Shown one piece after another: positions 1-40,606 of a stretch of 40,606 bases of DNA (its first letter is position 1; each line of letters begins with the position of its first letter). The notes beneath the pieces were generated by a model. It made no database searches, had not been told where the DNA came from, and saw nothing but the letters and a program-made list of their open reading frames with translations. The stretch spans positions 1-40,606 of the forward strand of contig JASHRC010000165.1 of assembly GCA_030037525.1 (NCBI GenBank), written 5' to 3'. Both the position numbers and the translations under genes were made by a program. The stretch comes from Candidatus Acidiferrales bacterium. Lineage in GTDB: Bacteria; Acidobacteriota; Terriglobia; Acidiferrales; UBA7541.

Positions 1-44
1 GGAAGGCAGGCAACAAAAATCAGGCCGACGATCACCGGTCTCAT
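1..44 (-). CDS. N-terminus of a possible exported protein, cut by the left edge
   Basis: An ATG at 44 on the minus strand opens a frame that runs off the window. The visible residues (MRPVIVGLIFVACLP) form a short basic start followed by a hydrophobic stretch, like the beginning of a signal peptide or membrane anchor. An in-frame ATG at 59 would add five residues. Neither has a clear Shine-Dalgarno sequence. Only about 15 codons are visible, so the function cannot be judged. Confidence 0.3.
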   Translation of the reverse strand, partial: MRPVIVGLIFVACL

Positions 45-97
45 GACCGCGCAAGGCATGCTAGTAATGCTCGAAACAGCAGACTTGTGGGTGTGGC

Positions 98-112
98 CAT
101 GCTCCGAGCATG
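98..112. repeat. 15-bp hyphenated palindrome
   Basis: CATGCTC-C-GAGCATG is a perfect 7-bp inverted repeat around one base. It lies between the STAS gene (which ends at 200) and the start of the left-edge gene (44), both on the minus strand. It could be an operator for the left-edge gene. It is too short to act alone as an intrinsic terminator and has no T-run. Low confidence in function. Confidence 0.3.
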
Positions 113-199
113 CCTCCGGTCGCAAGCTGGAAACTAACATCAGGTGCCGCCGCGGTCAACGAGGCGGATCGGGCACAAGCCACCAAAGCAAGAGAGCAA

Positions 200-535
200 C
201 TAGATGCGAGCTAGGGCGGTAGCCTCGTCCTCGACCAGATCCAGAACGGTATCCAGCCGAACCATTTTCAGAAGCATTTGCACGCGCCGGGGGGGCGAGA
301 AGAACGTGCATTTTCCGCCCGCGCGCTTAACAGTGGTGAACGCCCGGACCAGAGCGCCGATTCCTGAGCTGTCCAGGTCCGTCACGCCCGCTAGATTCAC
401 GGCAACGTGCGGAGACCCGGCCTCAATAAGCTTTTGAACCTGATCGCGAAACGCTTCTTGCGCCGGGCCAAGCTTGAGCGGGCCGTCCAGGTCGAGAATC
501 GTCGCCGGTCCGGCGGTGCGGATGCGGATATTCAA
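200..535 (-). CDS. STAS-domain anti-anti-sigma factor
   Basis: A 111-residue protein made of a single STAS domain (SpoIIAA/RsbV type). In this family a Ser in the DSxG motif is phosphorylated by an anti-sigma kinase and dephosphorylated by a PP2C phosphatase, which switches binding of the anti-sigma factor. The motif is seen as LDSSGIGAL, with Ser56/Ser57. The start is TTG at 535, preceded at close spacing by a GAGAGA sequence; no better start exists in frame. It is divergent from the GAF-HlyD export operon, so the two share a 173-bp control region. No anti-sigma kinase (HATPase_c) gene is visible nearby. A plausible phosphatase partner is the GAF-GAF-SpoIIE protein at 15214, which is an inference from family only. 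A second STAS gene lies at 35972. Confidence 0.85.
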   Translation of the reverse strand: MNIRIRTAGPATILDLDGPLKLGPAQEAFRDQVQKLIEAGSPHVAVNLAGVTDLDSSGIGALVRAFTTVKRAGGKCTFFSPPRRVQMLLKMVRLDTVLDLVEDEATALARI

Positions 536-603
536 GCTGTCTCTCTTTGGCCTGTAAGCTAACCGAATTGCCTCCTCCGATCAAGTGCGATCAAGACAGA
601 TTC

Positions 604-633
604 TTGACCTTTGAGTGCTGCATTTGCTAGGCT
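604..633 (+). promoter_or_regulatory. possible sigma-70 promoter of the GAF-HlyD operon
   Basis: TTGACC at 604-609 and TAGGCT at 628-633 with an 18-bp spacer would start transcription near 640, upstream of the ATG at 709. The -10 match is only moderate. A weaker alternative is a GG-N10-GC element (660-673), which would fit a sigma-54 start near 685, but such short matches are common by chance. Confidence 0.35.
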
Positions 634-708
634 TCGCCAGCCGCTCCTCGTCCCGTGCGGGATCTCATTTTGCGAGGCGAGGACGGTTCTTCCCTCCTCG
701 GGAGAGAC

Positions 709-3129
709 ATGCAAGCGTCCGCAGCGTTGTTCGAGCTGGCAAGCGTGTCCCTAGCCTGCCGCGATCAAGATACCCTTCTGAAGACCTTCGCCGCGCGCCT
801 GGGGTCGTCCCTGAGCGCCAAGGCCGTCCTCGTCTGGACTGGTAATGCGGAAAGTAGGCTGGTGTGCCGGGCACGCTGGAGTGCGGCCGGAGAGCGCCTT
901 AACGTAAAGGAGGCAGGCGCAAACGGTCTTCTAGCGGAAGTGCTCGGGACGGGTGAAACACGGCGCCTGGGCTCCAAACAGATCTCCTCGGCGCGTCTGG
1001 ATCACCTCGACGAGGCAGCCCGCGCGCGTGTGAAGTCCGCGATGTACGCGGTTCTGCCTGGCGCCCAGGACCCGCAGGGCGTCGTCGAAGTTTTGGGCGA
1101 ACCGGCCGAGGATTTTGCCGACGAGGACGCGCAGTTTCTCGAAGAGGCCAGCAGGCTTGCGGGCCACGCGCTCATCAATCTGGACGCGATTGAGGCCGAG
1201 CGCCGCTCGCAACTTGCCACGCTCGAGCGCTTAACAGCGCTCTATGATATCGGCCGCACCTTTACTTCGACGCTTGAACTCGCCCAACTCCTGCCGGTGG
1301 TCGCCGGGAAAATACAAGACATGCTGGGAGCCGGGGCAACGAACGTTTGGCTGATGGCTGCCGATGGGAAGGAACTGTATCTTGCCGAGCGGGCGGGCGA
1401 AGATCCCACGGTCGAGCCAGGCGCGCGCGTTTCCTCAACCGAAGGTCTGCTCGCCGAAATCGCCCAACAGGCAAGCCCAAAGCTCGTTACCGAGCCTGCC
1501 GACGAACCAGTCCTCTCGGAGCGACGAGAGGCAGGCGGCGACTTCGAAATTCACTGCTGGATGGCCGCGCCTCTGCGGAAAGGCGATGAGGTGCTCGGTG
1601 TTTTGGAACTCGTCAACAAGGCGGATGGCAGTGCGTTTGACGAAGACGACCTTTTCTTGCTGGCAAGTGTCAGTGAGCAGGCCGCCGTCGCTTTACACAA
1701 TGCCAACCTGCTCGAGTCCGAGCGCAAGTTGCACACGCTCGACGCGCTGCTGAAAATTTCGCAAGAGATCACTTCCACGCTCGACTTGGATCACGTCCTT
1801 ACGACCGTGGTTCATCAGGCCGCCACGGTCGTGCCCTTCGACAAATGCGTGATCGGATTTTTCGACCGCGGTCAATTCGTGCTCGGCGCCGTTTCGGGCG
1901 AATCCGAGGTTCCCAAAACTCGTGAGATGGACGATTTGAGAGATCGCCTGCAATGGGTGGCCCGTCGCCAGGACGCTGTTTCGGCCAATCTATACGACGA
2001 CGGCTGGCATCTTGACCCGGAAGAGGCCAAGGCCCAGATCGTGCCGTTCCTGGAGAAGAACGACTACGCCGGTTTCTATGCGCTGCCGTTGCATGACGAC
2101 CAGGGCGCGCTCGGAGCGCTGGCGCTTTTAAGCAGCGCTGCGGACTTTCTCACCCAAAGCCACAAGGAAACGCTTGCGATTCTTGCCAGCCAGACAACCG
2201 TAGCCGTCCGCAACGCGCAGCTCTATCAGCAGGTGCCTCTTGCCAACATCTTGCAGCCGCTTGCCCAGCGAAAACAAAAACTTCTCGCAGCTTTGCCGAA
2301 GGGACGCTGGCGCCCGTATATGGAGCGGGCCGGCATGGTAGTCCTGGCGCTCGTTTTGATTCCCTGGCCGATGCGCGTGGGTGCGGACGCCACCGTCGTG
2401 CCCGCCGAGCGCAGGATCGTCAGCACGATCGAGGGCGGTGTCGTCCGCCGCGTTTTCGTTCGCGAAGGCGACGCCGTCCAGGCCGGCCAATTCCTCGCGC
2501 AGCTCGACGACAGCGATGATCGGGTCAAGCTTGCGGAGGCCCAGGCCGCCCTGGCTCAAGCCAGGCATGATTTGGCCGAGGCAGAATTTCGCAACGACGG
2601 CGCAGCTGCGGGCCAGGCCAAGATCCGGGCCGATCTGCATGAGGCCGAGGTCGAACTGGAACAGGAACGCGTACGAGAGGCCCAACTACGCGCTCCGATC
2701 GCCGGTGTCGTGGTGACGCCGAAGATTGAGGAGCGCGTCGGAACCATGTTGAAGCCGGGCGAAGCCTTCGGCGAAATCGTCGCGGCGGACCGCATGGCGG
2801 CCGAAATCAGCGTGCCGGAAGGGGACCTTGGGCTCATTCGGCCGGGACGAACCGCCGCGCTGAAATTCAACGCGTTCCCCACGGTCACTTTCGCCGGAGC
2901 CGTCGAGCGGATCGGTGCCGAGACAAGATCTGAGGCCGGCGAGCAGTATTTTCTAGTGCGGGCGGTGTTCGACGATCCAGGCCACCTGGCTCGCGACGGA
3001 ATGGTCGGCCGCGCGCGGATTCGCGCGTATGGCGGATGGTTCGGCAGCGAATGGTACCCGGTTGGCTACGCTCTCACTCGCGATCCGTCCCGGTGGCTCT
3101 GGCGAAAAGCTTGGGCGATGTGGCCGTGA
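709..3129 (+). CDS. hybrid protein: three GAF domains, one membrane helix, HlyD-type periplasmic adaptor
   Basis: About 806 residues. Three successive GAF-like sensory modules occupy roughly residues 5-160, 170-335 and 340-507; each ends in the usual helix with a xxxAVxxxNAxLxE pattern. A single membrane helix (about 541-556, VVLALVLIPWPM) follows. Then comes an HlyD/biotinyl-lipoyl half-motif (GGVVRRVFVREGDAVQAGQ), a coiled-coil arm (AQAALAQARHDLAEAE), the returning lipoyl half (LRAPIAGVV) and a beta-barrel region. Topology predicts the GAF domains in the cytoplasm and the adaptor in the periplasm, so a cytosolic signal could gate export. That is inference. The frame is open from a GTG at 655, but that start has no Shine-Dalgarno sequence. 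The ATG at 709 has GGGAGAG just upstream and leaves GAF1 intact, so I chose it. First gene of a three-gene operon; the next gene starts 20 bp downstream. Confidence 0.85.
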   Translation: MQASAALFELASVSLACRDQDTLLKTFAARLGSSLSAKAVLVWTGNAESRLVCRARWSAAGERLNVKEAGANGLLAEVLGTGETRRLGSKQISSARLDHLDEAARARVKSAMYAVLPGAQDPQGVVEVLGEPAEDFADEDAQFLEEASRLAGHALINLDAIEAERRSQLATLERLTALYDIGRTFTSTLELAQLLPVVAGKIQDMLGAGATNVWLMAADGKELYLAERAGEDPTVEPGARVSSTEGLLAEIAQQASPKLVTEPADEPVLSERREAGGDFEIHCWMAAPLRKGDEVLGVLELVNKADGSAFDEDDLFLLASVSEQAAVALHNANLLESERKLHTLDALLKISQEITSTLDLDHVLTTVVHQAATVVPFDKCVIGFFDRGQFVLGAVSGESEVPKTREMDDLRDRLQWVARRQDAVSANLYDDGWHLDPEEAKAQIVPFLEKNDYAGFYALPLHDDQGALGALALLSSAADFLTQSHKETLAILASQTTVAVRNAQLYQQVPLANILQPLAQRKQKLLAALPKGRWRPYMERAGMVVLALVLIPWPMRVGADATVVPAERRIVSTIEGGVVRRVFVREGDAVQAGQFLAQLDDSDDRVKLAEAQAALAQARHDLAEAEFRNDGAAAGQAKIRADLHEAEVELEQERVREAQLRAPIAGVVVTPKIEERVGTMLKPGEAFGEIVAADRMAAEISVPEGDLGLIRPGRTAALKFNAFPTVTFAGAVERIGAETRSEAGEQYFLVRAVFDDPGHLARDGMVGRARIRAYGGWFGSEWYPVGYALTRDPSRWLWRKAWAMWP

Positions 3130-3148
3130 TCCAGAAAGGACCAAACCG

Positions 3149-4078
3149 ATGAGAAGGGGTGCGCTTCTGTCGACTAGTGCGATTGCGCTTCTAACGGTGG
3201 CTTGCGGCGATGCGCCGATTCCGCCTTCTTCTCGTGCAGCGGCCGCCCCTCTGGGCAGCCGATCTCCCGCGGCACAGCCGGCGGCAGCGCCTGCCGAACT
3301 GGCGACTGTCGGCACCAATGAGGTCCTGAGCGTCCTCTCCGTAGAGCATCAAGTCGATGTGGCCAGCGAGCGGGATGGCATGGTCGTCTCGATCTCGAAG
3401 GATGAGGGAAGTGTGGTCAACAAGGGAGAGGTGCTCGCCCAGCTCGATGACCGCACGCTACAGGTTGAAAGGATCAAGGCCAACGATGATCTGTTGGTGG
3501 CGCAGAACAACGTCAAGTACAAGGAAGCGGAACTGAAAGCCAAAAGAGCGGCGCTCGACCGCCAGCAGCAGCTCCGCAAGCTCGGACTTTCGAGCGAGGC
3601 CGATCTGGAAGCCGCCGACTTTGAGGCCAAGGCCGCCGAATTCGACCTGCACGGCTGGGAAGCGATGGTAGAAAGCAGTCAGGCTGAAATTCACCGACTC
3701 GATATAGAAATAGATCAGACGCACCTGCGCGCGCCGTTCTCCGGCGCCGTGGTGAGCCGTTACATCCGCGAAGGCCAGGAGGTTGCCAAGGGCGATAAAT
3801 GTTTTCGGGTGAGCCAACTGTGGCCGCTCGAGGTCGAGTTCCAGGTTCCAGAGTCTGCCGAACCCCACCCCGTCGATGGTGCGGGTGTGAGGGTCTCGCT
3901 CGTGGGAGATTCCACCCGCACGGTGCGTGCACGGGTCGTGAAAGTCAGTCCGACGGTTGACCCCGCGAGCGACAGCTACAACGTGACTGCTGAGCTAACC
4001 GGCAAGGTCTCCGATCTTCGCCCGGGAATGGCGGTCCGCGTGGCCTGGCCTGCCACCGGCCACGCAACGACCCCGTAG
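3149..4078 (+). CDS. HlyD/RND-type periplasmic adaptor lipoprotein
   Basis: A 309-residue membrane fusion protein. The N-terminus (MRRGALLSTSAIALLTVACGD) is a lipoprotein signal with Cys19 as the likely lipidated residue. A low-complexity Ala/Pro linker follows, then the first lipoyl half (DGMVVSISKDEGSVVNKGE), a coiled-coil hairpin rich in Lys, Glu and Ala, the second lipoyl half (LRAPFSGAVVSRYIREGQEV), and a beta-barrel ending in LRPGMAVRV. This family bridges an inner-membrane transporter and an outer-membrane channel. The frame extends upstream to 3029 inside the previous gene, but the ATG at 3149 has AAAGGA at good spacing and gives the signal peptide, so it is preferred. It sits between the GAF-HlyD hybrid and the M50-HlyD fusion (10-bp gap). 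No pump or TolC-like gene is present in the window. Confidence 0.9.
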   Translation: MRRGALLSTSAIALLTVACGDAPIPPSSRAAAAPLGSRSPAAQPAAAPAELATVGTNEVLSVLSVEHQVDVASERDGMVVSISKDEGSVVNKGEVLAQLDDRTLQVERIKANDDLLVAQNNVKYKEAELKAKRAALDRQQQLRKLGLSSEADLEAADFEAKAAEFDLHGWEAMVESSQAEIHRLDIEIDQTHLRAPFSGAVVSRYIREGQEVAKGDKCFRVSQLWPLEVEFQVPESAEPHPVDGAGVRVSLVGDSTRTVRARVVKVSPTVDPASDSYNVTAELTGKVSDLRPGMAVRVAWPATGHATTP

Positions 4079-4087
4079 CGGATCACC

Positions 4088-6232
4088 ATGCGCTTCGGCC
4101 CCACCAGTCTGAGAACCTCCCGCAATGTTGCCAAGGGATTGCGGCGCCCAAAATTCCGGTCGGACCTCCGCGTCAGCGAACAAACTCTTCGGGGCGAGAC
4201 AAGTTACGTAATCAAGGTTCCCGAAAAAAACAGCTACAGCCGCTACGGCCCGACCGAATACGAACTGCTGACCCTGTGCGACGGCACGCGGACAGCATCG
4301 GAGGTCGCGGCGGAGTGGAATCGAACGCACCCCGATGAGCCGTTGGGCGAAGCGCAGGTCATGGAATTTCTCGATGATGCCGAAGCCGGGCTTTGGGAGC
4401 AATCGCTGGGAGAACGGAACCTGGCAGTTCTCGAAAGGATCCGGGACGAGCGGCGAAGCCGCGTCGACCAATCGAGCGTACTCTATATCAGTTTCAAAGC
4501 CTGGGACCCCGATCGAACGCTCACCAAACTAGATCGGTATCTCGGCTGGATGTTCACTCGCGGGTTCGTCGTCTTTTCTATTCTGCTGTTCATCGCATCG
4601 GCTTATCTAGTGGCCGGGGACTGGGCTCGGGTCAAGAGCGACACGGCCGCTCTCTATTCCTTTCAGAACAAGACTGCCTACGACATTTGGGTTTTCTGGT
4701 TTCTGATGTTGGGGTTAGCCGCGATCCATGAATTCGGGCATGGCCTGACCTGCAAGCATTTTGGCGGGGAAGTTCACCAGATGGGTTTCCTGCTCATCTA
4801 TTTCACACCGGCTTTTTTTACCGACACCACAGACAGTGTCCTCTGCGACCGCTCGAGTCGTCGGCAATGGGTGCTGTTCGCCGGAATCTGGATTGAGTTG
4901 GTCGTCTGCGGAATCTGCGTCTTGCTCTGGCGTTTTACCGCGCCGGGTTCGTTCGTGAACGATCTTGCTTACAAGGCTATGTTGTTTAGTGGAATCCAGG
5001 CAGCTCTTCTGAATCTCAATCCGCTCATCAAGGCGGACGGATACTACGCGCTCTCTGAGTTTCTCCACGTGGACAACCTGCGGGAGGATGCTTTCGCGTT
5101 TCTTCGGGCCTGTACGCGAAGGTACCTGTTTCGCGAAGATGTGGAGCTGCCCGCCGCTACGAAACGGCTGCGCCGCATCTTTACGGTGTTCGGCCTCACG
5201 GCAATTGTCTACAGCGTCTCGCTGGTCATTCTCGCTCTGTTATTCGTGAAAAATGTCTTCGTCAGCAAATTTGGAACGTGGGGCTACGTGTTGACGGCAG
5301 GCGTGGTTTATTTCTTTCTCCGTAAGGGTTTCAAGAAGGCGCTTCCGGAAGTTCGCGCCTGGTGGCGCGAGAAGAAAGAGGAATGTATGGCCTGGAAATT
5401 GTCGCGGGCGCAGAGTTTGGGAGGCTTGGGCATCGCATTTTTGCTGATGATTCCTCCGGTCCCGTCGCGAGTGGCGTCGGATTTTGTGCTGGAACCAGGC
5501 AGAGATGCGCACGTGCGGGTCGAAGTGCCGGGGGTGGTAGATCGGGTTTTTGTCAAACAGGGCGAGACCGTTAGCGAAGGACAAGTGTTGGCGACTCTCA
5601 AAAACCCTGGGGTTGAGGCGAACGCTCAATTGCTGGGCGAGCAGCTGGCAATGGCCAATAGCAACCTCCGCACGGCCCAAGCGCGGGCCGAGGAAGAAAA
5701 GATCGCCGCTGCTTTCGCCGAACAACAGCGACTCGAACAAGAATGGGAGGTTGCGCGGAATAAACTCGCTTCGCTCCAGATCCGGGCTCCATGGGCCGGG
5801 GCAATTTCAACTTCCGTGGTTGAACAAAAGATCGGCGAATACCTCTCGGCTGGGGATGAATTCTGTCAGATCGTGGATCGTCGCACGATGAAGGCGCGCA
5901 TCTTAGTTCGCGATTGGGAACTCGAGGACGTCGCTGCCGGAGCCCCAGCGAGGCTTAAAGTGATTCGGTTCCCCTATCGTACCTACGCGGGACGGGTCCG
6001 ACAGATTCTTCCCGCGGCTGCCTCGGACCGGCCCGTCGCCGAGCCGCAAAAGCTCTCGCGCTTGGGACAGGACCTGACGAACTATTTCGCTGTGGTGATG
6101 GACTTCCCAAACCCCGATGGGTCGCTCACGGAAGGCATGACGGGGACCGCAAAAATATCCGGCGGAGAGCTACCGCTGGGCTGGCAGATGGCTCGCGGGG
6201 CGTGGCGCTGGGTTCATTCCCAGTTGTGGTAA
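4088..6232 (+). CDS. fusion protein: PqqD/RRE-like domain, M50 site-2-type metalloprotease, HlyD adaptor
   Basis: 714 residues. Residues about 20-105 resemble a PqqD-type winged-helix fold (RPKFRSDLRVS, then SRYGPTEYELLTLCDGTRT, then helical). In other proteins this fold serves as the RiPP recognition element that binds leader peptides. A membrane region follows with the M50 zinc motif HEFGH at 214-218 and the second metal motif LNPLIKADGYY around 309-320. Further membrane helices lie near 155-175, 200-213, 262-282, 365-390 and 398-410. Residues about 445-690 are HlyD-like: a helix, a lipoyl half (GVVDRVFVKQGETVSEGQVL), a coiled coil (about 515-562), the returning lipoyl half (IRAPWAGAIS) and a beta-barrel. 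The start ATG at 4088 lies 10 bp after the lipoprotein gene, with weak GGAT upstream. The architecture suggests peptide recognition, intramembrane cleavage and hand-over for export in one chain. The function is inferred; the likely substrate is the small peptide encoded opposite at 6447. Confidence 0.88.
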   Translation: MRFGPTSLRTSRNVAKGLRRPKFRSDLRVSEQTLRGETSYVIKVPEKNSYSRYGPTEYELLTLCDGTRTASEVAAEWNRTHPDEPLGEAQVMEFLDDAEAGLWEQSLGERNLAVLERIRDERRSRVDQSSVLYISFKAWDPDRTLTKLDRYLGWMFTRGFVVFSILLFIASAYLVAGDWARVKSDTAALYSFQNKTAYDIWVFWFLMLGLAAIHEFGHGLTCKHFGGEVHQMGFLLIYFTPAFFTDTTDSVLCDRSSRRQWVLFAGIWIELVVCGICVLLWRFTAPGSFVNDLAYKAMLFSGIQAALLNLNPLIKADGYYALSEFLHVDNLREDAFAFLRACTRRYLFREDVELPAATKRLRRIFTVFGLTAIVYSVSLVILALLFVKNVFVSKFGTWGYVLTAGVVYFFLRKGFKKALPEVRAWWREKKEECMAWKLSRAQSLGGLGIAFLLMIPPVPSRVASDFVLEPGRDAHVRVEVPGVVDRVFVKQGETVSEGQVLATLKNPGVEANAQLLGEQLAMANSNLRTAQARAEEEKIAAAFAEQQRLEQEWEVARNKLASLQIRAPWAGAISTSVVEQKIGEYLSAGDEFCQIVDRRTMKARILVRDWELEDVAAGAPARLKVIRFPYRTYAGRVRQILPAAASDRPVAEPQKLSRLGQDLTNYFAVVMDFPNPDGSLTEGMTGTAKISGGELPLGWQMARGAWRWVHSQLW

Positions 6233-6278
6233 ACGACCCCGCCTGAGTAGCGTAAGAAGGATTTGATCGCTAACAGCT

Positions 6279-6309
6279 AGGTGGCCGCCGGGTTGCGCGG
6301 CGGCCACCT
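6279..6309. terminator. strong hairpin between convergent genes
   Basis: A 12-bp near-perfect stem (AGGTGGCCGCCG pairing with CGGCGGCCACCT) closes a 7-nt loop. It lies between the end of the M50-HlyD gene (6232) and the end of the minus-strand peptide gene (6343). No T-run follows on either strand, so it may block transcription through both convergent genes or protect 3' ends rather than be a classical terminator. Confidence 0.45.
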
Positions 6310-6342
6310 GATCATCGTAGGCCTTGGATCTAGCTCACCGCC

Positions 6343-6447
6343 CTACTTGGGAGGTGGCGGCCCCGGGGTGTACAAGGGCACCTTCTTCTCGAGCTTCTTT
6401 GCTCCTAGCGTCTTTCCCTTCTTTGCCGGCTTGCCCGTGGGTTTCAT
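6343..6447 (-). CDS. small Lys/Pro-rich peptide, candidate substrate of the adjacent export system
   Basis: 34 codons from ATG at 6447 to TAG at 6343-6345. A very strong Shine-Dalgarno sequence (GGAGAGGGAGAGG, then 5 nt) precedes the ATG. The peptide begins MKPTGKPAKK and has a central GKTLGAKKLEKKVPL with Leu at 14, 19 and 25 among Lys pairs. It ends in a Pro-rich tail (PGPPPPK). There is no Cys, no signal peptide and no obvious double-Gly leader. It has 11 Lys and 8 Pro in 34 residues. It lies convergent to the RRE-M50-HlyD operon and downstream of a sigma-54 activator gene, behind a sigma-54 promoter. I infer a ribosomally made exported or modified peptide. No modifying enzyme (radical SAM, YcaO, lanthionine synthetase) is seen in the window, so it could be a plain secreted peptide or an unrelated small basic protein. 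Confidence 0.65.
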   Translation of the reverse strand: MKPTGKPAKKGKTLGAKKLEKKVPLYTPGPPPPK

Positions 6448-6505
6448 AATTTCCTCTCCCTCTCCGCGAATTTAGTCTCGCCAACGGCAGACCGAAACAG
6501 ACGAG

Positions 6506-6521
6506 AGCAATCAGGGGGCCA
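6506..6521 (-). promoter_or_regulatory. putative sigma-54 (-24/-12) promoter of the small-peptide gene
   Basis: Read on the minus strand the element is TGGCCCCCTGATTGCT. It has GG and GC separated by exactly 10 bases and keeps TGGC at -24 and TTGCT at -12, close to the sigma-54 consensus TGGCAC-N5-TTGCW. Transcription would start near 6495, about 48 nt before the ATG at 6447. The neighbouring gene upstream encodes a sigma-54-dependent activator with an intact GAFTGA loop, which makes the assignment more credible. Confidence 0.6.
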
Positions 6522-6680
6522 AAGGCTGCCTTGCCGGCCGACGAACCTAGCTGCTTGAAAACGAGGGGCTTGCACCTTCCGAGAATAGGCGATCGGGAGT
6601 GTCGCGGCGCACGCCGTGATGACTATTTCAACGTCTGTTGACTTATTCAACGGAACCTGTCCTCTCGCCTAAGGTCCGAG

Positions 6681-8072
6681 CTAGTCTAGGCCATGTTTTC
6701 GACAGAGATAATTCATGCGGTTGCGGTCCACTCGCAGCAGGCGCGCCGCTTCCGCCTTGCCGTCTTGGGCACGCTCTAAGGCTTTCTCGAGCCAGCGCCG
6801 CTCGAAGGCCTGGACTTCCTTGTCGAGGTCGATCCCGCCGACCGGCAGGTGGAAACGATCCTTCGAGTTCCCCCCTCCGGCCTGCACCACCTCCGGCGGC
6901 AAATCCCTCAGCGTAATGGTGTCGACGTCGGTCATCACCACGAGCCTCTGGATCGCGTTTTCCAGTTCGCGGACATTACCGGGCCAAGGGTACCGTTTCA
7001 TGGCGAGCATTGCCTCGGCGTCGATGTGTTTCACTGGCAGACCGTTGGCTGCGCAATAGACGCCAATGAAATAATCGGACAGCAGCGGAATGTCTTCGAC
7101 GCGCTCTCGCAGCGCGGGAACAAAAATCGGGACCACGTGAATCCGGTAGTACAGATCTTCGCGGAAACGACCCTGACGCGTCATTTCCTCCAAGTTTTCG
7201 TTCGTTGCGCTAATCAGGCGGAAATCGACGCGAATAGATTTTTTGCCGCCGAGCCGCGTGAGTGCACGTTCCTCGAGCACGCGAAGCAGCTTGCTCTGCA
7301 GGGCCGGTGTGAGTGTGGCGATCTCGTCCAGGAAAAGCGTGCCCTGGTGGGCCATTTCGATGCGCCCTTCTTTAGTGGCTGCCGCCCCGGTGAATGCGCC
7401 CTTTTCGTAGCCGAAAAGCTCCGATTCGATCAGAGTTTCCGGCAGCGCCGCACAGTTGACGCTCACAAACGCGCGACTGCGCCGTGGACTCTGCTCGTGA
7501 ATCGCACGTGCGACCAGCTCTTTTCCCACCCCGCTTTCGCCTCGGATGACGACGTTGGTCGTGGCCCGAGCGATTCGCTTGATCGACTCAAACAGATGCC
7601 GCATCGAGTCGGTCGCACCAATAAAATCGCCCAGCGCGTTTTTGCGACTGATTTCATGACGGAGGATGCGGTTCTCCCGCTGGATGCGCAGCTTTTCTAC
7701 GGCGCGCTCGAGCAGATGTCGGAGCACGTCGGTATCAATGGGCTTGATGAAGTAGTCGTACGAACCCGCGTCGATTATTTTGAGCGCCGTGGACTTTCGC
7801 TCGTCCGAGCTCATTACTAGGACCAGTGTGTCAATCTCGCTTCCGTCGAGCCGGTCCAGGAGCTCAGTGCATTCATGCATTCCTCCAGACGCAATCGGCA
7901 GACCGAGCAGAAGAACATCCAGTTCGCATTCCTGAAGCAGGTTGTAAGCCGCCTCGTAATCCCTTCCTTCCAGCACTTCAAAGTAAGACCGCAGGGACGA
8001 GGCGATTTTCGACCGCAAAGCATCGTCATCGTCGACGATGGCGACCCTGGGTCTGGGTGTTCCTGGCGCGAT
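6681..8072 (-). CDS. sigma-54-dependent transcriptional activator with a degenerate receiver domain
   Basis: NtrC-type activator of about 463 residues. Positions count from the preferred start. Receiver about 8-125 with the acidic pocket VAIVDDDD (13-17) and the conserved Lys in FIKPID. The phospho-acceptor position reads LDVLLLGLPI, so Asp is replaced by Gly57. AAA+ domain: Walker A GESGVGKE (178-185), sigma-54 contact loop GAFTGA (225-230), Walker B GTLFLDE (244-250). A Fis-type helix-turn-helix lies at the end (EAARLLRVDRNRMNYL). Start choice is difficult. The only upstream ATG (8198) and TTG (8141) lie in or before a near-perfect promoter and give an N-terminus unlike a receiver. The best ribosome site, GGGGAG, sits 6 nt before a non-standard ATC at 8072. 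I use 8072, with 8198 as the longest alternative. Probable target: the sigma-54 promoter at 6506-6521. Confidence 0.85.
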   Translation of the reverse strand: MAPGTPRPRVAIVDDDDALRSKIASSLRSYFEVLEGRDYEAAYNLLQECELDVLLLGLPIASGGMHECTELLDRLDGSEIDTLVLVMSSDERKSTALKIIDAGSYDYFIKPIDTDVLRHLLERAVEKLRIQRENRILRHEISRKNALGDFIGATDSMRHLFESIKRIARATTNVVIRGESGVGKELVARAIHEQSPRRSRAFVSVNCAALPETLIESELFGYEKGAFTGAAATKEGRIEMAHQGTLFLDEIATLTPALQSKLLRVLEERALTRLGGKKSIRVDFRLISATNENLEEMTRQGRFREDLYYRIHVVPIFVPALRERVEDIPLLSDYFIGVYCAANGLPVKHIDAEAMLAMKRYPWPGNVRELENAIQRLVVMTDVDTITLRDLPPEVVQAGGGNSKDRFHLPVGGIDLDKEVQAFERRWLEKALERAQDGKAEAARLLRVDRNRMNYLCRKHGLD

Positions 8073-8112
8073 CGAGCTCTCCCCACGCGGACCCTGATGC
8101 CGCGTTGTCGCG

Positions 8113-8141
8113 ATTCTAGGAGCGAGGCAGGCCAGTGTCAA
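8113..8141 (-). promoter_or_regulatory. sigma-70 promoter of the sigma-54 activator gene
   Basis: On the minus strand TTGACA (8141-8136), a 17-bp spacer and TAGAAT (8118-8113) match the consensus at 11 of 12 positions. Transcription would start near 8106, downstream of every ATG, GTG or TTG that is in frame before the receiver domain. This is the main argument for a start at 8072. Confidence 0.65.
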
Positions 8142-8147
8142 CGCACG

Positions 8148-8429
8148 ATGCCTGGGATCATTTTGGCGTTGGTCAGTGGTCGACCAAACATTGCCCATCT
8201 GCGCGGCACCGTTGCTGGCGCGGCCATCCTTACGCTTTTCGGCTCCGCGTGGTGCATCATAGGGCTTACTCTCTGGGGCGCGCGTCCCAGCTGGTCCATT
8301 CCCGCGGCATCCACGGCCACCGTGGCGCTGCTTGCTGTGTCTGTCCAGCGGCTTATGGCTTTGAGAAAGATTCCCGGCGTCGATGATTCGGCCGCAGCAA
8401 CCAAAGAAAAACGAACTGCTTCACTTTGA
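8148..8429 (+). CDS. small two-helix membrane protein of unknown function
   Basis: 93 residues from ATG at 8148. Two hydrophobic segments are visible (about 21-43, GTVAGAAILTLFGSAWCIIGL; about 52-67, AASTATVALLAVSVQ), then a charged C-terminal tail with an Ala/Lys-rich end. I do not recognise the family. No good Shine-Dalgarno sequence precedes the ATG, and a TTG at about 8169 is an alternative. It is divergent from the sigma-54 activator and would overlap it only if that gene began at 8198. Hydrophobic pattern and clean length argue for a real gene; lack of a ribosome site argues against. Confidence 0.5.
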   Translation: MPGIILALVSGRPNIAHLRGTVAGAAILTLFGSAWCIIGLTLWGARPSWSIPAASTATVALLAVSVQRLMALRKIPGVDDSAAATKEKRTASL

Positions 8430-8453
8430 CGTCGCATTCGAGAGGGTCTCGCG

Positions 8454-8482
8454 TTGACAGAGCCGGGCGGGACAACTACACT
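8454..8482 (+). promoter_or_regulatory. sigma-70 promoter of the sulfite reductase operon
   Basis: TTGACA (8454-8459), a 17-bp spacer and TACACT (8477-8482). The predicted start point, 7 nt past the -10 box, is G8489, the first base of the GTG codon of the cysteine-rich leader ORF. The transcript would therefore be leaderless. Confidence 0.7.
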
Positions 8483-8488
8483 CTACAC

Positions 8489-8578
8489 GTGAGGAACCTG
8501 TGCTTTTGCGCCTGTTGTAGCTGTTGTCGCCGCGCACAGCTGTGTGCGTCGCCGAGGGCGCTGGAATTCACAGGGTAA
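8489..8578 (+). CDS. cysteine-rich leader peptide, probably translated from a leaderless transcript
   Basis: 29 codons, GTG at 8489 to TAA at 8576-8578. The peptide begins MRNL and then has CFCACCSCC, with Cys at 5, 7, 9, 10, 12 and 13 and one more at 19: seven Cys in 29 residues, six of them within nine codons (8501-8527). There is no Shine-Dalgarno sequence, but the upstream promoter places the transcript start exactly on the GTG. Polycysteine leaderless short ORFs that act as cysteine-responsive attenuators are known in mycobacteria, including upstream of sulfite-reductase-type genes. Here the next gene is also a siroheme sulfite/nitrite reductase. When charged tRNA-Cys is scarce the ribosome should pause in the Cys run and change folding of the downstream RNA. 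The peptide itself probably has no function. Confidence 0.75.
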   Translation: MRNLCFCACCSCCRRAQLCASPRALEFTG

Positions 8579-8640
8579 ACGAAAGACATAGCAAGGCTGG
8601 AGTTGACCCGCCCTCGGAGGAATTAAGCCCGGGAGGCGGG
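8533..8640 (+). promoter_or_regulatory. attenuator: alternative hairpins behind the Cys leader
   Basis: Three pairings are visible. Hairpin 1 is CGCACA (8533-8538) with TGTGCG (8543-8548), directly behind the Cys codons. An antiterminator can form between CCCGCC (8607-8612) and GGCGGG (8635-8640). It uses the same bases as the 3' arm of the terminator hairpin at 8625-8643, so the two are mutually exclusive. This is the expected layout for transcription attenuation controlled by ribosome position in the leader ORF. The exact coupling of hairpin 1 to the choice is not clear from sequence alone. Confidence 0.55.
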
Positions 8641-8649
8641 CTTTCTGTT
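8625..8649 (+). terminator. intrinsic terminator within the sulfite reductase leader
   Basis: AAGCCCG (8625-8631) pairs perfectly with CGGGCTT (8637-8643) around a 5-nt GGAGG loop. TTTCTGTT follows. It lies between the Cys leader ORF and the reductase start at 8680, so it can only make sense as a conditional terminator. Confidence 0.65.
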
Positions 8650-8679
8650 ATGGCCCGTTGTTGGGGGTATTGAGTCGCC

Positions 8680-10929
8680 ATGAAGGCCTCGAACGCACTT
8701 TGGAAAGAGCACCTTGCCGGGAAAACGCCCGAGGATTTGGCCCGCGAGGTGGACATCTTCGATGCCGAGGTCGCGCTGCGCAAGCAGGGCAAGCTCGACG
8801 AGCGTCTGTTCGCGGAGACGCGCCTGCGGCGCGGTGTCTACGGCCAGCGCTATGACAACGGCCAGCGGCACGATGGCGCAAAGGTTCAGGAAATGAACTA
8901 TCCGTCGGGGACGCTGACCAAGGGGCCCTCGACCATGTGGGATGCGCCGGGCATGCAGCGCATCAAGATTCCCGCAGGCGGTCTCGACGCCGGGCAGCTG
9001 GAAACGCTGGCGGAACTGGCTGAGGAATATTCCGACGGCATTGCGCATGTCACCACACGCCAGGATTTTCAGCTCCATTACGTCCACATCGAAGATACGC
9101 CGACGATTATGCGTCGCTTGGCCGCCGCGAAGATTACGACGCGCGAGGCATGCGGCAATTCGGTACGCAATGTCACGGCATGCCCGTATGCCGGCACCTG
9201 TAGGGACGAAGTGTTCGATGTTACGCCGTATGCCAAGGCACTCTCGAAATTCCTGATGGGTCACCCGGATTGCCAGAATTTCGGCCGAAAGTTCAAGCCG
9301 GCATTCAGCGGATGCGCCCAGCACGCCTGTGGGCTCACCAGCCTCCACGACATCGGCTTTCTTGCCGTCACGCGCCAGGAGAACGGGGTCGAAAAGCGCG
9401 GATTTCAGGTGTATGTCGGTGGCGGCCTGGGTGCGGTTCCCTATATGGCAAAGCTTTTCGATTCGTTTGTCCCGGTCGAAGAGATCCTGCCTCTCACGCA
9501 GGCTGTGGCGCGAGTCTTTGCGCGCCTGGGCGAAAAGAGGAATCGCAGCCGCGCCCGGATCAAGTTCCTCGTCCAGGATTTGGGCATCGAAAAATTCAAG
9601 GAAGTGGTTCGCGAAGAACGCCAGACGCTCCCGGCGGATCCGCGATGGACGAGTTTCCTCAAAGATGCGGAAGAATTCGCCGAAGTTCCGCTGCGGCCCG
9701 GCGACGAAACATCCAGCTCCGGAGGGGAACGTTTCAAGCGCTGGCTCGAAACGAATACGCGACCCCAAAAGCAGCCCGGCTATGTGGTCGTCACCGTCGC
9801 GCTGCCCCTAGGGGACATCACCGCCAACCAGCTGCGTTCGCTCGCCGACATCGTCCGCAAATTTACAATGGAAACGGTGCGCACGACCGTTGAGCAGAAT
9901 TTCGTGATTCGCTGGGTCAGCCGGCGAGACCTGCCGGAAATTTATGAAGCGCTCGACGCCGTGGGTTTGGCGGATCCTGGTGCCGGCACGATTGTGGACG
10001 TGGTCACTTGCCCGGGTACGGACACCTGCAAGCTCGGCATTTCTTCCTCGCGAGGACTGGCCGCTGAGCTGCGTAAGCGGCTGGCGGAGCGAAATTTCCA
10101 GTCCGATGAAGCAGTCGAGAATTTGCACATCAAAATCAGCGGCTGCTTCAATAGCTGCGGCCAGCATCACATCGCCGACCTGGGCTTCTATGGGGTGAGC
10201 CGCAAGGTCGGAGGGTACGCCGTCCCTCATTTCCAGGTTGTGCTGGGCGGTGAATGGGAGCATAACGCGGGTTCCTACGGCTTGCCGGTCGCGGCCATTC
10301 CTTCCAAAAACGTCCCGAAGGTCGTCACGCGCTTGACCGGACGCTATGTCGAGGGCCGCAATCCCGGCGAATCGTTCAAAGACTTCATCAAGCGCATCGG
10401 CAAAGCGGAGCTCAAAAGCTTGCTGGAAGATCTCGCTCGCCCGCCCGCCGGTGACCGTTCCTACTTTAGCGACTGGGGCGACCCCCGCGAATACAGTCTG
10501 GAAGACATGGGTACGGGCGAGTGTGCCGGAGAAATCGTCTCATCGGTCGAGTTCGATCTCGGTGCTGCCGAACGGGAAGTTTTCGAAGCACAACTTGCGT
10601 TTGAAAACGGTCAAATTGAGCAGGCCGGCAAGACGGCCTATCGGGCCATGCTTCACGGCGCGAAGGCTCTGGTGAAAATCGTTAACCCCGCGATTTCTGA
10701 CGATGCCGACCAAATCGTCATCCAATTCCGCAAGGATTATTTTGATACCCAGAAATTCTGGGATCCATTTGCCGGGGGCAAGTTCGCCCACTATCTTTTT
10801 GACGCCCACCAGAAGGCGGGCACGCCCCACACTTCCGATAGCAGCCGCTACTTGATCGACGAAGCCCAGCTTTTCATCGACGCCGCACACAGCTGTTACA
10901 ACAAACTCGGCAGTTCGGTCGCCGTCTAA
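8680..10929 (+). CDS. sir: siroheme sulfite/nitrite reductase with a helical C-terminal extension
   Basis: 749 residues. The duplicated reductase fold is clear: RRGVYGQRYDNGQRHDG near 50-66, TTRQDFQLHYV at 125-135, VTACPYAGTC at 165-174, and YVGGGLG near 245. The [4Fe-4S]-siroheme ligands are CPGTDTC (Cys444, Cys450) and CFNSC (Cys489, Cys493). The enzyme carries out six-electron reduction of sulfite to sulfide, or nitrite to ammonia, in the cytoplasm, probably with ferredoxin because no flavoprotein partner is present. Residues about 625-745 are an extra helical domain (AQLAFENGQIEQAGKTAYRA, then LIDEAQLFIDAAHSCY) that looks HEPN-like. The usual enzyme ends near 600. The ATG at 8680 has only a distant GGGGG upstream. 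The Cys leader attenuator makes sulfite reduction for cysteine synthesis the more likely role. Cotranscribed with the next gene (20-bp gap). Confidence 0.9.
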   Translation: MKASNALWKEHLAGKTPEDLAREVDIFDAEVALRKQGKLDERLFAETRLRRGVYGQRYDNGQRHDGAKVQEMNYPSGTLTKGPSTMWDAPGMQRIKIPAGGLDAGQLETLAELAEEYSDGIAHVTTRQDFQLHYVHIEDTPTIMRRLAAAKITTREACGNSVRNVTACPYAGTCRDEVFDVTPYAKALSKFLMGHPDCQNFGRKFKPAFSGCAQHACGLTSLHDIGFLAVTRQENGVEKRGFQVYVGGGLGAVPYMAKLFDSFVPVEEILPLTQAVARVFARLGEKRNRSRARIKFLVQDLGIEKFKEVVREERQTLPADPRWTSFLKDAEEFAEVPLRPGDETSSSGGERFKRWLETNTRPQKQPGYVVVTVALPLGDITANQLRSLADIVRKFTMETVRTTVEQNFVIRWVSRRDLPEIYEALDAVGLADPGAGTIVDVVTCPGTDTCKLGISSSRGLAAELRKRLAERNFQSDEAVENLHIKISGCFNSCGQHHIADLGFYGVSRKVGGYAVPHFQVVLGGEWEHNAGSYGLPVAAIPSKNVPKVVTRLTGRYVEGRNPGESFKDFIKRIGKAELKSLLEDLARPPAGDRSYFSDWGDPREYSLEDMGTGECAGEIVSSVEFDLGAAEREVFEAQLAFENGQIEQAGKTAYRAMLHGAKALVKIVNPAISDDADQIVIQFRKDYFDTQKFWDPFAGGKFAHYLFDAHQKAGTPHTSDSSRYLIDEAQLFIDAAHSCYNKLGSSVAV

Positions 10930-10949
10930 AGCCGAAGGAGCGGCGCCCG

Positions 10950-11528
10950 ATGGAGCTCCAGCACGTAAACGTGAAGTTCCTTGTCAGCGACCCTCAGTCG
11001 GTCGATCTGGAACCGTTGATTCCGGTGTTCCATCGCTGGATTCAGGGACAGGTCTGCGAGGAGCTGCTGCTGGACATCGCCGATTACCGGCACGTCCCTG
11101 AGGGACCAGGTGTTGTGCTCATCGGTCACCAAGCCGACTACAGTCTGGACAACACCAACAACCGTCTGGGCGTTCGCTACAACCGAAAAGCGTCGTTGGA
11201 CGGAACCAATCGCGATCGCTTCAGGCAGGCGGCTTGCTCGGCGCTCCAGGCATGTCAGCGGCTCGAAGCGGAAGCCGCCCTAGGAGGGAAGATCCGCTTC
11301 AACGGCCGGGACATTGACCTGTTCATCAACGATCGCATGCTCGCACCCAACGGGGAGGAAACGCGCCAGCGCCTCGATCCGGAGCTGAAGGTGTTCTTTG
11401 ACACGCTGTTTCGCGGTACCGCCTATTCGATGACCTATGACACCGATCCTCGCCACTTGCTGGGCGTTTCCGTGAGAGCCTCCCAGCCGTTTGGCGTGAC
11501 CGACTTGATTCATAACCTTGTGACCTGA
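10950..11528 (+). CDS. conserved-looking protein of unknown function, partner of the sulfite reductase
   Basis: 192 residues, no signal peptide or membrane segment, mixed alpha/beta composition. GAAGGAG lies 10 nt before the ATG at 10950, a solid start. Visible patterns include the N-terminal VKFLVSDPQSVDLEPLIPVFHRWIQ, then GVVLIGHQADYSLD, and RHLLGVSVRASQPFGVTDLI at the end. I do not recognise a named family. It follows the reductase by 20 bp and shares its transcript, so it should also be under the cysteine attenuator. A role in sulfite reduction (cofactor, electron transfer or assembly) is possible but is inferred from position only. Confidence 0.8.
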   Translation: MELQHVNVKFLVSDPQSVDLEPLIPVFHRWIQGQVCEELLLDIADYRHVPEGPGVVLIGHQADYSLDNTNNRLGVRYNRKASLDGTNRDRFRQAACSALQACQRLEAEAALGGKIRFNGRDIDLFINDRMLAPNGEETRQRLDPELKVFFDTLFRGTAYSMTYDTDPRHLLGVSVRASQPFGVTDLIHNLVT

Positions 11529-11569
11529 GGCCTCTGCTCCGCCAAGCTGTTTCGGCGCCGGGCTGGCCC

Positions 11570-12229
11570 TTAAAACTGCGCCGAACCCTCCATCCCCGCC
11601 AGTCTGCGCGGGTCGTTGCCGGGAATAATCATCTGAAAGGTGGATTCGACGCTCGTGTAGTCGTGATAGCCCAGCCGCGCGATGGGCCGAATCTTCAGAA
11701 TGTCGATCCGGCCATCGGCGCCAATCATTTCTTCTTTGATATGGATTCCAATCACGCGTCCGATCACGATATCGACCGTGCCCATCGTCCCGTTTCCCGG
11801 TAAGCGAATCGTCTGATGGTAGAGACACTCAAAGTGGATGGGCGATTCTGCAACTCGGCAGGGTTTCACGAGCCTGGAAGGCTCCTTGGTCACGCCGGAA
11901 ATCTCGAACTCGTCAACTTCCGGCGGTACCTCCTCAGCAGATTTGTTCACTGCTTCGCGCAGCTCGTAAGTCGCCATATTCCAGACAAACTCGCCCGTAG
12001 CCTCGGTGTTCACGACCGTGTCCTTTCGGCGCCCTCGCGTGGTTTGGTTGGCCGCGAACATCACGTAGGGCGGATCGAACGTCAAATTCTGAAATTGACT
12101 GAACGGCGCAAGATTGTGCACGTTTTCGCGGCTGACGGTGGAAATCCATCCGATCGGTCTCGGAACCACGCACGATTTGAATGGATCCCGCGGGAGTCCG
12201 TGTGTGGTTCTGCCGGGTTCATAGAACAT
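11570..12229 (-). CDS. flavin-reductase-like FMN-binding split-barrel protein
   Basis: 219 residues of the flavin reductase-like family (DIM6/NTAB type). The flavin-binding N-terminal half is evident: PRPIGWISTVS, then NLAPFSQFQNLTFDPPYVMFAAN, then DTVVNTEATGEFVWN. Members reduce or bind FMN and often feed monooxygenases, but the substrate cannot be told here. ATG at 12229 has GGGAG 7 nt upstream. It converges on the reductase operon (41-bp gap) and is divergent from formate-THF ligase, with a 277-bp shared control region in which I see no convincing promoter pair. Confidence 0.88.
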   Translation of the reverse strand: MFYEPGRTTHGLPRDPFKSCVVPRPIGWISTVSRENVHNLAPFSQFQNLTFDPPYVMFAANQTTRGRRKDTVVNTEATGEFVWNMATYELREAVNKSAEEVPPEVDEFEISGVTKEPSRLVKPCRVAESPIHFECLYHQTIRLPGNGTMGTVDIVIGRVIGIHIKEEMIGADGRIDILKIRPIARLGYHDYTSVESTFQMIIPGNDPRRLAGMEGSAQF

Positions 12230-12506
12230 CGCAATGCTCCCTGCGGCTGTTGCCGAACGACTTCGGCGGAGACGCCGCTTTTGCGAACTGACTGCGCTTC
12301 CTTGAAGTTGTGAAGCTGAGGAATCTCCGCAGTTCTGTAACGATTCCGGACGATTCTCTCATGTCTCGGACAGCCTTGACTTCCTTCTGAGCGGCATATA
12401 CGGTGTTGTTTGCTTTCACGGCTTCAGAGCTACCATCGAACTCCTTGGCGCTCGCGCCAGTCGTGCGCTGGGGTCCGCTGCCAGTTTTACAGGAAGGGGA
12501 GCAACC

Positions 12507-14405
12507 ATGCCTCATAAACTGCAGAGCATTCTTGTGCGCGTCCCAAGCGATCTCGAGATCGCCCAGGCCGCCACGCCCATTCCCATCGATGAGCTGGCAT
12601 CCGAAGTGGGGATTCTGCCCAACGAGCTCGAGCTATACGGCAAGAACAAAGCCAAAGTGCATCTGTCGGTCCGCGACCGCCTGAAGAACACCCCGAATGG
12701 CAAATACGTCGTCGTAACGGCGATCACGCCCACTCCTCTGGGCGAAGGGAAGACCACCACAACGGTCGGTCTCAGTCAGGCCCTCGGCGCGCATCTGGGC
12801 AAGAAAGTGTTCACCTGCGTGCGCCAGCCGAGCCAAGGTCCGACCTTTGGTATCAAAGGCGGCGCAGCCGGTGGCGGGTACAGTCAGATCATTCCCATGG
12901 AGGAGTTCAATCTGCATCTCACCGGCGATATCCACGCCATCACGGCAGCGAACAATCTGCTGGCAGCGGCCATTGATACGCGCTGGTTCCACGAAAAGTC
13001 GCAAGACGCCGAAACGCTGTTCGAGCGCCTCTGCCCACCTGCAAAAGACGGGAGCCGTCGCTTTTCCCCGGTGATGTTGCGGCGTCTGAAAAAGCTGGGC
13101 ATCTCCAAGACGAACCCCAACGATCTGACGCCGGAAGAGCGTGCCCGCTTTGCCCGCCTCGATATCGATCCCAATAGCATCACCTGGCGCCGCGTAACCG
13201 ATACGAACGACCGCATGCTCCGCCAGATCACCATCGGCCAGGGGCCGGAGGAAAAAGGGGCCACGCGCGTCAGCGGTTATGACATTTCTGTCGCGAGCGA
13301 AATTATGGCGATTCTCGCGCTGACGACCAGCCTCGCGGATATGCGCGACCGACTGGGCCGCATGGTTTTCGGAACCAGCACGGCCGGCGAGGCATTGACG
13401 GCAGACGATATCGGCGTCGGCGGTGCTCTCACCGTGCTCATGAAGGATGCAATTTATCCCAACTTGATGCAGACGCTCGAGGGCACCCCGGCCTTCGTCC
13501 ACGCCGGCCCGTTTGCCAACATCGCTCACGGCAACTCTTCGATCGTCGCCGACCAGATTGCGCTCAAGCTCGTGGGACCGGACGGCTACGTCGTCACCGA
13601 GTCCGGCTTCGGCGCCGACATCGGGATGGAGAAGTTCTTCAACATCAAGTGCCGTTACAGCGGGCTGGTGCCGAATTGTGTGGTCATGGTGGCCACGATG
13701 CGAGCGCTCAAGATGCATGGCGGCGGCCCGAAAGTGGTTGCCGGCCAGCCCTTGAATCATGCCTATCTTGAGGAAAACCTGGACCTGCTGGAGAAGGGCT
13801 GCGCGAATCTGGTCAAAATGATTCAGAATGCGAAGCGCTTCGGAATTCCCATTGTCGTGGGCGTGAACCGCTTTCAAACCGATACGCCCGCCGAGGTCGA
13901 ACTGGTGCGCAAGCGAGCGATCGAAGCCGGCGCGCACGATGCGGTCATGTCGAATCACTGGGCTGAAGGCGGCGCGGGCGCTGTCGCACTGGGCAAGGCC
14001 GTCATCGATGCGTGCTCGAAACCGAGCAAGTTCCAGTTCCTCTATCCGCTGGATATCAGCATCAAGCAGAAAATCGAGACCATCGTCCGCGATATGTACG
14101 GTGGCTCGGGAGTCGAGTATCTGCCCGCGGCGGATAAGAAGATCGAGCTCTATACGCGTCTCGGTTTCGACAAGCTGCCGATCTGCATGGCCAAGACCCA
14201 TTTGAGCCTTAGCCACGATCCCAATCTCAAGGGCGCTCCCACCGGATTCATCGTCCCGGTGCGGGATATTCGCGCGAGTGTAGGAGCTGGCTTCCTCTAT
14301 CCGCTTTTGGGCACGATGAGCACGATGCCGGGACTTTCCACGCGGCCCGGCTATTACGAAATCGATATCGACCTCGAAACGGGTCGCGTAATCGGTTTGT
14401 CGTAA
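12507..14405 (+). CDS. fhs: formate--tetrahydrofolate ligase, long form
   Basis: 632 residues. It makes 10-formyl-THF from formate, THF and ATP in cytosolic one-carbon metabolism. The ATP-binding loop [13 protein letters not shown] (74-86) and the nearby [21 protein letters not shown] are typical. Other family hallmarks are [24 protein letters not shown] and the Asp/Glu-rich end. GGAAGGGGAG precedes the ATG at 12507 at good spacing. The common bacterial enzyme is about 555 residues. This one is longer at the N-terminus and carries a stretch around 175-230 ([20 protein letters not shown]), as in the ligase domain of eukaryotic C1-THF synthase. No other folate gene adjoins it. Confidence 0.96.
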
Positions 14406-14462
14406 CCAACGGTCGGCTGTCCTCAACTGCTTCGATCCGAGGCCGCCAAATTTGTGTGAACC

Positions 14463-14491
14463 TTGCGCGCGCCATCTGCGTCGGATAGACT
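14463..14491 (+). promoter_or_regulatory. possible sigma-70 promoter of hpt
   Basis: TTGCGC (14463-14468), a 17-bp spacer and TAGACT (14486-14491) would start transcription near 14498, about 20 nt before the hpt ATG. The -35 match is partial. Confidence 0.4.
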
Positions 14492-14518
14492 GGCCGCCCG
14501 AACTGCAAAGCCCGCAGC

Positions 14519-15058
14519 ATGGAACAGGAAATACTCAAGGTCCTCATTCGCCACGCCGCCATCGAAAGGCGTGTCCGAGCGGTCGCTCGCCATATCACTG
14601 GCGACTTCAAGGGCCAGCGCGTTCATCTGATCGGCGTCCTCAAGGGCGCGTGTATTTTCCTGTCGGACCTGGTCCGGGAGATAAACCTTGAAACTTCGAT
14701 CGACTTCATCGCCGTCTCCAGCTACGGCCGAGGCAAGGATAGCTCCGGGCAGGTCCGCCTGCTGAAGGACCTGGACTCGAACATCCAGGGCCTGAACGTC
14801 ATCCTAGTCGAGGACATTCTCGACACCGGCCTCACGCTCAATTATCTGCTTCGCGTCTTGAAGCAACGGAAGCCGAAAAGCCTGCGGGTGGCGGCGCTGC
14901 TCGATAAGCCCGCTCGCCGGCTGAAAACCGTGAAAGCGGATTACGTCGGCTTCAAAATCCCAAACGACTTTGTTGTCGGCTACGGCCTCGATTACGCCGA
15001 GCGCTACCGCAATCTCAAGGACGTCTGCGTTCTCTCGCTTCTGCCAGAGCAATCGTAG
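14519..15058 (+). CDS. hpt: hypoxanthine phosphoribosyltransferase
   Basis: 179 residues, the usual length for the enzyme that salvages hypoxanthine and guanine with PRPP. The PRPP-binding motif ILVEDILDTGLTL lies at about 95-107. HLIGVLKGACIFLSDLVR (36-53) is the conserved N-terminal loop, and SSYG (67-70) follows. The C-terminal VGYGLDYAERYRNL is the usual purine-binding end. ATG at 14519 lacks a strong Shine-Dalgarno sequence. It stands between fhs and the phosphatase gene as a single-gene unit. Confidence 0.95.
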   Translation: MEQEILKVLIRHAAIERRVRAVARHITGDFKGQRVHLIGVLKGACIFLSDLVREINLETSIDFIAVSSYGRGKDSSGQVRLLKDLDSNIQGLNVILVEDILDTGLTLNYLLRVLKQRKPKSLRVAALLDKPARRLKTVKADYVGFKIPNDFVVGYGLDYAERYRNLKDVCVLSLLPEQS

Positions 15059-15106
15059 GTCCCTCGGCTCCCCTCTCTTGGACGATCCGGTACGCCGGGA
15101 CTCCGC

Positions 15107-15115
15107 TGCTATAAT
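15107..15115 (+). promoter_or_regulatory. extended -10 promoter of the GAF-GAF-SpoIIE gene
   Basis: TGCTATAAT is a perfect extended -10 element (TGN plus TATAAT) with no good -35 box at normal spacing. Transcription would start near 15122, leaving a 5' leader of about 90 nt before the ATG at 15214. Confidence 0.45.
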
Positions 15116-15213
15116 GACTTGTCTGGAAGGCCGAAGCGGGGAAGAAAGACCTTCGACGCGCGCATCCATGGCGTTTGCCGCACCGCCGGTAAGAGTGCGC
15201 TCTAGCGAATCCA

Positions 15214-16965
15214 ATGGACTCGATCGACGTCAATTCGGTGCAGGAAATCCCTACCGAGACGCTGGCCGTCCTGTCGGAGATCGGCCAGGAAATCAACGCC
15301 TCGCTGAATCTCGATCAGGTTCTTGCCAGCGCGGCTCAGCAGGTGCGGCGGCTCATCGACTACGAGATTTTCGCGGTACTGCTGCCCGAGGCCAGCACCG
15401 GCAACCTGTATGTCCGCTTTGCCATCGGCCATCGCACCGAAGTCGTTGAGAACTGGCGGATTCCGGTTGGCGACGGCATCATCGGCACGGCCGCCGCAAC
15501 CGGGCAGGCCGTTCGTGTTGGTGACGTTACGAAGGACCGGCGCTATCTGCCCGCCGTCGATCAAGTGCGTTCGGAAATCGCCGTGCCGCTGATCGTACGG
15601 GGTCGCGTGATCGGCGTGATGGACATCGAAAGCCGACAGCTCGATTACTTCACGCCCGCCCAGCAGCAGATTCTCACACTCGTCGCCAGCCGCATCAGTA
15701 CCGCTGTCGAAAATGCGCGCCTCTACGAGAGCGCCCAGAAACAGGCCGAAACCCTGCTGCTGCTCAACGAGATCGGCCGCGAAGCCAGCTCGAGTCTGGA
15801 GGTCGAGGAAGTGCTGCGCCGCGCGGTGGAACTCACCAAACGCCTGATCGACTACCAGATCTTCAGCATTCTCCTCTACGACGAAAGCGCTGGCGTCTTT
15901 CGCCACCGGGTCACCGTGAAGTTCGGCCAGCGCGTGCAGGAAAAGTCGACCGTCCCGCTACATGAGGGAATCGTCGGCGCCGCTGCGAAGCTTCGACGCC
16001 CGATCGCAGTTCCCGACGTGTCTCTTGATCCGCGCTACCGCCTGCTGAACCCGGAAACGCGTTCCGAACTGGCCGTCCCCATGATCTATAAGAATCGCGT
16101 TGTCGGGGTGATGGATCTGGAGAGCCCGCAGCTCAATTATTTCACCGCTGACCACGTTCAGATTCTTTCGATTCTTGCCGCACATCTTGCCGTCTCGATT
16201 GAAAACGCCCGACTCTACGAACGAGTGGCGCGCGACGAAAACCGAATGGAGCGCGACCTGCATGCTGCGCGCCGCATTCAAGGCGCGCTGTTGCCGCGCG
16301 TGCCGGGCCCTGAATTCGGACTGGATATCGCCGCGCGGGTTGTATCCTCGCGCGAGTTGAGCGGAGACCTGTACGACCTTCTGCGCTACGGCCCGCACGA
16401 CCTCGGCATTGCGCTCGGCGACGTAAGCGGCAAGGGAAGCGCCGCGGCGCTCTATGGTGCGGTCGCCGTCGGAACACTGCGCAGCCTCGGCTCCCAAAAG
16501 CCTCGGCCCGCCCACATGCTCCACGCCCTCAATGGTTTTTTGGGCGAGCGCCTCATCGAAGGGCGCTTCATGACTTTGTGCTTTGCCACCTGGCAGCAGC
16601 GCCAGCGACGTCTGCGCGTTGCGAACGCGGGGCAAGAACAGCCGCTGCTCCTTCACGGAGGCCACTGCGACAAGATTCCCCTGACCGGATTTCCTTTGGG
16701 AATCTTCGAGGATGTCACCTACGACGAGAGAAGTTTTATCCTCGACCCGAACGACATCGTGGTGTTCTATTCAGATGGCATCGGCGACGCGCAGAGCCTC
16801 CATGGCGAATTCTTCGGTTCCAAGCGTGTCGCACAGATGGTGACTGAAAACCAGCACGTTTCCGCTGACGGCATCGCCGACAGAATCCTGGAATTGGTCG
16901 ACTCCTTTTCCAGTGGCCAGCATCCCTCCGACGACCGGACCCTCATCGTCCTAAAAGTGAAGTAG
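15214..16965 (+). CDS. GAF-GAF-SpoIIE (PP2C-type) serine phosphatase
   Basis: 583 residues: GAF 1 at about 25-170, GAF 2 at about 190-335, a short linker helix, then a SpoIIE/RsbU-type PP2C domain at 360-583. The two GAF domains are close copies of each other (SELAVP with GRVIGVMDIES or NRVVGVMDLES). Metal-binding acidic residues are visible: Asp385 in SGDLYD, Asp403 in GDVSGKG, Asp521 in FYSDGIGDA, and Asp574 in DDRTLIV. Such enzymes dephosphorylate STAS anti-anti-sigma factors in partner-switching cascades. Two STAS genes occur in this window (200 and 35972), but neither is adjacent. ATG at 15214 has no clear Shine-Dalgarno sequence. It ends 8 bp from the convergent hydrolase gene. Confidence 0.93.
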   Translation: MDSIDVNSVQEIPTETLAVLSEIGQEINASLNLDQVLASAAQQVRRLIDYEIFAVLLPEASTGNLYVRFAIGHRTEVVENWRIPVGDGIIGTAAATGQAVRVGDVTKDRRYLPAVDQVRSEIAVPLIVRGRVIGVMDIESRQLDYFTPAQQQILTLVASRISTAVENARLYESAQKQAETLLLLNEIGREASSSLEVEEVLRRAVELTKRLIDYQIFSILLYDESAGVFRHRVTVKFGQRVQEKSTVPLHEGIVGAAAKLRRPIAVPDVSLDPRYRLLNPETRSELAVPMIYKNRVVGVMDLESPQLNYFTADHVQILSILAAHLAVSIENARLYERVARDENRMERDLHAARRIQGALLPRVPGPEFGLDIAARVVSSRELSGDLYDLLRYGPHDLGIALGDVSGKGSAAALYGAVAVGTLRSLGSQKPRPAHMLHALNGFLGERLIEGRFMTLCFATWQQRQRRLRVANAGQEQPLLLHGGHCDKIPLTGFPLGIFEDVTYDERSFILDPNDIVVFYSDGIGDAQSLHGEFFGSKRVAQMVTENQHVSADGIADRILELVDSFSSGQHPSDDRTLIVLKVK

Positions 16966-16973
16966 GCGGGCGC

Positions 16974-18023
16974 TCAGTTCCGAGCCCCGCTGCTTTGGCG
17001 CGCCGGGTGCAGAAACTCTTCCACGGAGTGAAGGAACAAGTTCGGCTGATCAACAAAGGTCATATGGCCGCTTTTCGGCAGAATCACCATCTGCGAACTC
17101 GCAATTTTCTCATGCATTTCCTGGGAAAGAGAGGGATCGCACTCGTCATGATCGCCAACGACGATCAACGTAGGCACATGAATCCCCGCCAGGCGGTCCA
17201 CATACTCAACCGACTTCAAGTTCCCGTCGATCACGAACTCCCCGTCCGAACCCCACATTTCCCGGTAAAGATCCCAGGACATGACTCCGTTCTCGACCGG
17301 ATCGTAGTTGGGATCAGAGTGATTCTGATAAAGGTAGGGGAAATATCCCTCGCCCCATGCAGCAATCATGTACTGGTCGGGATAGCGGTTTTTGCGGTAG
17401 TCGGGCCCCTCGCCGAAGAGCCCTTTCTTCTCCATCGCGTCAATTCGATCCCGCAAATCGGGAGACATCTTCTCCTTCATCCGACGAAACACGTCATTCA
17501 TCTGCTGGGTGCTCGGAAACGTGCTCGCCAGAATCAAGTGAGTCAGATTCCTCTGATACTTGAACGCGTAGGCTTGGGCCAGAACCCCTCCATAGGAATG
17601 CCCCAGTAGGCTGATCCGTCCGAGCGCGAGGCCCTGGCGCACGGCCTCGAGGTCTTCCACCATATTCTCGACCGTGTAGCCTTTGGGATCTTCCAGCTGT
17701 TCGGATTTTCCCGATCCCCGCTCGTCGATAAAAATCAGCCGATTGTGCCGAGCGAGCGGCAGTAGATAGGGCAGGAAGTACTCGTGGGAGGCGCCCGGCC
17801 CTCCGTGAACGATCACGAGCGGCGCGCCGCGACCGACAATCACGTAGTAGATCAGCACGCCATGGGCATCTACGAAGCCTTCTTGCACGGGGTAATTGGC
17901 GGGCGCCGGGCTATGGACAGCCGCTTCGGGAGCTGCCACCGACTGCGCAGCCACGTTTACGCCTGGCGCAAAGCCATAGACATAGAGGAAAGCAGCGAAT
18001 CCCCATCGGACGGTGAACTTCAC
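16974..18023 (-). CDS. exported alpha/beta hydrolase, proline iminopeptidase-like (S33)
   Basis: 349 residues. An N-terminal signal peptide (MKFTVRWGFAAFLYVYGFAPGVNVAAQ) suggests a periplasmic location. S33 hallmarks: oxyanion-hole HGGPG at 73-77, DERGSGKS at 100-107, nucleophile elbow GHSYGG with Ser143, acid Asp293 in GDHDECD, and His320 in SGHMTF. Likely activity is cleavage of N-terminal Pro or a related small-molecule hydrolysis; most S33 substrates cannot be predicted from sequence. The start is GTG at 18023 with GGGAGG 8 nt upstream. It follows nadK by 33 bp and may be the last gene of that minus-strand run. Confidence 0.88.
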   Translation of the reverse strand: MKFTVRWGFAAFLYVYGFAPGVNVAAQSVAAPEAAVHSPAPANYPVQEGFVDAHGVLIYYVIVGRGAPLVIVHGGPGASHEYFLPYLLPLARHNRLIFIDERGSGKSEQLEDPKGYTVENMVEDLEAVRQGLALGRISLLGHSYGGVLAQAYAFKYQRNLTHLILASTFPSTQQMNDVFRRMKEKMSPDLRDRIDAMEKKGLFGEGPDYRKNRYPDQYMIAAWGEGYFPYLYQNHSDPNYDPVENGVMSWDLYREMWGSDGEFVIDGNLKSVEYVDRLAGIHVPTLIVVGDHDECDPSLSQEMHEKIASSQMVILPKSGHMTFVDQPNLFLHSVEEFLHPARQSSGARN

Positions 18024-18056
18024 GCGATAGACCTCCCGGAAGCAAATTGGCGGCGC

Positions 18057-18917
18057 CTAGCGCTCGCTCCACCGCAATTTGCTTCGCAGCACTTCGAAGT
18101 AGGTTTTCTTGGGGGGCCGCACCAGACTCACGCGGCTCGCCGATTTGGTGACGATCACGCGGTCCTTCGGCTCCAGCTGGAAGCCAACCTGCCCGTCCAG
18201 CGTGATATAGACGGGCTCGTTTGCTGGTGCGAAGTCCAGCTCGATCGTGGCGGTATGGGGAATCACCAGGGGCCGGTTGGTCAGCATGTGCGGGCAGATC
18301 GGCGTAATGACAAACGCGTCGAGCTGGGGATCGATGATCGGCCCGCCAGCAGCTAGAGAATACGCAGTCGACCCGGTGGGAGTCGCCACAATGATTCCGT
18401 CTGCGCGATAACGCCCCACGTGATTGCGGTCCACATACACATCGAATTCAAGCATGCGCGCAAGCGCCGCTTTCGTCGCCACCGCATCATTGAGCGCCCG
18501 CTGCCGCTCCGAGACATGCCCTTTGCGGATGATTTCTGCATCGAGCATCATCCGCTCGCTCGTGGTGTGCTTGCCGGCAATCACTTGCTCGAGGACGGGA
18601 TACAACTCGTCGAGCGTCACGCTGGTCAGAAAGCCGAGTCCGCCCAGATTGACTCCCAGGATCGGTATTCGATGGCTCCCGAGAGCGCGCGCTGCGGAAA
18701 GCAGCGTGCCATCACCCCCGAGGACGATGAGTAGTTCGATCTTTTCGCTGAGGCCGGTGCGCGGAAGTACTGGTGCGCGAAGGTCGACGCAGGCACGGGT
18801 TTCTTCATCCACGAACGTTTCGATATTCCGCTCGCCCAGCCATTTGAGCAGCGACGGCGTGACCGAGGAGACCAGTTCCCGGTTCGGCTTACAGATGACG
18901 CCAGCAGAGCGAATCAT
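18057..18917 (-). CDS. nadK: NAD kinase
   Basis: 286 residues. It phosphorylates NAD to NADP in the cytoplasm. The ATP-binding GGDGT lies at 67-71, the NAD-contacting LNDA at 142-145, and the diagnostic TGSTAYSLAAGGP at 181-193. The C-terminal LDGQ is also present. ATG at 18917 lies 23 bp after tlyA ends, with no strong ribosome site, so coupling to tlyA translation is likely. The tlyA-nadK order is common in many bacteria. Confidence 0.95.
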   Translation of the reverse strand: MIRSAGVICKPNRELVSSVTPSLLKWLGERNIETFVDEETRACVDLRAPVLPRTGLSEKIELLIVLGGDGTLLSAARALGSHRIPILGVNLGGLGFLTSVTLDELYPVLEQVIAGKHTTSERMMLDAEIIRKGHVSERQRALNDAVATKAALARMLEFDVYVDRNHVGRYRADGIIVATPTGSTAYSLAAGGPIIDPQLDAFVITPICPHMLTNRPLVIPHTATIELDFAPANEPVYITLDGQVGFQLEPKDRVIVTKSASRVSLVRPPKKTYFEVLRSKLRWSER

Positions 18918-18940
18918 CGGCGTGGAGCGAGCATCTTATG

Positions 18941-19723
18941 CTATTCGCGCGGCTTCGCGTGGAGAAAAAACTCTCGGTTTCCCTCCGCACCCCGGATTCG
19001 GCTCTCGCGCAGGCCCAGGATTTGGAGCCCTGCCTCGGCGGCCGATTCCTTGACCCGCTCGATGGCTTTCTGGTGCAGCTTGGTTTCCCGCACGATTCCG
19101 CCTGTGCCGACGTCGCGTTTCTCTAACTCGAACTGCGGCTTGATCAGGATCAAGAAGTCGGCGCCCGGCCGAGCCAAGGGCACCAGCGCCGGTAGAACCT
19201 TGCTCACCGAAATGAACGACACATCGACAACAATGAGGTCGACGGGCTCGCCGAGGTCTTGCGGCTGCAGATAGCGGGCATTGCGCTCCACCGGCACCAC
19301 CCGCGCTTCCTGCCGCAGCTTCCAATCGAGCTGGTCGATGGTCACATCGACCGCATACACCCTGCGCGCTCCGTGATGCAGGAGGCAGTCGGTGAACCCG
19401 CCATTCGAGCTGCCCACATCGAGGCAGACTCTGCCTTGCGCCTCGACTCCCAGGTCTTCCAGAGCGCCCTCGAGTTTCAGGCCGCCGCGGCTGACGTAGG
19501 TCGAGGGTGCGCCGATGAGTTCGATCTGCGCATCCAGGGCCACTTGCGTGCCCGGTTTTGTCGCCGGGGCGCCATTCACTCGCACCTGTCCTGCCAGCAG
19601 CTGGGCCTGAGCACGCTCTCGCGATGCGGCCAGCCCCCGCTCGACCAGCAGGACATCGAGCCGCGCCTTGCCCGGTTTGACTGCTTTTCTAGAAGAGGAA
19701 TGGCTTGAATACCCTCGGCTCAT
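18941..19723 (-). CDS. tlyA: TlyA-family rRNA 2'-O-methyltransferase
   Basis: 260 residues. A basic N-terminal tail is followed by an S4 RNA-binding domain (about 20-80, ARLDVLLVERGLAASRERAQ) and an FtsJ-like methyltransferase domain with the SAM loop LDVGSSNGGFTDCLL (101-115). The more usual sequence is DVGASTGGFTD, so two positions differ here. IKPQFE is conserved. TlyA proteins methylate cytidines in 16S and 23S rRNA; some members are haemolysin-like by name only. The start lies 13 bp after ispA ends. An earlier possible alternative start does not exist in frame within the gap. Confidence 0.93.
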   Translation of the reverse strand: MSRGYSSHSSSRKAVKPGKARLDVLLVERGLAASRERAQAQLLAGQVRVNGAPATKPGTQVALDAQIELIGAPSTYVSRGGLKLEGALEDLGVEAQGRVCLDVGSSNGGFTDCLLHHGARRVYAVDVTIDQLDWKLRQEARVVPVERNARYLQPQDLGEPVDLIVVDVSFISVSKVLPALVPLARPGADFLILIKPQFELEKRDVGTGGIVRETKLHQKAIERVKESAAEAGLQILGLRESRIRGAEGNREFFLHAKPRE

Positions 19724-19736
19724 ACGGCTGGATGGC

Positions 19737-20618
19737 TCAGGAACGCCGCGCCACCAGAAATTCCGCCACCTGTTTCAGGCGTGAAGCGCGTTCCCCGTAG
19801 AATGCAATTTCCGCGAGCGCCTTGGATTCCAGGTCCGCGGCAATCGCGCGCGATCTCTCGATTCCGTAGAGCGCCGGGTAGGTTGCTTTTGCCTGGGCCC
19901 GATCCTTGCCCGCAGTCTTACCCAGCGCCGTAGACGATTCCTCAACATCCAGCAAATCATCGACGACCTGAAATGCCCAGCCGATCCAGCCGCCGAATCG
20001 CCGCAGCCGCTCCACATCCTGTTCTTCTCCGCCGCCTGCAATCGCGCCCGCCGCGATCGACCCGCGAATCAGTGCCGCTGTCTTCGAACGATGAATGAAC
20101 TCGAGGGTCTCGGCATCGACGGGCTTTCCGCCCGCCTCGACGTCCGCCACCTGCCCGCCCACCATTCCGTCAACCGTCCCCGCGGCGGCTCCCATCTCCG
20201 CGATGACTCGGACGCAGCGCGCCGGCTCGATCGGCGCACCCGCCAGCGCCTGAAACGCCAGCGTCAGGAGCGCATCGCCCGCGAGGATTGCCATCGCCTC
20301 GCCAAACACCTTGTGATTGGTCGGTTTGCCGCGGCGGAGGTCGTCATTGTCAAGCGCAGGCAAATCGTCGTGGATCAGCGAGTAGGTGTGGATAAACTCG
20401 ATGGCGCATCCTGTCTGGATGGCTCCCTCCAGATTCTCGGTGAACATGCGGGCCGCCTCGATGCACAGCACCGGCCGGACTCTTTTGCCGCCCGCTGAAA
20501 TGCTGTACCGCATCGCACGGTGGATCAGAGCCGGAGGCGTGCTTTCCCTGGGAAGAATCCGATCGAGCGCCGCTTCGATCACCTGACGATCCGCTTCGAA
20601 AAAATCGGGGAGTTTCAT
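19737..20618 (-). CDS. ispA: short-chain polyprenyl diphosphate synthase (farnesyl diphosphate synthase type)
   Basis: 293 residues. First Asp-rich motif DDLPALDND (84-92) and second DDLLD (220-224) bind Mg-diphosphate. GGKRVRP (43-49) binds isopentenyl diphosphate. The inserted Pro-Ala between the Asp pairs of the first motif is typical of bacterial farnesyl or geranylgeranyl synthases. It makes the C15 (or C20) precursor for undecaprenyl carriers and quinones. In the minus-strand order xseB-ispA-tlyA-nadK it lies 51 bp after xseB. dxs, often found here, is absent. Confidence 0.94.
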   Translation of the reverse strand: MKLPDFFEADRQVIEAALDRILPRESTPPALIHRAMRYSISAGGKRVRPVLCIEAARMFTENLEGAIQTGCAIEFIHTYSLIHDDLPALDNDDLRRGKPTNHKVFGEAMAILAGDALLTLAFQALAGAPIEPARCVRVIAEMGAAAGTVDGMVGGQVADVEAGGKPVDAETLEFIHRSKTAALIRGSIAAGAIAGGGEEQDVERLRRFGGWIGWAFQVVDDLLDVEESSTALGKTAGKDRAQAKATYPALYGIERSRAIAADLESKALAEIAFYGERASRLKQVAEFLVARRS

Positions 20619-20669
20619 GCGGCGGCTGGCACTGGCAAATGGCGGCTTGCGAGCCTTAACAACGACCGA

Positions 20670-20942
20670 CTAGGACGATGATTCATCTTCGGGCTCAAAC
20701 GGCTCCGCCACGATTTTACCATCTGCCTTTTTGAGCAGGATTTCGACGCGCCCTTCGGCCTCCTCCAGCTGCTTTTGGCACTGGCGCGAAAGCTTCACGC
20801 CCTCCTCAAAGAGCTTCATAGCCTCGTCCAAAGAAAGCTCCGGGCTCTCCAGGTGCTTCACGACCTCTTCGAGCCGCCCGAGCGATTTCTCGAAATCGCC
20901 TTTGCGCGGCGGCTCGGTCGCTTTATTCGTCGTCGAGCTCAT
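20670..20942 (-). CDS. xseB: exodeoxyribonuclease VII small subunit
   Basis: 90 residues, matching XseB: FEKSLGRLEEVVKHLESPELSLDEAMKLFEEG then a coiled helix LSRQCQKQLEEAE. It binds the large subunit XseA in the enzyme that degrades single-stranded DNA. ATG at 20942 has GAGG 5 nt upstream. The acidic tail (EPEDESSS) is longer than usual. xseA is not in the window. First gene of the minus-strand operon with ispA, tlyA and nadK. Confidence 0.95.
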   Translation of the reverse strand: MSSTTNKATEPPRKGDFEKSLGRLEEVVKHLESPELSLDEAMKLFEEGVKLSRQCQKQLEEAEGRVEILLKKADGKIVAEPFEPEDESSS

Positions 20943-21057
20943 CGGTCCTCAGGTGCCGTTCGCTGTCGAAGGCAGCAAAAAAAAAGGCAAGGGCACGTCC
21001 ATCTGTGCAAACATTCTAGCGCGCCTGTAGAGGCTCAACAATCTCCCTTTTCAGAGC

Positions 21058-21086
21058 TTGCAGCGACCCGCGTCCCGATGCAAAAT
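21058..21086 (+). promoter_or_regulatory. possible promoter giving a leaderless DinB-family transcript
   Basis: TTGCAG (21058-21063), a 17-bp spacer and CAAAAT (21081-21086). The predicted start point falls at 21093, the first base of the ATG. Both boxes are imperfect, so confidence is low. Confidence 0.3.
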
Positions 21087-21092
21087 ACCGGC

Positions 21093-21641
21093 ATGCCCCT
21101 TGAATTCACCACCTCGTACGTACGGGATTCAACCGACCTTCTGCGCTATTACAAGAGGCTTGGGGAACAGGCCATGGCGCAAGTGTCTGACGAGGTGCTG
21201 CTGGCCACGCCCGATTCTGAATCGAACTCCATTGCCATCATCGTGAAGCATTTGGCGGGCAACATGCGCTCGCGCTGGACCGAGTTCCTCACCAGCGATG
21301 GCGAAAAACCGGACCGCAATCGAGACTCCGAATTTGAATCGCCGCCTCAAACGCGCGCCGAGATCCTTGCGTTGTGGGACTCGGCGTGGAAGATCGTCTT
21401 CGACTCACTCTCCCCTCTAACCGACGACGACCTGGGCCGCAGCGTCCGCATTCGCGGCGAACGCCATTCGGTGATGCAGGCAATCGACCGCCAGGTCGCC
21501 CATTACGCCTACCACATCGGCCAGATCGTCTACCTGGCAAAACATTATTCCGCCGAGCGCTGGAAAGCTCTCACCATCCCTCGAGGCAAATCGAGCGACT
21601 TCAATGCCCGCGTCACCGCAGGGCTCGCATCGCAGCGTTGA
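21093..21641 (+). CDS. DinB-like / DUF1572 metal-binding protein
   Basis: 182 residues from ATG at 21093. The DinB-like four-helix pattern shows the metal-binding His positions: KHLAGNMRSRW, and near the end QVAHYAYHIGQIVYLAKH. Many family members are thiol transferases or hydrolases that use bacillithiol or other thiols, but the substrate is unknown here. The frame is open upstream to 20775 through the xseB region, which is shadow sequence. An ATG at 21078 is the only near alternative. Neither has a Shine-Dalgarno sequence; a leaderless transcript is possible. Confidence 0.88.
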   Translation: MPLEFTTSYVRDSTDLLRYYKRLGEQAMAQVSDEVLLATPDSESNSIAIIVKHLAGNMRSRWTEFLTSDGEKPDRNRDSEFESPPQTRAEILALWDSAWKIVFDSLSPLTDDDLGRSVRIRGERHSVMQAIDRQVAHYAYHIGQIVYLAKHYSAERWKALTIPRGKSSDFNARVTAGLASQR

Positions 21642-21679
21642 TCAGCGGTCGCCCGAGTTGCCGCATTCTCCCCGCCGCC

Positions 21680-21688
21680 TGATAGAAT
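21680..21688 (+). promoter_or_regulatory. extended -10 promoter upstream of the CorC operon
   Basis: TGATAGAAT is an extended -10 element (TGN plus TAGAAT). A weak TTGCCG lies 19 bp upstream. Transcription would start at about 21695, one or two bases before the ATG at 21697. Confidence 0.45.
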
Positions 21689-21696
21689 CGAGAGCA

Positions 21697-21798
21697 ATGC
21701 TTTCCCCCGGGTCTTTTGAGGTTGCACCGCACGGGCGACGCGCGCCAGCGGCCGTTGCCAAAGCCCTTCGCATCCCCCCGAGGCCTCCCGCCCCATGA
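21697..21798 (+). CDS. possible leader peptide, translationally coupled to the CorC gene
   Basis: 33 codons from ATG at 21697 to a TGA that overlaps the CorC start (ATGA at 21795). The sequence is Pro/Ala/Arg-rich (ends in RIPPRPPAP) and resembles no family. Its ATG lies at the predicted transcript start, so it would be read leaderless. Translation ending exactly on the CorC start could drive reinitiation there, since CorC has only a distant GAGG. It may instead be plain 5' untranslated RNA. Confidence 0.35.
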   Translation: MLSPGSFEVAPHGRRAPAAVAKALRIPPRPPAP

Positions 21799-23213
21799 CT
21801 CCCCTGCACATCCTGGGAGTGGTCTTCCTGATAGGGATGAATGGCTTCTTCTCTGCCGCCGAATTCTCGCTCATTGCCGTGAGGCTTTCACGAGTCCGTC
21901 AGCTCGTCCAAGAGGGTGATCCGCGCGCCAAAATCGTCGAGCATCTCCTCAGCGATCTCAGTCGCGTCGTTTCTGGCGTACAAGTGGGGATCACGATCGC
22001 CAGCCTTTCTCTCGGCTATTTGGGCGAGATCACCCTGGCCGCACTCCTGCGGCCGTTCGTGGACAAAATGACGCGCCCCTGGGCGCCCATCCTGACCCAT
22101 GCCATTGCACTGATACTGGTGTTTGGTCTTCTGACCGTTCTGCAGGTCATCTTCGGCGAGCTCGTCCCTAAGAGCATGAGCCTTGCGCGAGCCGAGCGAG
22201 TAGCCCTGCTCATCGCTCGGCCATTCTATTGGTTCCTCAACACCTTCCGCTGGGCCATCGACTCACTGGACGGCATCGCCGAAAGAATCGTTCGCGCGAT
22301 GGGACTGGTCGCTCCTCATAGTCACACTCTGGTGCGCTCGCTTGAGGAGTTGCAAGTCATGGTTCAGCAGGCCCAAGACCGCGGGTTGATTCCTGCTGCG
22401 GAAGTACGACTCGTCCAAAATGCGATGGAGCTCGGGCAAGTCGAGGTGCGCGAGATTATGGTTCCGCGCCCGGATATGCACGCGCTTCCCGCCGACGCAA
22501 GCTTGGAAGACGCGCTGATTATGTTCGCCACCACGCAGCGTTCCCGCCTTCCGGTCTACGACGGCTCGCTCGACCACATCCTCGGCTTTGTGCACATCAA
22601 AGACCTGATCTGGGTGCTGCTGGAGCGCTCGCGTCAGACCGACGAGCATCTTCCCCCCTCTCCCTTCGAGCTGAACAAGCATCTTCGCGAAGCGCTGATC
22701 GTCCCGGAAACCAAGCCCGCCAGCGAACTCCTGATGGAATTTCGCTCCCGCCGGATGAGCCTCGCGCTCGTCGTCGACGAGTTCGGCAGCATTCTCGGAC
22801 TCGTAACTCTCGAAGACATCCTCGAGCAGATGGTGGGCAAGATCCACGACGAATTCGACGTGGTCGAGCAGCCGCTCGTTCTGCCTGACGGCAGTACTGT
22901 ATTCGACGGGGCGTATAAAGCGCGCGATCTCGAAGCCCACTACCACATCAAGCTGCCCGACGACGTTTCCTTCGAGACCGTCGGCGGTTTCGTGCTGAGC
23001 CGCTTGGGATTCCTCCCGCGCGGTGGCGAGAGCTTCGAGGCTGATGGATACCGCTTCACGGTGATGGAAATGGATCGCCGCCGAGTTTCGCGGGTCAAAA
23101 TCAAGCCCCTCACGGCTACACTCGATGCGGGCTCGCAGCCTTCTGATTCCGTTGCGGTTCCCAGGGAGCAGCTTGCGCCGGCCACAGCCGCCAAGGAACG
23201 CCGCCGAAAGTGA
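21795..23213 (+). CDS. CNNM/CorC-family membrane protein (DUF21, CBS pair, CorC_HlyC)
   Basis: 472 residues. An N-terminal DUF21 membrane domain (about 1-190; MNGFFSAAEFSLIAVRLSRVRQL at the start) is followed by two CBS domains (about 215-340; EIMVPRPDMHALP and DEFGSILGLVTLEDILEQ) and a C-terminal CorC_HlyC transporter-associated domain (about 355-435). The family is linked to Mg/Co efflux or regulation; older haemolysin names are misleading. The ATG at 21795 overlaps the stop of the leader ORF. Its own stop overlaps the GTG start of the next permease gene (GTGA), so the three genes are one operon. The link between CorC and peptide permeases is unusual. Confidence 0.94.
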   Translation: MTPLHILGVVFLIGMNGFFSAAEFSLIAVRLSRVRQLVQEGDPRAKIVEHLLSDLSRVVSGVQVGITIASLSLGYLGEITLAALLRPFVDKMTRPWAPILTHAIALILVFGLLTVLQVIFGELVPKSMSLARAERVALLIARPFYWFLNTFRWAIDSLDGIAERIVRAMGLVAPHSHTLVRSLEELQVMVQQAQDRGLIPAAEVRLVQNAMELGQVEVREIMVPRPDMHALPADASLEDALIMFATTQRSRLPVYDGSLDHILGFVHIKDLIWVLLERSRQTDEHLPPSPFELNKHLREALIVPETKPASELLMEFRSRRMSLALVVDEFGSILGLVTLEDILEQMVGKIHDEFDVVEQPLVLPDGSTVFDGAYKARDLEAHYHIKLPDDVSFETVGGFVLSRLGFLPRGGESFEADGYRFTVMEMDRRRVSRVKIKPLTATLDAGSQPSDSVAVPREQLAPATAAKERRRK

Positions 23214-24130
23214 CCCGCTACATCTCCTTGCGGCTCTTGTTCGCTCTCCCGGCACTGTGGCTCATCGTCACGATGGTGTTCCTCCTCGCGCATATCGTTC
23301 CGGGGGATCCCGTCGAGCAAATGCTGGGCGAAGGCGCGCGCGCTGAAGATTTGCAGCAGCTCCGCCACGCCCTCGGCCTGGACGTCCCCATCGCGAAGCA
23401 ATATGCGCGCTATCTGTCCAGCATTGCTCATGGCGACCTCGGTGAATCGTTCCGCTTCCATGAGCCTGTCACGCGTGTGGTGCTCGAGCGGTACCCCGCT
23501 ACGCTCGAACTCGCGATCGTTGCCCTGCTGGTTTCGGCTGCCATCGGCATCCCAGCCGGGCTCCTTGCCGCCGAGCGCCGTGCCACGGCTACCGATCGCG
23601 CCGTCGGGGTCTTCACCTTGCTCGGTCTCTCGGTGCCCAACTTCGCGCTCGGCCCCGTACTGATTCTTGTTTTCTCGGTGATTCTCGGCTGGCTGCCCGT
23701 TTCTGGCCGCGGCGGTCCGGCGCATCTGGTTCTTCCCGCTTGTACTCTCGGCGCGGCCCTGGCGGCCATTTTGACGCGCATGGTGCGTGCCTCAGTCATC
23801 GAAGAGCTTTCCAGCGACTATGTCCGCACCGCCCGCGCCAAGGGCCTTTCGCCCGCCGCCGTTTTGTTCCGCCACGCCTTTCGCAACGCTTTGATCCCCG
23901 TTCTGACCATCCTCGGCCTTCAATTCGGCACGCTGCTGGCCGGGACCATCGTCACGGAAACGATTTTCTCCTGGCCCGGAATCGGCCGGCTCGCTGTGCA
24001 AGCGATCGGGGCGCGCGACTATCCCCTCCTGCAAGGCTGTATTCTTTTGATCGCAGTTTCCTACGTGCTCGTCAATCTGTTTACCGATTTCATCTATGTG
24101 CTCGTCGATCCGCGGGTACGGCTGGAATGA
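23210..24130 (+). CDS. dppB: peptide/nickel-type ABC transporter permease, DppB-like
   Basis: 306 residues, about six membrane helices. N-terminal VTMVFLLAHIVPGDPVEQMLG, the GDLGESFRFHEPV loop, and the ATPase-contact EAA loop (VRTARAKGLSPAAVLFRHAFRNALIP) are all as in DppB/OppB. It forms the inner-membrane channel with DppC for peptides, nickel or other small substrates. The GTG start at 23210 overlaps the previous stop by 4 bp, and its stop overlaps the dppC start (ATGA). No binding protein or ATPase gene is in the window. Confidence 0.94.
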   Translation: MTRYISLRLLFALPALWLIVTMVFLLAHIVPGDPVEQMLGEGARAEDLQQLRHALGLDVPIAKQYARYLSSIAHGDLGESFRFHEPVTRVVLERYPATLELAIVALLVSAAIGIPAGLLAAERRATATDRAVGVFTLLGLSVPNFALGPVLILVFSVILGWLPVSGRGGPAHLVLPACTLGAALAAILTRMVRASVIEELSSDYVRTARAKGLSPAAVLFRHAFRNALIPVLTILGLQFGTLLAGTIVTETIFSWPGIGRLAVQAIGARDYPLLQGCILLIAVSYVLVNLFTDFIYVLVDPRVRLE

Positions 24131-24987
24131 ACGCGCTTCGCGAATTTCTTCGGCAGAGCAGGATGGGACGCTGGGCGCTCGTGCTGGCGCTGCTGCTGGT
24201 CTTGGTCGCGCTTACGGCGCCGTGGATTGCACCGTCCGATCCAACTGCCTTAAGTCTGCGCACCCGCCTGGAGGCTCCCAACGCCGCGCACTGGATGGGC
24301 ACCGATGAGCTCGGCCGCGACATCCTCTCGCGGGTCCTGTTCGGGGCGCGTGTCTCGATTTTTGTGGGATTCAGCGTGGTCTTCAGTGCCGGCCTGATCG
24401 GGCTCGCCATGGGTGCGTGGGCAGGCTATTGCGGAGGTTGGCTCGATCGTCTCTTAAATATCGTGCTCATCAACGCCTTCCTTTCGTTTCCCGGCATCCT
24501 GCTTGCCATCGCCTTAGCCGCGTTCTTAGGGCCCGGCATCGGCAGAGTGATTTTCGCCTTGATTGTCACCGGCTGGGCCGGCTACGCGCGTCTGGCGCGT
24601 GCGCAGGTCCTGCAGGCAAAGGAAACCGAGTACGTGCTCGCGGCCCGCTCTCTGGGCGCTTCGCCCGCCCGCATTCTGCTCCGGCATCTGTTTCCGAACA
24701 TTCTGCCGCCGGTTCTCGTACAGGCGACGCTCGGCATGGCCGGTGCGATTCTCGCCGAATCGACGCTCAGCTTTCTTGGCGTAGGCGTCCTCGCGCCCAT
24801 GCCCAGTTGGGGCGCGATGCTCAATGACGGCCGAAGCCATCTGTTCGACGCGCCGCATCTCGTGCTGTTTCCTGCGCTCGCGGTCATGCTCGCCGTCCTG
24901 ACCTTTAATCTTCTCGGCGACGCCCTCCGCGACTGGCTCGACCCCCGCATGCGCTCCTACCTCATGGTCGCCTCTCTCACTCGCTGA
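24127..24987 (+). CDS. dppC: peptide/nickel-type ABC transporter permease, DppC-like
   Basis: 286 residues. N-terminal helix followed by PSDPTALSLRTRLEAPNAAHWMGTDELGRDILSRV, a signature of DppC/OppC. The EAA loop VLAARSLGASPARILLRHLFPN contacts the ATPase. The frame is open upstream to 23740 but that part lies inside dppB. The ATG at 24127, overlapping the dppB stop (ATGA), gives the normal family N-terminus. Last gene of the CorC-dppB-dppC unit. The next gene is convergent. Confidence 0.94.
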   Translation: MNALREFLRQSRMGRWALVLALLLVLVALTAPWIAPSDPTALSLRTRLEAPNAAHWMGTDELGRDILSRVLFGARVSIFVGFSVVFSAGLIGLAMGAWAGYCGGWLDRLLNIVLINAFLSFPGILLAIALAAFLGPGIGRVIFALIVTGWAGYARLARAQVLQAKETEYVLAARSLGASPARILLRHLFPNILPPVLVQATLGMAGAILAESTLSFLGVGVLAPMPSWGAMLNDGRSHLFDAPHLVLFPALAVMLAVLTFNLLGDALRDWLDPRMRSYLMVASLTR

Positions 24988-25069
24988 TCGCTTCGTGCAT
25001 CGCTTTTTGTGCGAACCAGATCGTGGGACTTGATTTTGGTTTTCCGGAACGGAACAGCGACAAGGAGGT

Positions 25070-25861
25070 CTAGCCTAGCTCGACCGTTACTTCGGTTCCC
25101 CGCCCGATTCCTAGCGTCCGCGCCGCGCTGGCCCGATTGATGCAAATCTCCAAATATCCGCTCGAGCCAATCACAACGACCGGCTCTCCGCTGGGGCCCT
25201 CCGCGAATGTCTGCACGACTTTCTTCACCACGGCGTTTCCCGCCTTAATTGTGCAGCTCTCATTCCCCGCCAGCTTCGGCACATCCTCGACGCGCAGGTT
25301 GGTCACCAGGTTCCCGAATTGGTCCACACGCAGCACCACGCCGCGCACCGTATTGCCTGAAACCCTCGGCTTAGGAATCGCAAACCGCGTGAAATCGGTG
25401 ATCGGCTCACCGAACGCCGATGTTTGCCACGATTTCGACAGCCATGCCCCCACCGGCGCAAAAATATCGCGCCCGTGAAACGTTTTGCTGATCGGTTGCC
25501 GAAAATAGTGCTCCGAGATGATGTGCCAGACCTTCAGCGCTTCGGTCTGATCGTAAACCGCTGACAGCACGCCATTATCTGGAGCTACAAAATAGTGCTG
25601 GTCACACGCCGCCAAAATGGGTCTGCGGTCCGTTCCCACTCCCGGATCAACAACGACCACGTGAATCGTCTTCGGGGGGAAATATTGGTAGGCCTGGCCG
25701 ATCGCCAGCGCGCCATCCAGAATGTCGTGCGCGATTACGCCATGGGTGATGTCCACAATCGTCACATCGGGATTGATCGTCAGGATCACGCCCTTCATGA
25801 CCCCGACCAGGTGGTCGTTCGTGCCGTAATCGGTGGTGAGTGTGATGACAGGCCGCACCAA
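25070..25861 (-). CDS. S-adenosyl-L-methionine hydrolase (DUF62/chlorinase-fluorinase superfamily)
   Basis: 263 residues. The conserved N-terminal ITLTTDYGTNDHLVGVMKG and the HVVVVDPGVGTDRRPI and FVAPDNGVLS motifs mark the superfamily. Most bacterial and archaeal members split SAM to adenosine and methionine with hydroxide. The fluorinase loop is not evident, so halogenation is unlikely. The start is TTG at 25861 with AGGAG 6 nt upstream. It is the only gene between two longer neighbours and has no obvious operon partner. Confidence 0.9.
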   Translation of the reverse strand: MVRPVITLTTDYGTNDHLVGVMKGVILTINPDVTIVDITHGVIAHDILDGALAIGQAYQYFPPKTIHVVVVDPGVGTDRRPILAACDQHYFVAPDNGVLSAVYDQTEALKVWHIISEHYFRQPISKTFHGRDIFAPVGAWLSKSWQTSAFGEPITDFTRFAIPKPRVSGNTVRGVVLRVDQFGNLVTNLRVEDVPKLAGNESCTIKAGNAVVKKVVQTFAEGPSGEPVVVIGSSGYLEICINRASAARTLGIGRGTEVTVELG

Positions 25862-26001
25862 GGTTTGCTCCTGAGCTCAGTCGCTGGCTCATCGAAACTA
25901 ACGGAGGGACTCTGCCGTGTCAAAGCCATACCGCCGCAGCTGCGGCGAGTGAGTAACACTTGGGGCTGCCGTGGCTTGGAATCCGCGCCCGAGTTCGGAG
26001 C

Positions 26002-26958
26002 TTACTGCTCCAGGAGGTTGATCTCGCCAACGCCACCGTGGACTGTCATGTCGATGTTCGTGGGCGTCTTTCCGTACGCGTCGTTTTGGTAGGCGTCCCC
26101 CTCCCGCCGCAATCCATCCGCGCTCACTGAGCCGATTCCACCGGAGGCCTCGACACGCACGCCCACGTCTTTTGGTAGCCGGATGATCGCGGATCCGACG
26201 CCGCCTTCGATTGTGGCAGCGAGGTTCGCCTTTCTGGGCCCCGTTAAATCGAGGTCGAGTTTTCCCGCTCCCATGTTGATCTTCAGGTGTTCCACTTCCA
26301 GGCCGCCAAGGCGCAGGTAGCCTTCCCCTGCTCCGATGTTCACGTTCATATCCAGCGCCTCATCGCCGCCGAGTTTCAAATCCCAGTTGTTGTCGTCCGG
26401 TCCCCAATGTACATGCTCGTTTCTGCTGGATACTGTGAGATGACCACTTCCACCGGAAACCGAGTAGTCCACGCTTGGCCTTTCCGAGCTGCGGTCGTAG
26501 CGGAAGTCTGCATCCAGGAGTTTGCCAGAGCCGCCAGACACATCTAACGTCCCTGCAGGGAATTCCAAATCGAACGTCACCAGTTTTGCACCCTGTTGGT
26601 CGACCGACTGAGTTTCGTGCATCTCGTTCCCCGGCCGCCAGCCACGCCCATCGTGCCAGCGCCCCCCATGCCAGAGTGCCAGCACGAAGAGCAGAAGAAG
26701 AATCACCCACGCCAGCCCCGTCCCTGTAAACCAGGGCGCCGTGGCCCGCTCGGGATGCTGATGCGCGTAGTAGCTGTCCCAGATCTTCCCCAAGCCGATC
26801 GCAATCAGAATCAGCGGCCAATAACGGAACAGCCACGGCCAGGGATCGAACTCCGGATATAAGTTCATGAGCAGAAAAAACACACCGAGGCAAATCAGAA
26901 TCACGGGCCCGACAAATGATCTCGGTCGTCGCGGCGGACCTACCGGTTGCGATGCCAT
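26002..26958 (-). CDS. membrane protein with LiaF/toastrack-like C-terminal domain
   Basis: 318 residues. Three membrane helices (about 14-33, 44-60 and 80-97; FVGPVILICLGVFFLLMNLYP, FRYWPLILIAIGLGKIW) resemble the DUF5668/LiaI-LiaF N-terminus. Residues about 130-318 are repetitive beta-strands (GAGEGYLRLGGLEVEHLKI, INMGAGKLDLDL, IEGGVGSAIIRLP, GGIGSVSADG, VHGGVGEINLLEQ). They look like the DUF2154/DUF4097 adhesin-type or toastrack fold. LiaF proteins sense cell-envelope stress through a LiaRS pair, but no such pair is near. The frame is open to 26991, but the ATG at 26958 has GGAGGAAG 3 nt upstream. Confidence 0.85.
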   Translation of the reverse strand: MASQPVGPPRRPRSFVGPVILICLGVFFLLMNLYPEFDPWPWLFRYWPLILIAIGLGKIWDSYYAHQHPERATAPWFTGTGLAWVILLLLFVLALWHGGRWHDGRGWRPGNEMHETQSVDQQGAKLVTFDLEFPAGTLDVSGGSGKLLDADFRYDRSSERPSVDYSVSGGSGHLTVSSRNEHVHWGPDDNNWDLKLGGDEALDMNVNIGAGEGYLRLGGLEVEHLKINMGAGKLDLDLTGPRKANLAATIEGGVGSAIIRLPKDVGVRVEASGGIGSVSADGLRREGDAYQNDAYGKTPTNIDMTVHGGVGEINLLEQ

Positions 26959-27177
26959 TTGCTTCCTCCCATTGCAAGATACGCTTGGCACTCCCTGAAT
27001 GTTTCACCGTCGCCCGCGCAATGCGTCAAAGCCCTTTTTTGTAGCGTCCCTTGCGTGCCAGCGGCCCAGAATCGCTGAGACGCGCTGAGGAGGCCAGCGT
27101 CGTGCGTGAGAAAGGCTGTGCATACCAAGCCCATGGTGGTAAATCCGTAGTAGTCTCTTGTAGTAGCCTTCTGCCGA

Positions 27178-27254
27178 GGGCCTGTAGCTCAGATGGATAG
27201 AGCAACGGTTTCCTAAACCGTGTGTCGGGAGTTCGACTCTCCCCAGGCCCACCA
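27178..27254 (+). tRNA. tRNA-Arg (anticodon CCU)
   Basis: Acceptor stem GGGCCUG pairs with CAGGCCC, discriminator A at 27251 and an encoded CCA at 27252-27254. D-arm GCTC-AGATGGATA-GAGC, anticodon stem ACGGT/ACCGT with loop TTCCTAA and anticodon CCU, T-arm GGGAG-TTCGACT-CTCCC. All stems are well paired. Confidence 0.97.
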
Positions 27255-27638
27255 CTTCTTTCCCTTTTGAAAACAGAGCCGTTCGACTCTTTCTCCACTG
27301 CGAAACACTGCGGCGATTTTTTGCACAATCATTGCACACACGCTCTCGCGCTGGGCCGTTTTTGCGTTCGAACGGCCCGAAAAAGCCGCAATCGGAAGCC
27401 GCTCGACGCAGGCAATGACTCGGCCACCAGAATTTCAAAATGAGACCGCGAATGCCGACGTCCCAGCGCGGACTCTCACGTCGTACTCGTGGCGAGCGCC
27501 GGCTTCGTTGTGACGTAAAACAACCAGCATGGTTCGTGCATCATGCCCGAGAGGCGCGGGAAAAACAGATTCAGGAGCGTTTACGGCTTCGTATCGCCCC
27601 CGGGGTGAGCTAAACCTCGCCTTGGCCAATCCGCGCGG
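27255..27638. other. non-coding or decayed stretch after tRNA-Arg
   Basis: No supported gene. It holds a direct repeat TTGCACA (27321-27327 and 27332-27338) and a stem GGGCCGTT (27353-27360) / AACGGCCC (27371-27378) with a 10-nt loop and no T-run. A minus-strand open frame of 64 codons (27435-27629) has no ribosome site and no recognisable motif. Position directly behind a tRNA 3' end would suit an old integration site, but no integrase or tRNA 3'-end duplicate is visible. Confidence 0.35.
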
Positions 27639-28043
27639 CTACGCCGCACTCGCGGCCTTTTCGGCGGTGGCTCCGATAGGGGTTAAGATCGCCAGCACGA
27701 CCGCAACAAGGATCAGGGCGGGAACGTCTCCGAGCAGATGACCACGCTCGGCATTCATGTTCATCGCCTGCACAGCCATGATTCCTCCGTGGACCAGGCT
27801 GGACCAAACAGTGAACCAGATTAGGCTGCGGTGCCGCAGCGGATTCCGCGACGCGATGAGGAGGAAGATGCCGAGTGTCGCGTAGATGCCAAGGATCATT
27901 TGCTCATATTCGGGCTGATTGGGCTGCCATCGCCATCCGGAGGGCCACCAGAAGTTCATGAGCGGGTAGACCCCAACTAAGAAGATGAGCCCAAAGACTA
28001 CCAGTGCAATGCGGAGCATGCGTAGGCGCACGGTCAGATTCAT
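27639..28043 (-). CDS. four-helix membrane protein, DUF6632-like
   Basis: 134 residues with four predicted membrane helices: LRIALVVFGLIFLVGVYPLM, EYEQMILGIYATLGIFLLIAS, IWFTVWSSLVHGGIMAVQAM and LILVAVVLAILTPI. Short loops and the WWPSGWRW motif after helix 1 match small uncharacterised membrane proteins (DUF6632-like). ATG at 28043 has GGAGGATGAGAG directly upstream. No function can be assigned. The next gene upstream on the same strand ends 87 bp away (28131), so the two may be cotranscribed. Confidence 0.75.
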   Translation of the reverse strand: MNLTVRLRMLRIALVVFGLIFLVGVYPLMNFWWPSGWRWQPNQPEYEQMILGIYATLGIFLLIASRNPLRHRSLIWFTVWSSLVHGGIMAVQAMNMNAERGHLLGDVPALILVAVVLAILTPIGATAEKAASAA

Positions 28044-28130
28044 CTCTCATCCTCCTAGACTGTCTCCAGCCCGCAGCAAGGCCTTTGCCGGGGATGCTAG
28101 TCCGTGCCGGTTCAGATGTCCACCACTGGT

Positions 28131-29003
28131 TCATCGAGCAACGGCCGATTCGTGACGCGGTCCGGCTGGCATGTTTTTAACGAGCCAAGCGGCGATGTTC
28201 ATGGCATAAGTTTCCGCGATCGGTCCTGGCGCCAAATAGTGGCTCGCGCCCGGAACCCAGATTAGGTCGCGCTGCGGTGACGACGTTAGGCTATCGTAGA
28301 TGGCCTGAGCATTCGGCGGAAACGAAATCTCGTCCTTTTCTCCGTGGATCACCAGAGCCGGGACCTTAATCTGTGGCCCGAATCGGGTCGAGCTTGGCGT
28401 GCCCTTATCGCTCGGCGCCCCGAAGAACCCAATCATGGATTCTGCTGTCCCCATGAAGGACCGCCCGTCCGGGAACCAGTTCTCGAACGCGAGTGGTTCC
28501 AGCCCCTTGCCTTGCGCGACCAGCGAGCGAGCCCGCCTGAGCATGTCCTCAAGACGGTTCTTGTCCGCTTCGGTCGAACGGATTTGAAACTCCAGATAAG
28601 GCGATGGGATGGAGGCGATGAAGCCGACGGCCTTGACCGCGGGATCATTGCGCTCAGCCATGTACTGCGCCATACGGGGGCCGCCGAGACTGATCCCAAA
28701 GATCCCAATGCGCGTGTAACCAGCCGATTTGGCGTAGGCGACGAAGGCAGCGATATCCTTTATCGCGTCCGCGTACGCGGCGTAAGGATAGTTGTAGGAG
28801 GCACGCATGTTAGCGATCAGGAATGCGTAGCCCCCCTCGACGAGTGCGTTGGCCATGGGATGGTAGTCATGCGAGGGCACGAGTGCCGCACCCGTTGTGG
28901 CGCCGGGCACCAAGATCACAAGCGCATCGCCGCGCGCCTGGGGCGTCCAGAGGAGTCCGTTCAATGCTACTGCGTCTTCCGCTTCGACCCGAATCAGATC
29001 CAT
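28131..29003 (-). CDS. alpha/beta hydrolase
   Basis: 290 residues of the alpha/beta hydrolase fold. LVPGATTGAALVPSHDY is the oxyanion region, GISLGG the nucleophile elbow, HGEKDEI carries the acid and PGASHYL the catalytic His. No signal peptide, so cytoplasmic. Substrate unknown; dienelactone-hydrolase- or peptidase-like proteins share this pattern. ATG at 29003 has GGAGG 7 nt upstream, a strong start. It lies before the DUF6632-like gene on the minus strand and is divergent from the GMC oxidoreductase. Confidence 0.85.
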   Translation of the reverse strand: MDLIRVEAEDAVALNGLLWTPQARGDALVILVPGATTGAALVPSHDYHPMANALVEGGYAFLIANMRASYNYPYAAYADAIKDIAAFVAYAKSAGYTRIGIFGISLGGPRMAQYMAERNDPAVKAVGFIASIPSPYLEFQIRSTEADKNRLEDMLRRARSLVAQGKGLEPLAFENWFPDGRSFMGTAESMIGFFGAPSDKGTPSSTRFGPQIKVPALVIHGEKDEISFPPNAQAIYDSLTSSPQRDLIWVPGASHYLAPGPIAETYAMNIAAWLVKNMPAGPRHESAVAR

Positions 29004-29485
29004 GCTGTCACCTCCGCGAGTATTCGACGCGATGGCCTAAAGAACCATAGCAACAGAAGGTGTTCGACGCGCCACTCCAAAGCCAGGCCCCCTGGATCGA
29101 ATCGAAGATCGCACCGCCAGACTTCGCGACGACCGCCGAATGGCGCTGACTATATGCCATTGGAGCGTGGCCGATCAACTGCACGGTGTTAAGGGCACGA
29201 TCAGTTCGGACTCCACCTTGCCCAAGAAAGCGTGCGCATCAGGCGTTTTCGGCCCTCATTTGTTTAAAGCCGCGGCACGACCTCTTACACAGTCGCTGTC
29301 CTGTCGCCACGCGCTTCTGTTGACATTCGGTCGGAATCCGTTCAAAAAGGACGCGCGGTGGAAGCCGCAGCTCGTCGTCAAAGAGATGCCGGCGTGCTCA
29401 AACTACAATCATTTGCCCTGGCGGTGGCCGTCCTCGGTCGCGTATGGAGCGGCTATCTCGGGCAACACCAAGAACCACAACCATG
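29004..29485. other. divergent intergenic region
   Basis: About 480 bp between the divergent alpha/beta hydrolase and GMC oxidoreductase genes. It presumably holds both promoters. I found no convincing -35/-10 pair, operator, RNA gene or supported small gene. An open plus frame starting at 29140 overlaps the GMC gene in another frame and looks like chance. Confidence 0.4.
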
Positions 29486-31111
29486 AGCCGAGACAAGGGC
29501 ACCTTGTTCGACTATGTGATCGTCGGAGCCGGGACAGCAGGGTGCGTGCTTGCCAGCCGGCTGTCGGAGGATCCAGCGATCCGCGTCTGCCTCATCGAGG
29601 CCGGACCCAAGGATCGTCATCCGTTCATCCACGTGCCAGCCTTGGTTGCCGCCGCGCTGGCGACTCCGAGCATAAGCTGGGGCTATTGGACAGCGCCGCA
29701 GCGAAACCTGAATGGACGAAAGGTTCCAGTGCCGCGGGGCCGGGTCCTTGGCGGTTCGAGCTCGATCAACGGCATGGTGTATATACGCGGCAATCCCAAG
29801 GACTATGACGATTGGGCTGCGGCGGGAAACCAAGGCTGGAGCTATCGAGAGGTGCTGCCCTATTTTGTCCGTTCCGAGAACAATGAAGCCTTTGACGGCT
29901 CTCCTTATCATGGCAAAGGCGGGCCGATGAATGTCATCAGCATCAAGCGGCCCAACGCGCTGAATACCGCTTTTCTCCGGGCAATGCAATCGTTGCAATA
30001 TCGCCACAACGATGACTTCAATGGTCCTGATACAGAGGGTTACGGGCTACGCCAGGGTACGATCAGAGGCGGCCGTCGCGAATCTGGCGTGACGGCCTTC
30101 CTCGAGCCCGCAATAAACCGGCCAAATCTGTCCGTGTTGACCAGGGCATTGGTTCACCGCGTCGTCATTGAGAATCGCCGTGCGACTGGCGTCGAGATTC
30201 AACTCGGAGGCGAAACTCGGCGCATCGGGGCGCGACGCGAAGTCATTGTGTCGGGCGGCAGCATCGGGTCCCCTCAGATCCTGATGCTCTCGGGCGTCGG
30301 CGATGGTGTGGCGCTGCAGGCTTTTGGAATTCCAGTCAATCACCATCTGCCCGGGGTAGGCGCGAATTACCACGATCATGTTGCGTCCTCTGTGCAGATG
30401 GTCACCTCGAACTCTACCTCCTATGGTATTTCGCTCAAAGCACTTCCACGCGGAGCCTGGAACATTTTCGAATATTTGTTGCTGCGCCAGGGACCACTCG
30501 CTAGCAATGTCTTCGAGTCCCATGCGTTCGTGAAGTCAACCAACAGCCTTGACCGCCCCGACACACAAATCGTCTTCCAGCCGGCGCGCCGCAATCAATC
30601 GACATTCCCGCTGCCGCTTGGGCACGGTTATAACATCAGTGTCGTTCTCTTGTACCCCAGGAGCCGTGGCCGCATCGCCCTATCCAGTCCGGATCCGCGT
30701 GCAGCGCCGATTATCGATCCAAATATTTTGAGCGCTCCCGAAGACTTCGAGCCGCTTGTCGGCGGCCTCCGGCTAGCACGCAGGATACTGGCAACCCCGG
30801 CGTTCGCCCGCTACGGAGGGACCGAGTTTCTGCCCGGTGCAAACGTGGAAAGCGACGACGCGCTCAAAGATTATCTCCGTGCTACCACTGCAACCGTCTT
30901 TCATCCGGCCGGAAGCTGCCGTATGGGTGTTGGCGACGCGGCAGTTGTGACTCCCGCACTCAAGGTACGGGGCGTCGACGGTTTGCGGGTCGCTGATGCC
31001 TCGGTCTTTCCGAGGCTCATGGGCGGAAACACGAATGCGCCCGTAGTGATGGTTGCGGAGAAGGCCGCGGACATGATCCTGGGGCGGACGCCGCTGCCGC
31101 CCCTTCCTTAA
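29486..31111 (+). CDS. GMC-family FAD-dependent oxidoreductase
   Basis: 541 residues. The FAD-binding VIVGAGTAGCVLASRLSE begins at residue 12. GRVLGGSSSINGMVYIRGNPKDYDDWA is the GMC signature 1, SPQILMLSGVG signature 2. The C-terminal active site has HPAGSCRMG (catalytic His) and GGNTNAPVVMVAEKAADMI (Asn as the second residue). The protein resembles choline dehydrogenase and other alcohol dehydrogenases of this family. It oxidises an alcohol or sugar; the substrate is unknown. The frame opens at 29444, but ATG at 29486 gives the normal short N-terminus. Neither has a strong ribosome site. The next gene starts 31 bp downstream. Confidence 0.92.
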   Translation, partial: SRDKGTLFDYVIVGAGTAGCVLASRLSEDPAIRVCLIEAGPKDRHPFIHVPALVAAALATPSISWGYWTAPQRNLNGRKVPVPRGRVLGGSSSINGMVYIRGNPKDYDDWAAAGNQGWSYREVLPYFVRSENNEAFDGSPYHGKGGPMNVISIKRPNALNTAFLRAMQSLQYRHNDDFNGPDTEGYGLRQGTIRGGRRESGVTAFLEPAINRPNLSVLTRALVHRVVIENRRATGVEIQLGGETRRIGARREVIVSGGSIGSPQILMLSGVGDGVALQAFGIPVNHHLPGVGANYHDHVASSVQMVTSNSTSYGISLKALPRGAWNIFEYLLLRQGPLASNVFESHAFVKSTNSLDRPDTQIVFQPARRNQSTFPLPLGHGYNISVVLLYPRSRGRIALSSPDPRAAPIIDPNILSAPEDFEPLVGGLRLARRILATPAFARYGGTEFLPGANVESDDALKDYLRATTATVFHPAGSCRMGVGDAAVVTPALKVRGVDGLRVADASVFPRLMGGNTNAPVVMVAEKAADMILGRTPLPPLP

Positions 31112-31142
31112 CGCGAGATCACTAAACCCAGGGGGAAACGCG

Positions 31143-32021
31143 ATGGCTGCCGAGCACATCAGGAAGTGGACAATCGGAGACGTCGAAGTCGTCCGCATCG
31201 TCGAGGTCAACGCGCACGAAGATCCTTTCGAGGTACTGATGCCCGGCGCCACGCCAGAGATCGCCAAGCAGTACGACTGGCTTTTCCCCAATTTCGCAAC
31301 ACCGGATGGCCGGATGAAGATTTCATTTCAGGCTTTCGTTCTGCGCTCCGGCGCAGAAAAGATCATGATCGACACCTGCATCGGCAACGATCGCCAGCGC
31401 GAGTACCCGATATTCACGAACATGCAGACGTCGTTTATAGAAGACCTGACCGTCGCCGGGTACGCGCCGGAAGCGGTCGCAAAAGTCTTGTGCACGCACA
31501 TGCACTTCGATCACGTTGGCTGGAACACGCGCAAACGGAATGGCGGCTGGGTGCCTACCTTCCCGAATGCACGTTATTTGTTTGGCCGCAAGGAATATGA
31601 GCATTGGCAAATGCTCAAGCGCACGGGTGGGTATCACGACTTCACGCACCTGGCAGATTCGATCGATCCGATCATCCGTGCCGGCTTGGCCGACTTCGTC
31701 GAGCCAAATCTCAAAATCACAGATGAGGTCACGCTGGTGCCGACCCCAGGACACACGCCCGGCCACGTCAGCGTACACATTTCGTCAAAAGGACAAGAAG
31801 GCTTCATTACTGGTGATATGCTGCACCATCCGATCCAGCTTGCCGAAACCGAGCGCCCCGGCAATTTCGACATGGACAAGGAGCAGGGCATGAGGACGCG
31901 CAAAGCCGTGTTCGAGCGCCTTGGCAACAAGAAGATATTGATCATCGGCAGTCACTTCTGCGAGCCGACCGCCGGTTACATTGTTCGCGACAAAAGGAAT
32001 TGGCGTTTCCTAGTTCAGTGA
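31143..32021 (+). CDS. metallo-beta-lactamase-fold hydrolase, lactonase-like
   Basis: 292 residues. The zinc motif THMHFDHVGW (His119, His121, Asp123, His124) is intact, with GHTPGH, ITGDM and SHF completing the metal site. This arrangement is common in lactonase-like members (AHL- or sugar-lactone hydrolases). GGGGGAAACGCG precedes the ATG at 31143. It is 31 bp behind the GMC gene and 154 bp ahead of the SDR. A pathway in which an alcohol is oxidised and a lactone opened is plausible but inferred from order. Confidence 0.9.
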   Translation: MAAEHIRKWTIGDVEVVRIVEVNAHEDPFEVLMPGATPEIAKQYDWLFPNFATPDGRMKISFQAFVLRSGAEKIMIDTCIGNDRQREYPIFTNMQTSFIEDLTVAGYAPEAVAKVLCTHMHFDHVGWNTRKRNGGWVPTFPNARYLFGRKEYEHWQMLKRTGGYHDFTHLADSIDPIIRAGLADFVEPNLKITDEVTLVPTPGHTPGHVSVHISSKGQEGFITGDMLHHPIQLAETERPGNFDMDKEQGMRTRKAVFERLGNKKILIIGSHFCEPTAGYIVRDKRNWRFLVQ

Positions 32022-32175
32022 TGATTGTGACGAGCCGCGGTGCTCCTGTTAGAGATGCCCCAAGGACCGCCTTCGAGCTCAACAGGCAGGTAACGGGCGT
32101 CGCCTGGGAGGCAGGAACCAAGACCACAGCTTCACTGAGCTCCACGCGTTGTTAAGTTCAATCGGGAGCGAAAAG

Positions 32176-32940
32176 ATGCTGCGTCTCAAAGGTCAAGTTG
32201 CGTTCGTGACGGGAGCGGGACGCGGAATTGGACGGGCGATGGCCCTGGCGTTCGCAGCCGAGGGCGCGATCGTTGGAGTGGCGGACATTGATCCGCTCAC
32301 TGCGAAGTCGACGGTGAGAGAGATCGAAGAACATGCCGGGACCGCTCGCGCTTTCCCGATTGATGTCAGTCGGCGAGACGACGTGCTTCGCTCCGTGGCC
32401 GAGCTCGTTTCCGAGTTCGGCCGCCTCGATATTGTGGCCAATAACGCGATCATGTTCCGCAGCGAGCCGCTGTCGGAGGTGCGCGAGGATACCATCGAAA
32501 GAATGATTTCTGTAGGACTGAAATCCCTCTTCTGGACCGCGCAAGCCGCTTTGCTGCACATGCATGCGGAACGCGGTGGAGTGATTATCAATAACACCTC
32601 GCCCGTGGCAGAGCTCGGTGTCGCACGTTTAGGTGTCTATTCGGCAATTAAGGGCGGGGTCACGTCCTTGACTCGTTCGCTCGCCGTCGAATTTGGCCCC
32701 CGCCGTATTCGCGTCAACGCGGTATGCCCGAGTTCGGTGCCGACGCCGGGTGCACGCGAACTGAATAACAATGACGACGCCCTGTACGAGGCTCGCAGGC
32801 GACGAACACCGCTGGGTCGCCTAGGTACTGCCGAAGATATTGCGGCCGCCGCGGTGTTTCTTTCTTCAGCGGACGCTTCTTTCATTACGGCAGCAGTGTT
32901 ACGAATCGACGGAGGGGCCACCGTATACGGCGGGTCTTGA
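32176..32940 (+). CDS. short-chain dehydrogenase/reductase
   Basis: 254 residues. NAD(P)-binding TGAGRGIG at 12-19, NNA at about 88-90, catalytic Ser in NNTSPVAEL and YSAIKGG (YxxxK). C-terminal IDGGATVYGG is usual for the family. Asp in VADIDP after strand 2 suggests NAD preference. The frame is open to a TTG at 32149, but the ATG at 32176 has GGGAGCGAAAAG upstream and gives the normal SDR start. It follows the metallo-beta-lactamase-fold gene and may belong to the same catabolic unit. Confidence 0.91.
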   Translation: MLRLKGQVAFVTGAGRGIGRAMALAFAAEGAIVGVADIDPLTAKSTVREIEEHAGTARAFPIDVSRRDDVLRSVAELVSEFGRLDIVANNAIMFRSEPLSEVREDTIERMISVGLKSLFWTAQAALLHMHAERGGVIINNTSPVAELGVARLGVYSAIKGGVTSLTRSLAVEFGPRRIRVNAVCPSSVPTPGARELNNNDDALYEARRRRTPLGRLGTAEDIAAAAVFLSSADASFITAAVLRIDGGATVYGGS

Positions 32941-33391
32941 CGATCGGCGGCATGGCGATTGATCGAGGATCCTGTTCTTCCGACCGACTGCGATCCGATC
33001 CAGTCGACCAAACCAGAAACGAATCCGAGCCTTACTAACCCTCCGAGCTAATCGTGGACGAAAGTCGGGCGAAAAGACGGCTGCTGCTCCCGGTTGACTT
33101 AATTGATTGATCGATTGATTTTCCTGTGCCCGTGCGACTAATATTGCCCACCGTCGTCGGTGGGACGAAGAGCATGTCCCACAACGAAGACCTCTGCCGA
33201 CTACCAGAAACTCTCATGGGTTCGGTCGCTTGCCGAAGACGGCAGAGGCAAGATCAAGTGCCCGAAGATCGAGAAGCGATGGGCTAGGTTCTTCGCAACG
33301 ACTTCGAAAAAAAAGATGGGTCGTGTCCCCCTCCCTGGGTCAACGGCTCTTGAGATTCGAGAAAGCAGGATTAGCAGGCTGAGGTCGTAAC
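32941..33391. other. gap with a possible promoter and TTGATT repeats
   Basis: About 450 bp without a supported gene. A short GATTGAT-type repeat runs through 33101-33120. TTGATT (33115-33120), an 18-bp spacer and TAATAT (33139-33144) form a plausible promoter pointing toward the zinc-finger gene at 33392. A plus open frame from 33160 to 33390 has basic, unpatterned sequence and no ribosome site, so I do not call it. Confidence 0.35.
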
Positions 33392-33577
33392 GTGATGCAA
33401 TGCACCGTTGAAGGTTGCGGAGGACACGCGCGGCGGCAGTGTTCTGACTGCTTCAGGCGTTTCTGCGACAAGCATGTCAGGGCTTGCAGTTGGTGCAGCG
33501 CGTTCGTCTGTGCCGAGTGCCGGGACGAGCACCAAAATCAGAATCCCATGCATGAGGAAGGAACGCCTCATGCATGA
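33392..33577 (+). CDS. small Cys/His-rich protein, probable zinc-binding cross-brace domain
   Basis: 61 residues. The start is GTG at 33392 (or ATG at 33395), with GAGG 7 nt before the GTG. Nine Cys and two of its His form a regular ladder: C4, C9, C17, C20, C25, H28, C32, C35, C40, C43, H47. The pattern C-x4-C-x7-C-x2-C-x4-C-x2-H-x3-C-x2-C-x4-C-x2-C-x3-H resembles B-box or AN1 zinc fingers, which are more common in eukaryotes. A His-containing tail follows. It could bind two or three zinc ions and act in protein or nucleic-acid contacts. No named family is claimed. It lies in a gene-poor stretch with no operon partner. Confidence 0.65.
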   Translation: MMQCTVEGCGGHARRQCSDCFRRFCDKHVRACSWCSAFVCAECRDEHQNQNPMHEEGTPHA

Positions 33578-33902
33578 CAGGAAGCTGCGGTAGTCGCACG
33601 CTCCCAGGACCCTCCTGCACATCCGTTTTTCCGGGGGGGTGTCTAGCAGTGTCAGTCCTCTGCGTCGCGAAGTAAACTAATCGAATCAGTCGTGGGCGTG
33701 CTTCCCATCGTAGCGGGACTGGTGATGCTGCTTACTCGGCCAGCCGAACCTTGCCAGTGAGTTCGGCTCGCTCCGGCTGCAGGTTGTCGTCATCGTCGGT
33801 TCGCCTGGCCACGAGTACCATCCTGTGACAGTACCAATAGCCCTTGAACCCAGAACCAGCGCTTCATTTGCTTCTCCGCATCGCTACGGCATAACAGCAT
33901 TC
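33578..33902. other. gap without a supported gene
   Basis: 325 bp. One minus-strand frame of 29 codons (33821 to 33732) ends LQPERAELTGKVRLAE and is acidic in the middle, but has no good ribosome site. I see nothing else of note. Confidence 0.3.
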
Positions 33903-34193
33903 ATGATGAAGCCCGCCCACCTGATCGTCGAAAGCAATGATGCGGAATCGAGGTGCTGTGCGGAATGCGGTTGGCCCGGGGCCGGCAACATGCCGGCAGG
34001 CGTATGCACGCTGAACCAAAATGGCAGTCAGGTGCTGATCGGACAGCTTTCTTACTTCCGCAGACGCTCCGCGCTGTGTTCGGTATGTCAGGAAATGGTA
34101 GCCGCGGTCGAAAACAGGCGCTGGTTCGTTGAAGCGCACCGCGAATACTTGAATCAGATCAGGGCCAAGAAGAAATTGCTAGCTGGACGATAA
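33903..34193 (+). CDS. small protein with two CxxC motifs
   Basis: 96 residues from ATG at 33903. CAECGW and, about 38 residues later, CSVCQE could together bind one zinc ion, as in zinc ribbons. The spacer contains VCTLNQNGSQVLIGQLSYFRRR, and the C-terminus is a basic helix (EYLNQIRAKKKL). The frame is open from a GTG at 33825. No start has a clear ribosome site. Family not recognised. Confidence 0.45.
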   Translation: MMKPAHLIVESNDAESRCCAECGWPGAGNMPAGVCTLNQNGSQVLIGQLSYFRRRSALCSVCQEMVAAVENRRWFVEAHREYLNQIRAKKKLLAGR

Positions 34194-34508
34194 GGGCTAC
34201 AACCTAGAACCCTCGCTTCGGGAGCGAACCACTCGTGGGGGTCAGTCTAGGTCCCTCCCTGCTGCCTCCACCTGAGTTCCTAGGATCCTGTAAGACACAT
34301 TGGAACCTTCCAGCGTCGATCTCAAAATCGCTTGCAGCCCGACCATCACACGCCGACAGCGGCCCTGTGCGAGAAGAGCGGGGCTTTAGTTGTGTGACGA
34401 AGGCAATGAGGCCGACGCGGTCGCTGGCTGGCGTTAAAGAACCGCCTCTCTGTTTTTCCCTGTGTTGGCATCATACCGAGTGCGATCATGGCGTGTGGAT
34501 GACCGCGG
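34194..34508. other. gap without a supported gene
   Basis: 315 bp upstream of the AmpG-like gene. A plus frame from 34235 to 34519 would give 94 residues but has no motif, a high Pro/Ser content and overlaps the AmpG start, so it is not called. A short stem TCGCT/AGCGA lies near 34212. Confidence 0.3.
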
Positions 34509-35846
34509 ATGACGCATAACGGCACAGTCGATCCAAGCAGAAGTGGCTGGCGGCATTCGCTCGCTGTCTACTGCGATCGTCGAGTCTTGCTGATCTTGCC
34601 ACTCGGTTTCTCGAGCGGCCTGCCCTACCTTCTGACTTTCACGAGCCTCTCGGCTTGGCTCGCCACCGCTGGCGTGAGGCGCGCAGCAATCGGTGCATTC
34701 GCCCTTGTCGCCGTACCCTACACCTTCAAATTCGCGTGGTCCCCTCTGATCGATCGGCTACCTCCACCCCTGCCTTTAGGCCGCCGGCGGGGCTGGGGCA
34801 TCACCATCCAAGCCGCACTGGTCGCCGCACTGCTCGCGCTGGGCTCCTGCGACCCCGAACACAACCTCGCGGCCATGGCGGCGCTTGCCCTGGTTGTGGC
34901 GTTTTTGTCGGCAAGTCAGGACATCGCCATCGACGCTTACCGCGTGGAAATTCTTCCGCTCGAACTTCAAGGGCCCGGCGCCGGAATGATCGAGACAGGC
35001 TACAGAATAGCCATGTTGGTGTCGGGTGCCGGCACTCTAGTCATCGCCGCTCGCGCCGGCTGGTTCGTAGCATACGCAACGATGGCAGCCCTGCAGGCCA
35101 CATGTATGTTCGTTCTTTTGTTCAGCCCGGAGCCCGCCGTGTCGGTCGAGGCCGCGCGCCTGGCCGGAACCCACGCACAACGTTCGGTGACCCAATGGTT
35201 TTCGAAAGCGGTTGCCGGCCCGTTTGTCGATTTCATGCGCCGGCCGATCTGGCCTCTGATTCTGCTGTTCGTCTTCGGCTACAAGTTGGGCGAGGGAATG
35301 GCAGCCATCATGGCCACACCCCTTTATGTTTCGCTGGGATTTTCCCTCGACCAGATCGCCGCGGTTTCGAAGCTCGTCGGCTTTTTCGGCACCGTTGCTG
35401 GCGCACTCCTGGGCGGAATCGTGACAGTGCGATTCGGGATCTTGCGGTCGCTGCTGCTCTGCGGTGTCTTGCAACTAGCCGGAAATCTGTTCTACGTCCT
35501 ACAGTCTGTCGAAGGCCATCGCGTCGCCTATCTGGCTCTCTGTGTCACGGCGGAGCAGTTGACCTCCGCGATGGCATCGGCCGCCCTGGTTGCCTATCTT
35601 TCTAGCTTGTGCTCGCCCGCCTTCACGGCGACTCAATACGCGCTGCTTTCTTCGCTCGCAACCGTGGGACGTACGGTCGTGGCCTCTTCCAGCGGCCTGC
35701 TCGCCGAGAAACTTGGTTGGGTGAATTTCTTCCTAATCACCAGCGTCGTCACCGTTCCCGCGCTGCTGCTTCTGATCTGGATGACCCGACGTGATGTTAC
35801 GCGATCCAGCGACAAAACCCCCGAGCTTGCGCTCACCAAAGGCTAG
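34509..35846 (+). CDS. ampG: AmpG-like major facilitator transporter
   Basis: 445 residues, about 12 membrane helices. The first helix segment (LGFSSGLPYLLTFTSLSAWLATAGV), WSPLIDRLPPP and SQDIAIDAYRVEIL match the AmpG family, which imports muropeptides (anhydromuramyl peptides) for cell-wall recycling. AmpG influences beta-lactamase induction in some bacteria, but no ampC or ampR is near. ATG at 34509 has a weak GGA 9 nt upstream. It stands alone on the plus strand. Confidence 0.87.
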   Translation: MTHNGTVDPSRSGWRHSLAVYCDRRVLLILPLGFSSGLPYLLTFTSLSAWLATAGVRRAAIGAFALVAVPYTFKFAWSPLIDRLPPPLPLGRRRGWGITIQAALVAALLALGSCDPEHNLAAMAALALVVAFLSASQDIAIDAYRVEILPLELQGPGAGMIETGYRIAMLVSGAGTLVIAARAGWFVAYATMAALQATCMFVLLFSPEPAVSVEAARLAGTHAQRSVTQWFSKAVAGPFVDFMRRPIWPLILLFVFGYKLGEGMAAIMATPLYVSLGFSLDQIAAVSKLVGFFGTVAGALLGGIVTVRFGILRSLLLCGVLQLAGNLFYVLQSVEGHRVAYLALCVTAEQLTSAMASAALVAYLSSLCSPAFTATQYALLSSLATVGRTVVASSSGLLAEKLGWVNFFLITSVVTVPALLLLIWMTRRDVTRSSDKTPELALTKG

Positions 35847-35971
35847 CCGATCACCGAGCAGGTCCCCCAGCCGGCACCTTGTCAACTCTGAGCAGCCCTA
35901 TGGAATTAGAAGTCCAGCCACTCCCCCAGGCCCACTCTTTTCGTGTATAGTCTCCCGCAACAAGGAGACCC

Positions 35972-36331
35972 GTGTCCACCAGCCCGACCCCAGCCCCGGC
36001 TTCCGGCCTGCAATTGCACACCTATTCTGGGCAAGACGCCACCGTCGTCCAGTGCACCGGCCAACTCACGGCCGAGCATGTCGACGAACTCAAGTCCTAC
36101 GTGCGCAGCCTGCTAGCAAATACAAAAGGAATCATCCTCGACCTCCAAGGCGTCGGACGCATGGACAGCGCCGGCCTTGGCGCGCTCGTCGCTCTGTACA
36201 TGTCAGCAAAGAAAGCGAACACTGTATTTCTGCTTGCCAATTACAGCCAGTCCGTTAAAGATCTGCTCGGGCTCACCAACCTGCTCTCCATTTTCGAGAC
36301 GTGTGCCCGCACGGGCCTGCGCATTCCCTGA
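35972..36331 (+). CDS. second STAS-domain anti-anti-sigma factor
   Basis: 119 residues. The STAS phosphorylation motif is RMDSAGLGAL with Ser66. The N-terminal 12 residues (Pro/Ser/Thr) are flexible. The start is GTG at 35972 with AAGGAG 4 nt upstream. A TATAGT sequence at 35945-35950 may be its -10 box. Like the protein at 200-535 it should be switched by Ser phosphorylation and by a PP2C phosphatase such as the one at 15214. The anti-sigma kinase and sigma factor are not in the window. Confidence 0.9.
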   Translation: MSTSPTPAPASGLQLHTYSGQDATVVQCTGQLTAEHVDELKSYVRSLLANTKGIILDLQGVGRMDSAGLGALVALYMSAKKANTVFLLANYSQSVKDLLGLTNLLSIFETCARTGLRIP

Positions 36332-36519
36332 TTCGCCAGGAACGCCAAACTGGAACTGGGATTCGTGTCAGGGTGATGCTAGGGCATCTCAGGTGACCAA
36401 CAGGCGCGGCAGGTGACCGATTAGGCGGAAAGCCAACTTTCCGGGGCGAATGGTGTGCCGATCGGGATTCGATCGGCAGTTGATTCCCGGCGTCTGGCCC
36501 GCCCATTGTCGCCCATGCG

Positions 36520-36547
36520 TTGACACCAGGCCCCCCAACCGTATAAT
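36520..36547 (+). promoter_or_regulatory. strong sigma-70 promoter of the glycosyltransferase gene
   Basis: TTGACA (36520-36525) and TATAAT (36542-36547) are both perfect consensus hexamers with a 16-bp spacer. Transcription would start near 36554, giving a 5' leader of about 70 nt before the ATG at 36625. Confidence 0.75.
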
Positions 36548-36624
36548 CGTTCTTCGCCGGCCGCTCGCGGGATCCCTGTTCGATTGGCAGTTCGGCTCAA
36601 CCAAGCAGTGGACAAATCAGGTTC

Positions 36625-38412
36625 ATGTTCTTGCCAATCCACAATTTGGCCGCGCTTGTCGTCGCAAGCGACCCGCTCGCCCAGTACTGGCGCAAGCTGG
36701 TAGATCCGACTTTCCGTGGTCTCTACCAAGTCAATCCGTTCGATCTCGCCATCATGGTTCCCTATTTCATCGTCATGACGGTGCTGGCGATGTACGGCAT
36801 CCACCGCTATCAGCTGGTCTGCAATTTTTTCAAGAATCGCAAAAACGTCCCGGGCCCACCGCCTCTGATCGCCTCCTGGCCGAAAGTGACCGTACAGCTC
36901 CCCATTTACAATGAGCGGTACGTGGTCGAGCGTCTCATCGAGGCCGTGGCGCAGTTCGATTACCCGCGCGAACTGCTTGATATCCAGTTGCTCGACGATT
37001 CGACCGATGAGACGCAGCAAGTCGCCCGCGATTCGGTCGAGCGCCATCAGGCGCTCGGCCTGCCCATCACCTACATGCACCGCGATCATCGCCAAGGCTT
37101 TAAAGCGGGCGCGCTGCAGGCAGGTCTGGCCAGCGCCCACGGCGAGCTCGTGGCCATCTTCGATGCCGACTTCATCCCCCCGGCCGATTTTCTGCGCCGC
37201 ACGGTTCCCTATTTCGCCGCCCCGCAGCTTGCCATGGTGCAGACGCGCTGGACCTACATCAACCGCAGCCACTCGAAGCTCACCGAAGCTGAAGCGATCC
37301 TCCTTGACGGCCACTTCGCGATCGAGCACTCCGCACGTTTCCGCAGCGGGCTGTTCTTCAATTTCAACGGAACCGCCGGCATCTGGCGCCGCGCCGCAAT
37401 CGAAGACGCGGGCGGCTGGCAGCACGACACTCTCACCGAAGACACTGATCTCTCCTATCGTGCGCAGCTTCGCGGTTGGCGCTTCCTCTACTTGCCGGAG
37501 ATTGAGTGCCCTTCCGAGCTGCCGGTGGAAATGAACGCCTTCAAATCGCAGCAGGCGCGCTGGGCCAAAGGTCTGATGCAGACCGCGAAGAAAATCCTGC
37601 CGCGCGTCCTGCGCAGCAACGCGCCCGCTGCTGTGAAATGGGAGGCTTTCTTCCATCTCACCGCCAACATCAGCTACCCGCTGATGATCTTTCTCTCCAT
37701 CATTTTGCTGCCGGCCATGATCGTGCGCTTTTATCAAGGCTGGTTTCAGGTGCTGACCATCGACCTGCCACTGTTTCTCGCCTCCACCTGCTCGATTTCA
37801 TCGTTTTATCTCGCGGCCGAGCGCGCGTTTTATCCTAAGACCTGGAAGCGGACGTTCCTCTATCTGCCCTTCGTGATGGCCCTCGGTATCGGACTTTCTG
37901 TGCGCAACGCACTTGCCGTCGTGGAAGCGATTCTCGGCAGAGAATCGGAGTTTGTGCGCACGCCAAAATATAAGGTCGAGGCCGGCGGCGAGAATCGCAA
38001 CGCCTGGGTAAAGAAGAGCTACAACAAAAGCGCCGGCCTGATGCCTTATCTTGAAATCGCGCTCGGCGTTTACTTTGCCAGCGCAGTTCTCTATTCGATT
38101 CAGATGGAAAATTACGCCACGCTTCCTTTCTTCATTCTTTTTATCTGGGGCTATCTCTACACTGGCGTCATGTCTCTCGCCCAGACGCACATCGACCGCC
38201 TCGTGACGATGATGAAGCAAGCGTTCGCGTCCATTCACCCAGAACGAGCCCTCGACACCGGAAGGGCAGCTGTGGTTCTGGGCGGCTCCGACGCCCACCT
38301 TGTCTTCCGCTCGGCCGAAACCATCGTAAGCACTGGCGAAGCGCCCATCGCCACATCCGATTGCGTCCCCGAAACGCGCTCCCGCGCCGCCTCGTGTGGC
38401 AGCTCTCTCTAA
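36625..38412 (+). CDS. membrane glycosyltransferase family 2, cellulose synthase-like (CSLA type)
   Basis: 595 residues. A membrane helix (about 42-62) is followed by a GT2 catalytic domain with LLDDSTDET (122-130), FDADF (DxD, 179-183), LTEDTDLS (270-277) and QQARWAKG (309-316), the processive QxxRW motif. At least four further helices lie between about 335 and 530. It likely polymerises a beta-linked polysaccharide from nucleotide sugar at the inner membrane. CSLA-like enzymes make mannan or glucomannan in plants; the bacterial product is unknown. The C-terminal tail of about 75 residues is low in motifs. No PilZ domain is visible. The start ATG at 36625 follows AGG at short distance. The next gene begins before or just after its stop. 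Confidence 0.92.
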   Translation: MFLPIHNLAALVVASDPLAQYWRKLVDPTFRGLYQVNPFDLAIMVPYFIVMTVLAMYGIHRYQLVCNFFKNRKNVPGPPPLIASWPKVTVQLPIYNERYVVERLIEAVAQFDYPRELLDIQLLDDSTDETQQVARDSVERHQALGLPITYMHRDHRQGFKAGALQAGLASAHGELVAIFDADFIPPADFLRRTVPYFAAPQLAMVQTRWTYINRSHSKLTEAEAILLDGHFAIEHSARFRSGLFFNFNGTAGIWRRAAIEDAGGWQHDTLTEDTDLSYRAQLRGWRFLYLPEIECPSELPVEMNAFKSQQARWAKGLMQTAKKILPRVLRSNAPAAVKWEAFFHLTANISYPLMIFLSIILLPAMIVRFYQGWFQVLTIDLPLFLASTCSISSFYLAAERAFYPKTWKRTFLYLPFVMALGIGLSVRNALAVVEAILGRESEFVRTPKYKVEAGGENRNAWVKKSYNKSAGLMPYLEIALGVYFASAVLYSIQMENYATLPFFILFIWGYLYTGVMSLAQTHIDRLVTMMKQAFASIHPERALDTGRAAVVLGGSDAHLVFRSAETIVSTGEAPIATSDCVPETRSRAASCGSSL

Positions 38413-38485
38413 CTTGGCGAAGCTGTGCCGTCGCCTGGTCCGGCGTCCCACGGGGATGGCGCTCAGGTATAGAGTTGTACGTGCC

Positions 38486-39985
38486 ATGACGAAACCACAC
38501 CCAGAAACCTTGCCGGCAAAGCCATTGGCGCTGCTCAGCAACATCACTCGACACACCAAGTCGAGCAGAAACCGACGCGCGTTACTGAAAACGTCAGCGC
38601 AACCGATCGGTGTGCTCGACATCGGTTTGAGAGCGGCGCGACACTGCGGCGCTATCCTTTTGCTAGCTCTTGCCGCTAGTTCCATCTGCGGTGCAGCACA
38701 GGGCAGGTTCCGCCAACCGAATGCGGAGTATCAGGCCCGACGCGAGAAGTTGCGCGCAATGGTCGATGCACCGATCGTGCTCTACGGCTACACCGGACAG
38801 GAGGACGTCTCCGAGGTCGCGGTCTTTTTCCAAGAGCCAAATTTCTATTATCTGACCGGCCACGATGAGCCCGGCGCAGCTCTCGTTCTGATTCCAAGCT
38901 CACCGACCGGCCCAGGGCCCGAAGGTCCGCGCGAAATTCTCTATCTCCCTCCGCGCGATCCCAAAGAGGAAGTTTGGGAAGGTCCAAAAATCGGCCTGGA
39001 CGACCCGGGGATCGCCGAGAAAACGGGACTCCCGTCCATCGAGCCGATTGCGAACTTGCGCTCCGACCTCACGAAACTTTCCAAAACGTACGCAAACTTC
39101 TACACGATCCTTCCGCCGCCGAACGAGGAAGGCTACCCGCACTTCACCGATTCCGTCATGCTGATTCGCGAGGCGATTCCCCACTCGAATCTCAAGGACA
39201 TTGCGCCGCAGCTTTACGCCATGCGCCAACTTAAGTCCGAAGGCGAGCTGGCGCTCATGCAAAAGGCGATCGACCTTTCGATCGACGCACACTTCGACGC
39301 GATCGAGATCATGCGTCCCGGCCTGTTCGAATATCAGATCGCCGCGCGCATGAAGGAAATTCATGAATGGGGCGGATGCGAACGCGAGGCCTACTCGCCC
39401 ATCGTCGGGGCGGGATTCAATTCCACGGTGCTGCACTACAGCGCACTCGATGGCAAAATCAAAGACGGCGACCTTGTCGTCATCGACATGGGCGGCGAAT
39501 ACGGCGGCTATGCGGCGGACATCACCCGCACGTTGCCCGCCAATGGCAAGTTCACAACACGACAGCGCGAAATTTACGACATCGTTCTCGGCGCGCAGAA
39601 TGCCGCGCTCGCTGCGGTAAGACCGGGCGCGATGCTCTACCGGGGCAAGGGCAGCCTGCAGCAGATTGTCATCGACTACATTAGGAATTCAAAGGGTCGC
39701 GATAAGGAAGGCCGAACGCTCGAGCGCTACTATCCACACGGGGTAAGCCACCACATCGGTCTCGACGTTCACGATCCGGGCGACCGCGACCGTCCGCTCG
39801 AGCCGGGCATGGTGATTTCCGTCGAGCCGGGAATCTATATCCCGGAGGAAAACCTCGGCGTGCGCATCGAAGATGACGTGCTTGTCATCAAAGACGGCTA
39901 CCGGATCTTGAGCAGCCGGCTGCCGCGCACCGCTGATGAAATCGAAAAAGCCATGGCTGAGGGTCACGCGCGGAATCAGCAGTGA
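38486..39985 (+). CDS. exported Xaa-Pro aminopeptidase-like M24 metallopeptidase
   Basis: About 499 residues from ATG at 38486. A hydrophobic segment (GAILLLALAASSICGAAQ) looks like a signal peptide, but about 50 residues precede it with this start. A GTG at 38612 would put the signal at the N-terminus. ATG at 38456 and 38396 are further alternatives. None has a strong ribosome site, so the start is unsettled. Catalytic M24 metal ligands are all present: Asp pair in VVIDMGG and AADITRT, His in HGVSHHIGLDVHD, Glu in VISVEPGIYI, Glu in GVRIEDDVLV. An aminopeptidase P N-terminal domain precedes it (VFFQEPNFYYLTGHDEPGAALVLI). It removes N-terminal residues before Pro, probably in the periplasm. 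Confidence 0.9.
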   Translation: MTKPHPETLPAKPLALLSNITRHTKSSRNRRALLKTSAQPIGVLDIGLRAARHCGAILLLALAASSICGAAQGRFRQPNAEYQARREKLRAMVDAPIVLYGYTGQEDVSEVAVFFQEPNFYYLTGHDEPGAALVLIPSSPTGPGPEGPREILYLPPRDPKEEVWEGPKIGLDDPGIAEKTGLPSIEPIANLRSDLTKLSKTYANFYTILPPPNEEGYPHFTDSVMLIREAIPHSNLKDIAPQLYAMRQLKSEGELALMQKAIDLSIDAHFDAIEIMRPGLFEYQIAARMKEIHEWGGCEREAYSPIVGAGFNSTVLHYSALDGKIKDGDLVVIDMGGEYGGYAADITRTLPANGKFTTRQREIYDIVLGAQNAALAAVRPGAMLYRGKGSLQQIVIDYIRNSKGRDKEGRTLERYYPHGVSHHIGLDVHDPGDRDRPLEPGMVISVEPGIYIPEENLGVRIEDDVLVIKDGYRILSSRLPRTADEIEKAMAEGHARNQQ

Positions 39986-40132
39986 TCGAAAGTCAGACGC
40001 GTTCATCGCTCCCGGTGCTTTAGTTTCGGGATCGGCTGAAAAGTGCGGGACCTCTAAGATCTGGAGACAGTCGGGCGCTGCCGTTCTTGACACTCGGCAA
40101 GGCGGACCGTAGCATCGGTTGTTCGCCCGTGT

Positions 40133-40207
40133 GCCGGCGTAGCTCAGTGGCAGAGCGAGGGTCTCATAATCCCTAGGCCGTGGGTTCGATTCCCCCCGCC
40201 GGCACCA
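40133..40207 (+). tRNA. tRNA with CAU anticodon (elongator Met or Ile2)
   Basis: Acceptor GCCGGCG pairs with CGCCGGC, discriminator A at 40204 and encoded CCA at 40205-40207. D-arm GCTC-AGTGGCA-GAGC. Anticodon stem AGGGT/TCCCT with loop CTCATAA, anticodon CAU. A G1-C72 pair argues against the initiator. Two stem positions are mismatched: 31-39 (T-T) and 50-64 (T-C). Met and Ile2 (lysidine) cannot be told apart with certainty by eye. Confidence 0.93.
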
Positions 40208-40340
40208 TCTATTTTGTTTTCAGTAGTTTGCTAATTTGCGACTTCGGATTTCGTAACATCTCGCAACATCTCAGTGGCGATTGGGCCGAGTGCTTCGCGG
40301 AAATCCTGCTGGTCGGCGTGATCCTACACACCGTCCGTAA

Positions 40341-40606
40341 CTAGCAGGCTGGAATGCCCGACTGGTAGGTCTCGCGCAGCAGCAGAATGCGACTGTGCTT
40401 CAGGGAACGAGCGCTCGCGTCACGGTCCGCACGCGTCAGTGGAATAGTTTCCCCAGCAAGAATGACGAAGGAAGGCTCGAACTAGAAGATCTCATCAACC
40501 GCGCTGGCAAGTGGAACGAAGTATCCCAACTTGACAGCCATGCCTTTGCAAGAGTCCTCGAAGAGCAGTCATGGCCAAAGGAGCTCCTCGAACAGCTGGG
40601 CAGATT
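40341..40606 (+). CDS. open frame of unknown identity, cut by the right edge
   Basis: An 88-codon frame is open from just after a TAA at 40338-40340 to the window end. It looks like coding sequence: GRLELEDLINRAGKWNEVSQ and then an amphipathic helix (SHAFARVLEEQSWPKELLEQ). The only in-frame start of standard type is GTG at 40395. It could be the beginning of a gene, or a fragment that has lost its start. The flanking 40208-40340 has no gene; on the minus strand it contains a short frame ending TEMLRDVTKSEVAN that is closed by a stop and may be a gene remnant. Confidence 0.35.

Follow-up and report, generated by a model that had tools for sequence, protein, structure and literature searches.

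A Candidate Locus for Leader-Guided Peptide Processing and Export, Built on an RRE-M50-HlyD Fusion in Acidobacteriota

Introduction

A gene trio encoding an M50-HlyD fusion, an HlyD protein, and a GAF-HlyD protein was described in 2015 as a module related to type I secretion systems (Kamneva, Poudel and Ward, PMC4452313). In the sections of that paper cited here, the authors suggest that the M50 part serves as a pore, call the broader role of the module "completely unknown", and name no substrate; the words PqqD and Acidobacteria are absent from its main text. RRE-M50 fusions, for their part, are known from daptides (PMC10036551, cited in part). EpeP (PMC10885120, cited in part) is an M50 protease thought to perform leader cleavage and export of the epipeptide, and its deletion did not abolish the product; the analogy with the system described here is therefore not tight.

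Locus Organization

The window, by which we mean the whole 40,606-nucleotide stretch analysed, comes from a contig of an acidobacterial metagenome-assembled genome of a soil-type bacterium. It starts 200 bp ahead of a STAS gene, and the DNA further upstream lies outside it. The gene order is STAS (minus strand) followed by GAF-HlyD, HlyD, and RRE-M50-HlyD (plus strand); past the fusion gene, a 34-codon basic peptide gene and then a sigma-54 response regulator lie on the opposite strand.

200..535, minus strand: STAS-domain protein (anti-anti-sigma type), divergent to the operon (Pfam STAS, 9.7e-16)
655..3129, plus strand: GAF-GAF-GAF-HlyD membrane-fusion protein (Pfam GAF 4.7e-26, HlyD_D23 5.6e-18; cassette homologues)
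3149..4078, plus strand: HlyD-type periplasmic adaptor (Pfam HlyD_D23 1.2e-19; NCBIfam RND_mfp 142 bits, cut-off 94.9)
4088..6232, plus strand: RRE-M50-HlyD fusion, 714 aa (Pfam, NCBIfam, alignment, AlphaFold2 model)
6343..6447, minus strand: 34-aa Lys/Pro-rich basic peptide gene, candidate substrate (family membership, codon variation)
6681..8198, minus strand: sigma-54-dependent response regulator (receiver, Pfam Response_reg; Sigma54_activat 8.2e-71)

Every part that the initial annotation had named is present, namely the adaptors, the fusion of a PqqD-like fold to an M50 protease, the peptide gene, its promoter, and the sigma-54 activator. All three adaptor genes it had listed are of HlyD type; the GAF domains of the first, which occupy three stretches, had gone unnamed. 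The start of this first gene is placed at GTG 655, with an alternative ATG at 709. STAS homologues occur in 24 of the compared loci, at either end of the cassette.

The RRE-M50-HlyD Fusion

4148..4381, plus strand: RRE, PqqD-like peptide-binding fold, about residues 21-98 (domain model, PDB fold matches)
4727..4741, plus strand: HExxH zinc motif of M50, residues 214-218 (invariant in 22/22 aligned homologues)
5018..5044, plus strand: NPLxKxDGY motif, residues 311-319, with Asp317 (N, P, L, K, D, G, and Y invariant in 22/22)
5486..6172, plus strand: HlyD / membrane-fusion part, about residues 467-695 (Pfam 1.9e-16; PDB profile and fold matches to MacA, MexA, and AcrA)

As modelled, the N-terminal domain is of PqqD fold: three strands are followed by three helices (pLDDT 86.7), and the top PDB matches in Foldseek are PqqD (5sxy, probability 1.00) and TbiB1 (5v1v, 0.97), at E values of only 0.02-0.06 and with no match at E 0.001. 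Sequence profiles point the same way at low significance (5sxy, E 0.13; 3g2b, E 0.41; NCBIfam PqqD, 0.0013, under its cut-off). The model of the full protein has a mean pLDDT of 80.6 and a pTM of 0.51. The central part carries the features of an M50 (site-2) protease: the HExxH motif, helices in the model, and further along an Asp, Asp317, which would be a ligand as in S2P proteases. Matches to curated M50 families all lie under their cut-offs: Pfam M50 at 5.1e-5 (23.2 bits, cut-off 27.2), the daptide metalloprotease NF041824 over residues 34-415 at 1.8e-57 (195 of 300 bits), and the YydH/LiaK model NF058609 at 44.7 of 225 bits. The C-terminal Trp of the protein is likewise invariant in 22/22 aligned homologues.

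A Peptide Gene Recurs beside the Trio

The cassette is conserved among Terriglobia-type and related loci, and the genera with named strains among the best 80 matches of an alignment-based contig search include Edaphobacter and Granulicella. Scanning genome contigs with the single M50-HlyD sequence gave no match, whereas the alignment query did; no M50-HlyD was found in the viral contigs searched. The machine is absent from 9 of 19 same-genus genomes, many of them incomplete.

The initial annotation had named homologous loci with a missing or degenerate small open reading frame as evidence that would count against it. Its interpretation is supported: a comparable peptide gene is present in 56 of the 59 usable acidobacterial trio loci, that is, those with sequence past the M50-HlyD gene (in L052, L061, L099, L111, and L122 the sequence stops 2-246 bp past it, and 13 of L074-L088 duplicate DNA of other loci in the set). 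The three exceptions are L048, on a cut contig, and L082 and L143, where the trio is present with no convincing peptide. L034 holds a peptide gene, and in L088 the peptide adjoins the regulator gene at a distance of 7.5 kb from M50-HlyD. From the 60 gaps that were cut out, the duplicates L090, L091, L098, and L101 and the too-short L063 were dropped; 54 of the 55 kept contain a peptide, the exception again being L048. Four gaps end at the contig end and not at the regulator (L036, L048, L057, and L058), and L065 and L097, with an identical peptide and probably one strain, are counted twice.

The peptides behind 56/59 and 54/55 were chosen by eye from mechanical ORF lists; the unbiased version is a mechanical filter for a Shine-Dalgarno sequence, a K/R-rich ORF, and a -24/-12 element. 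On the regulator's strand, a Shine-Dalgarno-preceded K/R-rich ORF occurs in 51 of the 55 gaps against 12.1 in shuffles, and with the -24/-12 element included the count is 47 against 0.2 expected, so that the proposed promoter-bearing peptide gene stands beyond chance. The other strand yields an ORF in 4 gaps (7.3 in shuffles) and none with the element (0.17). The eight misses are L048 (cut), L103 and L138 (GTG start), L060 and L062 (more than 150 codons), and L051, L053, and L108 (promoter score 8).

Control Region

6506..6521, minus strand: sigma-54 -24/-12 element TGGCCCCCTGATTGCT (10/12 consensus positions; 60 nt to the ATG)
6637..6651, no strand assigned: palindrome GTTGACTTATTCAAC, candidate regulator site (count of TTGA-N5-TCAA in gaps)
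6279..6309, minus strand: 12-bp hairpin past the peptide stop codon (stem of 12; no T-run)

Among the peptide genes of relatives, with L065, L103, and L138 left out of the table, 59 of 70 have a -24/-12 score of at least 9, where 2.5 would be expected. The palindrome and the hairpin are additions to what had been annotated. The gaps contain 14 copies of TTGA-N5-TCAA, where 1.0 would be expected; the short form is found at two further places within the window, and a 10-base form at four genomic places (control, 1). The best NCBIfam match of the regulator is the PEP-CTERM-box regulator TIGR02915, at 407.6 of 502.6 bits, and with a score under the curated cut-off it is not assigned to that family. 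The hairpin is a probable terminator; it is not among the entries of the terminator scan. A stem of at least 8 lies 3' of 43 of 71 peptide genes, as compared with 0.8% in shuffles and 6/71 upstream control stretches.

Peptide Family and Cassette Neighbors

The window peptide has the sequence MKPTGKPAKKGKTLGAKKLEKKVPLYTPGPPPPK, with the Lys-rich N-terminal leader KGKTLGAKKLEKKVPL, and its gene is preceded by GGAGAGGGAGAGGAAATT; a search of the rest of the genome up to E 10 gave no paralogue. Variability among its relatives is highest at third codon positions. The acidobacterial family comprises 74 peptides from 54 loci, 22-191 aa long, very basic and of low complexity, with as many as four paralogues per locus; of the longer cores, 38/51 are hypervariable tandem repeats. 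Near the window the leader is conserved as KKLxxxxPL, in fuller form K-K-L-[EG]-x-x-x-P-L, which replaces the K-x-L-x4-L-x5-L pattern first proposed. More distant acidobacterial loci carry MxIQKKSLIS (mean column identity 70% over 19 model rows). No Pfam or NCBIfam model reached its cut-off with the small peptides scanned; below cut-off, HxsA4 (E 1.7e-4) matches a His-Xaa-Ser-rich core in L073 and Pentapeptide_4 (6.6e-6) the L068 peptide.

With a conserved leader and a variable core, these peptides have the make-up of short RiPP-type precursors, and RRE domains and M50 proteases, too, are known in RiPP pathways. A true RiPP or bacteriocin locus, with modifying enzymes encoded elsewhere in the genome, is nonetheless an unlikely reading, because the cores are simple repeats, Cys is absent from all 74 peptides, and neither a modifying enzyme nor an immunity-like gene recurs in the acidobacterial cassette among families seen in at least five loci. 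Rarer neighbors were annotated in part, and modifying enzymes may still be encoded elsewhere in the genome. The lack of Cys and of a recurring modifying enzyme fits an unmodified product.

The recurring families are HlyD-type proteins, the regulator, STAS, a kinase, and an ABC ATPase; no ABC, RND, or MFS pump recurs as a cassette part under the same threshold, in keeping with the first description of the locus as free of an ABC exporter and a modifying enzyme. In L039, L040, L041, and L045 (Pfam checked for L039) the ABC ATPase is encoded upstream of STAS, and L048 has a family member too; the matching stretch is beyond the window start, so such a gene would not be visible there. An energy source is not apparent: the cassette has no recurring ABC, and the assembly, which is 93% complete, gives a single SecA_DEAD match.

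Leaders Co-occur with the Machine

The MxIQKKSLIS leader was found in 14 of 250 class genomes, all of them among the 53 with M50-HlyD (p 8e-11) and none among the 197 without, at 187-425 bp from M50-HlyD; the other 39 of the 53 have no match to this model. In other lineages, M50-HlyD relatives adjoin peptides with a different leader, LExRIAP. At E 1e-3 or better, a cut-off picked post hoc after the match list had been seen, this leader is carried by 16 of 297 phylum genomes: of the 48 with M50-HlyD, 15 have it (p 2.4e-12; 14 on the same contig), and of the 249 without, one does. At a threshold of 0.1, 17 of the 32 genomes with a leader match have M50-HlyD, compared with 48 of 297 overall. The p values are not corrected for common descent, and the tested genomes themselves supplied some of the rows in the leader models.

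Both leader models miss the window's own-genus leader, so the kinship of KKLEKKVPL with LExRIAP is drawn by eye. A fitting LExR protein was found in 9 of 38 distant loci and, among 16 re-inspected, in four more (L069, L071, L072, and L121); in the other 25 of the 38 no LExR-type peptide was found. Proteins of 1012-1465 aa carry the leader in four Oligoflexia-type loci, and those of L115, L113, and L123 pass Pfam cut-offs (ABATE, pAdhesive_11, and FKBP26_C), matches that say little about function. LExRIAP may echo the LEPR-XLL domain of planctomycete proteins. That name is absent among the literature matches listed, and no link of such peptides or of LExRIAP to this machine appears among the matches listed from the open-access literature.

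Could the peptide instead be a cytoplasmic or nucleic-acid-binding protein, placed here by chance or co-regulation? Its strong basicity and low complexity would suit such a role, but the machine is present in 14/14 and 15/16 leader-bearing genomes, nearly always adjacent, and we regard this explanation as very improbable. Tight adjacency, strong co-occurrence, and dedicated control would equally suit a small inhibitor or chaperone that is induced through sigma-54 and acts on the M50 protease or adaptors. Hypervariable repeat cores, lengths of 22-191 aa, loci with as many as four paralogues, and the large LExRIAP proteins resemble cargo, however, and leave a regulatory peptide improbable, marginally more so than the RiPP locus considered above.

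Proposed Mechanism

These data suggest that the peptides beside the machine are substrates of a secretion-like module, and from sequence we assign a probability of roughly 0.7 to the locus being a leader-guided peptide processing and export system. The genes, their motifs and conservation, the promoter match, and the co-occurrence are observed. In the proposed system, a signal would lead the response regulator to bind near 6640 and switch on the monocistronic peptide gene through sigma-54. On the cytoplasmic side, the RRE of the fusion would bind the leader KGKTLGAKKLEKKVPL, and the M50 domain would cleave the peptide at the inner membrane. We infer that the HlyD parts would then carry the cationic product outward, together with the two remaining adaptors and an outer-membrane channel encoded in trans; 18 OEP matches over nine contigs show that such channels are encoded in the genome. 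A small molecule may modulate the machine through the GAF domains. As to role, our first guess, a tentative one, is a cationic peptide acting on the surface or matrix; an antibacterial is a doubtful second, and a signal is less likely still.

We also raise, with reserve, the possibility of an unrecognized and widespread export route, in which the fusion would be an inner-membrane gate that reads a leader (LExRIAP or its local counterpart) and cuts and passes substrates ranging from peptides of 24 residues to repeat proteins of 1,400, with no ABC pump and, in Acidobacteria, no second SecA.

Comparison with Known Systems

HlyD-type adaptors and the presence of channels in the genome recall type I secretion and tripartite efflux (PMC8277102, cited in part), from which the cassette differs in that an ABC ATPase/permease is not conserved. 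An M50 protease is common to the window and the epipeptide system as far as the cited parts describe it, but no radical SAM enzyme recurs here. The fusion resembles the daptide RRE-peptidase, as described in the cited excerpts, through its sub-threshold NF041824 match and differs in its additional HlyD part; the daptide aminotransferase, oxidative decarboxylase, and methyltransferase do not recur among cassette families seen in at least five loci.

The combination had been put forward as unfamiliar. On the cited parts of the sources, this does not hold for the trio or for RRE-M50 fusions, both already described (PMC4452313, PMC10036551); it does hold for the role of the trio. The 2015 module, as the cited sections present it, likewise has Peptidase_M50-HlyD, HlyD, and GAF-HlyD encoded together and no ABC transporter found. 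It includes a secondary SecA_DEAD, whereas the 93% complete assembly here has one SecA_DEAD match, and the present version belongs to Acidobacteriota and has a sigma-54 regulator. New are the candidate substrates, the RRE, the sigma-54 switch, and a variant whose genome has a single SecA. The small peptides scanned indicate a group of ribosomal peptides outside the descriptions in Pfam and NCBIfam. The adaptor/M50 module of 2015 thereby gains candidate substrates with recognizable leaders and a predicted recognition domain, and its acidobacterial form also a match to a promoter of inducible sigma-54 type; together these make its export cargo, also in genera with named strains such as Edaphobacter and Granulicella, directly testable.

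A Conserved Three-Gene Cassette

The locus lies on contig C254 (the window) of a 4.2 Mb, 286-contig genome that is ∼93% complete, and its closest named matches, among those listed, are Acidobacteria MAGs, part of them labelled Candidatus Acidiferrales or Terriglobia. It comprises the following genes:

200-535, minus strand: STAS gene
655-3129, plus strand: GAF-GAF-GAF-HlyD protein
3149-4078, plus strand: HlyD protein
4088-6232, plus strand: 714-aa RRE-M50-HlyD fusion
6447-6343, minus strand, opposite to the fusion: 34-codon basic peptide gene
6681-8198, minus strand: sigma-54 response regulator

The regulator's closest match is the PEP-CTERM-box regulator, with a score below that model's cut-off; in L090, one of the loci compared below, a kinase gene whose product is closest to PrsK (151 of 300 bits) overlaps the regulator gene. 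Elsewhere in the window we note a GAF-SpoIIE phosphatase (15214-16965, plus strand), a possible anti-sigma partner-switch partner of the STAS protein (200-535), and a LiaF-like protein with a toast_rack domain, of the cell-envelope response type (26005-26991, minus strand).

The fusion carries a PqqD-like fold at its N-terminus, followed by an M50 domain in which HExxH and NPLxKxDGY are invariant and by an HlyD part. Modeled separately, its N-terminal domain (pLDDT 86.7) forms three strands, three helices and a long helix. By fold comparison with the PDB it is closest to PqqD and to TbiB1, which binds lasso leaders, and the best 50 matches also include, at probability >0.8, 5wgg (sactipeptide enzyme), 8vpo (TigE) and 6jx3 (lasso B1), which we take to be RRE-bearing structures; the E values are weak throughout (0.02 to 0.4).

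Homologues of the fusion (E 1e-30 or better) occur in 52 of 151 genomes, its own included. Around such proteins we compared 40 stretches and at least 79 loci from named records, and the recurrent order is GAF-HlyD, HlyD, M50-HlyD, a gap and the regulator, with a STAS gene at either end in many loci. An all-vs-all comparison of ORFs of at least 80 aa gave, as families in at least five loci, HlyD-type proteins (104 loci), the regulator (60), STAS (24), a non-acidobacterial outer-membrane-channel family (10), a kinase (8), an ABC ATPase (7) and long LExRIAP proteins (5). None of these recurrent families is a modifying enzyme.

A Peptide Gene with Putative Control of Its Own

A comparable small ORF was expected at homologous loci by the initial annotation, and 56 of 59 usable loci bear this out. 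The peptide gene lies on the regulator's strand in 54 of 55 gaps, the sole gap without one being that of L048, whose sequence stops before the regulator; four additional loci divide into two with a peptide (L034, L088) and two with none (L082, L143), which leaves the overall assessment as it was. We also screened the 55 gaps mechanically for an ATG start, a Shine-Dalgarno sequence, a length of 20-150 codons, a K+R content of at least 15% and a −24/−12 score of at least 9 at 30-95 nt upstream; such an ORF turned up in 47 gaps (0.2 in shuffled sequence) and never on the opposite strand (0 of 55). L088 keeps peptide and regulator together with the machine apart: a K-rich 38-aa ORF (17681, minus strand; −24/−12 score 9) adjoins the gene for the sigma-54 regulator and not M50-HlyD, with 7.5 kb between it and the trio.

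The −24/−12 promoter assigned earlier to the window's peptide gene was confirmed as a sequence match, its element scoring 10 of 12 at 60 nt upstream of the ATG. Matches of at least 9 of 12 lie within 170 bp of 59 of 70 peptide starts, where order-1 Markov shuffles (200 rounds) gave 2.5 on average and 6 at most; at scores of at least 10, the counts are 45 of 70 and 0.46. The motif TTGA-N5-TCAA occurs 14 times in gaps (1.0 expected), in 12 gaps that are nearly all from close relatives, and the window has this short motif at two further places; the 10-base palindrome form has four places in the genome, a control pattern one. A perfect stem of at least 8 follows 43 of 71 peptide genes; shuffling gives 0.8%, and 6 of 71 upstream control stretches have one. 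Taken together, the promoter, motif and stem counts make the peptide gene look like a complete unit under its own control.

Variable Cores behind Conserved Leaders

The 74 peptides from 54 loci span 22-191 aa, with a median net charge of +11.5; Trp occurs in two and Cys in none. Near the window the leader reads KKL[EG]xxxPL (ending in TL in one member); elsewhere among Terriglobia-type loci, those of Edaphobacter and Granulicella included, it reads MxIQKKSLISxLxxTKKA. The leaders vary most at third codon positions, as expected of translated sequence (mean entropy by codon position 0.34, 0.20 and 0.81 for codons 4-10 of 20 leaders; 0.57, 0.49 and 1.15 for 17 KKLxxxxPL stretches). Beyond residue 20 the cores vary strongly, and internal repeats (p <0.01; units including LQRGT, LSGGKG, VQSR, AVARP, LAKSTN and SLKGLKNS) are found in 38 of the 51 cores with at least 15 residues there, a length that the window's peptide does not reach. 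Some loci hold 2-4 paralogous peptides. The period-5 repeats of the L054, L049 and L068 gap peptides (ALQRT, LQRGT, LAESK) resemble pentapeptide repeats, and the L068 peptide has a below-cut-off match to Pfam Pentapeptide.

Outside the window's genus, proteins with an N-terminal LExRIAP adjoin relatives of the fusion:

L073: small, 59 aa
L127: two small proteins
L136 (Planctomycetota): five small proteins in a row
L121 (Verrucomicrobia): small, 50 aa
L115 (SAR324): large, 771 aa
L092 11030-14707, L107 7882-12275 (incomplete at the locus end), L113 3108-6143 and L123 5691-9350: KKLExRIAPG repeat proteins of 1012-1465 aa, adjoining the same machine

L128 (Magnetococcales) has a LExRIAP protein broken off at the contig end, and L069, L071 and L072 have 24-33 aa ORFs of loose LExRIAP likeness. 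A family that matches Pfam OEP in L092 also has members in L107 and L113. Four and three near-identical tandem copies of a gene for a 31-aa LEKRIAP peptide lie on the contigs of L165 and L166, respectively, together with M50-HlyD. In L073 (10231-10407) and L153 (1504-1731) a LExRIAPGG leader precedes a Gly- and His/Ser-rich core with Cys, that of L073 weakly matching HxsA4; such peptides may bridge the leader to Hxs, which we take to be a putative RiPP system. By eye, the window's KKLEKKVPL resembles LExRIAP, and the L060 and L062 peptides (KVEALEGRESP plus repeated RKAPL) look intermediate between the two types.

Leader and machine also co-occur across genomes. The LExRIAP leader (E 1e-3 or better) is found in 16 of 297 phylum genomes, 15 of them with M50-HlyD and 14 on the same contig; M50-HlyD is in 48 of the 297, and just 1 of the 249 machine-less genomes has the leader (p 2.4e-12, shared ancestry ignored). 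The MxIQKKSLIS leader is found in 14 of 250 class genomes, in every case with M50-HlyD 187-425 bp away, and in 0 of the 197 class genomes without M50-HlyD (p 8e-11, shared ancestry again ignored). With leader models derived from machine-adjacent peptides, in part from the genomes tested, the near absence of leaders from machine-less genomes is the solid part of this co-occurrence.

Proposed Function and Comparison with Known Systems

Conservation and co-occurrence make the peptides candidate substrates of the machine. Our best reading, drawn from sequence, is leader-guided recognition, cleavage and export under sigma-54 control: the RRE would recognize the leader, M50 would cleave the peptide, and the product would leave via the HlyD parts and a channel in trans, with sigma-54 presumably controlling the peptide gene. 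The window's genome has 18 OEP matches spread over nine contigs and one SecA_DEAD match.

Such a trio of M50-HlyD, HlyD and GAF-HlyD, in a T1SS-related module that also has a secondary SecA_DEAD protein, was reported by Kamneva, Poudel and Ward (2015, PMC4452313), who saw no ABC transporter, proposed M50 as the pore and regarded the broader role as completely unknown; neither PqqD nor Acidobacteria is mentioned in the main text of that paper. The daptide paper (PMC10036551) describes an RRE fused N-terminally to a site-2 protease. According to a review (PMC10885120), cleavage and export of an epipeptide are both attributed, as a likely role, to the M50 protease EpeP, and its deletion does not fully abolish epipeptide production. 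Because the cassette has no recurrent modifying enzyme, we do not file the present system as a RiPP, but it would work like a RiPP export step.
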